From the NCBI GenBank assembly GCA_022843745.1, contig JALHNB010000029.1:1-64000 (forward strand): DNA of 64,000 nt, in the 5' to 3' direction. The DNA comes from Anaerolineae bacterium. GTDB taxonomy: Bacteria; Chloroflexota; Anaerolineae; Aggregatilineales; Phototrophicaceae. The position numbers and the translations under genes were made by a program. Positions 1 to 64,000 of this stretch are shown here, piece by piece (the first letter of the stretch is position 1; each line of letters starts with the position of its first letter). The notes under the pieces are model-generated. The model was not told the origin of the DNA. It worked only from the letters and a program-made list of their open reading frames with translations, and did no database searches.

Positions 1-444
1 AATCTGCTTTTCTTCCATCGCTTCAAGCAGGGCAGCCTGAGTTTTGGGAGTAGCGCGGTTGATCTCATCCGCCAGAACAATCTGCGCCATGATCGGGCCA
101 GCGCGGAACTCAAACTCGCGTGTTTTTTGATTAAACAGCGAAACGCCTGTCACATCGGAAGGCAGCATATCCGGCGTGAACTGGATGCGGCTAAAGGTAC
201 ACCCGATTGAACGGGAAAGCGCTTTTGCCATCATGGTTTTGCCGACACCGGGAATATCTTCGATGAGGATGTGACCCTGACTGAGCAAGCCCAGGACAGT
301 CAGACGAACCTCATTGCGTTTGCCGAGAATAACCTGACCGACACTCTGAACAATGCGGTCTGCAACATCTTGAACAATATTTGTAGTACGGGGCTGCTTG
401 TTGTTATCAGTGGTTCGGCGGGTTTCTTGAGGATAATCGGGCAT
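1..444 (-). CDS. MoxR-family AAA+ ATPase, N-terminal part (runs off window start)
   Basis: The first 148 residues are present; the rest lies before base 1. After a hydrophilic leader, the Walker A motif GVGKTMMAK and the strand ILIEDIPG are visible, then [13 protein letters not shown] and the Walker B/sensor stretch [22 protein letters not shown]. These are hallmarks of MoxR AAA+ ATPases, which act as chaperone-like factors that mature or insert metal into partner proteins, usually encoded next to a DUF58 protein and VWA proteins. The partner genes would lie outside the window. The start is the ATG at 442-444, with an AGCAGG-like ribosome site about five bases upstream. It is divergent from the roadblock gene. 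Confidence 0.9.
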
Positions 445-569
445 AGTACCTGCTTTATTTGACGGGACTGTTGTTTGTATGAAGAACAATAGTCTACATT
501 CGTTTAAATGCACACTATCACCAGTATAGCCCACAGCCGGAATGATTGAAAGACAGTGATTTTGTTTAC

Positions 570-597
570 TTGCCCTTTAGGTCAGGTCTAGTATAAT
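570..597 (+). promoter_or_regulatory. Promoter of the roadblock gene
   Basis: TTGCCC at 570-575 and a perfect TATAAT at 592-597 are separated by 16 bases, about 48 bases before the ATG at 646. It lies in the 201-base gap between the divergent MoxR and roadblock genes. Read from sequence only. Confidence 0.6.
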
Positions 598-645
598 TAA
601 ATTCATAGGATATACTCGAAAATTACCCGCTGTGAGGATTAAACG

Positions 646-1017
646 ATGGCAAAATCGCGGACTGAATTAATGGTTGACCGTCTGCGTGACCTCCAGGCAA
701 CGACCCCGGAGATTGAAGGGGCAGGCGTTGTGAGCGTGGATGGTTTGATTATGGCTTCTTCGCTGCCAGCAGGGGTGGAAGAAGACCGCGTATCGGCCAT
801 GTCTGCGGCCATGATTTCACTGGGCGAGCGAATTTCCGGCGAACTCGGACGCGGGATGCTCGATCAGGTTCATATCAAGGGCAACAATGGATATGTGATT
901 CTCATGTCCGTTGGCGAAGAAGCTGTGTTAACCACACTCGTCCGCGAGGGCGCAAAATTGGGGCTGATCTTCCTGGATATGCGGCGGACAGCCAGCGATT
1001 TGGAAAAGTTAATCTGA
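646..1017 (+). CDS. Roadblock/LC7 domain protein (MglB-like)
   Basis: The 123-residue protein is a single roadblock/LC7 domain: helix, then the strand GAGVVSVDGLIMASSLP, a helix with AMSAAMISLGERISGEL, and the strand NGYVILMSVGEEAVLTTLV. Proteins of this family dimerise and act as activators or scaffolds for small Ras-like GTPases; MglB acts this way on MglA in cell polarity. An MglA-like GTPase gene is present about 5 kb away (6002-6532, minus strand), so a functional pair is plausible but inferred. A GAGG ribosome site precedes the ATG, and a good promoter lies upstream. Confidence 0.85.
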   Translation: MAKSRTELMVDRLRDLQATTPEIEGAGVVSVDGLIMASSLPAGVEEDRVSAMSAAMISLGERISGELGRGMLDQVHIKGNNGYVILMSVGEEAVLTTLVREGAKLGLIFLDMRRTASDLEKLI

Positions 1018-1142
1018 GGCCCAGACTTCAGACCTTCTCTAACAATCATCAAGCAGTCGATCAATCGGCGGGGGATAGTGTGCAGGAACAAGGTGACCTC
1101 CCCGCCGTTCTTTTTGTTGAATAGTCAAGGTGAGCAGAGAGA

Positions 1143-2849
1143 ATGCCTAAGCCAAAATATATCTTCTGCACCGGCGGCGTCGTCAGTTCTGTGGGAAAAG
1201 GTGTCACACTGGCGGCGATTGGACGAATCCTGAAGGCACGTGGCCTGAAAGTAGCCGTTCAGAAGCTTGATCCCTATCTGAACATCGACCCCGGAACAAT
1301 GAGTCCGTATCAACACGGTGAAGTGTTTGTGACGCATGATGGTGCTGAGACGGACCTCGACCTGGGTCATTATGAGCGTTTTATCGATGAGAACCTGAAC
1401 CGTGCGTCGAATGTTACAGCAGGACAGGTCTACAGCCATGTGATTAACCAGGAACGACGAGGGGATTACCTGAGTGCGACAATCCAGGTCGTACCGCACA
1501 TCACCAACGAGATCAAACGGCGCATGATGGCAGTCGGTAAGGAAAATAACGCCGATGTCATTCTGGTTGAGGTCGGCGGCACAGTCGGCGATATTGAAGG
1601 CCAACCGTTCCTGGAAGCGATCCGGCAAATCCGTATGGCGCTGCATCGTAATGACACTTTATCGGTTCATGTTACCTTTTTGCCCTACATAGGGGCAACA
1701 CACGAACTGAAAACCAAACCAACCCAGCACAGTGTTCGTGATTTACGTGGAATCGGCATCCATCCTCAAGTGATTATCGCGCGAACGGATTATCCAGTCA
1801 GCAAAGATGTGATTAACAAGATTGCGCTGTTCTGCGATGTTGATGAAGAAGCCGTTATCCCGCTGATGACGACGGATCTGTTATACGATGTGCCGCTTGT
1901 ACTGGAAGATGCGGGACTGGGAGATTATCTGATCGCCCAACTCGAACTGGAAGCACCCAAGCCAGCTTTGGATGATTGGCGCAAAATGATCCAGCGGATG
2001 CGCAATGCGCGCGAACCCGTGCGAATAGGCGTTGTTGGCAAATATGTTGAACTCCACGATGCTTATATGAGTATGCGTGAGGCGCTTTACCACGCTGCCA
2101 GCTCGACAGATCGCCAATTGGAGATCAGTTGGATTCACTCTGGCGACCTGGAGAAAGATAAAGGCTGGGACGAACTGGACAAAGTTGATGGTATTATCGT
2201 TCCCGGCGGGTTTGGCGAACGCGGCGTTGAGGGCATGATTCTGGCTGCTCGATATGCCCGTGAGCGCAATGTTCCCTATCTGGGTTTGTGCCTGGGTATG
2301 CAGGTGATGTGCATCGAATTTGCCCGTAATGTATTGGAACTCGAAGACGCCAACAGTGCGGAATTTGGCACACACACAACCAATCCAGTAATTGACCTGA
2401 TGAATGACCAGCGCACCATTACGGATATGGGTGGCACGATGCGCCTGGGTACTTATCCATGTCGTTTGCAACCGGATTCACTGGCGGCCAAAGCCTATGG
2501 CAACGCAAAAGAAATTCACGAACGTCACCGCCATCGTTTTGAGTTTAATAACCAGTATCGTGCAGCCTTTCAACAAAAGGGAATGGTTTTTAGCGGCCTC
2601 AGCCCTGACCAAACACTGGTTGAAATCTCCGAACTCAAGGATCACCCGTTTATGATCGGTAGCCAGTTTCACCCGGAATTTTTGAGTCGCCCGAATTTGC
2701 CACACCCGCTGTTTAGCGCTTTTATCGAAGCAGCAATCAAAAACTCGAATAACCCTGCCCATCTTAATGGTCATAACCAACCGGAAGCCACGATAACAAC
2801 GGCAAATACTGCAAATACAGTAAAAGACGAAACCGAATCAAGGAATTAA
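1143..2849 (+). CDS. pyrG: CTP synthase
   Basis: Makes CTP from UTP, ATP and glutamine in the cytoplasm. The N-terminal synthetase domain (about residues 1-266) opens with FCTGGVVSSVGKGVT, the nucleotide-binding loop, and carries the conserved MSPYQHGEVFVTHDG and EVGGTVGDIE stretches. The C-terminal class I glutamine amidotransferase domain (about 290-535) has the nucleophile motif GLCLGMQ and the FHPEF histidine/glutamate motif. At 568 residues it is slightly longer than usual because of a low-complexity Asn/Thr-rich tail after about residue 535. An AGCAGAGAG stretch precedes the ATG. It is followed after four bases by the deaminase-like gene, so the two are probably cotranscribed. Confidence 0.97.
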   Translation: MPKPKYIFCTGGVVSSVGKGVTLAAIGRILKARGLKVAVQKLDPYLNIDPGTMSPYQHGEVFVTHDGAETDLDLGHYERFIDENLNRASNVTAGQVYSHVINQERRGDYLSATIQVVPHITNEIKRRMMAVGKENNADVILVEVGGTVGDIEGQPFLEAIRQIRMALHRNDTLSVHVTFLPYIGATHELKTKPTQHSVRDLRGIGIHPQVIIARTDYPVSKDVINKIALFCDVDEEAVIPLMTTDLLYDVPLVLEDAGLGDYLIAQLELEAPKPALDDWRKMIQRMRNAREPVRIGVVGKYVELHDAYMSMREALYHAASSTDRQLEISWIHSGDLEKDKGWDELDKVDGIIVPGGFGERGVEGMILAARYARERNVPYLGLCLGMQVMCIEFARNVLELEDANSAEFGTHTTNPVIDLMNDQRTITDMGGTMRLGTYPCRLQPDSLAAKAYGNAKEIHERHRHRFEFNNQYRAAFQQKGMVFSGLSPDQTLVEISELKDHPFMIGSQFHPEFLSRPNLPHPLFSAFIEAAIKNSNNPAHLNGHNQPEATITTANTANTVKDETESRN

Positions 2850-2853
2850 CGGC

Positions 2854-3891
2854 ATGTCTATTGAAAAATTTATCCGCGAGATGCCCAAAGTCGAGCTGAA
2901 TATTCACCTCGAAGGGTCGATCCAGAAAGAGACTTTGCTCATCATCGCGGAGCAAAATGAAGTTAGTGAATCACTCAAACATTTTAATCAATGGGTGCAG
3001 TTGATTGATAAGCCGGATTATGCCCGGCTGGATGAAATTGTGACGACGACCTGCAAATGGTTGCAGCAGCCTGAAGATTTGACACATGCGGTCTATGAAC
3101 TGGGTGTGTCACTGGCGAAACAGAATGTGCGCTATGCCGAAGTCAGTATTACACCGACAATCTATACCGAAAATGGTATGTCCTTCGAAGATTTTCTGAC
3201 AGCTATCAACGATGGTCGGGATCGTGCGGCGCGCGCCTGGGGTGTGCGTATGGCGTGGATTCTCAATATTCCACGTCAGCAACCCCGCATCTCTGATGAA
3301 ATCATACGGCTGGCGACAGGTGCGAATGCGAAACGTGGTGGCGTGATCGGTATTGGCTTGAGTGGGCGCGAAGATGCACAGCCCGCAGGTCAATTTGAAC
3401 GCGCTTTTCGCACTGCCGAGAAAAAAGAAATGGTTCGCGCAGCGCAGGCCGGTGACAAACATGGCGCAGAGGGTATTCTGGATGTCATTAACGCGCTTGC
3501 ACCGAGCCGCCTCATTGATGGGTGGGGGAGTGCGGATGCGCCTGATGTGTTATCGCTGCTGACCGATCAGGGAATCCCACTGGTCGTTTGCATGTCACGG
3601 GCATTGTGCTTCGGTCAGGTTGCCAGCTACAGTGCATACCCGCTTCGCTACCTGCACGATCAGGGTACGACGCTTATCATAAGCTCGGAAATGCCTCACT
3701 ATTTCAAGCGCACCCTGAACGACGAATATTTAGCGGCGGTTGAACATGGCAAGCTGTCTATCGAGGAACTGGAAGCGGTTGCTTTGAACGCCGTGTATGC
3801 CTGCCATCTGCCAGAAGCAGAAAAGGCAAAGCTGCTCGAAACCTTCTTGCAGGATTATGCTCGACTCAAAGCCGAATACGTCCCTGCATAA
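2854..3891 (+). CDS. Adenosine-deaminase-like protein lacking the catalytic residues
   Basis: The 345-residue protein has the fold signature of the adenosine/AMP deaminase family: MPKVELNIHLEGSIQKETL at the N-terminus matches the family's PKVELHVHLDG motif, and the later strands align along the whole length. The catalytic set is degraded. The first metal histidine of HxH is Asn16 (N-I-H18). The HAGE motif is QAGD (198-201), so both the zinc histidine and the general-acid glutamate are changed. The GHG histidine is Asp222. The TDDP pair is SEMP (Glu279, Met280). I therefore expect a pseudoenzyme that may bind a nucleoside without zinc, or a different activity. It sits four bases after pyrG, suggesting a nucleotide-related or regulatory role. 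The family call is firm; the function is unknown. Confidence 0.8.
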   Translation: MSIEKFIREMPKVELNIHLEGSIQKETLLIIAEQNEVSESLKHFNQWVQLIDKPDYARLDEIVTTTCKWLQQPEDLTHAVYELGVSLAKQNVRYAEVSITPTIYTENGMSFEDFLTAINDGRDRAARAWGVRMAWILNIPRQQPRISDEIIRLATGANAKRGGVIGIGLSGREDAQPAGQFERAFRTAEKKEMVRAAQAGDKHGAEGILDVINALAPSRLIDGWGSADAPDVLSLLTDQGIPLVVCMSRALCFGQVASYSAYPLRYLHDQGTTLIISSEMPHYFKRTLNDEYLAAVEHGKLSIEELEAVALNAVYACHLPEAEKAKLLETFLQDYARLKAEYVPA

Positions 3892-3913
3892 CCCCACATA
3901 AGTAGGAATCAAA

Positions 3914-3941
3914 AAGCGCCGAGTGAAACATCTCGGCGCTT
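3914..3941. terminator. Bidirectional terminator between the deaminase-like gene and dnaK
   Basis: A perfect 10-base stem (AAGCGCCGAG at 3914-3923, its complement at 3932-3941) encloses an eight-base loop. It is flanked by A-rich sequence on the left and a T-run on the right, so it can terminate both convergent genes. Confidence 0.85.
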
Positions 3942-3955
3942 ACTTTTTTATCGAA

Positions 3956-5839
3956 CTAGGCTTCGGTAAATTCGCCTTCTACCACATCACCTTCAGGTTG
4001 ACGCTGCCCATAGGCGCTTCCGCCATCCTGAGCGCTGGTATCCGCATTCATCTGCTGGGTAAGTGCGTAGGTCGCGTTTTGCAGCATCTGCGATGCCGAG
4101 CGAATGGCCTCAACATCTTCATGCCTGGTTGCTTCTCTCAGATTAACAATCTGGCTTTCAATGGCGACACGATCATTTGCAGGGACTTTCGCGCCCAGTT
4201 GATTGAGTGCTTTTTCGGCCTGATAAAGTAGCGAGTCGGCCTCATTACGGGCTTGCGCTAACACATGGCGCTTCTCGTCTTCCGTGCGATGCTGGTTGGC
4301 ATCCTTGACCAGACGATCAACTTCCGCACCTGTCAAATTCGTCGAAGCTGTGACGGTGATTTTCTGTACTTTACCTGTGGCCTTGTCCGTTGCCGTGACG
4401 TTGAGAATGCCGTTGGCATCAATATCAAAGGCCACTTCGACCTGTGGTACACCACGCGGCGCGGGCGGTAATCCTTCCAGCCGGAAATGCCCTAAAGTCA
4501 TATTGTCAGCAGCCATCGGGCGTTCGCCTTGCAGGACATGGATGTCTACTGCGGTTTGGTCGTCCGCCGCTGTCGAGAAAATTTCAGTCTTATTGACCGG
4601 AATGGTGGTGTTACGCTCGATCAGCTTGGTCATGACACCGCCCATTGTTTCGACACCCAGGCTCAGCGGCGTCACGTCGAGCAGCAGCACATCTTTCACA
4701 TCGCCAGCGAGTACACCTGCTTGCAATGCTGCGCCGACAGCAACGACTTCATCCGGGTTGACGCTCTTATTGGGCGTTTTACCCAGGTGAGACTGAATGA
4801 AGTCCTGAACCATCGGCATCCGGGTCGCACCACCTACCAGAACCACTTCATCGAGTTGATTCTTATCAACATCGGCATCCTTCAACGCTTGCTTTAGAGG
4901 TGCTTCCAGACGTGCCATCAGCGGGGCGCTCAACTGCTCGAATTTGGAACGAGTCAGTGTCAGTTGCAAGTGACGTGGGCCGCTGGCATCTGCGGTAATG
5001 AAGGGCAGATTGATTTCAGTCTGTACCATGCTGGAAAGTTCGATTTTGGCTTTTTCAGCAGCTTCTTTTAAACGCTGCAAGGCCTGGCGGTCACTACGAA
5101 GCTCGATAGCTGTGTCTTTCTTGAATTCCTCAGCAATCCAATCGACAATCGCCTGATCCCAGTCATCACCGCCAAGATGCGTATCGCCGCTGGTGGATTT
5201 GACTTCAATCACGCCGTCCCCAACTTCCAGCACCGATACATCGAATGTACCGCCGCCGAGGTCAAAGACGAGAATGGTTTCCAGGGCTTTCTTGTCCAAA
5301 CCATAGGCAAATGCTGCCGCCGTTGGCTCGTTGATGATACGCAGAACTTCCAGACCCGCGATTTTGCCCGCGTCTTTGGTCGCCTGACGCTGGCTGTCGT
5401 TGAAATAGGCCGGAACGGTAATGACTGCCTGTGTGACGGTTTCGCCCAGATAAGCCTCAGCGTCCTTTTTGAGCTTGCCGAGAATCATCGCGCTGATTTC
5501 CTGCGGGGTGTAGTTCCGGTTGGTCGCGGGAATTTTCACCTGTGCATCGTTTGTTGGGCCTGCAACGACATGATAAGGGAGGCGTTCTGCTTCCGCTTTC
5601 GATTCTGCCGAGGTCTTACCCATCAAACGCTTGATTGAGAAAACCGTGTTTTCCGGGTTAATGACTGCCTGACGTTTGGCAACCTGACCCACCAGGCGCT
5701 CATTGTTTTTTGTGAATGCAACAATTGAAGGCGTCGTGCGACTGCCTTCCGTACTGGAAATGACAACAGGTTCGCCGCCTTCAAGAACGGCGACAACGGA
5801 GTTTGTCGTGCCGAGATCTATACCTACTATTTTTCCCAT
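3956..5839 (-). CDS. dnaK: Chaperone DnaK (Hsp70)
   Basis: ATP-driven Hsp70 chaperone, 627 residues. The N-terminal ATPase domain begins [18 protein letters not shown] and includes the phosphate-2 motif [25 protein letters not shown] and [11 protein letters not shown]. The substrate-binding domain starts after the linker [13 protein letters not shown], and the tail ends in VVEGEFTEA, a usual bacterial DnaK ending. GrpE and DnaJ are not adjacent, so this is a stand-alone dnaK; the only J-domain in the window belongs to the VWA fusion at 8174-9670. An AGAGG ribosome site sits ten bases before the ATG. I see no CIRCE element in the 5840-5947 leader; a TTGACG hexamer at 5913-5918 could be its -35 box. 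Confidence 0.97.
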
Positions 5840-5941
5840 TATTTTAAATCCTCTGGTCGTTACAATGTGGTTGTGTTACGTCTAAGAGTCTAATCCGCAA
5901 CTATCAGAGAAACGTCAAAGGAATGTATGATCTCTATAAAA

Positions 5942-5965
5942 TAAAAAAGCCGGTGAGTACCGGCT
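5942..5965 (-). terminator. Terminator of the signalling operon
   Basis: A 7-base stem (AGCCGGT at 5948-5954, ACCGGCT at 5959-5965) with a GAGT loop is followed on the minus strand by a T-run (5942-5948). It lies 36 bases past the stop of the GTPase gene and ends that operon before dnaK. Confidence 0.8.
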
Positions 5966-6001
5966 CTAATAATTCGTTTACACTTCAACGTTTTAGATGG
6001 T

Positions 6002-6532
6002 TTATGTAGCTGGATGGACTTTTTTGAGCAATTCCACGACCTGGAGGAGCACCTGGCGCACACTGGATTTTTGGGTGGCGACGCACGGCATCACCGTCAC
6101 GTTGCTATCCAACCTCGTACCCCGTCGAATTTCGGTTAATTTAGCTGAACCGTCAAGATCGGTCTTGTTGGCAACAAGGAGGTACGGAACGTTGGCATAG
6201 TTGGTGAATTGATCGAGCAATTCCGCAGCGGCCTGAAATGAAAGTGTGTCGGTGCTATCGACAAGGACGATAAAGGCATTCATCTCGCCGGAAAGAATCT
6301 CCCACATAAAATCAAAACGAGTCTGACCGGGAGTACCATAAAGATACAGCGTATCTCCGCCGAGTGTCAGCCGTCCATAATCCATTGCCACCGTTGTTTC
6401 AGCTTTGATTCCGCGATCCTCGGTGGTGATTTTTTTCTCCGTCGAGACAACCGGAATATCGGAAATCGTCTTGATGAACTGCGTTTTCCCGGAGTTAAAA
6501 GGGCCCGTAACGACAATCTTGAAAGAGGACAC
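6002..6532 (-). CDS. MglA/Arf-like small GTPase
   Basis: A 176-residue Ras-superfamily GTPase. The P-loop GPFNSGKTQF is near the N-terminus. The G3 region is YGTPGQTRFDF, where the usual DxxG aspartate is replaced, as is common in the prokaryotic MglA/Rag-like branch. The G4 motif is ANKTDLD. No membrane anchor is visible. Partners of this family are roadblock proteins, and one is encoded at 646-1017. It is the last gene of the minus-strand kinase/phosphatase/FHA operon, 107 bases after the response regulator, so it may report or execute that pathway's output. A terminator follows. Confidence 0.88.
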   Translation of the reverse strand: MSSFKIVVTGPFNSGKTQFIKTISDIPVVSTEKKITTEDRGIKAETTVAMDYGRLTLGGDTLYLYGTPGQTRFDFMWEILSGEMNAFIVLVDSTDTLSFQAAAELLDQFTNYANVPYLLVANKTDLDGSAKLTEIRRGTRLDSNVTVMPCVATQKSSVRQVLLQVVELLKKVHPAT

Positions 6533-6608
6533 GATACCCTCCTTTAAGTAACTGTTTACACTACTATTTTATGTCGAAACAGGCTGCATCACAAGATAAG
6601 CACCCTCG

Positions 6609-6668
6609 TTAAGGCGATTTCCTCGGATATACGCTTAAGTTAAGGCGATTCCTCGGATATACGCTTAA
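6609..6668. repeat. Tandem duplication of the response-regulator 3' end
   Basis: Two copies of a ~30-base unit (6609-6638 and 6640-6668) differ only by one extra T in the outer copy. The inner copy encodes the last residues and the TAA stop of the response regulator, and the outer copy lies just past the stop. The extra T puts the outer copy in another frame, so the original C-terminus may have been longer. Confidence 0.9.
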
Positions 6669-7389
6669 AGTCCATAAACCGATAGCCTACACCACGTTCA
6701 GTGAGGATGTATTTCGGATGTGAAGGGTCTTCTTCAATTTTCTCACGGAGATAGTTGACGTAAAGCCGGACATAATGCGCTTCGTCGCGGTACTCATATC
6801 CCCAAACTTTCGCCAGCAGTTGATCGTGGGGAACTGTCCAGCCTGCATTCTCGATCAGGTGATAAAGCAAACGATATTCTGTTGGGCGGAGCTTGACAGG
6901 CTCTCCATTGACGATAACCTCGCGGCGATTGAAATCAACACTCAACCGATCATCAATTTTTAATACGGCTTCTTCAGGCGAACTGGAAGGCATGTTTGCG
7001 CGGCGCAAAACAGCCTTGATGCGACTGGATAGTTCGCGGGGGCCAAATGGTTTGGTGATATAATCATCCGCACCGAGTTCCAGGCCATAAACCCGATCAT
7101 TCTCCTCGCCTTTAGCCGTCAACATAATCACCGGGATATTCGAGAATTCGCGCAGCATCCGCAGCGTCTCAAAACCGTCCAACTCGGGCATCATAACATC
7201 GAGGAGTACAATATCCGGCAGTTTGGTACGCACAGCTTCGAGCGCTTCCAAGCCACTGTGTGCTTCAATGACCTGGTGGCCTTCGAGTTCCAGGTTCATG
7301 CGGATAAAACCAATAATACGCGGTTCATCATCGACAACGAGAATACGTTTTCCATCGCGTTGTGTCGCGCGTGGTACTTTAGCGGTCAT
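6640..7389 (-). CDS. OmpR/PhoB-family response regulator
   Basis: A 249-residue DNA-binding response regulator. The receiver domain (about residues 14-130) has the acidic pair in ILVVDDEPR, the phospho-acceptor Asp in [13 protein letters not shown], the Thr of VIMLTAKG and the Lys of ITKPFGP. The winged-helix domain (about 145-240) contains [17 protein letters not shown] and [13 protein letters not shown]-like sequence ending in GVGYRFMDF. No histidine kinase is adjacent; it lies in an operon of Ser/Thr kinase, phosphatase and FHA genes, so it might be a Ser/Thr kinase target (inference). Its 3' end is tandemly duplicated just after the stop. Confidence 0.93.
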
Positions 7390-7411
7390 AGTTATTTCCT
7401 TGCTTCAACTT

Positions 7412-7657
7412 TCAATCGTTACGGAACGGCAGCGGGAATTCTTCCTTCGCTTCGGTATCCGGTAGAAGCTGAATGAAATTGATACGTGACCAGGGGATTA
7501 TAATTGTTGTTACCCCTTCGTCAATCCAGGATACTTCTTTGTCTTTGCGGTCACGTGGGTTAGACCCTATAACGGCAAGTTCTGACAAATTGGGAAGTTC
7601 TTCAACGTCTAACTTGACGGCATCTTGATTGTTAATGTGAACGAGTAGTGTAATCAT
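7412..7657 (-). CDS. Small conserved-looking hypothetical protein of the signalling operon
   Basis: An 81-residue, acidic, soluble protein with no family I recognise. It looks like a small beta-rich domain: strand ITLLVHINNQ, then LPNLSELAVIG and GVTTIIIPWSRINFIQLLP, the last resembling the closing strand of Sm-like barrels. That resemblance is weak. It lies 22 bases before the response regulator and 19 bases after the FHA gene on the same strand, which supports it being real. Confidence 0.65.
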   Translation of the reverse strand: MITLLVHINNQDAVKLDVEELPNLSELAVIGSNPRDRKDKEVSWIDEGVTTIIIPWSRINFIQLLPDTEAKEEFPLPFRND

Positions 7658-7676
7658 AGCTGCTCCGCGAGGTAGG

Positions 7677-8177
7677 TCATTTAAAATAAACGTGAGCGAC
7701 CAGCTTGCCTAACCGAATTTCATCGCCATCGCGCAGAACGCGGGGCTGGTCTGGCATTAAACGCTGACCGTTCAGATGAGTCCCGTTGGCGCTGCCCATA
7801 TCAATCAGGGTGAGGGTGTCGTCACTACGGGCGATAACCGCATGGATGCGTGACACACCTTTCTCAAGCGCGCCATACGGAGTCAGGTCGAGATCGGGTT
7901 TCTGATTGCTGCTGGAGTCAAGCCGTCCCAGAACGGTTCGTTTGGCAGGGCGAACAACAATGGGATCACTGGCATCTCGAATATGAATAATAATCGAGGC
8001 ATCCTGACCAAAACGAGCTGTACCCCAGGTCGCTTTCGCCGCCAGTTCGTTCGATGAAGGGTCTAGCTGCTTTGTCGGCAGGGTAGCAGGTACATCGGAT
8101 ACCAGATTTTGCCCGCATTCTTCGCAAAATAAATAGCCTATGCGATTTTTATGACCGCAATATGGGCAAGCACTCAT
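7677..8177 (-). CDS. Zinc-ribbon plus FHA domain protein
   Basis: A 166-residue cytoplasmic protein. Residues 1-25 form a zinc ribbon with two CxxC pairs (CPYC and CEEC). After a linker, an FHA domain (about 75-166) shows VLGRLD, the phosphothreonine-binding GVSRIHAVI and the SANGTHLNG loop. FHA domains bind phosphothreonine peptides, so this protein is a likely reader of the kinase encoded upstream in the same operon. The start ATG overlaps the stop of the J/VWA gene by four bases (ATGA), indicating translational coupling. Confidence 0.9.
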   Translation of the reverse strand: MSACPYCGHKNRIGYLFCEECGQNLVSDVPATLPTKQLDPSSNELAAKATWGTARFGQDASIIIHIRDASDPIVVRPAKRTVLGRLDSSSNQKPDLDLTPYGALEKGVSRIHAVIARSDDTLTLIDMGSANGTHLNGQRLMPDQPRVLRDGDEIRLGKLVAHVYFK

Positions 8178-9670
8178 AACGAGTTGTCCTCAGAGGATGG
8201 GCCAAGCAGCAGATGTCTGGTTTGATACTTCAATGTTTTACGACCTTTATCCGATAAGTTGCTCGTGTGCGCGACACGGCGGGCTTCGGACAGCGCCTCA
8301 TTTGCCAAATCCTGCTCACCCAACGCCAGCAAACGGGTTGCCAGATTTTCCAGCCGCCGTGTGGCTTCTTTGATGTCACCATTTTCGAGCGCTTCCTGCG
8401 CACGTTCCTGCATCCGGTAGAGCGTTAATTTACCCAACGCATCCAGGATTGCGATGGGTGGATCTTCGGCAGGTGGGTTATCGGTTACTTCCACTGAAAC
8501 ATCGGTCAAAACCTGATATTTCTGGCTCTGGTTTTCGAGAATGTCACCTGTTGCCACCAATCGCGCCAATGAACGAAAGCCTAGCTTCATATTAGGGGGC
8601 ATTTGGAACTGGAACAATATTGAAATGAGGCGATTGGCCTGCAAGCTTCCCAATTGAATATAACCTTCGTTGATGGGCAGCGGCTGCGGATGAGGGGAAA
8701 GTTTAAAAGCCGATTCAAATTGAATGTCTGGATCGGGAGCAATGGATATTTGTACACGCTCGGCAAATGCGTCCGATAAATTACGCACATGATCGTTCAA
8801 AAAGCGCACAACAGCGGTGGCAGACTTAATATAGGCGGAACTGCCACCGGTTATCGAGGCTAATTTATCCAGGAACTCATCATTCCATTCCTGACCCAAC
8901 CCCATCGCGCTGATACCGATGCCTTCTTTGGCAGCAGCTTTCGCCAAATCAATACACTGATCCTGATCGCCAAACGTATTACCATCGGTGAGCAAAATAA
9001 CGTGATTGACCAGTTTGGGGCCGCGATACCGCCGATTCTGATCAACACCTTCAGACAGACCTTTGTAAATTTCGGTTCCGCCCGAAGCAATCATCATACT
9101 GACTTTGGCTTTTAACGCTGGCTTATCGCTTACGGTTGTGGCAGGGATCAATATCTCTGCTCGGTCATTGAATCCAACAACCGACAGAATATCTGTTTGT
9201 GAAAGCTGATCGATAATCTGATGCGCGGCGACTTTAACTTTGTCGATGCGTGTCCCGTTCATTGAATTGCTGTGATCCAGCACCAGCGTCAAATTCAGAC
9301 GGGATTCGCGTTTTTGGCGCTGCTGATCTTTAGCGCCGGGGTCGGGCAGGATTTCGGCCAGGAGATAAACGACTTGCGGCTCCACCAAAGGGGCTACGGT
9401 TCGTTTACTCGGTGTGACGCGCAGCATGAACGTTAAGCCACCGGCAGCACGTTTCGCCAACTGCCGATCCAGCTCACGCCGCCGATCAGGGTCGCTCAGA
9501 ATGTCATTGGCTGCCGAGATGTCCTGAAACTGGACATTCGCGCCCGGATTATTTTGGTTGACATCAGGATGTAAACGTCGCGCCGCGCGTCGATAAGCAG
9601 CTTTCACTTCTTCAGCCGAGGCGGTTAGAGAAACACCTAATATATTATAGGGGTCAAAATCAAGGCTCAT
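8174..9670 (-). CDS. J-domain/von Willebrand factor A fusion protein
   Basis: A 498-residue protein. Residues about 5-70 are a complete J-domain with YNILGVSLTASAEEVKAAYR, the HPD tripeptide in RRLHPDVN, and ILSDPDRR. A VWA domain follows (about 120-300): LTLVLDHSNSMNGTRI is the MIDAS DxSxS motif, with LLTDGNTFGD further on. The C-terminal third is helical with a region (about 410-450) rich in Ala, Glu and Arg. No signal peptide or membrane segment is visible. J-domains stimulate Hsp70 ATPase, so DnaK could be recruited to whatever the VWA domain binds. The fusion is uncommon in my knowledge. It lies between PP2C (15-base gap) and FHA (ATGA overlap). Confidence 0.88.
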   Translation of the reverse strand: MSLDFDPYNILGVSLTASAEEVKAAYRRAARRLHPDVNQNNPGANVQFQDISAANDILSDPDRRRELDRQLAKRAAGGLTFMLRVTPSKRTVAPLVEPQVVYLLAEILPDPGAKDQQRQKRESRLNLTLVLDHSNSMNGTRIDKVKVAAHQIIDQLSQTDILSVVGFNDRAEILIPATTVSDKPALKAKVSMMIASGGTEIYKGLSEGVDQNRRYRGPKLVNHVILLTDGNTFGDQDQCIDLAKAAAKEGIGISAMGLGQEWNDEFLDKLASITGGSSAYIKSATAVVRFLNDHVRNLSDAFAERVQISIAPDPDIQFESAFKLSPHPQPLPINEGYIQLGSLQANRLISILFQFQMPPNMKLGFRSLARLVATGDILENQSQKYQVLTDVSVEVTDNPPAEDPPIAILDALGKLTLYRMQERAQEALENGDIKEATRRLENLATRLLALGEQDLANEALSEARRVAHTSNLSDKGRKTLKYQTRHLLLGPSSEDNSL

Positions 9671-9685
9671 AACTTTTAGCTCAAC

Positions 9686-10663
9686 TTAACTGGTGGGTAT
9701 CTGTAACAATATTGCGGTAATGTTATCTGTGCCACCTCGGGTGTTTGCCAATGCGACTAACTTATCACATGCCTGCTGTGGATTATCGTGACTGATAGCG
9801 ATTTCGCCGATTTCTTTTTCTGTCACCTGGTTCCAAAGTCCATCGCTGCATAACAAGAGGCGTGAATTGGGCGGCAGGCGGCGAGTGATCGCATCAACTT
9901 CCAACTGCTCACTCTGTCCTAATGCCCGGTAAAGGACGTTACGCTGAGGGTGATCCAACGCCTCTTCATCCGTTAATTGATCGAGTTCTTTAAGACGCTG
10001 TACCAGTGAGTGATCGCGGGTAATTTGTTCCGGGCCATCTTTTGTGATGAGATAAACGCGGCTGTCACCGACATGAACGATATAAGCCAGATCGCCGATC
10101 ACCGTCGCTGCGCTGAGGGTTGTACCGCCCTCTGGGACTTTTATCATCACATCGGCATTTGATTTCTGGACAGCAGTCACCAGTATTTCGGTGATAGAAG
10201 GGCGGTCAGCGTTTGAATCGCCTGCCAGCAAAGGAAGGTAAATGTTGTTTGTCACCTGTGTAGCAAGAATACGCGCGACCATAGCGGAAGCTTTCTCGCC
10301 ATCGTGGTGTCCACCCATGCCGTCTGCAACGATAAACAGACCAAAATCAGGCCGTTCTTCAGAACTGCGACTCGTGAAAAACAACGACAAGGCGGCATCC
10401 TGGTTGTTGGTTCGAACCATGCCGACATCGGTTGACTGCCCAAACGTCAGATGTTCGTTTTTCGCGGAAATAACTGTTTCCAGGGGGAGGGGGCGTGTCG
10501 CACCATCGGCAATCGCTGACTCGTTTTCAATAGATTCTTTCGAGATCATGTCATTCGGGGACGCTGACACGACAGTTTTTTCCGCAGACTGAGCCGATTC
10601 CTGTGAAACAGCGTCTGGTGAATTTGGCTCTGACTGACTGAAGAGACGACGAAACAGATCCAT
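9686..10663 (-). CDS. PP2C-family Ser/Thr phosphatase
   Basis: A 325-residue protein with about 75 low-complexity acidic/Ser residues followed by a complete PPM/PP2C domain. Metal and substrate motifs are visible: GMVRTNNQDA, FIVADGMGGHHDGEKAS, TTLSAATVIGDLAYIVHVGDSRVYL (in shorter pieces), LLCSDGLWNQV and GTDNITAILLQ. It should remove phosphate from proteins phosphorylated by the kinase encoded 40 bases upstream. No membrane segment. The N-terminal extension may be a docking or autophosphorylation tail. Confidence 0.93.
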   Translation of the reverse strand: MDLFRRLFSQSEPNSPDAVSQESAQSAEKTVVSASPNDMISKESIENESAIADGATRPLPLETVISAKNEHLTFGQSTDVGMVRTNNQDAALSLFFTSRSSEERPDFGLFIVADGMGGHHDGEKASAMVARILATQVTNNIYLPLLAGDSNADRPSITEILVTAVQKSNADVMIKVPEGGTTLSAATVIGDLAYIVHVGDSRVYLITKDGPEQITRDHSLVQRLKELDQLTDEEALDHPQRNVLYRALGQSEQLEVDAITRRLPPNSRLLLCSDGLWNQVTEKEIGEIAISHDNPQQACDKLVALANTRGGTDNITAILLQIPTS

Positions 10664-10703
10664 GAGTTAGACTCCAATAGTGGACATACTCTAATGAGTA
10701 ATC

Positions 10704-12644
10704 CTAGGTGACAAGTGGAAGAGCATAAAGCGTTTTATCCATTGAACCGATCAGAATTACATCTCCAGCAATACAGGGTGACGATGTAATTGGCCCACCC
10801 GTCTTAAATTTCCAACGCTCTTTGCCACTCTGGCAGTCTACACAGTAAAAGTAATCATCTGTGCCGCCAAAATAGACAGCGCCCTTGTGAACGATGGGTG
10901 ATGAGACAATCGGTTTTTCAGTATTGAATTTCCACTTCTCTTTAGAGGTCTGCGCGTTGAGGCAGTATAAGTGGCCGTCGGCTGACCCAAAATAGAGCAT
11001 CCCCTCCGCGACTGTCGGTGATGAAATAACAGGGCCGTTGGTGCGGAAACGCCACGAGCTGAAACCGCTGCTGGCATCCAGCGCATACATATGATTGTCC
11101 TGTGATCCGATGTAGCAGATGCCCTCGACAGGATCAACAAACGGTGAAGATGTTACATTTCGTTTTGCGCGGAAGCCCCATTTTCGGTTGCCATTAAGCT
11201 CCAAAGCAACGACTTCACCGGCCTCGGAACCGACAATGATGAGTTCGTTGGTCACGAATGGGCAGCCACGCACCGGAGCTGCCATGTCATATGACCATAG
11301 AAAACGCCCATTCATTGACATCAGCGCATAAACCTTGCCGTCATCACAGCCGAAGAAAACGCGACCATGAGCCACGCGCGCGGTGCTGCGAATGCGATCA
11401 CGGGCTGCGTATGACCAGTTGATGCGGCCTGTGCGATAATCGACGGCATTGAATGAATAATCTTCCGAACCGAATAGAATCAACTTGTTTGATTCATCAA
11501 GAACAGGCGATGAGGCAATTCCGCCATTGGTGGGGTGCTTCCAGACAAATTCACCCGTGTCCGTTTTGACCGCCCATACGTTTGTATCGTAAGAGCCAAT
11601 ATAGGCATATTCGCGATAGACCATCGGACTGCAACGGATTTCATCTTCCGTCTTGAATTTCCACTTCGGCACGATCTCGCCCGATTGGGAGGCATCGGGG
11701 AAGAAATCAGTTCCATCAACAGGAGCAGCAGACGCTCTGCCCGATGAGATATTGATCGCAGGCATATTGAGGGGACGATAGCGCAGATATTCGAGTTCCG
11801 TTTTCATCTCCGCGCAGGATTGATAGCGTTTGGAGGGTTCAAACTCGACTGCTTTTTCGACGAGTGAAACCAGTTCCGGCGGCGTTTTGGGATTGAGATC
11901 AGGGATTGGGCGTTCAGCAAAGCTAAACGGTGGTTCCAGACGCGGGTCACGGCGTGTTAATACGTGATGCAGGGTAGCCCCTAGGCTGTAAATATCGCTG
12001 AGAGGTGAAACATTACCCTTATACTGCTCCGGCGCGGAATATCCTTCTGTCCCGATCATCGTATTCTTGACGTTGGGGACAAAATTCTTCGCGATACCGA
12101 AGTCGATCAGCCGGACTTTGCCTAAGCTGTCAATCATCACGTTCGAGGGTTTCATATCGCGGAAAATGATCGCTTCGGGCTGATGGCGATGCAAGTATTC
12201 CAGCACATCACATAGATCAATTGCCCACTCGATGATCTTTTCCATCGGCAGCTCTTTGGTTTTGGAAAGCAGAATTTCCAAATCGCTACCATTGATATAT
12301 TCCATCACCAGATATGCCCGATCATTCTGATCGAAAAAATCGAAAATTTTCGGGATAGCGGGATGGGAAAGAGTCGCGAGGATATTCGCCTCACGCTGAA
12401 AGGTCTTGAGTGTTGAGGCACGCAGGTTCGCATCCGTTGCAGGATTGAGCATTTCCTTGACGGCGACAAGTTTGCGCACATCGGGGAAATTCAGGTCACG
12501 CGCCTGGTAAACGGAACCTTGTCCACCACCGCCGAGAACCCCCAGGATTTTATAGCGAGCAAGCAATACCGTATTGGCCTGGAGCGAGGTTGTAAAATTA
12601 CCACTCCCGTCCCCCATTCCTGCGAACTGTGTTGTTTCGGGCAT
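10704..12644 (-). CDS. Ser/Thr protein kinase with C-terminal PQQ-type beta-propeller
   Basis: A 646-residue protein. The kinase domain (about 30-290) shows the glycine-rich loop LGGGGQGSVYQAR, the lysine in VAVKEM, FRDMKPSN (usual HRD histidine replaced by Phe, catalytic Asp kept), IDFGIAKNF and GTEGYSAPEQ. The C-terminal half (about 330-646) is a run of repeats of the type WKFKT...SSPxxxxxxxxxGSxDxxxYALD, a PQQ/WD-like propeller of about seven to eight blades. There is no transmembrane segment between the halves, unlike PASTA kinases or other sensor kinases, so the propeller is predicted to be cytosolic. First gene of the minus-strand signalling operon. Confidence 0.93.
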   Translation of the reverse strand: MPETTQFAGMGDGSGNFTTSLQANTVLLARYKILGVLGGGGQGSVYQARDLNFPDVRKLVAVKEMLNPATDANLRASTLKTFQREANILATLSHPAIPKIFDFFDQNDRAYLVMEYINGSDLEILLSKTKELPMEKIIEWAIDLCDVLEYLHRHQPEAIIFRDMKPSNVMIDSLGKVRLIDFGIAKNFVPNVKNTMIGTEGYSAPEQYKGNVSPLSDIYSLGATLHHVLTRRDPRLEPPFSFAERPIPDLNPKTPPELVSLVEKAVEFEPSKRYQSCAEMKTELEYLRYRPLNMPAINISSGRASAAPVDGTDFFPDASQSGEIVPKWKFKTEDEIRCSPMVYREYAYIGSYDTNVWAVKTDTGEFVWKHPTNGGIASSPVLDESNKLILFGSEDYSFNAVDYRTGRINWSYAARDRIRSTARVAHGRVFFGCDDGKVYALMSMNGRFLWSYDMAAPVRGCPFVTNELIIVGSEAGEVVALELNGNRKWGFRAKRNVTSSPFVDPVEGICYIGSQDNHMYALDASSGFSSWRFRTNGPVISSPTVAEGMLYFGSADGHLYCLNAQTSKEKWKFNTEKPIVSSPIVHKGAVYFGGTDDYFYCVDCQSGKERWKFKTGGPITSSPCIAGDVILIGSMDKTLYALPLVT

Positions 12645-12707
12645 AGATCAGGCCTTTAAATCTAGCAATGAGTTGCTAATGAGATGCTGATGATGTCGTC
12701 TTGAATA

Positions 12708-12736
12708 ATTATATTTAACCTGAGAAAATACTGCAA
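12708..12736 (-). promoter_or_regulatory. Promoter of the kinase operon
   Basis: On the minus strand TTGCAG (12731-12736) and a perfect TATAAT (12708-12713) are 17 bases apart, 64 bases before the kinase start. It lies in the 127-base gap shared with the divergent hemW gene. Confidence 0.7.
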
Positions 12737-12771
12737 TTAACGTATTCCTCAATAGATGACTCGATTGTAAC

Positions 12772-13935
12772 ATGATAGTTCCGCTGGCGATATATTTGCA
12801 TATCCCGTTTTGCCGCACAAAGTGTACTTACTGCGCGTTTAACACCTACACAAATATGGATTCCTTGATTGAACCATTCGTAGACGCGCTTATCCACGAA
12901 ATTCGTATCGGCGGGGAGAGCAAACCCGGTCAGGCAGTTGGTACGATCTTTTTTGGGGGCGGGACACCCAGTTTGCTCACGCCCGAACAAATCGAGCGCA
13001 TTTTGGCAGCCATAAGCACTTACTTTGATGTGATGCTGGATGCGGAAGTCTCGCTAGAGGCTAACCCCAATGACATCACGCAAGAGTATTTGAGCGAACT
13101 GCGGCAGAAAGGCATCAATCGCCTTAGCCTGGGGATGCAATCCGCAAATAGCTCCGAACTAAAATTATTCGCGCGGCGGCATGACAATGACCAGACCGCA
13201 CGAGCCGTTTCAGCAGCCCGTGCCGCTGGTTTTGACAGCCTCAACCTTGATCTGATTTATGGTGTTCCTCACCAGACGCTCTCAGGTTGGGATTGGAGTT
13301 TACAGCAGATGCTGGCGCTCCAACCCGATCACGTATCGCTGTATGCGCTGGGGTTAGAGGATGGAACGCCGATGCAGGAATGGGTGGCGAAAGGCCGCTT
13401 GCCGACACCGGATGAGGACCTCGCCGCTGATATGTATGAATTGGCAACTGAAAAGCTGGCTGGCGCAGCATACGAACAATACGAAATCAGCAATTGGTCA
13501 AAGCCAGGGCATACCTGCCGTCACAATCTGCAATATTGGCGAAACTTGCCCTATGCGGGATATGGGCCAGGTGCGCATGGATATGCTGACGGTGTGCGAT
13601 ACTCGACGGTTTTGTCGCCGCAGCGCTATATTAAAGCTTTGGAGAACGTAAGCGATCCATCGGTTTTCCCTCATACGCCGGCAACACATGAAGCTGTGGT
13701 CGTGGATCGGTCAGCAGAAATTTCTGAAACGCTGATTATGGGGCTGCGGCTGACACAAGAGGGGATCAATCGCAAGACTTTTGTCCAGCGCTTCGGTATT
13801 GATCTGGTTGAACTTCATCAGGAGGTCATTGAGAAATACGTCAATTACGGCCTGCTGCATGTGGACACCGAAGTTGTTCGCATCACGCAGCAGGGGCGGT
13901 TATTGAGCAATATGATTTTTCGCGAATTGGTCTAA
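12772..13935 (+). CDS. hemW: HemW-like radical SAM protein
   Basis: A 387-residue radical SAM protein. The 4Fe-4S motif is Cys14-x3-Cys18-x2-Cys21 in HIPFCRTKCTYCAF, followed by FFGGGTPSLL, LSLGMQS and the GYGPGAHGY stretch typical of HemW. The family was long annotated as oxygen-independent coproporphyrinogen oxidase but is now understood as a heme chaperone in several bacteria; the shorter C-terminal region agrees with HemW rather than HemN. No good ribosome site precedes the ATG, so a leaderless message is possible. Its stop overlaps the convergent polyprenyl synthase stop by four bases. Confidence 0.88.
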   Translation: MIVPLAIYLHIPFCRTKCTYCAFNTYTNMDSLIEPFVDALIHEIRIGGESKPGQAVGTIFFGGGTPSLLTPEQIERILAAISTYFDVMLDAEVSLEANPNDITQEYLSELRQKGINRLSLGMQSANSSELKLFARRHDNDQTARAVSAARAAGFDSLNLDLIYGVPHQTLSGWDWSLQQMLALQPDHVSLYALGLEDGTPMQEWVAKGRLPTPDEDLAADMYELATEKLAGAAYEQYEISNWSKPGHTCRHNLQYWRNLPYAGYGPGAHGYADGVRYSTVLSPQRYIKALENVSDPSVFPHTPATHEAVVVDRSAEISETLIMGLRLTQEGINRKTFVQRFGIDLVELHQEVIEKYVNYGLLHVDTEVVRITQQGRLLSNMIFRELV

Positions 13936-14948
13936 TAGCTGCGCTGGAATAAAATATCCACGAACTTCCGAATCCACACGCCCGGTTCGCCTTCCGGTTC
14001 AGCCTGATTCAGCGCTTGAATTGCTTTTTCATAGTAGCGCATCTCAATTTCCTGCGTATATTTTTGCGCTTCAAGTGAATCAAGAATCGCGACGGCTTTG
14101 GTCACATCTTCATCTGACAACTGCGTCTGCTGGTAAATTGCAGCTAAAGGCTCACTTTTGGTCAGCGCGTAGAGCACAGGCAGTGATTTTTTGCGTGAGA
14201 TAATGTCAGTTGCAACCGATTTTCCAGTCAGGTCAGGATCGCCCCAAATCCCCAGAATATCGTCGCGTATTTGAAATGCGATACCCATATTGAGCGCGAA
14301 AGAGGCATATTCTTCGGCTAATTTCTCGTCACCTGTGGCGATTAACGCGCCGATCTGCGCACATGCACTTAGCAGGGCAGCCGATTTGCCCGTAATCATC
14401 GAGACGTAATCATCGACAGAGACAATCGCCTGTTTTTCGAATCGCATGTCCAGATGCTGCCCACGTGTGAGTTCCAGGTTAGTCAGGTTGAAAACGCGCC
14501 AGATTTTGACCAGCGTTTCCGGCGGGACACCTGTATCAGAAAGGCCCTCCAAAGCGCAGTAAGCGAGGCTGAACAGCGAATCGCCTGCATTGATCGCGTT
14601 GGCGTTGCCCCAGATTTTCCAGACAGTAGGTCGTCCATGACGGATTGCGCTGTCGTCCTGAATATCGTCGTGAATGAGCGAGAAATTGTGCAGTAATTCG
14701 ACGGCAGCCGCAGCCGGAAGTGCTTGTTTCCAGCTCCCACCCGCAGCCTCTGTACAAAGCAGGAGAAAAAGAGGGCGGATACGTTTTCCGGTGGGATGCA
14801 AGTGGGGCTGGTCGAATTCATCGACCCATCCCATTGGGTAACGTGCCATAACTCCGAAGCCAGGCGCGTTGTCAGAGACCAAAGCCACAACGCCACGCAA
14901 GGTTGTATCGAGATCGGCGGCGTAACGCTGCATAAATTGTTCAAACAA
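13932..14948 (-). CDS. Polyprenyl (geranylgeranyl/farnesyl-type) diphosphate synthase
   Basis: A trans-isoprenyl diphosphate synthase of 338 residues. It condenses IPP with allylic diphosphates. The first aspartate-rich motif is LIHDDIQDDS and the second is FQIRDDILGIWGD; HPTGKRIRPLFLLL and TGKSAALLSACAQ are also conserved. Chain length cannot be decided by eye. It lies ten bases after the IPP isomerase gene on the same strand, so substrate-making and substrate-using enzymes are cotranscribed. Confidence 0.92.
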   Translation of the reverse strand: MFEQFMQRYAADLDTTLRGVVALVSDNAPGFGVMARYPMGWVDEFDQPHLHPTGKRIRPLFLLLCTEAAGGSWKQALPAAAAVELLHNFSLIHDDIQDDSAIRHGRPTVWKIWGNANAINAGDSLFSLAYCALEGLSDTGVPPETLVKIWRVFNLTNLELTRGQHLDMRFEKQAIVSVDDYVSMITGKSAALLSACAQIGALIATGDEKLAEEYASFALNMGIAFQIRDDILGIWGDPDLTGKSVATDIISRKKSLPVLYALTKSEPLAAIYQQTQLSDEDVTKAVAILDSLEAQKYTQEIEMRYYEKAIQALNQAEPEGEPGVWIRKFVDILFQRSY

Positions 14949-14958
14949 AGTTGTGACC

Positions 14959-15999
14959 CTACACTTTCATCAACGTAGTTTTCTGGAGATCAGCAATATT
15001 TTTTGCGCCGCTGCACAGCATTGCAATGCGGAATTGGGAGGTGAGTTCTCGAACGAGTTGCTCCGTCGCTTCAATGGATTGGTCGGCGGCTTTCAGGAAC
15101 GGCCCAGCCAATCCACCTAAAACCGAACCTAAAGCGATACATTTGGCAATATCAATGCCATCGCGGAGACCACCGCTGGCAATAACTTTGAGGTTTGGCG
15201 CACCATTTACGGCGTATTGGATGGCGTCGGCTGTGGGAATGCCCCAATCGGCGAAACTGGCTGCAACACGTGCGTGAAAAGCAGTTGGAGCACGATGATA
15301 TTCCACTTCGCTCCATGACGTGCCGCCCGAACCTGCGACATCAATGGCCGCAACGCCCACATTCGCCAGATCACGTGCATTTTTCTCAGAAAATCCCCAA
15401 CCGACTTCTTTAGCAATCACAGGTACGGATACCTGCTTGCAAACCTGCTCGACTTTTGCCAACAGTCCTGCAAAGTTGACATCACCTTCCGGCTGAACGG
15501 CTTCCTGAAGCACATTAAAGTGCAAAATGAGCGCATCTGCTTCGACCATATCGACGGCTCGCTGGCATTGGTCAGCGCCATAGCCGTAATTCAACTGCAC
15601 CGCACCGACATTGGCGAAAAGCAGAATATCCGGGGCAATATTTCGAACGCGATAACTGTAGGCCAGATCGGGATTTTCAATCGCGGCACGCTGTGAGCCA
15701 AGACCCATCGCGATCTTGTGAGATTGCGCCACTTCTGCCAGATTTTGGTTGATCCGGTAAGCCAGGTCAGTACCGCCCGTCATCGATGAAACAAGGATCG
15801 GCGCAGAGAGCGTTTTACCGAACAATTCGATGGTTGAATCAACCTCGTTGAGATTGATTTCCGGCAGCCCCTGGTGCATAAAACGATATTTTTCCAAACC
15901 TGTCGTCAGACGCGGAAATTGGACATCTTTTTCGAGGTTAATGCGAATATGATCGACTTTACGGCTTTCCGTCGAAGGCGTTTCCGTGACTTTGGTCAT
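14959..15999 (-). CDS. fni: Type 2 isopentenyl-diphosphate delta-isomerase
   Basis: FMN-dependent isomerase that interconverts IPP and DMAPP, 346 residues. Visible signatures: RKVDHIRINLEKDVQ at the N-terminus, PILVSSMTGGT, MGLGSQRAAIE, LHFNVLQEAVQPEGD, VIAKEVGWGFS, the flavin loop VAGSGGTSW and IASGGLRDGIDIAKC. All are type 2 IDI features. It is the first gene of an isoprenoid pair with the downstream polyprenyl synthase. Confidence 0.95.
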   Translation of the reverse strand: MTKVTETPSTESRKVDHIRINLEKDVQFPRLTTGLEKYRFMHQGLPEINLNEVDSTIELFGKTLSAPILVSSMTGGTDLAYRINQNLAEVAQSHKIAMGLGSQRAAIENPDLAYSYRVRNIAPDILLFANVGAVQLNYGYGADQCQRAVDMVEADALILHFNVLQEAVQPEGDVNFAGLLAKVEQVCKQVSVPVIAKEVGWGFSEKNARDLANVGVAAIDVAGSGGTSWSEVEYHRAPTAFHARVAASFADWGIPTADAIQYAVNGAPNLKVIASGGLRDGIDIAKCIALGSVLGGLAGPFLKAADQSIEATEQLVRELTSQFRIAMLCSGAKNIADLQKTTLMKV

Positions 16000-16029
16000 T
16001 GGTGGGTGTTCCTTGTTTTGGTGAGTGTA

Positions 16030-16059
16030 ATCCTACCTGATATAGTCTACGTGTGTCAA
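16030..16059 (-). promoter_or_regulatory. Promoter of the isoprenoid pair
   Basis: On the minus strand a perfect TTGACA (16054-16059) and TAGGAT (16030-16035) are 18 bases apart, about 30 bases upstream of the fni start. Confidence 0.55.
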
Positions 16060-16065
16060 CGTACA

Positions 16066-16094
16066 CTGGCAAGCTGCATCATAATCGTTATAAT
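16066..16094 (+). promoter_or_regulatory. Promoter of the acyl carrier protein gene
   Basis: CTGGCA (16066-16071) and a perfect TATAAT (16089-16094) are 17 bases apart, giving a leader of about 55 bases before the ATG at 16155. Confidence 0.6.
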
Positions 16095-16154
16095 GGTTCT
16101 TTGTTATTCGAACAGACAACCCAGCCCCATACACCTAATATTGGAGGTCAATTT

Positions 16155-16391
16155 ATGGCATCTACTGAAGAACGTGTAAAGAATATCGTCGTCGAACTGC
16201 TCGGCGTAGATTCAGATCGCGTTGTACCACCTGCTCGTTTCCGCGAAGACCTGGAAGCCGATTCGCTCGACCTGGTTGAACTCATCATGGCGTTTGAAGA
16301 AGAGTTCGGTGGCGAAATCACGGATGAAGACGCGCAGAAGATTACAACCGTCGGCGAAGCAATCGACTACATCGGCACACATATGACCTAG
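16155..16391 (+). CDS. acpP: Acyl carrier protein
   Basis: A 78-residue acidic ACP with the phosphopantetheine site Ser in [18 protein letters not shown]. It carries growing acyl chains for fatty acid synthesis; FabF and PlsX are encoded together at 45.8-48.1 kb. The reading frame is open further upstream (from 16053), but the ATG at 16155 has a strong GGAGG site eight bases before it and gives the normal family length. The gene stands alone. A short inverted repeat CTAGCT/AGCTAG spans its stop and might act as a weak terminator. Confidence 0.95.
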
Positions 16392-16394
16392 CTT

Positions 16395-17072
16395 TTAGCT
16401 AGTTGCTTTATCAAGTTGTGATTGAGATATTCTGCGAGGCGGCTTTGGCTGCCTCGTTTCTTGTATTTGAGTCACGCCGAAGATGATACAGATGCCGATA
16501 AACAGAACCCCCCCAACGCCGATCTTTACCGTCAGGTGATAGGCATTCATCAGTTCATAAGCTTGTGCCAATCCCCAAACAGACGCGATAGCCCCTATAA
16601 AACTTGCGATGATCCCAACTATCGAATGCCAGCGGGAAACATATCCACTCAGGCCGACACCGCCGATGGTGAGTGCCGTCAACGAGAGAATGAACTGTTG
16701 ACGATAATTGGGATCATCTGGATATTGGGTGAAAAACTCCAGCGGTGGCAGCAGCGCGGCAGTTACGATCAGGACGAAAGCAGCGCGCAGCAAAATATGA
16801 CTGCGGCTGAATCCCACTATCGCCGCGAGACAAACTAAGGGCAGACGCAGCAGCAGCGTGAGCAGTAGGGGGAGAGAACTTGCCCGTACCGCCGGATGAA
16901 GGCTTGTCCACTCCGCCAGATCATAAACCCCGAAGCTTAAACTCACACCGGGATTCAAGAGCCAGGGCATGCAGTAGGCGACGAGTGCTAGTAAAACCAA
17001 TAAGACCTGTGGATTGAGGACTGAGGACTGAGAAAAAGGCGAAAAACGGCGAGCAGGGGTGGCGGAGTTCAA
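16395..17072 (-). CDS. Hypothetical multi-pass membrane protein
   Basis: A 225-residue protein of unknown function with about six hydrophobic segments: VLLVLLALVAYCMPWLL near residue 30, then around 75-90, 93-110, 128-142, 150-170 and 180-197, followed by a basic C-terminal tail. The frame begins with TTG at 17070-17072, only two bases after the bchI-like stop, and no better in-frame start precedes the first membrane segment. The close spacing suggests coupling to bchI. Confidence 0.7.
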   Translation of the reverse strand: MNSATPARRFSPFSQSSVLNPQVLLVLLALVAYCMPWLLNPGVSLSFGVYDLAEWTSLHPAVRASSLPLLLTLLLRLPLVCLAAIVGFSRSHILLRAAFVLIVTAALLPPLEFFTQYPDDPNYRQQFILSLTALTIGGVGLSGYVSRWHSIVGIIASFIGAIASVWGLAQAYELMNAYHLTVKIGVGGVLFIGICIIFGVTQIQETRQPKPPRRISQSQLDKATS

Positions 17073-17074
17073 AT

Positions 17075-18244
17075 TTATTTGCCTGTGAGTTCGTCGATAC
17101 GGAGACGAATTTGTTCATCTTCTTCGCTTTGACTTACGAAAAAATTGACCATGAATTGACTGTGGCGCTGACGGAGAGCCATCGGAGCGACAGAGCGAAT
17201 ATCATGGATCGTGGCGACATCGCGTCCATCAGCGGCGGCGTGGGCGCGGGCAGCCTCGAACATCGTATACTCGGCGCGATGGGAATCGATATCGAGATCA
17301 TGAACCAGAGCGAGGCCAATTTCTAGCGCATCATCGGAGATTGTGGTTTGCTTGAGAAGTTCACGTGCTAAAATAATCTCTTCGCGGGTTTCGGCGGTTA
17401 ATTTGTCCCAGGCTCGGATAAATTGAGTGGGGTTTTGGCGATAGGCACGGACACGTTGGTACACTTCCAGGCGTTCGGCTTTATCCCCCAGGCCGCGAAC
17501 GTTTACCCGAAGACCGAACCGATCCAGGATTTGAGGGCGTAAACGCCCTTCTTCCGGGTTCATCGAGCCTATCAGCACGAATCGTGAGCGATATGTGCCA
17601 GACATCGCGCCACGCCGAACAGTATAGATACCCTGCGCGGCAGCATCGAGAATCGCATCAACGATCTGGTCATCGAGCAGATTGACTTCATCGACATACA
17701 ATAAATTATTGTCGGCACGTGCCAGAATGCCGCGCTCCAAAGTGATACGGTTTTGCTGCACGGCGATACGCTCATTAATGCCGCCAACAACATCGTCCAG
17801 GCGCGAGTTAAGCGGGAGTTCGACTAATTTCACCGATTCGAAATGGGAGATCGAATTGCCATTCTGATATTTCTCATAGCAGTCGGGGTAAAGAAGGCGA
17901 GCATTCTCATTCTCCAAATCTTCTGGAAAAACGCCTTCTTCGCAATCGCTGACTTCGATTTCGGGGAGAATTCCCGTTACGCTGCGGACGGCTGTCGTCT
18001 TACCCGTGCCGCGTGGGCCAATGAGCAAAACACCGCCGATGGCCGGGTTAATCACCGCCAGCATGAGGGCGATACGCATCTCAAATTGACCGACGATGGC
18101 AAGAAAGGGGAAGGGGCGATGCTCCGCAAGGCCAAAATCGACTTCTTCCTGTGCCATAACACTGCGTGCGCCTGTGCGATTTAACAGACGAAGCAAATTG
18201 GATGCGCCGTCACCTTTTTCCAGATCGGCCAAATAATCAGACAT
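17075..18244 (-). CDS. bchI: Magnesium-chelatase subunit I-like AAA+ ATPase
   Basis: A 389-residue AAA+ ATPase of the BchI/ChlI type. FPFLAIVGQFEMRIALML, the Walker A IGPRGTGKTTAVRSV, the Walker B LLYVDEVNLLDDQIVDA and the sensor region IGSMNPEEGRLRPQILDRFGL are the family's strongest motifs. In phototrophs BchI works with BchD and BchH to insert magnesium into protoporphyrin IX. Neither partner is in the window, and BchI relatives occur in non-phototrophs paired with VWA proteins, so the symbol is by similarity only. It heads a tight minus-strand run with the membrane protein behind it and the thioesterase gene two bases upstream. Confidence 0.85.
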   Translation of the reverse strand: MSDYLADLEKGDGASNLLRLLNRTGARSVMAQEEVDFGLAEHRPFPFLAIVGQFEMRIALMLAVINPAIGGVLLIGPRGTGKTTAVRSVTGILPEIEVSDCEEGVFPEDLENENARLLYPDCYEKYQNGNSISHFESVKLVELPLNSRLDDVVGGINERIAVQQNRITLERGILARADNNLLYVDEVNLLDDQIVDAILDAAAQGIYTVRRGAMSGTYRSRFVLIGSMNPEEGRLRPQILDRFGLRVNVRGLGDKAERLEVYQRVRAYRQNPTQFIRAWDKLTAETREEIILARELLKQTTISDDALEIGLALVHDLDIDSHRAEYTMFEAARAHAAADGRDVATIHDIRSVAPMALRQRHSQFMVNFFVSQSEEDEQIRLRIDELTGK

Positions 18245-18246
18245 AG

Positions 18247-18726
18247 TTAACGTGCTGCTTCCTGTGTGCGTTTGCGATATGCCTGACGTTCACGGGCTTG
18301 ATCGGCACGAGTTTGCTCCTCTGGCGTTTCATAAATCAGATCAGGCACACTTGTCGGATTAGCGTTTTCATCCAGCGCGACGTAAACCAGATAGGCTGTA
18401 TTGGTTCGTGTAGAAGTGCCGGAAAGCGGGTGTTCCGAGATCACTTCAACACGAACTTCCATAGATGTCCGACCCACATAGGTCAATTCAGCGTTGCACA
18501 TGACCAGATTGCCCACATAGATCGGCTTCATAAAGGTCATTGAATCGACAGCAACCGTCACAACAGGCGTTCGCGCATGACGCATCGCGACTAAAGCTCC
18601 GGCCTCATCGACCATTTTCATGATTACGCCACCGTGTACGTTGCCATGCCCGTTGGAGTCTTGCGGCCCCATTAGAGCGCTGAGGGTGACGCGCGAGTCT
18701 GCGATGCGTTTTTGAGGCCGATTCAT
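18247..18726 (-). CDS. Hotdog-fold acyl-CoA thioesterase (YciA/BFIT type)
   Basis: A 159-residue single hotdog domain. The catalytic-region motif GNVHGGVIMKMVDEAGALVA (here the His-Gly-Gly turn and Asp in the long helix) and the strands TVAVDSMTFMKPIYVGN and STRTNTAYLVYVAL match acyl-CoA thioesterases that hydrolyse medium- and long-chain acyl-CoAs. Soluble; the C-terminal tail is charged and helical. It lies two bases before the bchI-like gene and three bases after the small hypothetical gene, implying an operon of all three. Confidence 0.88.
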   Translation of the reverse strand: MNRPQKRIADSRVTLSALMGPQDSNGHGNVHGGVIMKMVDEAGALVAMRHARTPVVTVAVDSMTFMKPIYVGNLVMCNAELTYVGRTSMEVRVEVISEHPLSGTSTRTNTAYLVYVALDENANPTSVPDLIYETPEEQTRADQARERQAYRKRTQEAAR

Positions 18727-18729
18727 ATT

Positions 18730-19131
18730 TTAGCTCAGATCGTCTTTCAGGTCAGGTACACTTTTAAAAGCGTCAGGATCCCAATCCAGAACGTCAATCA
18801 TATGATACCCCAATTCGCCCGTTAGGGGAGGTAAGGGTGATCTTGCTGGCAGATTTTTGGGTTTGCCCATAGGACGTTGAGGGCGTTCTTTAAAAAGAGG
18901 TTGGCGCTCGTGAATGACACGCTTACGGATAATACGTCCGTCTTTGGTGAGATTACCGATCCATTCGCCAAACTCGGTATAAACATCGTAATTTTCACCG
19001 CGTACAAAACCGATATATTCACCCCGGCAATCCCAAATACAGCCGCTAATCAGCGTTGCATGCCACTCACCATGTGTGTCAAAGATAAAAAACGGCTTAT
19101 TCGAATCAATCGTAAATGTTTTACTAGCCAT
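18730..19131 (-). CDS. Small hypothetical protein with short beta repeats
   Basis: A 133-residue protein. The first 70 residues contain a recurring short pattern of aspartate/glycine turns between strands (FDTHGEWHATLI, WDCRGEYIGFV, YTEFGEWIGNL, TKDGRIIRKR), reminiscent of four-fold beta-flower proteins; this is a visual resemblance only. The second half is proline-rich and basic, ending in an acidic tail. The frame is open from an ATG at 19176, but the ATG at 19131 has an AAAGGAAAA site at the right spacing, and a TATAAT at 19183-19188 would put the transcript start near the upstream ATG. I therefore prefer 19131. Confidence 0.65.
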   Translation of the reverse strand: MASKTFTIDSNKPFFIFDTHGEWHATLISGCIWDCRGEYIGFVRGENYDVYTEFGEWIGNLTKDGRIIRKRVIHERQPLFKERPQRPMGKPKNLPARSPLPPLTGELGYHMIDVLDWDPDAFKSVPDLKDDLS

Positions 19132-19229
19132 AAACAATTTTCCTTTCCCATCTTCTTTACGTTTTTCACGCTCCATCTATGATTATAGAGTCATGTGAAC
19201 AGTGCTGGCGATGTGAAATGAGTACCTGT

Positions 19230-20360
19230 TTATAGTAAGTCAGTGTAAATCTGCCGAAGGTGGCGAGCCGATTTTTCCCAGGTAAATGTTTTGGCGCGTT
19301 GATGACCTTTGCCGATGAGTGTCTGGCGGAGTGTGCTGTCATTGACAAGCTGCCGGATCGCATCAGCCAGATCATCAACCTGATAGGGATCAATAATCAG
19401 GGCTGCATCCCCAGCGACTTCGGGAAGGGATGATTTATCGGAGGTGACAACGGGTGTGCCGCACCCCATTGCTTCCAGGATGGGCAAGCCAAAGCCCTCA
19501 TAGAGCGATGGGAAGGCAAAACAGGCGGCAGCGCTATACAGCGCAGGTAAGTCGGCTTCGTCGGCAAAGCCAATGAGGTGAACATATGCCTCCATTTTTT
19601 GGCTAGCGACAGCAGCATAGATCGGGTCTTCCAGCCATCCTCGCCCGCCCGCGATCACGAGATGTAAGTCATGACCTTGCGCCCGCAGTTGGCTGATGGC
19701 CTGAATGAGGCGAACGTAATTTTTGCGAGGCTGTACCGTCCCCACCGAAAGCACATACTGCGCATCCCCCAGACCGTATTTTTTGCGAACATGCGTTAGC
19801 GTATCGCCTGAAATTGGCTTGAAACGTGCGTCTACGCCACTCAAAAGCACGATAATTTTTTCCGGCGAAACCTGATACAGATCAATCAGATCATCTTTTG
19901 TCGCCTGTGAATCAGCCAGAACGCAGTCGGCACGATGGACGGATCGCGGGACGACCACATCCAGATAAGTTTTTAGATTGGGGCTGGCAGCTTCCGGCAC
20001 ACGAACGAACGAGAGGTCGTGAACAGTGAGCAATGTTCGAGTTTTGGCGCGAGTAGGAGGAAGGACAAAATCGGTGGCATGGTAGAGATTCACCGATCCG
20101 GTAAATGTTTCCACAGGTAGGGGCAGGTGGGCGCGCTGCCAGATTCGAGCGAACCATTTGGGCGTAATACGTGTCGGACACCAGGCAAAATTGGAGCCGA
20201 TTGGCGCAGGGAGTTGGTTTAGAGAAGCGCCAGCAACAAAAAGGCGATACGCGGTTTCGGTGTCTTGTAAAGACAAAGCGGCGACTAGTTCGCGCACGTA
20301 GCGCCCGATGCCGCCGCCCTGTTCATATGCAGGAGTATAGTCAATGGCGATTTTGGACAA
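19230..20360 (-). CDS. GT4-family glycosyltransferase
   Basis: A 376-residue GT-B glycosyltransferase, likely transferring a hexose or mannose residue during surface polysaccharide assembly. The N-terminus MSKIAIDYTPAYEQGGGIGRYV holds the glycine-rich acceptor loop; the C-terminal domain has VLSVGTVQPRKN, HLIGFADEADLPALYSAA and the ExxxxxE signature PSLYEGFGLPILEAMGCGTP. The frame starts with TTG directly after the GtrA stop codon (no intergenic base), so translation is presumably coupled. Last gene of the UXS-ligase-GtrA-GT run. Confidence 0.93.
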   Translation of the reverse strand: MSKIAIDYTPAYEQGGGIGRYVRELVAALSLQDTETAYRLFVAGASLNQLPAPIGSNFAWCPTRITPKWFARIWQRAHLPLPVETFTGSVNLYHATDFVLPPTRAKTRTLLTVHDLSFVRVPEAASPNLKTYLDVVVPRSVHRADCVLADSQATKDDLIDLYQVSPEKIIVLLSGVDARFKPISGDTLTHVRKKYGLGDAQYVLSVGTVQPRKNYVRLIQAISQLRAQGHDLHLVIAGGRGWLEDPIYAAVASQKMEAYVHLIGFADEADLPALYSAAACFAFPSLYEGFGLPILEAMGCGTPVVTSDKSSLPEVAGDAALIIDPYQVDDLADAIRQLVNDSTLRQTLIGKGHQRAKTFTWEKSARHLRQIYTDLL

Positions 20361-20948
20361 TTACTTAACGTCGTTATAAGTCCAATAGCGATTGGCGAAG
20401 AAATTCCAGAACATCACCACTGCAACGCCGACAAGCTGCGCGGCAAGCGTACCTAACTTCGCTTCGGCAGTTACTGAGGGCACATATCCGGGGCGAAACA
20501 TTTGAATTTCCGGCAGCAGGATTGGCATCAGGATAGCGCCCAGATGCGAATATGCCCAACTGATCCAGGCCGTGCGCCCCAGCCAACCAACGACGCTGAT
20601 GAACGTAAACAGCGCGATCTGGCGCCTCACCGAGCGCGAACGCGAATCAGGATATGTCCAAAAGCGATTCCAGAGGAAATTGCTGATGATGGCTGCTAAG
20701 AAGGCAACTGTTGTTGCGATAATGACGTTGGTGTTATTGTCTTTTACAGGCGGGAGAATTGTCGCTTGTAAAATAATCAGTGTGCCAAAATCAACGATTG
20801 CGCCGATTGTGCCGACTACCGCAAACTTGAGAAATCGTTCGACTTCCTTCGATTTCTCGCCAAAACGATTGGCAACAGCGTTAATAATAGTATCTAATGG
20901 ATTGCGAAAGGCGCGATTCGTGCCATCAACTGCATTGATCTGGGTCAT
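20361..20948 (-). CDS. GtrA-family membrane protein
   Basis: A 195-residue protein with four membrane segments typical of the GtrA family: FLKFAVVGTIGAIVDFGTLIIL, an internal TTVAFLAAIISNFLWNRFWTY, a segment around WLGRTAWISWAYSHL, and the C-terminal VGVAVVMFWNFFANRYWTY. Both FLWNRFWTY and FFANRYWTY carry the family's N-R-x-W-T-Y motif. GtrA proteins are thought to move lipid-linked sugars across the membrane. Its ATG overlaps the ligase stop (ATGA). Confidence 0.92.
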   Translation of the reverse strand: MTQINAVDGTNRAFRNPLDTIINAVANRFGEKSKEVERFLKFAVVGTIGAIVDFGTLIILQATILPPVKDNNTNVIIATTVAFLAAIISNFLWNRFWTYPDSRSRSVRRQIALFTFISVVGWLGRTAWISWAYSHLGAILMPILLPEIQMFRPGYVPSVTAEAKLGTLAAQLVGVAVVMFWNFFANRYWTYNDVK

Positions 20949-22408
20949 AGTGTCCTCAACTGCACATGATTATTTGCTTGATTATACAATATGGCGAGAA
21001 TGCCGAGCATCAAGCCAATTTGAAGAAACAGATTGTTAACGTAGAGATTGTCAAACACACTGTGAACCGAAAGGTATGTCCAGGTTCCCAGCAAGCCAAC
21101 AGCAACCAAACGACAAAGTGTATCAGGATGTTGTCGTGTTCGCCAATTCAGACCTATTATGACCACCCACACCTTGCCGTAGCCTAACAGTCCGATAAGG
21201 CCAATTTCGGCAAGGATATTGAGATAATAATTATGTGCGTGGCCCAGATGTTCATGCCAATTGATCAGACGGTATGCAGGGTAGGCAGCCTCATAATTGC
21301 CAAAACCGACCCCTAACCAGGGATTTGCACGTGCCATATTGAGGGCGGCCTGCCAGTGTGAAAGGCGCTCCACCACCGCGTAATTTTCCGGCGTGATGTC
21401 TACACCGCGCACATCATCGAAGGTGAAAAATTCCTCAGTAGAACTGCTGATTCGCGCCACAATTGACGCAGGCAGCAGACCTGCAACCCATAACGCGCCG
21501 ATTAACCCACCCAGGCAGGCCATGAGCGTCAATCCATGCCAGAGTTTGCGCGGCAGGGCGAAAGCGACAACGATCATTGAGGCGGCAAATCCCAGCCATG
21601 AGCCTCGACTCCAGGAGATGACGACACCTAAAATGATAAAGGCGGTGGCGAAAATATAAAAAGCAGCGATCCCAAACGCCTGCCATGAGGGTTTACGCCA
21701 GAATTGGAGGATATAAGCCAATGCAGACATGAGCGCAATGGGAGCAAGCAGTCCCATAAACCCACCGAAAGGATTCGGCTGCCCAAAGGTACCAAAAGCG
21801 CGAAAGAAACGGTTGTTGATGAGCAAGTGCAGTGCGCCGCTGCCGCCCAAAAATTCGTAAAGTCCCACAAATGCGTTCGCCACCCCAGACAAAATCAGCA
21901 TAAACAGCAGCCATTTCCAGCGACCATCCCGCGCCAGACTGAGCGCAACCGCCACGATAATGAGCATTTGTACCCATTTGAGCCACTCGCTGATCCACAG
22001 TCCCATTGACAGCGCATTGAAGGCCGTCAGTCCGGTAATCGTGATGAAAACCAGCAGTGGAATGTAAACGGGCGACCAGATGAGGCGGGGCAGCGCTTGT
22101 TTGTTGACAATCTGCTGAATGAGCCAAAACGCGACCACAGCGAGTAGCGCGATCTGTCCAATATCCAAAGGCAGTTGAAAACTCGCCTCGGTTGCGATCA
22201 GTGTTCGCATCGGCGCGAGTATGACTAACGCTGCGACTGCCGCCAGTGGATTGATAGCCGCGAATAGCAAAAACGCGGCTGTCACCAGGATAAAAATGAT
22301 GCCGGATTCGGGTTGTGTGGCGATCAGTAATCCGATAGTGGCTGCCAGGATTATCCACAATGGACGGGACAGAATGCCCGTATCGATGGAACGAATCGCG
22401 CGACTCAT
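20945..22408 (-). CDS. O-antigen ligase/polymerase-like membrane protein
   Basis: A 487-residue integral membrane protein with about eleven hydrophobic segments and a long periplasmic loop. The Wzy_C/WaaL region includes [13 protein letters not shown]-like sequence ([12 protein letters not shown]), [15 protein letters not shown] and the histidine motif [18 protein letters not shown]. It probably joins or polymerises a lipid-linked glycan at the outer face of the membrane. The frame is open from 22474, but the ATG at 22408 overlaps the upstream TGA in an ATGA arrangement and gives a sensible start before the first membrane segment, so I use it. Confidence 0.9.
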
Positions 22409-23337
22409 AGAACCTGTCGGAAATACTCGACTGTTTTTTGCAATCCCTCGCGCAGTTGGACTTTTGGCTCCCAATTGAGAATCTCACGGGCGCGGGTGAT
22501 GTCCGGCTGGCGCGTTTGCGGATCGCCTTTGATACGCTGATCGTTTTGATAGGTGATACCCGCTGGATTTCCGACAACTTCATTGACGACAGCAGCAAAT
22601 TCAGCAATTGTCATCTCATGTGGGTTGCCAATATTCACCGGGTCATTATAGTCGGACGCTAAGAGGCGATAGATGCCCTCCACCAGATCGCTGACATACT
22701 GGAAGCTGCGAGTCTGTGAGCCACCATAAACAGTAAGCGGCTCGTGACGCAGCGCTTGGGCGACAAAATTGGGGACAACGCGGCCATCTTCCAGCCGCAT
22801 ACGTGGGCCATAGGTATTAAAAATACGCACAATGCGCGTATCTACACCATGATAGCGATGATAGGCCATCGTTAAGGCTTCGGCATAGCGTTTGGCTTCA
22901 TCATACACTCCGCGCGGGCCGATGGTATCAACATTGCCGACATAGTCTTCCCGCTGGGGATGGACGAGCGGATCACCATAAATTTCGGAAGTCGAGGCCA
23001 GGAAAAACTTCGCTTTTTTCGCGAGCGCCAAACCGAGCGCATTGTGTGTGCCAAGCGCACCGACCTTTAAGGTCTGAATGGGGAACTTGAGATAGTCGAT
23101 TGGGCTGGCAGGAGACGCAAAATGCAGGATCGCATCAAGATCGCCGCTGAGATAGATGTAGTTGGTGACATCCTGTTTGACAAAGAGGAAATTGGGGTTT
23201 CCGGCTAAATGCGCGATATTCCGAACATTGCCGGTGATGAGATTGTCCATTGCAACAACCGTGTGGCCTTCCGCCAGGAAACGGTCAGACAGATGCGACC
23301 CCAGGAAGCCTGCGCCTCCAGTAATGAGTACACGCAC
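22405..23337 (-). CDS. UDP-glucuronate decarboxylase (UDP-xylose synthase)-like epimerase
   Basis: A 310-residue short-chain dehydrogenase of the extended family. The Rossmann motif is [12 protein letters not shown]; the catalytic region has [20 protein letters not shown] and the YxxxK pair in [22 protein letters not shown] and VPNFVAQAL follow. The string [12 protein letters not shown] with [11 protein letters not shown] is characteristic of UDP-glucuronate decarboxylases, which make UDP-xylose with NAD. Related dTDP-glucose dehydratases are a second possibility. First gene of the coupled glycan operon. Confidence 0.9.
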
Positions 23338-23438
23338 AAGAAACTCCTTTGAATAGAAGCCTGAGTAGGGGTCAATGTATCAAGCCCCTAACTTTATCAG
23401 ATCAAGTTGAAGTTTATCATGGAAATATTGATTTCAGG

Positions 23439-23993
23439 CTAAACTTTGACTTTGCCGTCGCCGCTTTCCTTGAGTTCCTGGAGTTGGCGGTCAAATTCGG
23501 CTTTGAATATCTCAAACGCCAGAGGAGTATCGACACACACGATAATCGTTCGAAGATGTTTGAGGTCTTCAAAGGTGAAATCAACGATTTGTGTCAGCAT
23601 CGTCTTGGCGCAATTTTCAAGTGGGTATCCCAAAGCGCCTGTCGAGATCGCCGGAATCGCAATGGATTTGAGCTGGTTATTTTCGGCAAGTTGGAGGGCG
23701 TGCAGCGTCACATTGGCTAATTTACCGCGTTCGCTGCCTTCGCCCCATCGTGGCCCGACAGCGTGGATAATTTTTTCGAAAGGGAGGTTGCCAGCGCTGG
23801 TGATGGCGGCTGAACCAATGTCTACCCAACCAATTTCGCGGCGTTCCCGTTGGACATCGGCTCCGACTCTGGGGGCTAATTCAGGGGAAAGCGTAAGGTT
23901 GGGGTCAGTGGCGGTAACAATTCCGTTCACGGGCAAGGATAAAATGTCAGCCTGAACAATCTGGATCGTAAGCTTATTGACCTTCGCCTTCAT
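23439..23993 (-). CDS. Macro-domain protein (ADP-ribose binding/hydrolase)
   Basis: A 184-residue single macro domain. The ADP-ribose binding elements are visible: QIVQADILSL, GIVTATDPNL (the loop usually NAAN is degenerate), the glycine-rich IPAISTGALGYPLENCA and AVGPRWGEGSERGKL. Family members hydrolyse O-acetyl-ADP-ribose or mono-ADP-ribosyl groups. The absence of the NAAN asparagines suggests binding rather than the usual hydrolysis, but this is inference. It is flanked by glycan genes on the same strand with 50-100 base gaps and no obvious functional link. Confidence 0.88.
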   Translation of the reverse strand: MKAKVNKLTIQIVQADILSLPVNGIVTATDPNLTLSPELAPRVGADVQRERREIGWVDIGSAAITSAGNLPFEKIIHAVGPRWGEGSERGKLANVTLHALQLAENNQLKSIAIPAISTGALGYPLENCAKTMLTQIVDFTFEDLKHLRTIIVCVDTPLAFEIFKAEFDRQLQELKESGDGKVKV

Positions 23994-24043
23994 TGGGTGC
24001 TTGCTCCGTTGCTACATTTAGATCATTACACCATTCTCTAATA

Positions 24044-27000
24044 CTATTCGTCAATAGCACTGGTGTTCGAAAGTTGAATTATCAATCCCAGCAGAAGCAC
24101 AAAAACAAAAGCTAAATCCTGGACGTAGACACTGTTATCAACCAGGCCATGCGCCAGCAGGTTTATCATGCTGCCCATCGTGCCGATAATGAGCGCAAAA
24201 GTTAACGGGTCACGCGCACGATAATAACTGTATGCCCGACGTGCCGCTTGCCAAAAGGCGGCCTGGATCCACACAAAGATCAGTACGCCAATGATGCCCA
24301 GTCGCAGCCAAAAATCGAGGATGAAATTATGTGGGTGTGAGAGATTTGGCTCCTGCCATGCGTCTGGCATAATGTACTGACCGCGAAACTGGTAGAGAAA
24401 CTGGTCGAGGCCGATGCCTGTAACGGGATGGTCGCGCAGCATGTTGAGGGCGCTGCTCCACACACGGATGCGGGCGAAATTTGTACCGCTGCTGAAATCG
24501 AGAAGGCGGGCGAATCGGGCGGATTGTAAGGCGACGACAAACCCTATAGCACCGGCGACTACCAACCCTAAAATTGGCATTAAGGCACGTTTTCCCCATA
24601 CCAATAATAAAACCGCAATTACGGACGCTGGGATGCCAATAAATAATGCTCCGGCACTCTGGCTGAGGGCTACCGCAGCGCCCATTATCGGCAGTGCTGC
24701 CGCTGCGAATAAACGCCGTGCGCGATCTGTTTTGAGGAGAACGAACGCCAGCGCGAAGGGGATACAACGTCCGAGGAACAGGCCGACATTATTGGGCGAC
24801 CCGTAAACACTTGCGAGGCGGCGTGAGCCTTCTTCGGCGGTAATTGTGGCCTCTCCCTGGATATAGAGCCAGAAGCCGACGATTGAAACGACCAGACCTG
24901 CCAGCAGGAGTGTATCAACCAGGCGAAGCAGCGATTTTTTATCGAGTCGGGATGTACGCAAAATCACGTAAAACAGAGCAGGCTCGATCATCATGACGCG
25001 CAGTTCGGTGATGGCCTTTGGCAAAAGTGCTGACCATGACAGCGAGATGAAACCGAGTGCCAGCCACGCAATGACACCGAAATCGAGCATGGTGAAACTG
25101 CTCAACCACACTGTAAATGATGATGCACGGAATTGGCCGACGGCACTTTGTCGCACGCGCCCCCAATCGACTATTAGCCGTAATATCCACGCCGCGCCAG
25201 TTAACAAAATGGTGATCTCGGCCATCGGGAAAGCGAAACGATAAAGGTCAACCGGAAACAAAAAAAAGGGCGACCAAAAAATCGTCAGCGTCAGCCCCAG
25301 GTCAATCCGGTTGTAGATTACGACAAAGAGAATCATCAGCGCAATGATCGTCAGAATGAGTCCTGGCTCGACATAAATGATGCCCGCCGTGACGATGGCT
25401 AACCCCAATTGGACGGGTTCGCGACGGAACAGGGCAGGAATCGCGTCGCCCCAGGTGAGGAGCATCCCGACCATCAGCGCTATCGAGGTCACAGCGCTAA
25501 TCAGCAATTGTGCAATGCTGCTTAATTTGCCAAAAGGCGCAAAAAGCCAACGCCAGTTGATGCGCCAGCCTGTAACCACAACCGCAATAGCAGCAACCAC
25601 AACCGCGAAAATGCTCACCGCGATTTGGCGATTATAAGATTCAGCCAGATCGCCGGAACTGACCGCATAGCCTGCCAGCGCCCAGCGATCCTGTGCTTCA
25701 TCCGGCGTGAGGTCATCGGCTATAATTTTGAGCGTGTGCTGCGCAAATGGTAAATCGCGGGTGATGGGAACGAGATTGGTTTCCGGCAGCAAGCTGTCAC
25801 TGGTGAGAATCACGTAGGCGTTACCCGCGACATCTTTAGGCGTGGCGTTGGCCTGCTGATCGTCAATCGTGGGGTAGAGATAGGCGACATAATTATCCTG
25901 CCGCAAAAGCAGCGCCAAATCACGTCCAGTGAAATCGAACTCCAGACGGCTGTCGTTTATCCAACCAATGTCCGCGCCAAGATCGCCAAAAGTCCAAACA
26001 CCGCTGTAACGGGCGTAGGGATTGGTGGGCGAAAACAGGCCATTTTGTGCGCTCATGGGATGCTGTCGCTGCTGAAGGGCTTCCCATATCGGTGTTGTGC
26101 GATTATCAGGGTCACGTATGGCAAATCCCCAGATTGGGTCATCCGGCATGGCGACGGGCTGCCAATGGTGAAGGATCATTCCTGCCAGCCAGGGCCATTC
26201 ACGCTCAACACGATCAAGCGCCTCTAGCATATATTGAATTTGCTGATCCGATGTCACCCCGCCCCAAATCGACGGGCTGCCACTCCAATCCTGGGGCAAG
26301 CTGTTCCAGCCCCAATTACTCGCCCAGATCGCTTTTTTGCCGTCGCCGTTTCGCACCATCACTTCACGCAGGGCGACTATACGCGAGAAATTCAGTGTTT
26401 CCGCGTCAACCGTTCGATCTGACGGTGGCGAATTGAAACCATAAGGTTTCGCGCCAATGGCATCAAAAAATTCGCTACCCCCAAGTGCATAGAGATCGCT
26501 GAGGTAGGAAATGTCGCTGATATTTTTCGGCCCTTGCTCAGTTGTTGGAGCGAGTGCTGCTGCAATCACGGTGGCACGTGGGTCCGCGTTGTGGATGGCG
26601 CTATAGCCAGATTGGAGGAGAGCGAGGTATTGTGCCGGACGAGGCTCAGTATCACCCCACGCCGCGATAAGATTAGGCTCATCCCAGATTTGATAATGGT
26701 CGATTGTGTCACCATAACGGGCAGCAAACGCGCTGGCAAACGTGCCGAAATCAGCCGTGTCATCGGGAGGGGCAGTCGGATTATCCGATTCTCGCGTCCA
26801 TGATGGTGAATTAACCAGTACAGCGATGAGGCGTAAATCAGGCTGCTGCCGAAATCCATCGACAAGCGTATCCCATTTATCCCAATCGTAAACGCCACGT
26901 TCTGGCTCAATCGCGTCCCAGGGAAAAAATTGCCGGACCCACGTGACATGCGCCGATTTCATGAGTTCGAACTGCGCCAACAATTCGTCGGGCGTGTATT

Positions 27001-27178
27001 GTGTTAACTCGGCATTCACACCCAGACGCGGTACACGAAACGGTAAATCAGCATTTTGTGACGGGTCAACATAGCCGCGTAAATTAAAATCGCGCTGCTG
27101 AATGGTCGAAAATACCGCCACTAACGCGCCGGAGAGCGACATCAAGGCAAAAACAAACAGCAGCCAACGTCGTGTCAT
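24044..27178 (-). CDS. Glycosidase-like domain fused to an O-antigen ligase membrane domain
   Basis: A 1044-residue protein. Residues 5-27 are a signal anchor. Residues about 50-390 form a (beta/alpha)8 domain of the GH-A clan (GH39/GH5-like): VRQFFPWDAIEPERG, NSPSWTRESDNP and the acid/base motif IWDEPN (Glu167) are clear. The strand-7 nucleophile position, usually TExGW, reads AIWASNWGWN (Asn288), so the domain is probably not a retaining glycosidase. A beta-sandwich-like stretch (about 395-510) follows, then about twelve membrane segments to 1040 with the O-antigen ligase motifs LRDHPVTGIGLDQF and LSHPHNFILDFWLRLGI. A glycan-binding domain may feed the ligase. The start overlaps the upstream lipoprotein stop (ATGA). 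Confidence 0.9.
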   Translation of the reverse strand: MTRRWLLFVFALMSLSGALVAVFSTIQQRDFNLRGYVDPSQNADLPFRVPRLGVNAELTQYTPDELLAQFELMKSAHVTWVRQFFPWDAIEPERGVYDWDKWDTLVDGFRQQPDLRLIAVLVNSPSWTRESDNPTAPPDDTADFGTFASAFAARYGDTIDHYQIWDEPNLIAAWGDTEPRPAQYLALLQSGYSAIHNADPRATVIAAALAPTTEQGPKNISDISYLSDLYALGGSEFFDAIGAKPYGFNSPPSDRTVDAETLNFSRIVALREVMVRNGDGKKAIWASNWGWNSLPQDWSGSPSIWGGVTSDQQIQYMLEALDRVEREWPWLAGMILHHWQPVAMPDDPIWGFAIRDPDNRTTPIWEALQQRQHPMSAQNGLFSPTNPYARYSGVWTFGDLGADIGWINDSRLEFDFTGRDLALLLRQDNYVAYLYPTIDDQQANATPKDVAGNAYVILTSDSLLPETNLVPITRDLPFAQHTLKIIADDLTPDEAQDRWALAGYAVSSGDLAESYNRQIAVSIFAVVVAAIAVVVTGWRINWRWLFAPFGKLSSIAQLLISAVTSIALMVGMLLTWGDAIPALFRREPVQLGLAIVTAGIIYVEPGLILTIIALMILFVVIYNRIDLGLTLTIFWSPFFLFPVDLYRFAFPMAEITILLTGAAWILRLIVDWGRVRQSAVGQFRASSFTVWLSSFTMLDFGVIAWLALGFISLSWSALLPKAITELRVMMIEPALFYVILRTSRLDKKSLLRLVDTLLLAGLVVSIVGFWLYIQGEATITAEEGSRRLASVYGSPNNVGLFLGRCIPFALAFVLLKTDRARRLFAAAALPIMGAAVALSQSAGALFIGIPASVIAVLLLVWGKRALMPILGLVVAGAIGFVVALQSARFARLLDFSSGTNFARIRVWSSALNMLRDHPVTGIGLDQFLYQFRGQYIMPDAWQEPNLSHPHNFILDFWLRLGIIGVLIFVWIQAAFWQAARRAYSYYRARDPLTFALIIGTMGSMINLLAHGLVDNSVYVQDLAFVFVLLLGLIIQLSNTSAIDE

Positions 27179-28755
27179 GAGGCCCAGACAGGTTTGGAAG
27201 CGCCACCATCGAGCGTTAGTTGATAGGCAATTCCGTCAATATCGACGACCCAGAGATTGCCCTGATAAATGACTGCGATCTGACGTGCATCGGGACTCCA
27301 GGCGAGTTCTTGCGGCGCAGTCAATCCGGGCTGGCCTTCTGGTGGGAAAATCTTGCGTTTGTTGCTGCCATCGCGATCCGCGACGATTAAGTCATATTCA
27401 GCCTTGTCGTTGATGCTGTTGGCAATATCACGCGCTTGCAGATAGGTTAAATAACCGGAAGGAAACTCGCTGCCGGGGCGGGTGAACATGGGTGAATACT
27501 GTGGCGAAGCCCAGATGCCCGCATTTGTGACAATATCCGCTTGAAAACTACCTTCGGTATCTGTCGCCGCCACGTTGAAAACCGGGCTGAATTCTGGCGG
27601 TTCGCTGCCAACGGGTGCGCCATGAACCGTAGTCAGAATGCGGCTGCCATCGGGCGACCAGGAAACATTGGCACGCCATGACCAATCCGCGCGAGTGTTA
27701 AAGAGTGGAAATTGGAGCAGCGGTTCAAGTTCACCATTTTCCAGGTTGACCAGTCCGAGGGATTCAGCCTGCACCCAGGCCAACGCCTGTCCGTTCGGAG
27801 ACCATTCGTAAACCGTTCCCCACCAGCCGTAAAGCCCACCCTGTGAAGGCTCTAAAACCTCGTTGATATTTAAGGATTCGCCACTTTGGGGATCAATACG
27901 CATCATCCAGAGATCGTTAAATGCCCTCCATCCGGGTGGTTCAGCGCGGGATTCGCCAGTGGAATAGCTGATGCTGTTTTCCTGACCGGGTATCCAGTCG
28001 GCATAGAGGACATCTTCGGGAACAAGCTGAACGGGTTCGGAATCGTTCGTTGTATCGTTCACCAGCCAAAGCTCATTCAGGAAATTTTCGCGATCATCAT
28101 TTGCATTACGGGTAAAGAGAAGCTGCCGCCCATTGGCAGATAAGCTGAACACCCGCTTATCCAGATCGCTCGTTGTCGTGATGGGGCGTTTGGCGGTGCT
28201 GCTGCCACGCATCACCCAGGCGTTATTGTTGCTGATGTAGGCCAGTGTACCTGTTATGGGTACGGGGTCCAGCTGCCCGGTGGGGCCGACATAAATGACC
28301 TCATCCTGCGGGGCGATCAGTGTAACACGGTTAATCTCCACAGGATCGCGGCGTACACCATCCTCAATCGAGACACGATAGCAGACCTGCTCCATACCAT
28401 TTTGCCCGGCCTGACCCAACAGTTCTTCGCCTGCACTCAGGGCTTCGTTCAGGACGGTACGCTGGCGATAGGGGATTTCGTTCTGTTCGCACTCATTTTC
28501 TTCACGCACTCGCACGACGGTGACTTTCATCCCATCGGCAATCTGCGTAAAGTCCGGCGGCGACACGCGATCCAGCTCGCCTTTTTCGATTTCGGCATCA
28601 CGCAAAAATTCGCCGACGGTGACAGGGGACTCATATTCAAACGTGCGTTCGCGACCATCGGCTACCAGCGCGACGAGGATTTTTGGCGATTCCGGCGTGG
28701 GTACACAAGCCGTTAGCCACATTAAAAGCAAAAGCGGTAAAAGTTTTTGTCTCAT
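27175..28755 (-). CDS. Lipoprotein with DUF348, G5 and TolB-like propeller regions
   Basis: About 526 residues. The N-terminus MRQKLLPLLLLMWLTAC is a lipoprotein signal with lipobox LTAC. Next comes a DUF348-like ubiquitin-fold region (VTVGEFLRDAEIEKGELD), then a G5 domain ending in DPVEINRVTLIAPQDEVIYVG. From about residue 170 onward, repeats such as WSPNGQALAWVQ, WSPDGSRILTTV and WSPDARQIAVIYQGN form a TolB/WD40-type propeller. It is predicted to be cell-surface attached and may bind cell-wall glycan. The frame is open to 28932, but that extension would translate the palindromic repeat at 28817-28845; the ATG at 28755 fits the signal peptide. An ATG at 28773 is an alternative. Confidence 0.85.
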   Translation of the reverse strand: MRQKLLPLLLLMWLTACVPTPESPKILVALVADGRERTFEYESPVTVGEFLRDAEIEKGELDRVSPPDFTQIADGMKVTVVRVREENECEQNEIPYRQRTVLNEALSAGEELLGQAGQNGMEQVCYRVSIEDGVRRDPVEINRVTLIAPQDEVIYVGPTGQLDPVPITGTLAYISNNNAWVMRGSSTAKRPITTTSDLDKRVFSLSANGRQLLFTRNANDDRENFLNELWLVNDTTNDSEPVQLVPEDVLYADWIPGQENSISYSTGESRAEPPGWRAFNDLWMMRIDPQSGESLNINEVLEPSQGGLYGWWGTVYEWSPNGQALAWVQAESLGLVNLENGELEPLLQFPLFNTRADWSWRANVSWSPDGSRILTTVHGAPVGSEPPEFSPVFNVAATDTEGSFQADIVTNAGIWASPQYSPMFTRPGSEFPSGYLTYLQARDIANSINDKAEYDLIVADRDGSNKRKIFPPEGQPGLTAPQELAWSPDARQIAVIYQGNLWVVDIDGIAYQLTLDGGASKPVWAS

Positions 28756-28816
28756 AGGGAGAAATCGTAACATAAATTTGGTGAAATGGTCAATTTGGGT
28801 AAGTCTAAGGATATGG

Positions 28817-28845
28817 GTAGGGGCGACTCGCCGAGTCGCCCCTAC
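28817..28845. repeat. 29-base perfect palindrome of the GTAGGGGCGA type
   Basis: Arms of 14 bases (GTAGGGGCGACTCG at 28817-28830 and its exact complement at 28832-28845) flank a single C. Repeats beginning GTAGGGGCG are widespread between genes in cyanobacteria and Chloroflexota. This is the only copy in the window. It lies between two minus-strand lipoprotein genes and may also work as a transcript hairpin. Confidence 0.9.
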
Positions 28846-28858
28846 AGAACAGATACTT

Positions 28859-31840
28859 TTAAGGAGTAGCGTCCGGGAAGACCCGGCTGCGCAGTTCGCT
28901 AAGAATGCGCAGGGTATTGCGGTTACGAGCATTCATGCCAAAGTTGCTAACGGCGTTATCGCTCAAGTCACCTGCGCCCGCTGGGGCAACGCTCGGCGCA
29001 TTGTCGCCACCGAGGCCGTTACCAGGAAGCTGGGTGAGTCGCAGCCACAGGTTGTAGATCAAAACCGTTGTTCCATTACTGGCTTCGACATTTCGAGCGG
29101 CCTGGATGATGGCGTTATTGATGGCATTCGTTTGCGCTTCCATACCAGGTATTGGCTGGATTGTCGTCACAACCGGGATGATGCCCTTACTCAGCAGGCT
29201 TTGAATGATCTGCTCCATCGTGCCTTGGAATGCGTTGGGGTCGGTATTGGAGAGCACATCGTTGTAACCAACACTCACAATCGCAACGAAAGGCTGAAGC
29301 AAACGCATTTCGCAGTCCAATGGTGTTTCGCCACCACTGCACACATTGGAATCGCTTTTGGCGGGGTCGAGAATGTCCTGCGCATGCCAGCCAGCGCCTG
29401 TTGCAACGCTTGGGCGGCTGAAGCTATTACGCCCATCGCCTACATCAGCCTGACGATACCAATCGACAATTTCCTGGAATCCGGCAGAGCTTACATCCAG
29501 GCCAGGATCGGCAAACGGCGTGAGATAGCCGGACTGTCGCGCCAGATCGTCGCCAATGATGGCGAAAATAGTGGCGCGTTTGCCCTGACCGAGGCCATTT
29601 TCGTAAATCCCACGCAGACGCGGCTGAACATCGGGTTGGTCAAAGTCTGGCAGAATTGGTATCTGCTCCGCGACGTTTTCTTCAGGCACTGTCAGGGGAG
29701 CATCGCTCACATTGATTGTCATTTGCTGGCTGGCCTGTTGACCATCAACGCCTGTAACAGTCAGTGTCACGACAAAATCACCAGCAGCGTTAAACGTGTA
29801 GCCCACGCTCGAACCATTTGCGACACCAACATTATCGCCAAAATTCCAATCATAGCTGGTAATGTTATCGGCTGCCGTCGCGTTGAATTGCACGGTCAGT
29901 GGCACGGTTCCACTGGTCGGATCGGCGCTGAAAGCAGCGACAGGGGGTTCGACGACAACAGGCGGGCTGACCGAAATCGTCATTTCCGCTGTGCTTTGAC
30001 CACCCGGCCCTGTAGCGGTGAGTATGACGACGTAATTTCCAGCGGCTTCGAAGCGATGCAGCGGGTCACGATCTGTGCTGCTGCCGCCATCGCTGAAATC
30101 CCACGCGAAACTGGAAACATCACCTGTTGTAAGATTCGTAAATTGCACGTCGAGGGCGGCCGTTCCCGTATTCGGTTGACCGTCAAAAGCGGCGACTGGG
30201 GCTGCAATCGGATCGGTGGCGTTGACATCGACAGTTGTCGTATGCGATCCGCCAGCACCTGTTACAGTCAGTTGGACGGTATAGGTCGCGGCAGTGGTAA
30301 AGGTATGCGAGATCACCGCGCCATTTCCAGTTTGCCCATCACCAAAATCCCAGAAATAGGTGTCGATCTGGCCTGACGAAGTTGAACCATTAAATTCGAT
30401 GGTCAGTGGAACATTGCCAGAAGTTGAATTGGTTGTGATGGCTGCTGTTGGTGCATCGGGCTGTTGTGTCACGTTGATCGTTACACTGGCTTTAGCCTGA
30501 CCACCAGGGCCGACAACCGTCAATGAAGCCGGATATGAGCCTGGAGTCGTGTAAGTATGGGTGACTACCTGACCGTTTCCGGTTTGCCCATCGCCAAAAT
30601 CCCAATTATAGGTGTCAATCTGACCGGAAGAGTCGGACGCATCAAATTGAACTGTTAACGGTGCGTTTCCTTCGGTGGTACTGGCGACAAGGCCAGCTAA
30701 GGGCGCGGGAACAGACGGATTCTGTACCGTAATCTGGCGTGTAACGGATGTCGATCCACCGGGGCCAGTCACCGTCAAAATGACGTTGTAGGTGCCGACG
30801 GCCTGGAAAATATGCGTCGGGCTGGCATCGTTGCTCTTTTCACCGTCACCAAAGTTCCATTCCTGTGCCGTGATGCTGCCCGTTGATTGATTCGTGAACT
30901 TAACCGTCAATGGTGATGGACCAGTCGTGACATCCTGGATGAAAGCAGCTACCGGGGCAGTCGGACTCTGGACATTGATTTCACGCGAGACATTGGAAGT
31001 CCCACCCGGCCCTCGAACGCGCAGCCGCACTGTATAAATGCCCGGAGTACGGAATGTGTGCGAAGGATTGACATCGGTAGCGGTGCTGCCATCGCCAAAA
31101 TCCCAGTTATGCTGCGAGATGCTGCCCGTTGATTGATTGGTGAAACGAACGACGAGAGGCGCTTGCCCTGTTGCACGATCCTGGGTAAAGGCCGCAATCG
31201 GACGCGGTACGGTGACAGTTGTCGCCGTTGGGACAGGTGTGGGCTGCTGATTTTGGATACGAATGCTGTTGACAATCGTCGCCAGACTTGTGCCATCCCG
31301 CAGATAGAGACGCAACCGAAGCTGGTATATTCCATCGGGGCTTGCGCCCGTATTCGTCTGCCAAATGCCCAGGAGACCATTTAAGACAGGTGTCTGAACA
31401 ATGCTGCTGGCCGGATACCAGAGATTGCTAGGATTCGGGTCTGGCCCAAATTCCAGTTGATATTGCAAAAACTGAGGGTGAATGGCTGCACCAAGCACCT
31501 GAACGTTGCCAGCGACAATATTTCCCGGTATCGGCGAGAGAATGACGATACTGACCGGCATTTGTGTGCTGGTGGGGAACGGGATCGCGGTTGGGGGGAG
31601 GGCAACAACTGAGGTTGGTCGTTGACCACCGGATTGACCACCCGTTACGACAGGCAGCGGTGTAACCGTAATGGCGTTGCCGCCTATGGGTGTCCGACTC
31701 GGCAATAGTGTTGTCGTCGGCACATTGGTGACATCCAAACTTTCTTGCGGCGCACTGGTCAGGTTACAAGCGCTGACTACAAGCGCAACCGCAAGCATGA
31801 GAATCGTGATGATGAAAATCTTCCCGTCAAAGCGGGGCAT
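28859..31840 (-). CDS. Six-PKD-domain lipoprotein with a degenerate SGNH domain
   Basis: A 993-residue lipoprotein: lipobox VSAC after a hydrophobic helix (residues 7-25). Six PKD domains follow from about 225 to 705, each with the WDFGDG or WNFGDG motif and ending GPGG-type turns, forming an extended stalk. An N-terminal region (about 90-200) of beta type precedes them. The last ~275 residues resemble an SGNH hydrolase (block III VGYNDV), but the GDS nucleophile reads IIGDDLARQ and no DxxH is visible near SDNAVSNFGMN. The protein is probably a surface adhesin or binder rather than an esterase. Ribosome site GGAAGG. No close partner; the downstream lipoprotein is 100 bases away. Confidence 0.88.
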   Translation of the reverse strand: MPRFDGKIFIITILMLAVALVVSACNLTSAPQESLDVTNVPTTTLLPSRTPIGGNAITVTPLPVVTGGQSGGQRPTSVVALPPTAIPFPTSTQMPVSIVILSPIPGNIVAGNVQVLGAAIHPQFLQYQLEFGPDPNPSNLWYPASSIVQTPVLNGLLGIWQTNTGASPDGIYQLRLRLYLRDGTSLATIVNSIRIQNQQPTPVPTATTVTVPRPIAAFTQDRATGQAPLVVRFTNQSTGSISQHNWDFGDGSTATDVNPSHTFRTPGIYTVRLRVRGPGGTSNVSREINVQSPTAPVAAFIQDVTTGPSPLTVKFTNQSTGSITAQEWNFGDGEKSNDASPTHIFQAVGTYNVILTVTGPGGSTSVTRQITVQNPSVPAPLAGLVASTTEGNAPLTVQFDASDSSGQIDTYNWDFGDGQTGNGQVVTHTYTTPGSYPASLTVVGPGGQAKASVTINVTQQPDAPTAAITTNSTSGNVPLTIEFNGSTSSGQIDTYFWDFGDGQTGNGAVISHTFTTAATYTVQLTVTGAGGSHTTTVDVNATDPIAAPVAAFDGQPNTGTAALDVQFTNLTTGDVSSFAWDFSDGGSSTDRDPLHRFEAAGNYVVILTATGPGGQSTAEMTISVSPPVVVEPPVAAFSADPTSGTVPLTVQFNATAADNITSYDWNFGDNVGVANGSSVGYTFNAAGDFVVTLTVTGVDGQQASQQMTINVSDAPLTVPEENVAEQIPILPDFDQPDVQPRLRGIYENGLGQGKRATIFAIIGDDLARQSGYLTPFADPGLDVSSAGFQEIVDWYRQADVGDGRNSFSRPSVATGAGWHAQDILDPAKSDSNVCSGGETPLDCEMRLLQPFVAIVSVGYNDVLSNTDPNAFQGTMEQIIQSLLSKGIIPVVTTIQPIPGMEAQTNAINNAIIQAARNVEASNGTTVLIYNLWLRLTQLPGNGLGGDNAPSVAPAGAGDLSDNAVSNFGMNARNRNTLRILSELRSRVFPDATP

Positions 31841-31909
31841 AGGCTAACCTTCCTGCATTAAGTGACAGTATCTTTCACATTTTATTATAGCGCTCTTGCC
31901 GACGAAATA

Positions 31910-31977
31910 CCTGACGGTCACTACACGGTTGGTATCCCGGATTCCTGACGGTGATTACCCAAGTGGTATCCTGGATT
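31910..31977. repeat. Two 34-base imperfect direct repeats before the two-component operon
   Basis: Units 31910-31943 and 31944-31977 match at 27 of 34 positions (shared CCTGACGGT and GGTATCC blocks). They lie 53 bases before the response-regulator start, within the 189-base gap shared with the divergent PKD lipoprotein. A role as tandem operator sites is possible. Confidence 0.8.
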
Positions 31978-32029
31978 CCTTAAGGCAAGGTACTTGTGGC
32001 GAAAACAAGCTAATGTTACACTTCTTTTT

Positions 32030-32740
32030 ATGAAAGTGCTTATTGTTGACGACGAACAGGCAATCAGAGACGCGCTGGGACGCAAACTACGACGCGAAGG
32101 TTTTGACGTTGTGTTGTGCGCCGATGGTCTGGAAGGTTTGCGCGCATTTCACGCAGAGCGCCCCGATCTGGTCGTTCTGGATATTATCATGCCTGGTGGC
32201 ATGGATGGCTTGACCGTTTGCCGTCGCATTCGCGAAGTCGCGGATACACCCGTCATGATGCTTTCTGCGCAAGCCGTCACTGAAGAAGACGTTATTCAGG
32301 GGTTGACCGCCGGAGCAGACGAATATCTCATTAAACCTGTGCGTTTGAACGAGTTCGTCGCGCGAATTCAGGCACTACTGCGCCGCGCACAGATCGCGAT
32401 GCCGGAAAATGAGCAGGGCTACAATGATGGCTATCTGACCATTGACCTACACCGCCGCCACGTCCACGTTGACGGGCATAAAATCCATCTGACACCGACG
32501 GAATTTAAGCTTCTGGCGGTACTGATGGAAAATTCCGGGCGTGTTGTCTCGCAGCGCGATTTGCTGGAGCAGGTATGGGGCCACGAATACATCGACGATA
32601 TATACTACCCGCGTGTTTACATCAGCCAGCTTCGCCGCAAGATCGAGCCAGATGCTGCCAACCCGATTTATATTCTGACTGAACACCGAATCGGCTATCG
32701 TTTCGAGAAGCAACCCCCGACAGTGCCTAAATCAGACTAA
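32030..32740 (+). CDS. OmpR-family response regulator of a two-component pair
   Basis: About 236 residues. The receiver begins MKVLIVDDEQAIRDALG, has the phospho-acceptor Asp in LVVLDIIMPGGMDG, MMLSAQAVTEE and the Lys of YLIKPVR. The winged-helix domain has LTPTEFKLLAVLMENSGRVVS, YPRVYISQLRRKIEP and ends HRIGYRFEKQ. The frame is open from a TTG at 31994, but MKVLIVDDE is the usual family start. The cognate sensor kinase follows after five bases. Two 34-base direct repeats lie upstream and may be operator sites. Confidence 0.92.
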   Translation: MKVLIVDDEQAIRDALGRKLRREGFDVVLCADGLEGLRAFHAERPDLVVLDIIMPGGMDGLTVCRRIREVADTPVMMLSAQAVTEEDVIQGLTAGADEYLIKPVRLNEFVARIQALLRRAQIAMPENEQGYNDGYLTIDLHRRHVHVDGHKIHLTPTEFKLLAVLMENSGRVVSQRDLLEQVWGHEYIDDIYYPRVYISQLRRKIEPDAANPIYILTEHRIGYRFEKQPPTVPKSD

Positions 32741-32745
32741 CGGCT

Positions 32746-34956
32746 ATGTCGTTTTTCAACTCGATCACCCTGCTTTTTAATGGCATCACCCTCGCGCTGT
32801 CGCTCAGTTTTTTATTGATTATCCTCTGGCAGGACACGCGCCAAGAACTTAACCAGTTTTTCGCCATATTTTTATTTCTGGTGATGGCGTGGAATGCTGG
32901 CTCACTGCTGGCGCAGACGGCTTCCATCATTGACGCTGATCTATCATTTATCAAACTGGCAATCAGCCTGATGGAGTTGGGGTTCACTGGATCCAGCATT
33001 GCCATTTATACGCTTGCGGCTGTATTGGTGCGGATTCATACCCGGCGATTCCGCTGGTTGGCATTTACGGGGTTGGTGCTAGTTCTCCTGTATCAGTTTT
33101 TTTTGATTGTGAGTGATGCCCCGATTCGCTTTGAACGGTTCGATGCCGGGACATTTACTTATCAGCCTCAGCCACTTTCGGCGATTTTTTATCTGATTTT
33201 CGATACGGCGACTTTTTATCTCGTCTGGCGCTACCGCCGAAAAATTCGTTCTCGAAGTCTGGTTGCAGGGATCATCCTTTTTGTCATCGGTCAGAGTCTT
33301 GGTCTGTTAAACCCTGAACTGCGGGCGCTCTCGATCTCGATTAACCTCAGTTCATTCGCGGCGCTGATGATTAGCTTTTCCATTTTGCGGCAGGAAATTA
33401 TCACACCATTGGCAGAACGTGTGGTACAAGTTGAGGCGATGCACAAGGTCAGCCTCGCGATTACCAGCCAGATCGCGATTGATACAGTTTTAAATCAGAT
33501 CGCGACTCAGGCGGTGGGGTGGTTAGATGCCGACGGATCCGGCATTTTTTTGAATCGCGAAAACGAACTCGAACTGGCGACGGTCTATAATCTGCCCAAG
33601 CAATTTGTTCACCGTCGGGTCGCTTTGGGGGAAGGTATCGCCGGAAAAGTTGCTCAGACTCACCAGTCTATTCACGTCGAAAGTTATCCGCGTGATTGGC
33701 GTGGTAAAGTAGATTTACCACTTGCTCAGGAAACCTTTGGATCGGTCATCTGCGTTCCGCTGATCTACGGTGGTGAGGTGATCGGGGCACTGATGGTGAT
33801 TGCAGGGCAGCAGGGACGCTTATTTAACCCTAATGATGTTTATTTACTCGAATTATTGGGTTCGCAGGCTGCCGTTGCGATAGCACATAGTCAGCTTTTC
33901 GCCGATCAGCGGGAAGCGATGCGCCAGGCCGCCGCCGCCCGCAGCCAACTTGAAACGGTTTTAATCGGAACCGAAAACCCGGTCATTGCCGTAGACCGCC
34001 AACTGCGGTTGATATTTGCCAATCCCGCCGCAGAAGCGTTATTCTCAATGCAGGATCATATGAGAGAGCGTTTAATTACGGATATTTTTCCAGCCAATAC
34101 GCTACCGTCCAATTATCAGGATGTTCTTTCCGATCTTCGCCGAAATCGCACACATGTGTATGAGGTATCTCTCGATGATAAGACTTACCTGTGCCATCTG
34201 GCTTTACTGGGGCGGCCTCGGATTGCAGGTTGGGTAGCGGTTTTGAATGACGTGACTCAGCTTAAAGAACTGGATCGCCTGAAAAGTGAAATGGTGCGCA
34301 TGACCAGCCATGACCTGAAAAACCCGCTTCAGGCAGCGATGGCGAACCTCGATCTTTTGCGTGATGATGTGTGGGAAAATGGCAATTCTGAGGTTCGCCA
34401 GTCGATTGAGGCGATTGAGAAACAGCTAGAGCGCATGTACCGGATTATCAACGGCATCCTTGATCTGGAGCGCATCAAGACAGGTGCGCATCTTCAGGAA
34501 ATCTGCCGTCCGCTTAAACTGGTTGAGGAAACCATTGAAGAATTGCAGCATTTAGCTGATGATAAAGCGATCCGCCTGGAAGCCATTGTCGATATGGATA
34601 CACCAGAATTTATGGGCGACCCGGAGCAATTTAAACGCGCCCTGATTAATCTAGTGGAAAACGCGATAAAATTTACACCTGTTGACGGGGCAGTTATGAT
34701 CCTCGCACGCAAAGAAGGCAGCGGCGTTGAGTTCGAGATCAAAGATAATGGTATTGGTATTCCCGCCGAATTGCACACCCAGATTTTTGAGCGATTCTTT
34801 CGTGGCAGACAAAAAGGCGTGGAACACGTCAGCGGTTCAGGGTTGGGTTTAAGTCTCGTCAAAACGATTGTCGAAAATCATCATGGGCGAGTGTGGTTAG
34901 AAAGCGAAGAGGGAAACGGCACGACTTTTTATGTGTCTATCCCTGCGATCAGGTAA
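32746..34956 (+). CDS. Membrane sensor histidine kinase (7TM-like, GAF, PAS, HisKA, HATPase)
   Basis: A 736-residue sensor kinase. The first ~220 residues have about seven hydrophobic segments (the first two are FNGITLALSLSFLLIIL and FFAIFLFLVMAWNAGSLL), a 7TM-like sensor. A GAF domain follows (about 235-385, with GIFLNRENELELATV and GSVICVPLIYGGEVIGALMV in pieces), then a PAS-type domain (about 390-505, VIAVDRQLRLIFANPAAEALF). The dimerisation helix has the phospho-acceptor in MTSHDLKNPLQAAM. The HATPase region shows NLVENAIKF, IKDNGIGIPAEL and GSGLGLSLVK. Partner of the regulator five bases upstream. Confidence 0.93.
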   Translation: MSFFNSITLLFNGITLALSLSFLLIILWQDTRQELNQFFAIFLFLVMAWNAGSLLAQTASIIDADLSFIKLAISLMELGFTGSSIAIYTLAAVLVRIHTRRFRWLAFTGLVLVLLYQFFLIVSDAPIRFERFDAGTFTYQPQPLSAIFYLIFDTATFYLVWRYRRKIRSRSLVAGIILFVIGQSLGLLNPELRALSISINLSSFAALMISFSILRQEIITPLAERVVQVEAMHKVSLAITSQIAIDTVLNQIATQAVGWLDADGSGIFLNRENELELATVYNLPKQFVHRRVALGEGIAGKVAQTHQSIHVESYPRDWRGKVDLPLAQETFGSVICVPLIYGGEVIGALMVIAGQQGRLFNPNDVYLLELLGSQAAVAIAHSQLFADQREAMRQAAAARSQLETVLIGTENPVIAVDRQLRLIFANPAAEALFSMQDHMRERLITDIFPANTLPSNYQDVLSDLRRNRTHVYEVSLDDKTYLCHLALLGRPRIAGWVAVLNDVTQLKELDRLKSEMVRMTSHDLKNPLQAAMANLDLLRDDVWENGNSEVRQSIEAIEKQLERMYRIINGILDLERIKTGAHLQEICRPLKLVEETIEELQHLADDKAIRLEAIVDMDTPEFMGDPEQFKRALINLVENAIKFTPVDGAVMILARKEGSGVEFEIKDNGIGIPAELHTQIFERFFRGRQKGVEHVSGSGLGLSLVKTIVENHHGRVWLESEEGNGTTFYVSIPAIR

Positions 34957-34983
34957 CTTTTATTGTAAATTTCAGAGGTGTGA

Positions 34984-36084
34984 ATGTCTATTCAAAAACA
35001 GATGCGTATTATTCCATGTATTGTATTTTTACTTGTCGTCGGCATCAGTATCGCTTCTGCTCAAGAGAACGTGACGACAACCCCAGCGCCTTCCAAAACC
35101 CCTATAGCAACAACAGAAGAATTGCAAGAACCATCCAATCAGTCAAACCAGACACCTGTCCAGACGCGAATCCAGGCAGACCTGGCAATTCTGACGGGCA
35201 ATGTGCAGCGTCCTAACGGAATAGTCTGGCACAACAGCAAGCTGTATACCGTTTGTAACGGCGATTTTACGATTTATGAAATTGATGATACAACTGCCGC
35301 CACGCGAACCTATATTTGGGGCGTTCGTAATGCTCATGCTCTGTATGCGGAAACTACCGACCTGGGTGAATTGAATCTCTGGGCACCAGATTTCCAATCC
35401 AATGAATTGATTCGGATTGACCGCAACGGTGTCGATACCGTTTTAGCAAATCTGGATGGCCCCTGGGGAATTGCCTATCTGAACGAAAATGAATTTTTGG
35501 TCACTGGCCTCCGCAGCAATAACCTCATGGTCGTAACGCGGGACGGTCAAAGCCGCGAAATTGTGACTGATTTGCGTTCGCCGACAGGGGTCGCAGCCGA
35601 TGATAACGCGGTTTATATTGCTAACACGGGGAGCGCCCGCCGCGCCATTGAATGGATGGATAAAGCAGCTATCCCGGCAGAAAGCGACTCTGAACCTGTC
35701 ATAGCTCGTCCGCTTGTGTCCGGTCTGCAAAACACCACAGGTTTGGTGTTAGCTGCCGATGGGCATTTGTATTTTGCCTATTCGTTGGGAACGCGAGGCG
35801 TTATTGGTCGGATTGACCCGGAAGTCTGTAAGGCAAATGAAGGTTGTACCAACGCTGATGTTGAAATTGTCGTTTATACCGAACTGGCCGCGCCGTTGGC
35901 AGGATTGACCATTTCTCCCGATATGCGCCTGTTTGTCCACACGATGTTCAGCCCGGATATTTATTGGGTGCAACTTGAAACCGCTTCACCAGAAAGTGCA
36001 GCATCAGAAAGTGCAGCATCAGAGGAAACTAGTATTCAAATGCCAACTGTCTCTCCAGAAATCGAACAACAAGAGAGCCAATGA
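34984..36084 (+). CDS. Secreted NHL/SMP30-like beta-propeller protein
   Basis: A 366-residue exported protein. Residues 1-26 are a signal peptide ending in ASAQ, followed by a Thr/Pro-rich linker. The body (about 60-330) has propeller-like repeats such as RPNGIVWHNSKLYTVCNG, GPWGIAYLNENEFLVTG, SPTGVAADDNAVYIANTG and NTTGLVLAADGHLYFAYS, which are NHL/SMP30-type. The C-terminal 30 residues are Ser/Glu-rich with a 15-base tandem repeat (35991-36020). The last 56 bases overlap the convergent permease gene. It follows the histidine kinase by 27 bases and may be part of the sensing system. Ligand unknown. Confidence 0.8.
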   Translation: MSIQKQMRIIPCIVFLLVVGISIASAQENVTTTPAPSKTPIATTEELQEPSNQSNQTPVQTRIQADLAILTGNVQRPNGIVWHNSKLYTVCNGDFTIYEIDDTTAATRTYIWGVRNAHALYAETTDLGELNLWAPDFQSNELIRIDRNGVDTVLANLDGPWGIAYLNENEFLVTGLRSNNLMVVTRDGQSREIVTDLRSPTGVAADDNAVYIANTGSARRAIEWMDKAAIPAESDSEPVIARPLVSGLQNTTGLVLAADGHLYFAYSLGTRGVIGRIDPEVCKANEGCTNADVEIVVYTELAAPLAGLTISPDMRLFVHTMFSPDIYWVQLETASPESAASESAASEETSIQMPTVSPEIEQQESQ

Positions 36085-36916
36085 TCGTCATCAGCAAATA
36101 GATGAGAGCGACAGTCACATACGTTTCCAGATAGCGAAATGAAGAACCCGACGATATTTTGGCGATTTGTGTGATGTCGCGGATGCCGAGGATGGCCACC
36201 AGAGACGAGTCTTTTATCATCGCGATAAAATCGTTGCCGAGTGGTGGCAGAACGCGCCGGATCGCCTGTGGCAAAATCACATAACGCATGGTCTGGAAAT
36301 AATTCATACCCAGAGAACGCGCTGCTTCGATCTGTCCTTTCTGGATGGATTGAATACCTGCGCGAAAAGTCTCTGATAAAAAAGCGCCATAAGCAATCGC
36401 AAGAGCAATAATTGCCGATTCAGCCGAACTCCCACGAAAGGTGATGATAATCCCGTAGTTGAGTTCCATGTAGTCTTTGAGGGCGGGGAGGATGACAAAG
36501 GCAAAAATGAGCAGCACAATCAAAATTGGCAGCCCGCGCATAATCATGACAAACAGAGTCGCCAGGTTATAGATGATGATATGGAATACGCTGATCACTT
36601 TTCCGACCAGCCCATAACGCGGTTTGGGCGGATTTGAGCGAATTATGCCGACGAGCAGACCAATGAAGACGGCAATTACATAAGACACGCCAGCCACAGT
36701 CAGGGTCATCGAAATGCCCTCCTGAAGCTGCCGGAAAATATTCGAGTAAACTTCGTTTGCGGCGATGCTGATCGCGATCCAGATACCGAACAGGATCAAA
36801 ATCAGCGCCCACCAGGGAAATGTGTATAAAAACGTCCAGGGTATGGCTCTTGATCGGGATTCCTGAAGTGGTACGTCGATTAGCTTTTGATTGGGCTTTC
36901 GATCCGATAAGCTCAT
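36029..36916 (-). CDS. Polar amino-acid ABC transporter permease
   Basis: A 295-residue inner-membrane permease of the HisM/GlnP family. The N-terminal cytoplasmic tail is followed by a helix (FPWWALILILFGIWIAISI) and about five more segments. The EAA loop that contacts the ATPase is EAARSLGMNYFQTMRYVILPQAIRRVLPPL in its usual place, read here as EAARSLGMNYFQTM. It has the family insertion STSL-like GISMTLTVAGVSY. It follows the duplicated binding-protein gene (77-base gap with a hairpin). No ATPase gene is present in the window. Confidence 0.93.
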   Translation of the reverse strand: MSLSDRKPNQKLIDVPLQESRSRAIPWTFLYTFPWWALILILFGIWIAISIAANEVYSNIFRQLQEGISMTLTVAGVSYVIAVFIGLLVGIIRSNPPKPRYGLVGKVISVFHIIIYNLATLFVMIMRGLPILIVLLIFAFVILPALKDYMELNYGIIITFRGSSAESAIIALAIAYGAFLSETFRAGIQSIQKGQIEAARSLGMNYFQTMRYVILPQAIRRVLPPLGNDFIAMIKDSSLVAILGIRDITQIAKISSGSSFRYLETYVTVALIYLLMTIIGSLVVRFLERQLAFEY

Positions 36917-36927
36917 GATCGTCCTCT

Positions 36928-36962
36928 AAAAAATCAAGGGATGCACAATTCTGCGCATCCCT
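36928..36962 (-). terminator. Hairpin between binding-protein and permease genes
   Basis: Arms AGGGATGC (36937-36944) and GCATCCCT (36955-36962) with a 10-base loop are followed on the minus strand by a T-rich stretch (36928-36935). Such attenuators commonly raise binding-protein over permease expression. Confidence 0.7.
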
Positions 36963-36992
36963 GTATTGAACAACGCAAATGGACGTTATAGA

Positions 36993-38420
36993 CTACTCAC
37001 TGGTACCCAGGAACCACTTGTTATTGATGGTTTCGAGCGTACCGTCGTCGATCATGCTCTGGAGGGCGGCGTTGAACGGCTCGACCAGCCCAGAACCCTT
37101 GGGGAAAGCAAAGCCCAATTCCTGCAAATCGGTCAGCGGTTCGCCGACGATGACTACTTTGTCGGCGTTGACCCCGACATAACCCTGACCAGCCACATCG
37201 TCCAGCACCACCGCATCCACATCACCCGCGATCAGGGCTTGCACGGCGATAGGAACGGTGTCGTAAGTCACGAGGCGATCTTCACCGACTAAATCGGCAG
37301 CGACGAAGTAGTTGGTGGTTCCGGGTTGGACACCGACGACCAATTCGGTAGCTGCCTTCAGTGTATCAGCATCGGTGAAGCGATCCTCATCCACCCGCGC
37401 CAGGACAGCCTGCTGGAGAGAGACATATCCCATCGAGAAATCGACGCTTTCAGCACGTTCAGCGGTGATGGTGATGCCATCGGCAGCCACATCAAACTCA
37501 CCGTTGGAAATAGCCAGGAGCATCCCATCCCAGGAGGTTTCGACGTATTCCGGCACACAGTTGAGGCGGACGCAGATTTCGCCAATCGTGTCATAATCCC
37601 AACCCTGAGCTTCACCCGTCGCTTCGTCCACGAAGTTGAACGGACGATAGGCATTCTCTACGGCTACCGTAATCGTCGCCCCGCCCAGGTCGGGGAGTGC
37701 GACAGGTTCGACGGCAGTACCGAGGAACCACTTATTATTGATGGCTTCGAGTGTGCCGTCGTCGATCATGCTCTGGAGGGCGGCGTTGAACGGCTCGACC
37801 AGTTCAGAACCCTTGGGGAAGGCAAAACCCAATTCCTGCAAATCGGTCAGCGGTTCACCGACGATGGTCACTTTGTCCGCGTTGACACCGACATATCCCT
37901 GACCCGCCACGTCGTCCAGTACCACCGCATCCACATCCCCGGCGATCAAGGCTTGGACGGCGATGGGAACGGTGTCGTAGGTCACGAGGCGATCCTCACC
38001 GACCAGATCGGCAGCGACGAAGTAGTTGGTCGTTCCTGGTTGGACACCGACGACCAGTTCGGTAGCTGCCTTGAGGCTATCAGCATCGGTGAAGCGATCC
38101 TCATCCACCCGCGCCAGGATTGCCTGTTGGAGCGAGACGTAACCCATCGAAAAATCGACGGTTTCGGCGCGTTCGGCGGTGATGGTGATGCCGTCCGCCG
38201 CCACATCAAACTCACCGTTGGAGATCGCCAGGAGCATCCCGTCCCAGGAAGTTTCAACATATTCCGGCACACAATTGAGGCGGACGCAGATTTCGCCGAT
38301 GGTATCATAATCCCAACCCATCGCTTCGCCTGTCGCCTCATCCACGAAATTGAATGGACGATAAGCGTTCTCTACCGCTATCGTAATCGTTGCCCCACCC
38401 AGGTCGGGGAGTTCTGCCGA
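36993..38420. repeat. 714-base internal tandem duplication in the binding-protein gene
   Basis: The two halves of the gene align with an exact 714-base offset (for example positions 37010 and 37724), at roughly 90-95 percent DNA identity by eye, with mostly synonymous changes. It is long enough for recombination to collapse or expand. Confidence 0.9.
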
Positions 38421-38498
38421 TTGAGCGGATAAATTTAGTGCAGGTACAAAGCTTAATAGCAGCACAAACAATAAAAGTCGTGTAGTACGACTAAGCAT
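36993..38498 (-). CDS. Amino-acid-binding protein with two near-identical SBP domains
   Basis: A 501-residue periplasmic binding protein. Signal peptide [17 protein letters not shown] ends near AQS. Two type-3 solute-binding domains follow in tandem, each starting [20 protein letters not shown] and ending NNKWFLGT, with a period of 714 bases (238 residues). They differ at only about eight residues (for instance Met/Gln, Glu/Gly, Ala/Thr), so the duplication is recent. The domain features match polar amino-acid receptors ([24 protein letters not shown]). The frame is open from 38540, but the ATG at 38498 has GGGAGG nine bases upstream. Upstream of the permease gene on the same strand. Confidence 0.95.
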
Positions 38499-38612
38499 AA
38501 AAGCCTCCCATAGGTTTTGATTAAGAAGATACAAATACATTAAACGCTAAAAATTGTACCACGCGCTTGGCGGAGTACAACAAATAAGCTGACCAAATTC
38601 GATTGTCAATCG

Positions 38613-38906
38613 TTAACGGATTTCGACAAATAGGCCATTGTAGTGCGGAGATTTGGTATCAATCAGTGTTAATTTTTTGTGGCGAGGATACTGTTTGAAG
38701 GCATACTCCGCTTTGAGCGCTGTGCTGCGGTCACTAAAACTCCAGATTGCAAGCAGCTTTACAGGCCGCCGTAAAGCCGTATATACAGCGCCTTTTCCGG
38801 TGTTGTGCTGCTTGAGTCGCCGATTCAAATTGTTCGTAATTCCGGTGTAGAGCGTCTGGTCGGCGCATTCCACGACATACATAAACCATGAATCCGGCTG
38901 CGTCAA
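38613..38906 (-). CDS. GIY-YIG domain protein (UPF0213/YhbQ-like)
   Basis: A 97-residue single GIY-YIG domain: MYVVECADQTLYTGITNNLNRRLKQH carries the GIY-like Y-V-V and Y-T-G-I motifs plus the conserved Arg, and GKGAVYTALRRPVKL follows. Such small stand-alone proteins are thought to act on nucleic acid, though their role is not settled. The frame starts with TTG at 38904-38906, overlapping the preceding gene's TGA (TTGA); an internal ATG at Met9 is an alternative. No partner is evident. Confidence 0.85.
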   Translation of the reverse strand: MTQPDSWFMYVVECADQTLYTGITNNLNRRLKQHNTGKGAVYTALRRPVKLLAIWSFSDRSTALKAEYAFKQYPRHKKLTLIDTKSPHYNGLFVEIR

Positions 38907-39151
38907 TCGCCCAGCACCTCGGAAACCAGCAGCCCGATTAACGCTGTGAGCAGCCCGACATGCTGGACAATGACGCCAATCAATTCGAGTGTTTGTGATT
39001 GTGCGTAAACATTGATGCTCTGGACAATGAAGCTGACAATCACCAAAAAGATACCAATCACGACTGGCAGCCCACGCTGTTTTGCCAGCCGTTCTGTAAA
39101 TAGTGCGAGAAATCTTGCCAACCCTGGTGATGAATCAATGCGTTTAAACAT
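38903..39151 (-). CDS. Small two-helix membrane protein
   Basis: An 82-residue protein of unknown function with two hydrophobic helices: GLPVVIGIFLVIVSFIV (about 28-44) and GVIVQHVGLLTALIGLLVS (about 59-77). The N-terminal part is charged. It lies between hflX and the GIY-YIG gene on the same strand, overlapping the latter by four bases. I do not recognise a family. Confidence 0.6.
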   Translation of the reverse strand: MFKRIDSSPGLARFLALFTERLAKQRGLPVVIGIFLVIVSFIVQSINVYAQSQTLELIGVIVQHVGLLTALIGLLVSEVLGD

Positions 39152-39158
39152 ATTCCAC

Positions 39159-39230
39159 CTTAAAGCCCGTAGTTTTTATAACGCTGTCGTTATAATACTC
39201 ATACTTAAACTTCGTAGTCTTTATAGCGCT
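39159..39230. repeat. Degenerate duplication of the hflX 3' end
   Basis: The last 27 bases of hflX including its stop (39204-39230) recur at 39159-39185 with 22 of 27 bases identical. The outer copy would read Arg-Tyr-Lys-Asn-Tyr-Gly-Leu-stop, compared with Arg-Tyr-Lys-Asp-Tyr-Glu-Val-stop in the gene. Confidence 0.7.
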
Positions 39231-40518
39231 CATAAAGTTCAGGAGACAACTGCACCGTGATAATGACACCATTTTCCGTGTGGTTCTGGTTTTCGACGGT
39301 TGCCCCCTCGTGGAGTGAGGAGATCAGGTCGCCACGTTGATAGGGGATCAAGAGCTTGACTTTGAATGAAGCCATCGCCGCAGCTTTTTCGATGCCATTC
39401 AGCAGATTTTCAATGCCGATTTCACGCAAGGCTGAAACTTCAAATTCATCAAAATAACTTTCGCTGCCCTTACGGTAGGGGATCGGATTATTACCCAACG
39501 CATCAATTTTATTCCAGACCAAAAGGCGTGGTACACGTGGCATATCAATTTCGGCTAACGTGTCCTCCACCGATTCGATCTGCTGCAAAACATTGGGATG
39601 TGATGTATCGACAACGTGCAGAATGAGGTCAGCCTCGATAACTTCTTCAAGCGTTGCGCGGAAAGCTGCGATCAATGTCGTCGGGAGTTTCTGAATAAAT
39701 CCTACCGTGTCTGTTAGCAGGATATGGCGACCTGATGGCAATTCCACTCGGCGTGTCGTTGGATCAAGCGTGGCGAAAAGCTGGTCGGCAACAAGGACAT
39801 CGGAGCCTGTGATCGCCCGAAACAACGTCGATTTTCCGGCATTGGTGTAGCCAACCAGCGATACAACCGGGATTTTGGTGCGGGCGCGTTGGGCACGATG
39901 GCGACTGCGGTGCGCACGGACATCCTCCAGATCAGTCTTGAGCTTGATAATTTTTCGGCTGATTTCGCGGCGATCCACTTCAAGCTGCGTTTCGCCAGGG
40001 CCGCGTACACCGACACCACCTGTTCCGCCTCGGCCTGATGCACCACCTGCCTGCCGAGCAAGATGTGTCCATTGGCGTGTCAGCCGGGGCAAGCGATATT
40101 GGTACTGCGCGAGTTCGACTTGTAAAGCGCCTTCGCGTGTATGCGCGTGTTGAGCAAAAATATCCAGAATGAGCGCCGAGCGATCCAGAATTTTAATATC
40201 TTCACCGAAACGCTTTTCGAGTTCACGCTGGTGGCGCGGTGAAAGCTCGTCGTCGAAAATCACGACCTGTGCGTCTGTTGATATGATTTGCTCACGCACT
40301 TCGTCCACTTTACCTGAACCAATAAAGGTCGCCGGATCAATGTGCTGTAAAGACTGGGTAGCCTGACCGGTCACGACCATGCCAGCGGTAGAAGCTAATA
40401 GCGCTAGTTCAGTAAGGGAGTCTTCTACACTTAAAAGCGGGCGACTGCTACGCAAGCCAACGCCTACCAGGAAGGCACGCTCTGGCTCGGTATTGATAAT
40501 CTGAAAATAATCGGACAT
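39205..40518 (-). CDS. hflX: GTPase HflX (ribosome-associated)
   Basis: A 437-residue GTPase. The N-terminal HflX domain contains ELALLASTAGMVVTG, IGSGKVDEV and VIFDDELSPRHQRELE. A glycine-rich linker GASGRGGTGGVGVRGPGE-type follows. The G domain has SLVGYTNAGKSTLF, the G3 LTDTVGFIQKLP and G4 VWNKIDAL. HflX splits stalled or heat-damaged 70S ribosomes. The gene lies 30 bases after the aminotransferase gene on the same strand, so it is probably cotranscribed with it. Its 3' end is partly duplicated just downstream. Confidence 0.95.
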   Translation of the reverse strand: MSDYFQIINTEPERAFLVGVGLRSSRPLLSVEDSLTELALLASTAGMVVTGQATQSLQHIDPATFIGSGKVDEVREQIISTDAQVVIFDDELSPRHQRELEKRFGEDIKILDRSALILDIFAQHAHTREGALQVELAQYQYRLPRLTRQWTHLARQAGGASGRGGTGGVGVRGPGETQLEVDRREISRKIIKLKTDLEDVRAHRSRHRAQRARTKIPVVSLVGYTNAGKSTLFRAITGSDVLVADQLFATLDPTTRRVELPSGRHILLTDTVGFIQKLPTTLIAAFRATLEEVIEADLILHVVDTSHPNVLQQIESVEDTLAEIDMPRVPRLLVWNKIDALGNNPIPYRKGSESYFDEFEVSALREIGIENLLNGIEKAAAMASFKVKLLIPYQRGDLISSLHEGATVENQNHTENGVIITVQLSPELYERYKDYEV

Positions 40519-40548
40519 ATAGGGGATAAACTTTCTAAATCCGTGAAG

Positions 40549-41718
40549 TTACTTCTTAGCATACCACGTTTTGAGTCGTTCAAGCGCGATTTCCAGGCGG
40601 TCATCGGGAACGCTGACGCTGATACGCACATAATTTTCGCCGCCAGGGCCATAGGCCGCGCCGGGAGCTATCGAAACGTAGGTTTCATTGAGCGCCTCTT
40701 CGGTATAGCTTTTGCCATTGCCGTTCTGGACACGTCCCCAGATGTAGATTGAACCTTTGGGACACTGCGCATCGAGGCCGATTTCGGGTAACACTTGCAT
40801 AATGCGGTTGCGCCGACGCTCGTAAAGCATGTTTCGTTCGTCAATCCATTCCTGCGAAGTCTGGTCAATCGCGACGATCCCCGCATCATAAATGGCTTGA
40901 AAGTGTCCGCTGTCCATGTTGCTTTTTACTTGCAGGAGCGTCTTGAGAATGTCCGCATTGCCGACTGCCGCCCCCAAGCGCCAACCGCCCATATTATAGG
41001 TTTTGGAAAACGACATAAATTCAATCGCGCAGTCCATCGCGCCACGTGCTTGCAGAACGCTGTCGGCGCGGTAGTTATCAAATGTCACATCCACATAGGG
41101 GTTATCCGATGCCAGTAAAATCTGATGCTGGTTACAAAAATTGACGATTTTCTGATAGAAACTCAAATCAACCGTCGCACCTGTCGGGTTATTGGGGAAA
41201 TTGACCCATAATATTTTGGCGCGTTTGGCGATGTCCGGCGGAATGCGGCTGATGTCCGGCATAAAACCGTTTGCTTCGTTAACGGGCAGTAAATAGACTT
41301 CTGCGCCCGTCATGTGTGCGCCCATCGTATACGACGGATAGCTAATATCAGGCGTGAGAACCACATCGCCGGGGTCAAGGTAAGCCAACGCGAGGTTGAC
41401 AATGCCTTCTTTGCTGCCGATTAAAGGCAAGACTTCGCGATCCGGGTTTAGCGTTACACCAAACCTTTTTTGATAGTAGCGGGCTACGGCTTCCCGAAAC
41501 TTCGGCGTGCCTTTATAGCCGGAATAACCATGATTATCGGCATTACGCGCTGATTCTGCGAGTGCTTCAATCACCGCCGGGGGAGGGGGTGTATCCGGGC
41601 TACCAATATCCAGTCGAATCACATCAAGCCCTTCGGCAACCATCTCGTTGATACGCTGACCGATAACGGCAAAAACGTAGGGCGGCAAATTTTTCAGGCG
41701 GTTAGAAGGGGTACGCAC
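40549..41718 (-). CDS. Class I/II PLP aminotransferase (LL-diaminopimelate aminotransferase-like)
   Basis: A 389-residue PLP enzyme. The cofactor-binding lysine is in FSKTYNMGGWRLG, with SKEGIVNLALAYLDPGD, FPNNPTGATVD and SDNPYVDVTFD in the usual order. The N-terminal LPPYVFAVIGQRINEMVAEGL is typical of LL-diaminopimelate aminotransferases and relatives, so lysine/cell-wall precursor or aromatic amino acid synthesis is likely. The exact substrate cannot be told by eye. The start is GTG at 41716-41718. Genes on both sides are on the same strand with short gaps (30 and 13 bases). Confidence 0.9.
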   Translation of the reverse strand: MRTPSNRLKNLPPYVFAVIGQRINEMVAEGLDVIRLDIGSPDTPPPPAVIEALAESARNADNHGYSGYKGTPKFREAVARYYQKRFGVTLNPDREVLPLIGSKEGIVNLALAYLDPGDVVLTPDISYPSYTMGAHMTGAEVYLLPVNEANGFMPDISRIPPDIAKRAKILWVNFPNNPTGATVDLSFYQKIVNFCNQHQILLASDNPYVDVTFDNYRADSVLQARGAMDCAIEFMSFSKTYNMGGWRLGAAVGNADILKTLLQVKSNMDSGHFQAIYDAGIVAIDQTSQEWIDERNMLYERRRNRIMQVLPEIGLDAQCPKGSIYIWGRVQNGNGKSYTEEALNETYVSIAPGAAYGPGGENYVRISVSVPDDRLEIALERLKTWYAKK

Positions 41719-41731
41719 AGTGTTCTATCTT

Positions 41732-42946
41732 TCACGAATTGCGGTCAAATACAGCCATAATCTTATCATCTTGTGGTGCGCTGCGCATCGGAACCATGAT
41801 GTGAAAAGTGCTGCCAGGGCAAAGTTTTTCATCATGACCGGGACTCTCCGCCCAGATATTGCCACCATGCGCTTCAAGAATCCCTTTGGAGATAAACAGA
41901 CCCAACCCAGGGCCACCACCCCGAAATTTGGTCTTGCTGCTGGAATGCAGTGAGGAATCGCCAACGGACGAAAACATGGTGAAAATGTGAGGCAAGTCGT
42001 TGGCTGAGATGCCGATGCCGTTGTCGATGACCATCACGTCTGTAAAGCCTGTCAATTCACGCGCGGCGATGATGATTTTGCCGCCATCGGGTGTGTATTT
42101 GATGGCGTTCGAGACAATTTTTTGCAAGACATCGAGCAGGCGTTCCGGGTCGCCGTAGGTGGGTTGGCGCGGGATCGTGCTGCGCTCAATCAATAGTTCC
42201 ACCTGACGCTCATTCAGTGGATTGCGCATACTATTTTCGAGCGCATCCAGTAATTGATGTAGCCAGGTCGGCTGAAGGTGGAGTTGAATCATATCCAGCG
42301 AGATCAGCGAAACGTCGATCATATCGCGGATGATTTCGCGTAATCGCTTGACACCGCTGTCGATACCTTCCAGCAACATGCGTCCATTTGGATCCTCGCG
42401 CACACCCTTTACAGAGGTCGCCAACATATTGGTATAGCCTTCTACCAATGTGATAGGCGTGCGGAGTTCATGAGCAGCGACGGCGACAAAATCGGTCTTG
42501 CTTTTGTCGAGCCGTTCAAGCTGCTTCTGCGCTTCATACAACTCGCGGCGCATATCCGCCATGAGCGTATCCACTTCCAGGCGAGACAGGTAAGTGATCG
42601 CCGGATTGTAGATGGCATCCAGTGCGATTAAAAATTCGACAGCTTCTTCCGGCGGGCATAGGCGCTGAATTTGCTCCGAATTGACTTGCTTGATGCGCGT
42701 CAAAACTGGAACGAGGCTGGTTAACTCACCGACCATCGGCGCACTGCTGCTGGAAATCCAATGTTCAAGCACAGAACTCAGAGGGTCGAGGTTTTGGGTT
42801 TTGACGGATTCTTTCAGACTATCAAAAAACTCAATCACGGTTGCAACAACCTGCGATTTCTGAGCTTCATTCTGCGAAAGCTCGGCCACTGCTTCCTGGA
42901 TCAACGTGTCTTCGTTGTCTGTGAGCCACTGCGCTAAATCCGTCAT
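41732..42946 (-). CDS. Soluble sensor histidine kinase
   Basis: A 404-residue cytoplasmic kinase. The N-terminal ~145 residues are all-helical, resembling the RsbRD-type N-terminal sensing domain (WLTDNEDTLIQEAVAEL, LIALDAIYNPAITYLS). A coiled-coil then leads to HisKA: VAVAAHELRTPITLVEGY with the phospho-acceptor His. HATPase motifs are VSNAIKYTPDGG, MVIDNGIGISAN and GGPGLGLFISKG. No transmembrane segment. No response regulator is adjacent, so it is an orphan kinase. It lies 13 bases upstream of the aminotransferase gene. Confidence 0.9.
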   Translation of the reverse strand: MTDLAQWLTDNEDTLIQEAVAELSQNEAQKSQVVATVIEFFDSLKESVKTQNLDPLSSVLEHWISSSSAPMVGELTSLVPVLTRIKQVNSEQIQRLCPPEEAVEFLIALDAIYNPAITYLSRLEVDTLMADMRRELYEAQKQLERLDKSKTDFVAVAAHELRTPITLVEGYTNMLATSVKGVREDPNGRMLLEGIDSGVKRLREIIRDMIDVSLISLDMIQLHLQPTWLHQLLDALENSMRNPLNERQVELLIERSTIPRQPTYGDPERLLDVLQKIVSNAIKYTPDGGKIIIAARELTGFTDVMVIDNGIGISANDLPHIFTMFSSVGDSSLHSSSKTKFRGGGPGLGLFISKGILEAHGGNIWAESPGHDEKLCPGSTFHIMVPMRSAPQDDKIMAVFDRNS

Positions 42947-42991
42947 GATCTTCTTCCTGATCGTCCCCTTGTTATGAAGCTGATTATACTA

Positions 42992-44347
42992 TTAAATTTT
43001 TTGTGAAACCGGATTCAGGTAGTTATCCTGCAAGCTGAGGATAGAAACTTCCATATCAGCCAGCGCACGCTCAGAATATGCGCCGTAGCGGTCTCGTTTA
43101 TTCTTCACGCGCTCAGTTAATTCCGGGAAAATTCCAAAGTTCGCTTTCATCGGCTGAAAGTGTTTTGGCTCGGCATGGGTGACATAATGGCACAGTGCGC
43201 CAAGCATCGTAGTCGGCGGCAAAATCCATTCCGGCGTTCCGTTGAGATGGTTTGCCATATTCACAGCAGCGACCAAACCCGTCGCGATGTTACCCACATA
43301 ACCCTCGACACCTGTGATCTGCCCACCGAAAAAGAGATCGGGTCGTTGGCGGAACTGCATCGTCGGATTCAGGAGAGTAGGGGAATTAATGAAAGTGTTG
43401 CGGTGCATTTGCCCCATCCGCACGAATTCAGCATTTTCCAGTCCAGGAATCAACCGCAGGATTTGCTCTTGCTCTCCCCATCGGATATTCGTCTGGAAAC
43501 CGACAATATTGTAGAGGCTGCCCGCCAGATTATCCCGTCGAAGCTGCACGACGGCATGGGGGCGTTTTCCGGTGCGTGGATCACGCAGACCGATAGGGCG
43601 CATCGGGCCAAAAGCCAGCGTATCATGCCCACGCGCGGCAAGCTGCTCGATTGGTAAGCAACCCTCGAAAAATCGTGGGTCTTCGCGTTCAAAATCGCGG
43701 AGTTCAGCTTTTTCAGCACCCAGAATGGCCTCGACAAAGCGCTGATATTCGTCATCATTCATCGGGCAGTTGATGTAATCGCCTTCTTCCTCATCGCCGC
43801 GATCATAGCGACTAGCCCGAAACGCGATAGTCATGTCGATACTCTCGATGGTGACAATCGGCGCGATAGCATCGTAGAAGTAGAGATATTTTTGCCCCGT
43901 CAGCCGTGCGATGTCCTGCGCCAGGGCCTCGGATGTCAACGGGCCAGTCGCAATAATGGTTGGGCCATCGGGTATCGCGCGAACTTCCTCGCGGATCACC
44001 GTAATATTCGTATGACCCTGAATGGCTTCGGTCACGTATTCGGCAAAAAGTTCGCGATCAACCGCCAGCGCACCGCCAGCAGGGACAGCCGCACGTTCGG
44101 CGCAGTCCATCAGCAGCGAACGTAGACGTTTGACCTCGGCTTGCAGCAGCCCCGAAGCGCGATCTACCAGTTTTGAGCCAAGCGAATTGCTGCACACGAG
44201 TTCGGCAAGGCGGTTCGAAACATGCGCACCAGTGGTTTTCTGAGGCCGCATTTCATACAAATTCACCCGAAAACCGCGCTCGGCAAGCTGCCACGCGGCC
44301 TCAGTCCCAGCTAAACCGCCGCCAATAACATTGATTTCCACAGGCAT
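42992..44347 (-). CDS. trmFO: tRNA m5U54 methyltransferase (folate/FAD-dependent)
   Basis: A 451-residue flavoprotein. It methylates U54 in the T-loop of tRNA using methylenetetrahydrofolate. The N-terminal FAD motif is [18 protein letters not shown], with [12 protein letters not shown] and [12 protein letters not shown], the trademark TrmFO strings; the C-terminal half has [20 protein letters not shown]-type sequence ([17 protein letters not shown]). The frame is open from a GTG at 44353, but the ATG two codons later is the better start. Adjacent to a TPR protein gene on the same strand. Confidence 0.95.
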
Positions 44348-44378
44348 TTCCACTTTCTTATAATTTGTGACACCCAGT

Positions 44379-45623
44379 TTAGCTCAATTCCTGAGCAAAC
44401 TGATAGTATGTTTTGATTTTATCGACATTTTCAGCATTCGGCGGGGCCATCTGGAGGGCAATGCCATAGGCTTCCATCGCTTCGGGGTAACGCTTGAGCG
44501 CAAAATGCGCATTTCCCAATACGTCATAGACACGATAATCACTCACCGTTTCACCCTCGGTTTCGGCTGCCGCCAGCATTTGCTTGACCGCGCGTACTGC
44601 TGCTTCATAATCTTTCTTCTGATAGCAGCTCCGTGCGATGCGATAGTGGAGTGATACTTCCCAGGGATGATAGGGATTGAGCTGCAAGGCCGCACGAAAT
44701 GCTTCCGCCGCATTCTCATATTGTGCCAGCCGGAAGTATGCATCGCCGAGCATTTCATGCACACGCGACCAGGTAACATCGACACCAAGCGGCTTTTTGC
44801 TGATTTGAAGGAACTCTTGCAGGTAATTCACAACATCACGCTCACGCCCATCGAATCCGGTGAGCAATTCACCGGCGGCCAGGAGCGCTTCTATCAGGCT
44901 GATTCGACTTTCTGGCCCGGCTCCCGCAGCGACATCCACTGCCATTTCCGCTGCCGCCAAAGCCTGTACATAATCGTGCATGTCTCGTAAAACGCGGCTG
45001 CGCAATGTATGAACCTGTGCCAACCAGCCTCTGTTTTCGCCAATCGGGTAGGTGTCAATCGCTTTATTGAGGAAGCCAATCGCAGCATTCAAATCGCGGC
45101 GTTCATAAAAAGCGGTAAAACCTAAACGCTCATAACAGTAAGCGGTTAACTGGCTGATCTGGCTGGGGGTAAATAACGCCTGCCGGAAATAAATCTCGGC
45201 CTGCCTGATGTGGTTATCGGTGAGCGCGATTCGCCCTAGTTGATAATAAATCCAACCGAGATTTGCATATGCTGGAGAAATTTCGATCACTTTTTCGTAC
45301 AGTCTTTGGGCCTGGAGGGTGTCGTTGCGGTCTGCAAAGCCGACGCTGGCTTGCTCAAAACGCGCAAAGTAACAATCCCCCAATAATTCAAGCCGTTCAG
45401 GTTGCTCGAACTCTCCGGGTATCAGCGCCCGAACCGCAAGCAGGTCATCAATCGCGTCTTCGGGTCGCGCACCGATTAAACGTGCGCGTGCGCGATAGGT
45501 AAGCAGTTGCGCACGTGATTTGTCAGAGATTTTAGAGCGCAATGTACGCGCGATAACAATTTCGACCTTTTTAATTTCGCGTTTTAACAGTAAATCTTCA
45601 ATGGCTTGTGATTGCTCTTGCAT
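44379..45623 (-). CDS. Tetratricopeptide repeat protein
   Basis: A 414-residue soluble all-helical protein. Several TPR-type helical pairs are visible: [23 protein letters not shown] (in part), [43 protein letters not shown] and [20 protein letters not shown]. TPRs mediate protein-protein contacts. The partner is unknown; its neighbours are trmFO and fabF. Confidence 0.85.
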
Positions 45624-45711
45624 GTCACCCCTAACAGATATAAACCTGATTCCATTTACCCATTATAGCCGTGACCCCGCTTTTCGCTCAACCTGCGCAT
45701 TTTAAGGAATC

Positions 45712-45740
45712 AAAAAATGCGTAGCAAGGTTGCTACGCAT
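45712..45740 (-). terminator. Terminator of the plsX-fabF operon
   Basis: Perfect 11-base arms (45717-45727 and 45730-45740) around GG form a strong hairpin, followed on the minus strand by a T-run (45712-45717). It lies 26 bases past the fabF stop. Confidence 0.85.
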
Positions 45741-45765
45741 AACAAACGATTTGAGGGTTCAGGTG

Positions 45766-47028
45766 CTAAATCGCGCCCAGGACAATCGAAGCATTCTGAC
45801 CGCCCAAACCAAAGCTGTTCGACATGAGATAACGCAGGTTGGGGAAGTCGCGGGCTACATTCGGGACGTAATCCAGATCACATTCCGGGTCTGGTGTCTC
45901 GTAATTGATAGTTGGGTGCAGCACCTTGTCAATTAAACTCATCGCGCAGGCAATCGTCTCAATCGCGCCAGAGCCACCCAGAGCGTGACCCAACATGCTT
46001 TTGGTCGAGTTGACAGCGATATTGTAGGCTTGTTCGCCAAACACACGCTTGATCGCAAGGGTTTCCATGGCATCATTTGCCTGGGTGGATGTCCCATGCG
46101 CGTTGATGTACTGGATTTCGTCAGGATTCAGATGTGCATCTTCCAATGCCCAGCGCATACAGCGAATCGCGCCAGCACCTTCCGGGTCAAGCGCGGCGAT
46201 GTGAAATGCGTCGGAGGATGAAGCATGACCGAGAATTTCACCATAGATACGCGCACCACGTTTGAGCGCGTGTGCCAGACTTTCAATGATTACAACGCCA
46301 CAGCCTTCGCTGAAAACAAAGCCACTGCGGTTGGCATCAAATGGACGACTGGCGGCTGCAGGGTTATCTTCATAACCTGTTGCCAGCGCGTTCATGGCTT
46401 CAAATCCAGCCAGCGCATAATCCTGTAAAACCGATTCAACACCACCCGTGATAATCATATCCGAGCGACCATTTTTAATCAGTTCGCTGGCTTCGCCGAT
46501 TGACTGAGTACCAGTAGCGCAGGCGGTTGAGGGCGCGTTAAGCGGCCCCAATGCGCGCATAAAGCGGCTGACATAGTGAGCAGGCATATTGGGCAGCGAA
46601 TTGATAAGCGCCAGCGGATTTGGCTTGCGATAACCAGAGGATTTGTATTTATAGGTGCTTTGTTCAGCCATCTCGTGTGCGCCCAACGAAGTGCCAATCA
46701 CCACACCGACACGTTCGCCTTCAGCTTCGATCTGCGGAACAGTTAGGCCAGCATCTTCTACGGCCATTGTGGCGGCAGCGACAGCAAAATGCGCAGCACG
46801 TCCCATACGCCGAGCTTCTTTGGGTTCGATATAGACTGTGGGGTCAAAATCTCGCACTTCGCCGCCGATTTTAACGGGAACATGCTCGACATTAATCGTT
46901 TCTAAACGCCGGATTCCCGACTTTCCAGCCTTCAAGCTTTCCCACAGCGTTTTTACGGGGCCTAAAGCTGTTACCGCGCCCAACCCAGTGATTACCACGC
47001 GGGGGCGGCCATTTCTAAGTAACTCCAT
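45766..47028 (-). CDS. fabF: 3-oxoacyl-ACP synthase II
   Basis: A 420-residue condensing enzyme for fatty acid elongation. The catalytic cysteine lies in PSTACATGTQSIGEAS, the two histidines in INAHGTSTQANDA and SMLGHALGGSGAIE, and the C-terminus ends SNSFGLGGQNASIVLG. It opens RVVITGLGAVTALG. It adds malonyl-ACP units to acyl-ACP. The gene lies 15 bases after plsX in the same operon; ACP is encoded separately at 16155. Confidence 0.96.
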   Translation of the reverse strand: MELLRNGRPRVVITGLGAVTALGPVKTLWESLKAGKSGIRRLETINVEHVPVKIGGEVRDFDPTVYIEPKEARRMGRAAHFAVAAATMAVEDAGLTVPQIEAEGERVGVVIGTSLGAHEMAEQSTYKYKSSGYRKPNPLALINSLPNMPAHYVSRFMRALGPLNAPSTACATGTQSIGEASELIKNGRSDMIITGGVESVLQDYALAGFEAMNALATGYEDNPAAASRPFDANRSGFVFSEGCGVVIIESLAHALKRGARIYGEILGHASSSDAFHIAALDPEGAGAIRCMRWALEDAHLNPDEIQYINAHGTSTQANDAMETLAIKRVFGEQAYNIAVNSTKSMLGHALGGSGAIETIACAMSLIDKVLHPTINYETPDPECDLDYVPNVARDFPNLRYLMSNSFGLGGQNASIVLGAI

Positions 47029-47043
47029 TGATTAGTCTTTCTC

Positions 47044-48060
47044 CTACTCATCCTGAGTTGATAAATCAGGTATTTGTTGTATTCCATCGCGAATCGAGTC
47101 AATTATTCGGCCCTTGACTGCAAGGCTGGCCTGCCGCACGGCATTTTTGACCGCCACTGCATTCGAACGTCCATGACCTATAATAACAACACCGTTGACA
47201 CCCAAAAGGGGCGCACCACCGACCTCAAATGTATCTGTCCGCTTGCGTACTCGTTGGAAAGCAGGGCGAGCCAACAAAGCACCTAGCGTAGAAAACACAT
47301 TTTTCTTCAATTCGTCACGGATCAGATGACTGATATACGATGATGAGGCTTCAAATGTTTTGACAAAGATGTTGCCGACGAATCCATCTGATACGATAAC
47401 ATCTACTTTTCCCTGCATAATCTCTTTTGGCTCGACATTGCCCACAAAATTTAATGGCAAGCGCTGAATGAGTTCACTGGCATCTTTGATGAGCTGGTTG
47501 CCTTTGCCTTCTTCTTCGCCATTTGAGAGCAGGGCGATGCGCGGCTCCGCCAGTCCGAGGGCGTTCTGCGCATATATTTTGCCCATGATCGCAAATTGTG
47601 CCAGCCATTCCGGTTTTGAATCGGCGTTTGCACCCAGATCGAGGAGAATAATGTAGCCATCATTCACCGGATAAATGCCGCTTAGGGCAGGGCGTTTGAC
47701 CCCTGGAATCCGCCGCAGAGTATATAACGTAGCGATGGCGTGCGCAGCGCCAGTGTTGCCCATTGTAACAAAAGCGTCAGCTTGTCCATCTTTGACGAGA
47801 TTCATGCCTACATGCATCGATGACTGCGGCTTGCTTTTGCCAACTGTGCTTGGCTTATCCGTCATCGTGACAACCTGAGCCGCCGGGACAATTTCCAGTT
47901 TTAAGCCATTGGTATCGTGTTTGCTGAGTTCATTTTTGATGATATCGTTATCACCGACGAGCAGAATCGTATGATTAAGCTCCTTGGCTGCCAGAACACC
48001 ACCGCCTACATCCGGCACAGGATAGCTATCGCTCCCCATCGCGTCTATAGCAATTCGCAT
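47044..48060 (-). CDS. plsX: Phosphate acyltransferase PlsX
   Basis: A 338-residue enzyme that makes acyl-phosphate from acyl-ACP for phospholipid synthesis. It starts MRIAIDAMGSDSYPVPDV with the conserved DAMGGD-like motif, and shows SMHVGMNLVKDGQADAFV, MGNTGA, DLGANADSKPEWL and GNVEPKEIMQGKVDVIVSDGFVGN in pieces. It is followed 15 bases later by fabF, a common lipid-synthesis pairing. Upstream is a tandem array of 34-base repeats. Confidence 0.95.
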   Translation of the reverse strand: MRIAIDAMGSDSYPVPDVGGGVLAAKELNHTILLVGDNDIIKNELSKHDTNGLKLEIVPAAQVVTMTDKPSTVGKSKPQSSMHVGMNLVKDGQADAFVTMGNTGAAHAIATLYTLRRIPGVKRPALSGIYPVNDGYIILLDLGANADSKPEWLAQFAIMGKIYAQNALGLAEPRIALLSNGEEEGKGNQLIKDASELIQRLPLNFVGNVEPKEIMQGKVDVIVSDGFVGNIFVKTFEASSSYISHLIRDELKKNVFSTLGALLARPAFQRVRKRTDTFEVGGAPLLGVNGVVIIGHGRSNAVAVKNAVRQASLAVKGRIIDSIRDGIQQIPDLSTQDE

Positions 48061-48109
48061 TAGAAATGACCCTTTGATTTATTCGCCGCTTATTATTGAC
48101 ATAAATCTC

Positions 48110-48211
48110 ATGCAAAGCAAAGGGTTGGCATAGGCTTACCCAGATGCAAAGCAAAAGATTGGTATAGATTCGCTCAGATACAAAGCAAGGATTGACATGG
48201 GTTTAGTCATA
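48110..48211. repeat. Three tandem 34-base repeats between plsX and tRNA-Leu
   Basis: Units start at 48110, 48144 and 48178, each opening AT(G/A)CAAAGCAA and carrying a TTGG(C/T)A or TTGACA hexamer. The third unit holds the -35 box of the tRNA-Leu promoter. No spacer-like unique sequence separates them. Confidence 0.9.
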
Positions 48212-48219
48212 GGTATAAT
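48192..48219 (+). promoter_or_regulatory. Promoter of tRNA-Leu
   Basis: Consensus TTGACA (48192-48197) and TATAAT (48214-48219) with a 16-base spacer, 12 bases before the mature 5' end. It is the strongest promoter I can read in the window. Confidence 0.85.
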
Positions 48220-48231
48220 TTCTGGTGTTCA

Positions 48232-48313
48232 GCCCTGATGGCGGAACTGGCAGACGCGCACGCTTGAGGGGTGTGTCCCGCAAGGGGTGGAGGTTCGAGT
48301 CCTCTTCAGGGCA
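48232..48313 (+). tRNA. tRNA-Leu(GAG)
   Basis: Full class II cloverleaf: acceptor stem 48232-48238 with 48306-48312, discriminator A at 48313, anticodon stem CACGC/GTGTG with loop TTGAGGG (anticodon GAG at 48266-48268), a long variable arm (CCC/GGG stem) and T-arm with TTCGAGT. The terminal CCA is not encoded. Reads CUC/CUU leucine codons. Confidence 0.95.
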
Positions 48314-48321
48314 AACTTGGA

Positions 48322-48354
48322 AAAAAGACCTGTCAATTGAAGATGGGTCTTTTT
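48322..48354 (+). terminator. Terminator of tRNA-Leu
   Basis: Nine-base arms (AAAAAGACC at 48322-48330, complement at 48346-48354) with a T-rich 3' side, starting nine bases past the tRNA end. Confidence 0.85.
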
Positions 48355-48449
48355 GATTTTGAGGCTTTTCTTGCAAGCCTTTTCACTTGGATGTAAACTG
48401 CACATTGAGGCTGGCTATTCTAAGTGCTGCGCGAAACAGGAGTCCCCAG

Positions 48450-49523
48450 ATGAGCGATGCGACAAACCAGGCTTTATCAGAAGCCTATGAATTGATTGAA
48501 GCGGATCGGTTGACCGAGGCTGAGGAGATATTAAAACCTATTCTCGCCGATGAACCGGATAATGCTGACGCCTGGTGGCTTTATTCGTATGCAGTGACGG
48601 ATGTAGAAACTGCGCGCATGGCACTCAATACCGTCCTTAAACTTGACAGTAAATATCCAGGCGCTGCCGAACTGCTGCAAACTCTCGAAGGCAAATACCC
48701 TACCCATACGTCGGCGAAGAGCGATATTCGAAAATTAGCTTCCCAACCGCCTTCACTGCCAGATTTGCCTGAAGACGAGGATATGGAGCCTGTCGTAAAT
48801 TATCTGGACGACAGCGAACCTATTCTTGCTCGAAATCGCCAGACAAAAACTGAGATTCCGGTGCAAAAGCCCGTTCAGAAATCGTCTCGTCTCCCAATAT
48901 ATGCAGGGCTTGCGCTGCTGGTTATTTTGATAATTGCGCTATTGTTATTGACCTCGCGACAGCCAGGGCAGGACACGACACTAACGCCTACCGCCGAACA
49001 ACAACAGGTGGCATCAGGTACATTACCTGTCGATCAGCTATCCACCCAGGAAACTTCATCGACGGAAGAGGCTTCATCGACTGAGGAAAGTGCATCCACA
49101 CAAGAAGCTTCATCAACACAGGAAGCAGCGCTCACAGAAGAAGCGACTGTTTCCCCACTTGAAGCGGATGTCACGCCTGTGTCGGATACCGCTGCCAACA
49201 GTGTTGGAGGCGCATTAGCCGATTTCACTTTGGCTGCTGATGGCATTGGTACGCTGGAGACGCAGCTTGGCACAACTCTTGTAGCGGGTGTTTGTACAGG
49301 CTCTGGACAACAAATGCGCGATACATTAGCAGGATCAATGAGCGCGTTATCAGCCGTTGCTGATACAATTAGCGGCTCGGAAGCAATCGGTGTGCGCCTT
49401 GTTAACTGTGATACGAACGAGGTTTTGCGTGTGATCGCTGTCCCAATTTCTGAAGCAGCATCGTTTGCTGCGGGTCAGAGTGATGAAGAAACCTATCAAT
49501 CGAAGTGGGTAGCTGTCGCGTAA
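48450..49523 (+). CDS. TPR-like membrane protein with Ser/Thr/Glu-rich linker
   Basis: About 357 residues. The N-terminal ~75 residues are TPR-like (ALSEAYELIEADRLTEAEEIL, NADAWWLYSYAVTD). A single membrane helix follows an acidic linker (IYAGLALLVILIIALLLL, about 150-170), then a low-complexity linker of repeated SSTEE/SSTQE units. The C-terminal ~110 residues form a small compact extracellular domain (LADFTLAADGIGTLETQL). The start ATG at 48450 has AGGAG seven bases upstream; the frame is open from 48387. The last 20 bases and the TAA stop are tandemly duplicated just after the gene. Function unknown. Confidence 0.8.
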   Translation: MSDATNQALSEAYELIEADRLTEAEEILKPILADEPDNADAWWLYSYAVTDVETARMALNTVLKLDSKYPGAAELLQTLEGKYPTHTSAKSDIRKLASQPPSLPDLPEDEDMEPVVNYLDDSEPILARNRQTKTEIPVQKPVQKSSRLPIYAGLALLVILIIALLLLTSRQPGQDTTLTPTAEQQQVASGTLPVDQLSTQETSSTEEASSTEESASTQEASSTQEAALTEEATVSPLEADVTPVSDTAANSVGGALADFTLAADGIGTLETQLGTTLVAGVCTGSGQQMRDTLAGSMSALSAVADTISGSEAIGVRLVNCDTNEVLRVIAVPISEAASFAAGQSDEETYQSKWVAVA

Positions 49524-49544
49524 TGTGGGTAGCCGTCGCGTAAT
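49505..49544. repeat. 20-base tandem duplication of a gene 3' end with stop
   Basis: GTGGGTAGC(T/C)GTCGCGTAAT occurs at 49505-49524 and 49525-49544. The first copy holds the last codons and the TAA stop of the TPR membrane protein; the second is out of the gene. Confidence 0.9.
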
Positions 49545-49551
49545 TTTGAGA

Positions 49552-51177
49552 TCAGGTGTCCGGCTGCTTATCAATAGGCAGCCGGATAACAAATGTTGTG
49601 CCGCGATTGACTTTACTCTCAACCTCGATCATCCCATGATGATTCTGAATAATCCCGTAACTGACGAATAACCCCAGACCCGTTCCGTTCGGTTTCGTTG
49701 AATAGAACGGGTCAAATATATTGTTAATCTTGTCAGCCGGAATCCCACAACCTGTATCCTTAAACTGAATGACGATGAAACTCCCTTCAACCCGTGCGCG
49801 AATTTCCAGCTTTCCACCTTTTTGAGTAGCCGCCTGAGCATTCAATATAATGTTCATGAATACCTGTTCAAGCTGATCTTTGTTGCCATAAATCGGTGGA
49901 AGGGTATCCAAATTTGAGGTTAACGTAATACCACTTTGCTCGAATAGTTTTCGATTCAGATTGGTCACGCCTTCGAGCGTTCGGCGTAAATCCAGGAATT
50001 GAACATCGGATTCTGTGCTGCGCTTACCCGCAAATTCCAGCAGTTGGCTTACAATTCGGGTGATGCGCTCGATGCTGGACTGAATGTTTTCGATGGCGAT
50101 GCGGTCAATAGGATCATCATTTTGAAGGTCTTCAACCATATGTTCCAGATGGATGCGAATCGGCTGTAAAGGGTTATTAATCTCATGAGCGATACTGGCA
50201 GCAAGGTGTCCAACGGAAGCCAGTTTTTCCGAGCGGATCAACATTTGCTGCGCCGATTGTAATTCGCTGGTTCGCGCAACCACCATTTCCTGAAGATGTT
50301 CCGCGTAGTTTGCCTGAATTTCATGTAATTGGGCATTACGGAGGGTGAGTGCTGCCTGCCGACCTATGCCTTTGAAGAGGCGCAGGTGATTTTCATCGTA
50401 TCCGGCATCCTGGGTGGCGAGTACGAGCATTCCGAGCAATTTGTCGCCATGCTCAATTGGGACGACCATCCCACTTTTAAATTCTGGGAAGATCGGTTCT
50501 TCACCCGGCCATAGTACAGATCGGCGTATTTTTAGAAAGCGGTGGATAGCCTGCTCGGTATCATAAGTGAGGGTTTTGCCATTTTGACTAGTCTGGGCAC
50601 GTTGAGCGATGACTCCATGATTTTCGTCAAACTGGTAGATAGCAGCCAGATTGCCAGGTAGCAAATCCATCGAAAGATACAACACCAATTCCAGCAAATC
50701 ATTGACCGCCAACGATTGGTTGAGTTCCTCGCCAACGCGAAGCAGTGCTTGAAGTTCCTGAGTACGCCGCTGCAATTTTTCTTCAAGTTGGCGAGCTTTC
50801 ATTTTGCTTTCGGCACGTGCTAGTAATTCGCGTGGGTCAAAAGGCTTATAAAGATAATCGTCAGCCCCCAGATTTAGCCCATGTGCGACATCCGAGGCTT
50901 CTCGTGCTTTGGCAGTGATTAATATCGTGGGGATTGTCGCGGTAATTTTTTTCTCGCGCAGCCCACGCAAGACGTCAAAACCGTTCATACCGGGCATCTG
51001 AATGTCCAGCAAAATCAAATCTGGCAAAAGCTTTTGAGCTAAATCCAGTGCGGTTAATCCGTCATTCGCACATTGAACCTGATAACCTTCGCGTTCAAAA
51101 ATACGTTCCAGCATCAGAGTCGTGTGTACTTCGTCATCAGCGACGAGTACAAGTGGCGGATCGTGCTTTTATTCCAT
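49552..51177 (-). pseudogene. Receiver-GAF-histidine kinase with a stop at codon 3
   Basis: From the natural ATG at 51175-51177 (AAGG site about ten bases upstream), codon 3 is TAA (51169-51171); the frame then runs open to 49552. Without the stop, the N-terminus would read M-E-x-K-H-D-P-P-L-V-L-V-A-D-D-E, a normal receiver start with its acidic pair. The rest shows LILLDIQMPGMNGFDVL, ITAKAREASD, a GAF domain, ASIAHEINNPLQPIRIHL (H-box), and HATPase motifs MNIILNAQAATQ, FKDTGCGIPAD and GTGLGLFVS. The first in-frame ATG (51114) gives a 520-residue protein lacking beta-1 and the acidic pair of the receiver. It is either a recent nonsense mutation, a sequencing error, or a truncated but still kinase-competent gene. 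Confidence 0.75.
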
Positions 51178-51271
51178 TGGGTGATTGCCTTAAATTCTTC
51201 GGGATTGGTTCTTATGAACCTGCGATGCTACAATTTCACCATTAGATTGGAAATCATGCAAGTGAGTGGTG

Positions 51272-52498
51272 ATGAAAAATTCTCTGAATAAGCGTACAGG
51301 GTTAGGTTATTCGATCTTTATTGGAATACTTTTGGGCATTAGCATGGCTGTTATCTTCGCTGCTGGTTTCTTTTTTCGAGATTTGATCGGGCTGTCTTCA
51401 GCATTTGCATCGGCGCAACCTGCTAATGTCGCTGGATACCCGTTACTGGATGAAGTTCAGACCTTGATCGACCAACATTACCTGCGCGATCAACCAGAAT
51501 ATGAGCAGCGCCAATATGCCGCAATCCGGGGAATGTTAGTGGCGCTCGATGATCGCTATACCTTTTTTATTGACCCGCCAGTTGCTCAGAGTGAATCCGA
51601 TGTTCTGGCGGGTACTTATGGTGGCGTTGGTGTGCAAATCAACCGGGGTGAGATGGGAGAATATCTGCTTTATCCTTTTCCTGATAGCCCGGCTCTGGCT
51701 GCCGGAATCGAAGATGGCGATATTCTGAAGGTTGTTAATGGGCAAACCGTTGATCTCACGACTCGTCAGGATGTGATTGACCAAATGCTGCGTGGTGAGG
51801 TGAAAGAGGGCAGTGGTGTTGAAATCACCGTTATTAAGGCTGATGAAAGTGAACTGACTGTTTTCATCCCCTTTGGTGTGATTAACGTACCCTCAGTTTT
51901 GTGGCACATTCTGCCGGAAGACGAGCAGATCGGCTATGTGCAAATCCTGCGTTTCACCAGTCGGACACCGGAAGAATTGAAAACGGCGGTAGCGGATTTA
52001 CAAGAATCGGAAATCTCCGGTTTAGTGCTAGATTTGCGCAATAATGCTGGCGGGCTACTCCAAGAATCGGTTGAGGTTGCAAGTGAGTTTTTGGCTGAGG
52101 GTGAAGTTGTGCTTTATGAGCGCGATAATCAGTCGGAACGCCCGTTTACCGTTGAAAATGGCGGCCTCGCGACGGATTTGCCCATCATTGTGTTGGTCAA
52201 TCAAGGAACCGCCAGCGCTGCTGAATTGGTTGCGGGCGCGATTCGCGATAATGAACGCGGCATCCTGATCGGCCAGACAACCTATGGCAAGGGGACAGTT
52301 CAGCAGATTTTTCGATTATCCGATGAGTCGTCACTGCATATTACTTCGGCGGAATGGCTTACGCCTGATCGAGATACGTTGGATGGCACTGGATTGGAAC
52401 CCGATATTACGATGATCCCGGACGCAAATGGGCGTGATGTCGAAATTGGAGAAGCAATTCGCCAACTCCATGAGAATATTATCGAAAAGGCGGCTTAA
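51272..52498 (+). CDS. ctpA: Carboxyl-terminal processing protease (S41 family)
   Basis: About 408 residues. An N-terminal membrane anchor (LGYSIFIGILLGISMAVIFAA) leads to a periplasmic/extracytoplasmic protease. The PDZ domain (about 110-200) shows GVGVQINRGEMGEYLLYPF and GIEDGDILKVVNGQTV. The S41 catalytic region has LDLRNNAGGLL, the serine in NQGTASAAELVAGA and the lysine in TTYGKGTVQQIF. It removes C-terminal peptides from proteins at the membrane. The ATG at 51272 is chosen over two in-frame GTG codons just upstream. smpB begins on the next base after its stop. Confidence 0.93.
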   Translation: MKNSLNKRTGLGYSIFIGILLGISMAVIFAAGFFFRDLIGLSSAFASAQPANVAGYPLLDEVQTLIDQHYLRDQPEYEQRQYAAIRGMLVALDDRYTFFIDPPVAQSESDVLAGTYGGVGVQINRGEMGEYLLYPFPDSPALAAGIEDGDILKVVNGQTVDLTTRQDVIDQMLRGEVKEGSGVEITVIKADESELTVFIPFGVINVPSVLWHILPEDEQIGYVQILRFTSRTPEELKTAVADLQESEISGLVLDLRNNAGGLLQESVEVASEFLAEGEVVLYERDNQSERPFTVENGGLATDLPIIVLVNQGTASAAELVAGAIRDNERGILIGQTTYGKGTVQQIFRLSDESSLHITSAEWLTPDRDTLDGTGLEPDITMIPDANGRDVEIGEAIRQLHENIIEKAA

Positions 52499-52960
52499 AT
52501 GGCTGACGGCATCAAAATAATTACGAAGAATCGAAAAGCTCGCCACGAGTATCATATTGAAGAAACATTTGATGCAGGTCTTGCATTGATGGGGTCGGAA
52601 ATTAAGTCGATCCGGGCAAATCGCATCAGTTTAGGGGACGGATTTGTGCAGGAACGCGAGGGCGAGCTTTGGCTGATGAATGTTCATATTGCCACCTACG
52701 ATGAGGCCAGCATCTTTGGTCATGCCGACCCGCTGCGTCCCCGAAAGCTGCTGCTACATAAGCGCGAGATCGCCGAGATTACAGGTCGCATTCGTGAACG
52801 CGGTTATACGGCGATTCCGACAATGGTTTATCTCCAAAAAGGGCGGGCAAAAATCGAAATTGCGCTGGCAAAAGGCAAGAAATTGTACGATAAGCGCGAT
52901 GCAATCGGTAAACGTGATGTCGAACGGGAGATTCGTCGAGCGTTAAAAAATGACTATTGA
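52499..52960 (+). CDS. smpB: SsrA-binding protein SmpB
   Basis: A 153-residue protein that binds tmRNA for trans-translation of stalled ribosomes. The family motifs are NRKARHEYHIEETFDAGLAL, GSEIKSIRANRISLGDGF and RPRKLLLHKREIAEI, with a basic C-terminal tail (YDKRDAIGKRDVEREIRRAL). No tmRNA gene is visible in the window. Its ATG follows the ctpA stop with no gap, and the next gene overlaps its end by 11 bases, so all are cotranslated. Confidence 0.95.
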   Translation: MADGIKIITKNRKARHEYHIEETFDAGLALMGSEIKSIRANRISLGDGFVQEREGELWLMNVHIATYDEASIFGHADPLRPRKLLLHKREIAEITGRIRERGYTAIPTMVYLQKGRAKIEIALAKGKKLYDKRDAIGKRDVEREIRRALKNDY

Positions 52961-53747
52961 TCCCTGGCCGAACTCAATCCGTGAAATCAATGGCCTGCCG
53001 CTTGACGCAAAAGAGGCCATCTATCGAACACTGCTGCCGGATTGGTTATTCACACAATATGGCGTTGATCGAAACACGCTGATGGTTGGCGGGCAGCGTG
53101 TTGTACAGTTTCGTGCGCCTTCAGGCAGCCGGGCGGTTGAGATCAGCGTTAAGCGCCGCGCCGATGACCTTGACCCGATGCTCTATCTGAATATGGCGGA
53201 CACATTCAATAATCAAATTCTGGTTCTTTTGATGGTTATCAATAACCTGGATGCCCCACGATTTAATGTTGATGTTGACGAATCAGGGAATTCGACTCAG
53301 TTTGGCACTGCCGGACGCAATCGACCAGCAGAATTGGCTGCGATGAATGCAGGATTAGCGCCGGGTCAAATCCGCGCAGGTTTGCGCCAATTTAAGCAGG
53401 GGTTGCCGCTTTTCGAAGCATTTATCCGGCGAATAGGGCATGAGATGGTCTTAATTGAACCACTCGCCTACCATAATGCGATTGCATTTGAGCGCTATGG
53501 GTTCAACTATTTGCGTGGCTTGCAGGAAATGAAGCGCATCCATCAGGAATTTCAACCTGGCGCAAGTTTGCATAACATCCTGACAGACGACAATCCTTTT
53601 CGGCCTCCAGATGCCTGGAAAACGGTTCGCGGACGTTCGTGGGCTATTCACGATGGCATTTTAGGACACCCGTTTACTGGATTCCAGATGTATAAGACTA
53701 TCGGTAAAGAAGCCAATATCAACACATTTCCCAATGCGCAATGGTAG
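52950..53747 (+). CDS. Hypothetical protein of the ctpA-smpB operon
   Basis: A 265-residue soluble protein I do not recognise. The N-terminal third looks mixed alpha/beta (VGGQRVVQFRAPSGSRAVEISVKRRADD); the second half is mostly helical with conserved-looking polar motifs such as HEMVLIEPLAYHNAIAFERYGFNYLRG and WAIHDGILGHPFTGFQMYK. The latter has His and Asp residues that could bind metal or substrate, but that is only an impression. It overlaps smpB by 11 bases and the STAND ATPase gene by 14 bases, strong evidence for a coordinated unit. Confidence 0.75.
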   Translation: MTIDPWPNSIREINGLPLDAKEAIYRTLLPDWLFTQYGVDRNTLMVGGQRVVQFRAPSGSRAVEISVKRRADDLDPMLYLNMADTFNNQILVLLMVINNLDAPRFNVDVDESGNSTQFGTAGRNRPAELAAMNAGLAPGQIRAGLRQFKQGLPLFEAFIRRIGHEMVLIEPLAYHNAIAFERYGFNYLRGLQEMKRIHQEFQPGASLHNILTDDNPFRPPDAWKTVRGRSWAIHDGILGHPFTGFQMYKTIGKEANINTFPNAQW

Positions 53748-56100
53748 TCAACCATTTATAAGCTCCGAGAGCGTGCGTGAAGTCCTTGACGCGATGCTCT
53801 ACACTTCATCTCCCCAATCGCCAAGCCCACTTGAAGTGTTATCACTGGTCGATCACTTCATTGCGAATCCCGACCTGCCAGTCGCCGTTGAAAATCGCGA
53901 ATTTGCGCTGCGCCATCTGTTCATTTCGATCATAACGCACGAATACATCGAACATCGTCATAATTTGGGACTTGAGTCTGATGTATCACAAACAACACTG
54001 GAAGCCGCTGCCGAGGATATTCGTCGGGATGTCCAGCAGCATAACCCGGAGCTGCTCGGCTGGTGCTTGCTTTATTACCGTTATGTCCGTGTGGACTTGA
54101 ATTTATCGCTTGAATCAATCATGCCTATTACGCATATTGAGCAGCGTACTCTACGTCGTTATGTCACTCATACAATAGATCGACTGCGGGATTGTCTGAT
54201 AATCCGTGAATGGGAGGAAAGAACAAAACAGCGCAAAGTGCGTCTTTACGCAGCGCTTCCAGCTTCACTGCCCATTCCACTAGTTGGGCGCGAGGAAATG
54301 TTCCGACAAGTTCGAGGGGCGTTATCGGGTCAGTCGTTACGTCACATCCAGGTTACTGGCCCGCCAGGGATTGGAAAAAGTGTTTTTGTTCAGGAATTTC
54401 TACGTCAGCAGATTGATGATGGTCGAATCGACCAGGTAGTGTGGATTGAGAATCCAGAATCAGTTGATTTTGCGCGGCGTCTCCTTAATGAAATGCTTGT
54501 TCATGATCTGAATATGAGCTTGAAAGAATATACTTTAACCCATAAATTTGCTGTGATTCTGGATCACCTCGAATGTACAAGTCCTGAATGCGCCGCTGAT
54601 TTACAACAGCTTCTGAATGAACTTAACGCTGCACAGGTTTTTATCACCAGCCGTATCTATATACCACTTTTGCAGGGGACTAAACATGTCCCGATCAAAG
54701 AGCTAGCCGAGCCTGATGCTCTGGTATTAGTCCAAAACGCTATAGAGCTATTTGAGACCGATGGATTTGATCGCGAACATGCGAAACTGATTTATCAGGC
54801 TATTGGTGGCAACCCTTATGCACTCACACTCGCCGCCCATAATTTTAGCATTTACCGCATGGACACCACTGACAAAAATGTGCTGGATGAAATATTTAAC
54901 GAGTCTTACGAGGTGTTGGGCAATGAAACCCGGCATCTTTGGCTAGCTTTTGCTCTCTGCCCAACAGGCGAAGTTTCGGTGGATATGCTTTCTCGGTTGT
55001 GGTCATCTCTTGTCAATCAGGAGCGTATTATGACCCTGCTTCAGTATTATCTGATACAGCCGGGACAGGGAATTGGCTACTATGTGCTGCCCACCTCGTC
55101 ACGGAGCTTTATTCAGCGTAAGTATGCTGCTGCGCCTGCTACTTTGGAAGCTATAGTTGAAGCAGTAGATCATCATTTATCGGAAGTTTTACCCTTTGCT
55201 TTTGATGTTATCGAACATATTCTGTTTTCAAACTGGCTGAATAAAAATCCAGCGCTGATGCAAAAATGGATTAACGAATCTTTAAAAGAAGCTTTGCGGC
55301 GGGGACATTGCGCACGTTGGGTAACGATTATTGAAAATTTCCATAAACGTTATGGAACAAATGATATAAGCCTGAATATTGCGCTCGGAATGTGCTTACG
55401 TCGGGTTTCACAATGGCCCCAGGCGCATCAGATATTAGAGCAAGCCATGTTTGATGCTGGAAGGGCAGGAGAATTCTATCAACAGGGTAAGGCACTGTTT
55501 GAATTAGGTGTTCTCTATCGACAGCAGGGGTATTATGAGAAAGGAGCCACGATTCTGGAGAAAGCGGACAAAATATTCTCGCGATACGCCAGTGAGGATG
55601 CGATGAATGATCTGCGCATCGAACGTGCTCAGGTTGCCCTGGAGAGGGGAGATGCTCAACAAGCACAGATCTATCTACGCGATCTCCCATTAACAGGTCG
55701 TACATTAGCGATGTATAGTGAAATATATCTTCTCTTGGGTGATTTTGCACAGAGTCTTGATTTTGCACAGCAGGCGATTGCACTGAACAGCGATAATCCG
55801 GCGGCTGTCGGGAGGCTGTACGCGAGTATCGGACGCATTTATGATCAGTATGTTGAACTGGACAGTGCCTTCAATTATTTTGCCCGTGCTGTCACAATTT
55901 TAGAGCGGGAAGGGGACATATGGGCTTTGGCACGTGCTCAATCGAATATGGGTGCGCTGCTTATTCGTCTGGAAAACAGCTATGAGGCCTATGAGATTTT
56001 ATCAAAGGCCGAAAATATGCAGGTCATGCTGGGTGACCGAGTGGGATTAGAAACTACACGACATAATTTTCGTGTTTTGCGTGGGCGCTTTGGTGGTTGA
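53734..56100 (+). CDS. STAND-type ATPase with TPR C-terminus
   Basis: A 788-residue protein. The N-terminal region (about 1-165) is helical with an HTH-like end (MPITHIEQRTLRRYVTHTIDRL). The NB-ARC/STAND NTPase follows: Walker A TGPPGIGKSVF near residue 210, Walker B KFAVILDHLE, and the GNPYALTLAAHN motif with GNETRHLWLAFALCP of the ARC2/winged-helix part. The C-terminal half has TPR-like repeats (KALFELGVLYRQQGYYEKGA, LYASIGRIYDQYVELDSAFNYF). Such proteins act as oligomerising sensors in regulation or defence. It overlaps the upstream gene by 14 bases. What it senses is unknown. Confidence 0.85.
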   Translation: MRNGSQPFISSESVREVLDAMLYTSSPQSPSPLEVLSLVDHFIANPDLPVAVENREFALRHLFISIITHEYIEHRHNLGLESDVSQTTLEAAAEDIRRDVQQHNPELLGWCLLYYRYVRVDLNLSLESIMPITHIEQRTLRRYVTHTIDRLRDCLIIREWEERTKQRKVRLYAALPASLPIPLVGREEMFRQVRGALSGQSLRHIQVTGPPGIGKSVFVQEFLRQQIDDGRIDQVVWIENPESVDFARRLLNEMLVHDLNMSLKEYTLTHKFAVILDHLECTSPECAADLQQLLNELNAAQVFITSRIYIPLLQGTKHVPIKELAEPDALVLVQNAIELFETDGFDREHAKLIYQAIGGNPYALTLAAHNFSIYRMDTTDKNVLDEIFNESYEVLGNETRHLWLAFALCPTGEVSVDMLSRLWSSLVNQERIMTLLQYYLIQPGQGIGYYVLPTSSRSFIQRKYAAAPATLEAIVEAVDHHLSEVLPFAFDVIEHILFSNWLNKNPALMQKWINESLKEALRRGHCARWVTIIENFHKRYGTNDISLNIALGMCLRRVSQWPQAHQILEQAMFDAGRAGEFYQQGKALFELGVLYRQQGYYEKGATILEKADKIFSRYASEDAMNDLRIERAQVALERGDAQQAQIYLRDLPLTGRTLAMYSEIYLLLGDFAQSLDFAQQAIALNSDNPAAVGRLYASIGRIYDQYVELDSAFNYFARAVTILEREGDIWALARAQSNMGALLIRLENSYEAYEILSKAENMQVMLGDRVGLETTRHNFRVLRGRFGG

Positions 56101-56124
56101 CCCTTGCTTAAAACCAGCTACAAT
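56097..56124 (+). promoter_or_regulatory. Promoter of tRNA-Arg
   Basis: TTGACC (56097-56102) and TACAAT (56119-56124) with a 16-base spacer, 11 bases before the tRNA. Its -35 box overlaps the stop codon of the STAND gene. Confidence 0.7.
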
Positions 56125-56135
56125 AGATCATATAT

Positions 56136-56208
56136 GCGCTCATAGCTCAGTGGATAGAGCATCGGTCTTCGGAACCGGGTGTCGGGGGTTCGAATCCCTC
56201 TGGGCGCA
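56136..56208 (+). tRNA. tRNA-Arg(TCG)
   Basis: Standard 73-base cloverleaf: acceptor stem 56136-56142 with 56201-56207, discriminator A at 56208, loop CTTCGGA giving anticodon TCG, T-arm with GTTCGAATC. CCA is not encoded. It ends 15 bases before the convergent LacI-family stop codon. Confidence 0.95.
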
Positions 56209-56223
56209 CAATCTTTTCGTATA

Positions 56224-57288
56224 TTACCCCGTCTCTTTAGACTTCACACCACATGACTCGCGAATAATCAGTTCGGTAGGCAGCAAAATCGCCTGTGGTG
56301 TTTTTACTTTTCCTTCAATCAAATCAATTAACAGATTGGCTGCATGAGCGCCTTTTTCCAGGACGGGCTGGTGAATTGTGGTTAAGGGTGGGTTGAGTTG
56401 AGTCGCGATATTCATATCATCAAAGCCCACAAGCGCAAAGTCATCAGGAATTCGCAACCCGAGTTCTCTGGCAGCCTGCATGACACCTAGTGCAATTGCG
56501 TCATTTGCCGCAAAAATTGCATCAAATTTAAAATTCAGAAGCTCTTTCATTCCCTGATAACCATTGTGCCTATTAAACTGTGCTGGAATCACCAGATTTG
56601 TGTCATAGGGGATACCCGCTGATTCCAATGCGTTTCGATAACCCGTCAGACGGTCTTCACCGTCTGATATATTGAGATTACCGGTAATCGTTGCAATTCG
56701 GTGTCTCCCATGCTTGATAAGGTGCTCAACGGCAGTCTGCGCGGCGGTCACGTTGTCGATAGTCACATAGTTTGTATGCTCGCGGAACTGTGTCGGGCGC
56801 TCGACAGTGACAAAATGCGTTCCGGCCTCGATCAGATGCGCGAACAGAGGGTCGTTGGTTGCGGCAGACGCTACGATCAGGCCATCCATCATGCGATTTT
56901 GGAGAATGCGCCGCCTGAATCGCTCTTCGTCATCACCAGTTTGTTCCAGCCATAGCAGGGTGGCATGGTCTCGCTGTGTTGTTACCTCGGTGATACCCCG
57001 TAGGAGCGTTGAAAAATAGGCATCATCGCTGGAAATCGCGTTAAGAATATGGGGTATAACAATCCCAATAGCCTTGGTTCTTTGGGTAACAAGTGTCCTG
57101 GCAGCCGGATTTGGGCTGAAGCCTTCTTCTTCGATGACTGCTTCAACTTTTGTCCGCGTCTTAGCGCTAACATAGGGTTCATTATTGATGACACGCGAAA
57201 CTGTTGATCGAGAGACTCCAGCCTTTGCTGCGATGTCTTCCAGATTCATTGCTTTATTGATGGGTCGAATGCTATTATTGTTCGTCAC
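56224..57288 (-). CDS. LacI-family transcriptional repressor
   Basis: About 354 residues. The HTH is EDIAAKAGVSRSTVSRVINNE followed by the hinge helix region NPAARTLVTQRTKAIGIVIP, and a periplasmic-binding-like effector domain (NDAIALGVMQAARELGLRIP, LVGFDDMNIATQLNPPLTTI). It should bind a sugar ligand and repress a carbohydrate locus. The GTG at 57286-57288 has a strong AGGAG site six bases upstream and is preferred over ATG at 57249 or the long frame from 57405. A 14-base operator lies in its leader at 57311-57324, suggesting autoregulation. No sugar transporter or glycosidase is adjacent. Confidence 0.92.
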   Translation of the reverse strand: MTNNNSIRPINKAMNLEDIAAKAGVSRSTVSRVINNEPYVSAKTRTKVEAVIEEEGFSPNPAARTLVTQRTKAIGIVIPHILNAISSDDAYFSTLLRGITEVTTQRDHATLLWLEQTGDDEERFRRRILQNRMMDGLIVASAATNDPLFAHLIEAGTHFVTVERPTQFREHTNYVTIDNVTAAQTAVEHLIKHGRHRIATITGNLNISDGEDRLTGYRNALESAGIPYDTNLVIPAQFNRHNGYQGMKELLNFKFDAIFAANDAIALGVMQAARELGLRIPDDFALVGFDDMNIATQLNPPLTTIHQPVLEKGAHAANLLIDLIEGKVKTPQAILLPTELIIRESCGVKSKETG

Positions 57289-57307
57289 GAAAAACTCCTG
57301 TGCGGTT

Positions 57308-57327
57308 TTCTGGGAGCGATCCCAGAA
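57308..57327. promoter_or_regulatory. LacI-family operator in the repressor leader
   Basis: An inverted repeat with arms TTCTGGGA/TCCCAGAA around GCGA, containing the 14-base core TGGGAGCGATCCCA (57311-57324). Its form (TGGGAGCG-nTCCCA, central CG) resembles CebR/CelR cello-oligosaccharide operators, with one change. Confidence 0.75.
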
Positions 57328-57734
57328 TTTAATTAGATGATAGCAATAACCCCCGCATTTTGTCAAAGTCAGTATCTTTGAAAGTTTCGAAAGCAAAACA
57401 TCCAATCATATTACAGGCACTAGCGTTGCCGGGTATAGCATAAATCTCTGTCTTGATAACTTTTTTACTATTTCAGGTTCAGTTGTTCAAATCTGATGCA
57501 GTATTGCATCAAGTTTTTCATAGGGCACGATGTGTTTTATGTTGTGGTTATTCACGCATATTCATGTACGCATATCGCTGCCTGATAAAGACAATCAAAT
57601 ATCTGGTTGACTGATTAGTACCGATAAGAGTTCTTATCACGGAGTAATTGCATTAAAAGCTTGTTCGGACAACAAAAGCGTTATTTTCAAATCGCTATGG
57701 GCAGCAAGTTGCGTAACACACTCGTTCTATTATC

Positions 57735-57743
57735 TGGTATAAT
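57735..57743 (+). promoter_or_regulatory. Extended -10 promoter of the ATPase-helicase operon
   Basis: TGGTATAAT at 57735-57743 is an extended -10 element with no good -35 box; the ATG is 36 bases on, preceded by GAGGG. Confidence 0.6.
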
Positions 57744-57778
57744 AGTGGGATGCGCAGTTGCATCATCTGAGGGTTTTT

Positions 57779-58927
57779 ATGACGACACCGCCCACTCGTA
57801 CACGAAAATTTCGCGTTGAATTTCGTCAGCAAGAAGTTGGTCATGTGATGGAACGCTGGCGTGCTTCGGATTCCTGCTCGTTGGTTGGTGTTGGCAGCGT
57901 TGGCAAATCGAACCTCATGCAGCACCTCGCCGATCCCGATGTCCAAAAAGCGTACATGAAAGAAACAAAGGTTCAGCTTTTTAAAGCGATCATTATTGAC
58001 CCCAGCCTGCTCGTTCCTTTACCACAGCTCCAGGATGCCAACTCTGAGCAGATTCGATGCTGGGCAGGATATGAATTGCTCATGCACCGCCTGTTCTTAT
58101 CATTTTACCAATCCAACATGCTCAACGATCAGGAAGCGGCGCGGTTGACGGAAATCTATCAATCTCTGCAAAACGGTAACAATCCGTTATACGCCTATAT
58201 GGGTCTGCGCTACTTCGAGCTTGGGCTTGAACTCTTCATGCGCAAAAATATACACATCGTCTTCATGTTCGATGAATTTGAGGAAATGTTCAAGCAGCTC
58301 CCTGTCAAGTTTTTCCTGACTTTGCGCGGTCTGCGAGATGCCAATAAAAAGCAGCTCTCCTATCTGACCTTTACCCGTTCGCCAATCCCCGCCATTATTG
58401 AGCGCGAGGGAATCGATCAGCTAGCGATTGAACAGTTTTCGGAACTTTTTACGGATAACGTGTTCTATGTTGGCCCCTACAGCGATGTCGATGCGCGTGA
58501 GATGGTCGAAAACCTGACAGGTCGCAATCAAAAGAAATATGACGAGTATGCAGTAAACTTTCTTTTGTGGGCAACTGGTCGTTTCGCTGGTCTGCTGCGG
58601 GCGGGATTTCGCGTACTCGATTCGTTGAAAAACCTGAATCCATCAACGACTATGACCAAAGGCGATCAGCTTGCCGCACAAATTGCTAAGAAGAAGCCAG
58701 TGCGCATCGAATGTCGTACTATCTGGACAAGCCTCATGGACAGCGAAAAATATGTGTTAAAAGCCGCTGCGGGTTTGGTTGGATTTCAGCGCAGTGATGA
58801 TGTCGATGAAGCTGTTGAAATGCTCGTACAAAAATCACTCCTGACGATTGATGCTGAGAATCGACTCACCATCGAGCCGCCTGTTTTTCGTGCATTTGTC
58901 ACAAGCGATTCGGACACCAATCTATAA
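57779..58927 (+). CDS. STAND/ORC-like AAA ATPase, first gene of a nuclease-helicase operon
   Basis: About 382 residues. Walker A GVGSVGKSN near residue 40, Walker B IVFMFDEFEEM in the middle and LTFTRSPIPAI (sensor-1-like) show an ATPase of the AAA/STAND type. The C-terminus (EKYVLKAAAGLVGFQRSDD, AVEMLVQKSLLTIDA) looks like a winged helix. The ATG at 57779 has GAGGG upstream and is preferred to a TTG at 57758. It is followed after one base by the helicase-like gene, so it belongs to the same unit. It could act as a loader or sensor for the helicase-nuclease; that is inference. Confidence 0.8.
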   Translation: MTTPPTRTRKFRVEFRQQEVGHVMERWRASDSCSLVGVGSVGKSNLMQHLADPDVQKAYMKETKVQLFKAIIIDPSLLVPLPQLQDANSEQIRCWAGYELLMHRLFLSFYQSNMLNDQEAARLTEIYQSLQNGNNPLYAYMGLRYFELGLELFMRKNIHIVFMFDEFEEMFKQLPVKFFLTLRGLRDANKKQLSYLTFTRSPIPAIIEREGIDQLAIEQFSELFTDNVFYVGPYSDVDAREMVENLTGRNQKKYDEYAVNFLLWATGRFAGLLRAGFRVLDSLKNLNPSTTMTKGDQLAAQIAKKKPVRIECRTIWTSLMDSEKYVLKAAAGLVGFQRSDDVDEAVEMLVQKSLLTIDAENRLTIEPPVFRAFVTSDSDTNL

Positions 58928-58928
58928 A

Positions 58929-60980
58929 ATGCCTGTTATACCTGAATTTAACGGCTCACTTTTTCTTGAAGGGCCTGCTGGAAGCGGCAAAACTACCGCT
59001 GCTGCCAGCCATCTGCTCGAACTTATTGATTCCGGCGTAAACCCTGAGTCGATTCTGGTGATGGTGCCGCAATTTAATTTAGCCGCGCCCTACTCTACCG
59101 CCTTAGCCGCGTTAGACATTGGCATATCACCGACAATAACGACTTTTAGCGCGTTCGCACGGCAGCTTCTCCGGCGTTTTTGGCCTGTAATCGCAGCGCA
59201 GGCTGCTCCTGGATTGCCGGTGCGCGAACCCGTATTCCTGAACCTGGAAACGGCCCAATATTATCTCAAACGCTTTGTCGATCCTTATATTCAGGGTGGG
59301 ATTTTCGATAGTTTACGAGTGCCACGCCCCCGCTTAATCGCGCAAATTCTCGACAATATGAACAAAGCTGCCTTATCTGGTGTCACCCTTGAAGAAGCGG
59401 AAATGCGCCTGGTGGCAGCCTGGGGTAATCGACATTCCAGCCGCCAGCAAATCTATAAGGTTTCTACCCAGATTGCCCAGCAATATCGCGCATTTTGCCT
59501 GCAAAACAACCTGCTTGATTTCGGCTTAATGGTCGAATTATTCAGCACCCATTTGCTTGGAACGCCTGTATTCGAGAATTATTTCTATCAGCGTTACGAG
59601 TATTTCATCGCCGATAATATTGAGGAAATGAGTGCTTTAGAGCATGATTTTGTGTCGTGGTGTGAGGAAAATACACGCCAATCTTTGCTGATTTATGACC
59701 ATGATGGCGGGTATCGGGCATTTTTGGGTGCTGATCCGGCTAATGGGTATCAACTTCGAAATATCTGCGACGCGCAATTGCAATGGGATCAACTTGCGCT
59801 GGTTTCAGGGCCAATCCAGAGTCTGGTCAGCGAGGTAAGTTCCATTCTCGCGCCAGAATATGAAACCGATAGCGTCGAAGTGCCGACTGGCGAGGTGATC
59901 AGTTTCTCAACGGATACCTATTACCCGCAGATGGTCAATACATGCGTAGAGCAAATCAAAAATCTTGTCCGGCAAGAAGCGGTTTCGCCATCGCAGATTG
60001 CGATCATGATGCCTTTTCTGAGCGACTCGCTGCGTTTTGCTCTGCAAAGTGGGCTGGAGACTGCCAATATTCAGTCACAAGTTTACCGCCCTTCTCGTCC
60101 GCTGATAACCGAACCGGCTGTAAAAGCGCTTATGACCATTCTGGTACTCGCTCATCCTGAATGGGAGATTACGATACCAGTCAGTGATGTTGCGATTGCT
60201 TTGAGTCTCTTGATTGATGGCCTGGATCCATCTCGTGGGCATTTGCTCACCAGTATCGTGTATCGCAAACACCTTACGAGTTTTGACGAAATCAACGCCA
60301 AAATGCAGCAGCGTATCACCATTGAAGCGGGAGAACGATACGAACGTTTAAGACTGTGGATTTACGATCAAGCTGCGCAAAATGTCCCACCCGATCATTT
60401 CCTGAGTCGTCTTTTTGGCGAAGTCCTCTCGCAGCCTGGTTATGGATTTCATCACAATTTTGATGCGGCACGCTCGATTGACGATTTGGTTCGTTTTGCT
60501 GCCCGTTTCCGGCAGACGATTTACCCCGATGGCCTTGAAGTATGGGCATCTTTTACACGCGAACTTTATGAGTTAGTATCTGGCGGACTTGTTCCAGCAC
60601 ACACATTTGACGCTGATGAAAATATTGATGCAGTTCTGATCGCTCCGGCCTACACGTTTTTGATTGCAAATCGTTCAGTCGATTATCAATTCTGGCTGGA
60701 CGCTGGAAACACAGGATGGGAAGAACGCCTTGAGCAGCCGCTTACCCATCCCTATGCGCTGCAACGTAATTATGAACCCGGCGCGGCGTGGACGGATGAC
60801 ATGGAAAAATCGGTACAGGAAACCATGCTCAAAAATATCGTCCTGGGCTTGCTTCGTCGCTGTCATAAAAAGGTCTTTGTCGGGATAACCGACATCAGCG
60901 AAAGCGGCTATGAACAACGCGGAATGCTGCTCAAACTCTGCCAGGAAATTCTGAGCCTACAAAGGGGAACAGAAGCATGA
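58929..60980 (+). CDS. AddB/UvrD-like SF1 helicase-type protein with degenerate motif VI
   Basis: A 683-residue protein. It keeps a Walker A (EGPAGSGKTTAAASHL) and a motif-Ia-like TTFSAFARQLLRRFW. The Walker B position reads FIADNIEEMSALE instead of DExx. The region usually holding the arginine of motif VI is VFVGITDISESGYEQRG, where LYVALTRAR is expected, so the arginine finger is missing. This pattern resembles AddB-like or AdnA-like partner subunits, which bind but barely use ATP. No nuclease domain is fused. Its stop overlaps the next gene's ATG (ATGA). Overall class confident; the exact subunit role is inferred. Confidence 0.8.
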   Translation: MPVIPEFNGSLFLEGPAGSGKTTAAASHLLELIDSGVNPESILVMVPQFNLAAPYSTALAALDIGISPTITTFSAFARQLLRRFWPVIAAQAAPGLPVREPVFLNLETAQYYLKRFVDPYIQGGIFDSLRVPRPRLIAQILDNMNKAALSGVTLEEAEMRLVAAWGNRHSSRQQIYKVSTQIAQQYRAFCLQNNLLDFGLMVELFSTHLLGTPVFENYFYQRYEYFIADNIEEMSALEHDFVSWCEENTRQSLLIYDHDGGYRAFLGADPANGYQLRNICDAQLQWDQLALVSGPIQSLVSEVSSILAPEYETDSVEVPTGEVISFSTDTYYPQMVNTCVEQIKNLVRQEAVSPSQIAIMMPFLSDSLRFALQSGLETANIQSQVYRPSRPLITEPAVKALMTILVLAHPEWEITIPVSDVAIALSLLIDGLDPSRGHLLTSIVYRKHLTSFDEINAKMQQRITIEAGERYERLRLWIYDQAAQNVPPDHFLSRLFGEVLSQPGYGFHHNFDAARSIDDLVRFAARFRQTIYPDGLEVWASFTRELYELVSGGLVPAHTFDADENIDAVLIAPAYTFLIANRSVDYQFWLDAGNTGWEERLEQPLTHPYALQRNYEPGAAWTDDMEKSVQETMLKNIVLGLLRRCHKKVFVGITDISESGYEQRGMLLKLCQEILSLQRGTEA

Positions 60981-63286
60981 ATCGCCCCCTCGACCCCCTG
61001 TTTCGACAGGCGCAGCAGGATGCTATCCAGTATCGCTCCGGCACGCTGGCGATTTCTGCTGTCCCCGGCAGCGGAAAAACCTTTACATTGGCGCATCTGG
61101 CGGCGCGTTTAGTCAGCCGATTGTCAAAAAGCGACCTGATGAAAGAGCGTGAAATTCTGGTCGTGACGTTCACCAACAGCGCTGTCAACAGCCTGCGCCG
61201 TAAAATCGCGGGTGTTTTGCAGCGAGATCGTGGCTTGCTGCCCTATGTCGGCTATCGCGTCCGCACATTACATGGTTTGGCGCATGACATTGTGCGCGAA
61301 CGCCCTACTCTACTCGGCCTGACCGAGGATTTCCGCATTCTCGATGAGCCAACTTCCCATCAGATTATTCGTGAACTCACCGAAAGCAATTTGCGGCAGT
61401 ACGGAGACTCGCTCAAATCTTTCATCTATGCCGACCTGCTCCAGGACAAGCAACAAACGAAGAAGATTTTGAGCTACGATTTGCCGGAATTGACGATCCA
61501 GATTTGCGAACGGTTCATCAAATATTGCAAAGATAATATGATGACACCGGGGGATTTTTATGCGAACGAAAATCTTGAACGCTTTCCGTTAGCGCAATTT
61601 GGACTGCGCGTGTACGACGATTATCAGCGCAGCCTTGCCTATCGCGGCGCACTGGATTTTGACGATCTGGTACGGTTGGCGCTGGTCGCCATTAACGAGA
61701 ATGAGGATTTTCGAACACGGTTGCAAAAACGCTGGCCTTATATCCTGGAAGACGAAGCGCAGGACAGCAGCGCCTTGCAGGAACAGATGCTGCGGCGCTT
61801 GACCGAGACTCATGGCAACTGGGTTCGCGTTGGCGATCCGAATCAGGCGATCAATACAACTTTTACGACTGCAAATCCCCGTTATCTACGGGAATTTGCA
61901 CAGCAGGCCGAAAACCAGATTCCGCTTACACAGTCCGGACGGTCCGGCAGACCCATTGCTGATCTCGCGAACGTTTTGGTGGAATGGGCTGTCGCGGAAC
62001 ATCCAATCCATGAAGTGCGCGAGGCGTTCGACTATCGCCTAATTGAGTCAACACTGCCCGGTGATCCACAGCCAAATCCGCTTACCGAAGAGACTCAGGT
62101 TTATATTCATCCCACAAATCAGCCTGTTACGCCGGATCGCGAATTAACGCTGACACTCGAAAGTCTCCAGCGCTGGTTGCCGGAGAACGGCGATAAAACC
62201 GTTGCCGTGCTTGTGCCGGAGAATCATCGCGGGTTTAAGCTGATGGAACTCTTGCAGCGTGCCTATCTGCCCTGTGAAGAACTGCTCCGCAGCACATCGA
62301 CAACGCGTGAGGTTGCGGCTGCATTTCAGGCCACGCTGAAGTATCTCGCTGCGCCACTTGATGCCCAGGCACTTGCCGCAGTTTATTGCGATGTCTGGTG
62401 GGGCTGGAATCTCGGCCAGATCAAACTGGTTGACCTCAAGGGTGAGGTTGAGCTGGATTCGCTGATTGAGCAAGCCACAAAATCAATCGCCAATTATCAG
62501 CAGCTTGAAGATTTCCTGTGGCCTGCGGATGAGTCAGCCTGGATTTCCAGAATCAAAATCATCGCAGATTATCCAGTTTTAGAAGCCGACCTGATTGCTT
62601 TCCGTGAACATGTGCGACATTGGTTGCAAGCAATGATTCTACCCATCGACCAATTGATGCTCACCATTGGTCAGGATATTTTTCGCGATCCGGCAGACCT
62701 GGCGCTGAGTCATAAAATGGCCGTTGCGCTACGGGCGACACAAGACCTGAACCCGGAATGGCGCGTGAATGAATTTGTCGCCGAGTTGCAAGCGATCAGC
62801 TCGAATGAACGGCGTTTTATCGGCATTGAAGATATGGCATCCGGTTATGAGCCGCGCACCGGTGTGATAACCGTCTCGACCCTACATGCAGCCAAAGGTT
62901 TGGAATGGGATCGGGTTTATCTGCTGGGTGTTAACAATTACTCGTTTCCATCGGCAGAACCCGGTGATATTTTTATCAGTGAAAAATGGTTTGTGCGCGA
63001 CCACTTGAATCTTGAGGCAGAAACGTTGGCGCAAGTCGATGCGCTCCGCGATGATACTGTTTACCGGGAAGGCATTGCGACAGGTCAGGCACGGCTGGAT
63101 TACGCATCGGAACGGCTGCGCTTGCTGTATGTTGGCATCACGAGGGCGCGACGCGAATTGGTCATCCTCTGGAATACGGGTCGCTACAGTTATCGAGGCG
63201 GTAGTATGGTCTGCCAACCCGCCTTGCCGCTGACTATCCTGTTTGAGTATGTGGGCGGTACACGTATCGTCAAGAGGCCAAGTTAA
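60977..63286 (+). CDS. UvrD/AddA-type SF1 DNA helicase
   Basis: A 769-residue superfamily 1 helicase with complete motifs: Walker A AVPGSGKTFTLAHLA, VVTFTNSAVNSL, motif II YILEDEAQDSSALQ, motif III VRVGDPNQAINTTF, motif V VSTLHAAKGLEWDRVYLLG and motif VI LRLLYVGITRARREL. It should translocate 3' to 5' on DNA. Unlike AddA it lacks a C-terminal nuclease domain; a nuclease is encoded by the next gene. Overlaps the helicase-like gene by four bases and is separated from the nuclease by one base. Confidence 0.93.
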   Translation: MNRPLDPLFRQAQQDAIQYRSGTLAISAVPGSGKTFTLAHLAARLVSRLSKSDLMKEREILVVTFTNSAVNSLRRKIAGVLQRDRGLLPYVGYRVRTLHGLAHDIVRERPTLLGLTEDFRILDEPTSHQIIRELTESNLRQYGDSLKSFIYADLLQDKQQTKKILSYDLPELTIQICERFIKYCKDNMMTPGDFYANENLERFPLAQFGLRVYDDYQRSLAYRGALDFDDLVRLALVAINENEDFRTRLQKRWPYILEDEAQDSSALQEQMLRRLTETHGNWVRVGDPNQAINTTFTTANPRYLREFAQQAENQIPLTQSGRSGRPIADLANVLVEWAVAEHPIHEVREAFDYRLIESTLPGDPQPNPLTEETQVYIHPTNQPVTPDRELTLTLESLQRWLPENGDKTVAVLVPENHRGFKLMELLQRAYLPCEELLRSTSTTREVAAAFQATLKYLAAPLDAQALAAVYCDVWWGWNLGQIKLVDLKGEVELDSLIEQATKSIANYQQLEDFLWPADESAWISRIKIIADYPVLEADLIAFREHVRHWLQAMILPIDQLMLTIGQDIFRDPADLALSHKMAVALRATQDLNPEWRVNEFVAELQAISSNERRFIGIEDMASGYEPRTGVITVSTLHAAKGLEWDRVYLLGVNNYSFPSAEPGDIFISEKWFVRDHLNLEAETLAQVDALRDDTVYREGIATGQARLDYASERLRLLYVGITRARRELVILWNTGRYSYRGGSMVCQPALPLTILFEYVGGTRIVKRPS

Positions 63287-63287
63287 A

Positions 63288-64000
63288 GTGATCGACATTC
63301 GACTGTCCGCGACTTCCATTCGGGATTATCTGGATTGCGCTCGACGCTTCCAACTGCGATATATCCTCGAACAACCCTGGCCTGCTGCGAAAAACGAGCC
63401 GCTCCTCGAATATGAACTGAGTCGCCAACGGGGTGCGCAATTTCATCGTTTGCTTGAGCGTTATTACCTCGGTGTCGATGCGCGCACATTGTCCGACATG
63501 ATTACAGACCCCGTTATTCGTGGTTGGTGGCAGATTCATCAGGATCAGCAGCCTGTTGATGTTGTGACCAGTGAGCGAATTTTGCCAGAGAAGTTATTTC
63601 AAGCAAAACTGGACGATTATGTACTCACCGCTTTTCTTGATCTTGTTGTCATCGGCACAGATGACACTGTGACGATTATTGATTGGAAAACCACGCATCG
63701 CGAACCCAACCCGCAGGAATGGTCAAGCAGTATTCAAACGCTTGTCTATCTCTACGTCGTTGGCGAGAAAATTGCAGCGCTGCAAAACCATTCTGTTCGG
63801 CTATCCGACATTAAGATGCTCTATTGGTTTGTGGAACATCCCAAACAGCCTGTTTTAATTAATTATGGCGATATCCAGCATGAACAGGCGAAAAGCAAAT
63901 TACGCGGATTGCTCCAACCGCTGTCGGATCGCCTCAAAGCCGAATCGAATATCGAGTGGCCTAAAACGCCCGATATAAAGAAGTGCAAATTTTGTGTCTA
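63288..64000 (+). CDS. PD-(D/E)XK nuclease (Cas4/AddB-nuclease type), partial
   Basis: Runs off the end; 237 residues are visible from a GTG at 63288, one base after the helicase stop. N-terminal Cys in YLDCARRFQLRY, then GAQFHRLLERYY, the core LDLVVIG...IIDWKTTH (motif II/III Asp...Asp-x-Lys) and a final CKFC at the window edge suggest the iron-sulphur PD-(D/E)XK nucleases found in Cas4 and the AddB C-terminal domain. The remaining cysteines would lie past base 64000. Together with the helicases it could form a split AddAB-like machine. Confidence 0.85.
   Translation, partial: MIDIRLSATSIRDYLDCARRFQLRYILEQPWPAAKNEPLLEYELSRQRGAQFHRLLERYYLGVDARTLSDMITDPVIRGWWQIHQDQQPVDVVTSERILPEKLFQAKLDDYVLTAFLDLVVIGTDDTVTIIDWKTTHREPNPQEWSSSIQTLVYLYVVGEKIAALQNHSVRLSDIKMLYWFVEHPKQPVLINYGDIQHEQAKSKLRGLLQPLSDRLKAESNIEWPKTPDIKKCKFCV

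Follow-up and report, generated by a model that had tools for sequence, protein, structure and literature searches.

A pseudo-helicase, a UvrD-type helicase and a separate nuclease conserved in Anaerolineae as the probable core of a DNA-end processing machine

Introduction

Do four closely packed genes for an ATPase, a helicase-like protein (g2), a UvrD-type helicase (g3) and a nuclease (g4) encode a single machine, and which task would it serve? The question is raised by the end of the window, i.e., the whole 64,000-nucleotide stretch of an Anaerolineae genome that was analysed. In RecBCD, AddAB and AdnAB, the motor and the nuclease are fused in one chain and, therefore, the role of each part is hard to isolate. 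A previous interpretation of the DNA letters (hereafter, the sequence-only reading) had described the locus as AddAB broken into individual subunits, preceded by an extra ATPase and devoted to either DNA end processing or defence.

Results

The genes and a nearby inverted repeat are listed in Table 1. One base separates the ATPase gene from g2, an ATGA overlap joins g2 and g3, and one base separates g3 from g4. The tight coupling proposed for a four-gene cassette was thus observed, but the run comprises five genes, because yigZ begins on the final base of the g4 stop codon, just past the end of the window. The upstream region had been credited with palindromes and a private promoter. It does contain inverted repeats (11 pairs), and the one in Table 1 is probably the operator of the lacI-family gene, outside the cassette. 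However, the promoter scan of this region returned a single promoter-like site, located on the minus strand and facing the lacI-family gene (1 found versus 1.9 expected), so that a promoter belonging to the cassette is unsupported and was discarded.

Table 1. Features of the cassette and its upstream region (window positions)
Feature	Position	Strand	Description
ATPase	57779..58927	+	ATG start at 57779, stop at 58927; 382 aa STAND/ORC-like AAA ATPase with a probable C-terminal winged helix; flanks the conserved core
g2	58929..60980	+	ATG start at 58929; 683 aa pseudo-helicase of predicted UvrD/AdnB/AddB fold; Walker A present, without the DExx glutamate or the motif VI arginines; nuclease domain absent
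g3	60977..63286	+	Complete UvrD-type SF1A helicase, 769 aa; nuclease domain absent
g4	63288..64000 in the window, stop at contig position 64103	+	GTG start; stand-alone nuclease of the PD-(D/E)XK type (PF12705), 271 aa, four conserved cysteines
Inverted repeat TTCTGGGAGCGATCCCAGAA	57308..57327		5' of the divergent lacI-family gene

The g2 protein retains an intact Walker A motif (GPAGSGKT), carries DNIEE in place of DExx as motif II, and shows GITDISESG in the motif VI region where g3 has GITRARR. These losses were traced in 105 non-redundant loci, obtained from 120 after dropping 15 duplicates. The column of the DExx glutamate contained N in 98 proteins, H in 6 and S in 1, and never Glu; the two motif VI arginine columns contained no R in 104 aligned rows, the one further row being a gap; and the Walker A lysine was kept in 103/105 proteins (one gap, one T). 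Since these losses are conserved across the g2 set, they are not a local accident, and decay confined to this locus was rejected as their origin. The dead-helicase claim of the sequence-only reading therefore withstood the alignment that could have located the arginine elsewhere, with the cautions that the Salinibacter g2 has an R one column off the motif VI arginine position, and that the position nine residues beyond motif VI is R in 72 proteins and K in 11. AddB is likewise a pseudo-helicase that keeps Walker A and has lost the other motor motifs, a pattern that g2 reproduces throughout the 105 sequences.

The predicted structure of g2 (pLDDT 88) superimposed on AdnB with a Z of 25.2 and an rmsd of 4.0 over 616 residues (rmsd 3.9 over 617 for another AdnB entry), and on AddB 2-696 with a Z of 22.5 and an rmsd of 6.0 over 609 residues. 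The top Z was that of UvrD, and AddB, AdnB and UvrD are inseparable as folds for g2. A profile search of the PDB gave 1e-7 for UvrD and 0.05 for AddB, and hhalign of g2 with the genome's own AddB gave a probability of 10% (E 0.003). Judged by sequence, g2 resembles AddB weakly.

The helicase and the nuclease were as proposed. The g3 protein shows the SF1A motifs of a complete UvrD helicase, with catalytic residues near-invariant in 80 g3 proteins, and matches UvrD (Pfam, 1.4e-46) and Rep (1.6e-46). When the recB, recC and recD NCBIfam models were applied, g3 reached 104 bits, whereas the recB cut-off is 696, and none of the four window proteins reached a recC or recD cut-off. The separate nuclease g4 combines C17 and CxxCx5C with a D..DxK..QxxxY signature whose catalytic residues are near-invariant in 63 g4 proteins. 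Its cysteines C17, C233, C236 and C242, present in 63/63, form a putative Fe-S-type pattern; the Fe-S-type cysteines of the AddB nuclease are similarly arranged, as one C followed by CxxCx5C. The g4 profile matched the AdnB nuclease domain (1.4e-4), and its comparison with the genome's own AddB gave a probability of 2%.

The order g2-g3-g4 recurs across Anaerolineae and constitutes the conserved core; in relatives, a second, long RecJ (RecJ2) is usually encoded as well. Among the 93 loci with room, 64 have the g3 start no more than 100 bases from g2, 18 more have it within 4 kb, and 11 have no g3 nearby; an in-frame g3 start codon at the g2 stop was found in 64/70. Downstream, g4 follows g3 in 60/73 loci and RecJ2 follows g4 in 42/53. 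Two RecJ_OB matches were present in 17 of 21 chosen genomes: a short one encoded elsewhere and, for the most part, a long one corresponding to the operon gene; the window's genome yielded no RecJ2. In two genomes (G023, G041), g3 and g4 stay together on a contig other than that of g2, which favours their linkage. Exceptions to the core arrangement include two genomes with no strong g3 anywhere (G007, G050), and four in which g4 was not found (G012, G029, G032, G018). Among the same-class genomes listed, 29/36 carried a strong g2; a species-wide scan covered the best 80 of 488 relatives. The few neighbouring genes scanned were mostly ordinary ones, e.g., yigZ, cobW, PCMT and a vitamin transporter.

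The genes g2, g3, g4 and RecJ2 also lie in this order on a plasmid, pSR56, of Salinibacter ruber, a member of another phylum, where they stand behind an HTH-M78 regulator. Plasmid carriage is unusual for a housekeeping set and counts against a repair machine. Two further plasmid matches, in Ilyobacter (20% identity) and in Allocoleopsis (26%), each involve one gene, with the operon absent.

As the sequence-only reading had asked, we searched the window's genome for an ordinary AddAB and found one elsewhere, encoded as separate full-length AddA and AddB. The cassette is therefore not the sole machine of this genome, and its being a misread canonical AddAB was rejected. Among 61 genomes, 17 contain g2 while giving no AddA or AddB match at E < 1e-30, 15 contain AddAB without the cassette, and 15 of the 18 order-level relatives that lack AddAB carry the cassette.

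The ATPase has Walker A and Walker B residues, and its model, of modest confidence (pLDDT 75), shows a C-terminal HHH-beta-beta element and resembles 2qen, ORC and NLR folds in the PDB (Z from 16.5 down to 11.9). Together, these features agree with the proposed AAA/STAND assignment, i.e., a STAND/ORC-like architecture with a P-loop AAA domain and a C-terminal winged helix, within the reach of a pLDDT of only 75. The curated Pfam cut-off for nSTAND1 was missed (14.6 bits versus 27.1), a PDB sequence search gave nothing under E 0.04, and a plasmid collection yielded no relatives of this ATPase. The gene lies directly 5' of g2 in 3/87 other loci with room, and this direct coupling was seen only in the window's genome, two genomes of genus g13 and one MAG near them in the tree. 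In 15 of 20 ATPase loci, picked among those away from g2, yigZ is directly 3' of the ATPase gene. Moreover, in 37 genomes of the family, both genes occur in 14, g2 alone in 8, the ATPase alone in 10 and neither in 5 (Fisher p = 1.0). Since a canonical AddAB exists elsewhere in the genome and so few other loci show the linkage, the idea of the ATPase as a sensor or subunit is weakened on both grounds and is not supported in general; linkage and co-occurrence led us to reject it as an obligatory part. The ATPase thus seems to be mostly a neighbour of the core, usually sitting before yigZ in the loci examined.

Discussion

We consider it likely that g2, g3 and g4 constitute a DNA-end processing machine akin to AddAB, AdnAB and RecBCD in its action and built from separate subunits. 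Its role would most likely be recombinational repair, and it may also degrade foreign linear DNA. In the putative complex, g3 would be the sole motor, unwinding from a double-strand end, while g2, a fixed pseudo-helicase in which nucleotide binding is probably retained, would hold and guide one strand in place of AddB or RecC and would be the natural candidate reader of a Chi-like signal. The g4 nuclease would cut the strand as it emerges, and RecJ2, where present, would extend resection of the 5' strand, leaving a 3' tail for RecA; the polarity and strand assignment of this scheme are our proposal.

Dedicated defence, in which the helicase-nuclease set would mainly degrade incoming phage or plasmid DNA rather than repair, is the weaker rival to a repair machine, and we regard it as unlikely. 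The protein models of PADLOC-DB 2023, applied alone, matched g3 to Gabija GajB (up to 1.9e-41, within the best 25 of 56 matches), g2 to a reverse-transcriptase-system helicase (RTasHel, 4e-11) and g4 to Cas4-like nucleases (2.6e-5). However, these matches are partial or unspecific: plain UvrD and Rep score as well with g3 as GajB does, and g2, g4 and the ATPase gave no match to GajA models, g4 being a PF12705 protein, so that the Gabija pairing is missing. Carriage by the Salinibacter plasmid behind a regulator, and a CHAT-domain gene before g2 on the opposite strand in one genome (G042), would fit defence. So would two reports, as far as their descriptions go: in Synechococcus elongatus, loss of uvrD, recJcy (a second recJ paralog), cas4 or the PD-(D/E)XK gene Synpcc7942_0992 improves plasmid maintenance and transformation (PMC10653904), and an AddB-like protein with an inactivated helicase is reported beside CRISPR-like repeats (PMC10910872). 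Nevertheless, no g2 relative was found in 50,697 phage records or in viral contigs, which also led us to reject a phage origin of g2, and one full relative was seen on a plasmid. The frequency of g2 among the listed members of the class, the presence of the cassette in most order-level relatives lacking AddAB and the ordinary neighbours likewise argue against a defence module, and this part of the sequence-only reading is not supported here.

Two other explanations bear on which genes belong together. That g2 and g3 form a UvrD-type pair serving a different process, such as fork repair or transcription-coupled repair, with the nuclease acting alone, would suit the best match of g2, which is UvrD both by sequence and by Z, and the genomes where g2 lies away from g3 and g4 or where g4 was not found; we hold this to be very unlikely given how regularly g4 follows g3 and RecJ2 follows g4, and given the joint presence of all four genes on a plasmid of another phylum. 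Equally improbable in our judgement is a single machine of all four window genes, in which the ATPase would sense or load the helicase-nuclease. The one- or two-base ATPase-g2 junctions of the window and three other loci (L061, L062, L144), which persist although the ATPases have diverged to 60-61% identity, speak for it, whereas the rarity of direct linkage, the usual position before yigZ in the chosen loci and the independence of ATPase and g2 presence speak against it.

We would give even chances to a broader proposal: a further class of bacterial machines beside RecBCD, AddAB and AdnAB, with pseudo-helicase, motor, Fe-S-type nuclease and a dedicated RecJ as separate co-encoded subunits, found mainly in Anaerolineae (as surveyed within Chloroflexota), able to replace AddAB and mobile between phyla (one plasmid case). 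If so, a version with one protein per part and its own RecJ would allow strand choice, signal reading and resection to be tested separately, and might explain how Anaerolineae without detected AddAB begin recombinational repair.

Our literature search, mostly at the level of result lists, revealed no account of the four-gene unit. Unfused UvrD and Cas4-like PF12705 nucleases in one predicted operon, mostly in Clostridiales, were placed in a non-defence context with a suggested DNA repair role (PMC5704561); they resemble g3-g4 by description, and the passages describing them mention neither a pseudo-helicase nor RecJ. The S. elongatus genes are similar parts by description, and the account consulted reports neither an operon nor a pseudo-helicase for them (PMC10653904).

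Regarding the well-known machines, the comparison with a dismantled AddAB is apt as a likeness for g2-g3-g4, conserved together, but does not extend to the ATPase. Both systems share a parts list of a pseudo-helicase keeping Walker A, a UvrD-type motor and a PF12705 nuclease with four cysteines. Nonetheless, the helicases and the nuclease of the cassette are separate proteins, whereas AddB and AddA each have a fused nuclease domain; the cassette has one nuclease instead of two, usually with a linked RecJ; and the sequence similarity of g2 and g4 to AddB is weak. Across almost the full g2 model, the lowest rmsd is that with AdnB, whose nuclease domain is matched by the g4 profile; however, AdnA and AdnB of mycobacteria each unite motor and nuclease in one chain, whereas g2 and g3 lack a nuclease domain. 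Finally, although the cassette has no RecD-like second motor and its nuclease is not fused to the motor, its proposed division of labour is that of RecBCD, with a dead SF1-like subunit (RecC in that enzyme), a motor and a single nuclease.

Architecture of the gene run and of its helicase-like and nuclease proteins

The 3' end of the window, which belongs to a genome of 7.96 Mb in 117 contigs, falls within an operon-like run of five genes joined by one-base gaps or overlaps (see table), with a G+C content of 0.43 immediately upstream, 0.48-0.53 over the genes and 0.46-0.50 further before. Three terminator-like hairpins precede the run (0.3 expected), the first of which may also be a LacI-family operator. 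A 265-aa ORF lacking a Pfam match overlaps the upstream gene for a STAND-like protein.

Features of the gene run, its surroundings and related loci (L, fetched loci; G, genomes, G000 being the window's own)
Feature	Position	Length	Remarks
ATPase		382 aa	first gene of run
g2 (pseudo-helicase)		683 aa	second gene of run
g3 (UvrD-type helicase)		769 aa	third gene of run
g4 (PD-(D/E)XK nuclease)		271 aa	fourth gene of run
yigZ (UPF0029)			fifth gene of run, after g4
Three terminator-like hairpins	window 57308-57541, plus strand		between lacI and ATPase
STAND-like protein	window 53734-56100	788 aa	AAA_16/NB-ARC + TPR
Canonical AddB-AddA region with an ORF between the two genes	L007:4100-11745 (G000:C4)	264 aa (ORF)
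Second nuclease before g2	L074:6957-7979		Pfam PDDEXK_1
Second nuclease before g2	L075:7173-8168		Pfam PDDEXK_1
Second nuclease before g2	L092:8528-9541		weak g4-profile match only
Second nuclease before g2	L098:2051-3076		weak g4-profile match only
CHAT + CARDB protein	L072:5736-7877 (G042)		precedes g2, opposite strand
HTH-M78 (ImmA/IrrE-type) regulator and 202-aa ORF	L227:7011-8880		precede the pSR56 unit; ORF without Pfam match

Pfam recognized a UvrD N-terminal domain in g2 (1.1e-8). The window protein retains Walker A, carries D-N-x-E-E as motif II and lacks the motif VI arginines. This pattern recurred in an alignment of 105 g2 proteins, made up of the window's own, that of Salinibacter and those of all but two of the 105 non-redundant loci (the two were short fragments), which bears out the earlier description of a dead helicase that keeps Walker A and has lost DExx and the motif VI arginine. 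The Walker A lysine was present in 103 sequences (the other two had a gap and a T), the DExx glutamate was replaced by N in 98, H in six and S in one, and neither motif VI arginine column contained a single R across 104 rows, the remaining row being a gap. An arginine lies one column away in Salinibacter, and the position nine residues past the motif is often occupied by R or K. Because the residue pattern is fixed, the alignment suggests that g2 is a maintained pseudo-motor rather than a decaying gene. An AlphaFold2 model built from 46 sequences (pLDDT 88.3) matched UvrD (Z 29.7, rmsd 8.9, 563 residues), AdnB (Z 25.2, rmsd 4.0, 616 residues) and residues 2-696 of AddB (Z 22.5, rmsd 6.0, 609 residues); these matches show a common SF1A fold without assigning g2 to the AddB family. 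Sequence comparison gave no clear assignment either: g2 scored weakly against AddB with hhalign (probability 10%, E 0.003), and a PDB profile search gave 1e-7 for UvrD and 0.05 for AddB.

The counted motif residues of g3 were invariant, apart from gaps, in 80 sequences (78 of the 89 loci with a match, plus window and Salinibacter; shorter sequences excluded), except at the second motif VI position (R 45, K 31, M 1), and Pfam detected no nuclease domain in this protein. The complete g4 protein matched PF12705 (2.4e-30), and among 63 g4 sequences, two of them additional to those from 61 of the 62 loci, its four cysteines and counted nuclease residues were invariant save for one D to E change.

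Conservation of gene order and the operon RecJ

Among 61 genomes, 42 besides the window's own had a strong g2 match, and loci were taken from 40 of these; the best 80 of 488 relatives in a species-wide scan brought the total to 120 loci, 105 of them non-redundant. Where the contig left room (93 loci), g3 followed g2 directly in 64, lay within 4 kb in 18 and was not found nearby in 11. Downstream, g4 followed g3 in 60/73 loci, a RecJ gene followed g4 in 42/53 and yigZ followed RecJ in 15/39. In the other genomes inspected the genes were dispersed: g3 and g4 lay together on a contig other than that of g2 in three genomes (G023, G041 and G055, g2 being at a contig end in the last), on separate contigs in G040, and g3 stood by itself in G018. 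No strong g3 was seen in G007 or G050, and no g4 in G012, G029, G032 or G018. Two loci, L062 and L144, read ATPase-g2-g3-yigZ, and G012 and G029 have one RecJ_OB match each, so that the cassette here lacks its nuclease. The four loci of family f2 in the table carry a further PD-(D/E)XK nuclease (about 335 aa) immediately 5' of g2, which may bring back a machine with two nucleases.

The operon RecJ has a median length of 774 aa (46 sequences), contains a DHH, a DHHA1 and a RecJ_OB domain in all five proteins scanned with Pfam, and keeps three motifs in 45, 45 and 46 of the 46 sequences. Among 21 genomes, picked mostly for holding the operon, 17 had two RecJ_OB matches, three had one and one had none. 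In most of them the long copy is that of the operon, which looks like a dedicated paralog; in G042 and G044 the long copy lies away from g2. The RecJ_OB search of the window's genome gave a single match, in a 587-aa frame elsewhere, and thus did not find this paralog.

Relation of the ATPase and canonical AddAB to the cassette

The Walker residues of the ATPase are conserved in 15 aligned relatives, and its model (pLDDT 75, from four sequences) matched the archaeal ATPase 2qen, ORC/Cdc6 and NLR folds with Z from 16.5 down to 11.9. The sequence-only reading had proposed checking whether this protein is a conserved neighbour of AddAB-like genes, which the loci did not support in general: it lay directly 5' of g2 in 3/87 other loci and about 3 kb upstream in one. 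Within 37 genomes of the family, 14 had ATPase and g2, eight g2 only, ten ATPase only and five neither (p = 1.0), and the two therefore occur independently. More often it precedes yigZ: in 20 ATPase loci (L101-L120), fetched from 53 further matches with those near g2 excluded, yigZ followed it as a tight pair in 15 (same strand, at most 20 bases), lay at 1081 bases in one and was absent in four.

An ordinary AddAB pair lies elsewhere in the same genome (AddA, 1174 aa; AddB, 1098 aa), for which addA_Gpos and addB_Gpos were the best or near-best NCBIfam models, both scoring under the curated cut-offs. Together with the rare ATPase linkage, this pair weakens the idea of a system that includes the ATPase. 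The ORF between the two genes reads, from its sequence, like a methyltransferase. At a threshold of E < 1e-30, the 61 genomes (own and 60 relatives) comprised 26 with the cassette and AddA or AddB, 17 with the cassette only, 15 with AddAB only and three with neither; counted separately, the 24 relatives from the order but not the family gave six, 15, zero and three. As the queries came from one genome, very divergent AddAB could escape these counts. Two of the three genomes with neither (G052, G060) hold a long g3 fragment, and their g2 may therefore have been missed through gaps in the assembly.

Distribution, history and possible function

A g2-profile match of some kind was found in 126 of 301 genomes of the phylum. 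Strong matches came from the window's genome, from a single member of its family and, among the 36 same-class genomes listed, from 29 (a thirtieth had a weak match and at least six had none); outside the class no match exceeded 42 bits. Beyond the phylum, the scan keeping the best 80 of 488 relatives recovered g2-g3-g4-RecJ on a Candidatus Fraserbacteria contig (L191), which may reflect transfer or a binning error. The Salinibacter ruber plasmid pSR56 also holds all four genes in order, annotated as hypothetical protein, ATP-dependent helicase, PD-(D/E)XK nuclease and RecJ. No g2 relatives were found in phages or viral contigs.

In the g2 tree (55 rows, midpoint root; rows with stops or below 600 aa dropped), the window, the copies of genus g13 and one MAG form a single clade (support 100/99), placed with weak support (90/76) beside copies of families f3 and f8, in which yigZ closes the operon. 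The other 16 rows from the window's family cluster apart, as a clade of their own nested among copies from Anaerolineales, and a g3 tree (45 rows, quick method) likewise splits the two groups. On the simplest reading, the ancestral neighbourhood would have been ATPase-g2-g3-g4-RecJ2-yigZ, RecJ2 being the operon RecJ. The lineage of the window would then have lost RecJ2, and most of the family would have shed the entire cassette and kept ATPase-yigZ, with other members carrying a different cassette elsewhere.

A putative role in end processing for recombination is indicated by the parts list, the common order, the joint carriage of the genes by a plasmid from a different phylum and the occurrence of the cassette in genomes for which no AddAB was detected. 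Published work offers comparisons: 88% of the genomes in one survey have RecBCD, AddAB or AdnAB (PMC6452273), unfused UvrD and Cas4-like operons occur mostly in Clostridiales (PMC5704561), and many cyanobacteria have two recJ copies (PMC5101192). Argonaute and Cas4 homologs are named in PMC7125226. In a Synechococcus elongatus transposon screen, loss of uvrD, of a second recJ, of cas4 or of a PD-(D/E)XK gene improved plasmid maintenance and transformation, results that its authors discussed in connection with Argonaute (PMC10653904). This screen offers the closest experimental hint to function, and we suggest that it may be linked to the present operon.
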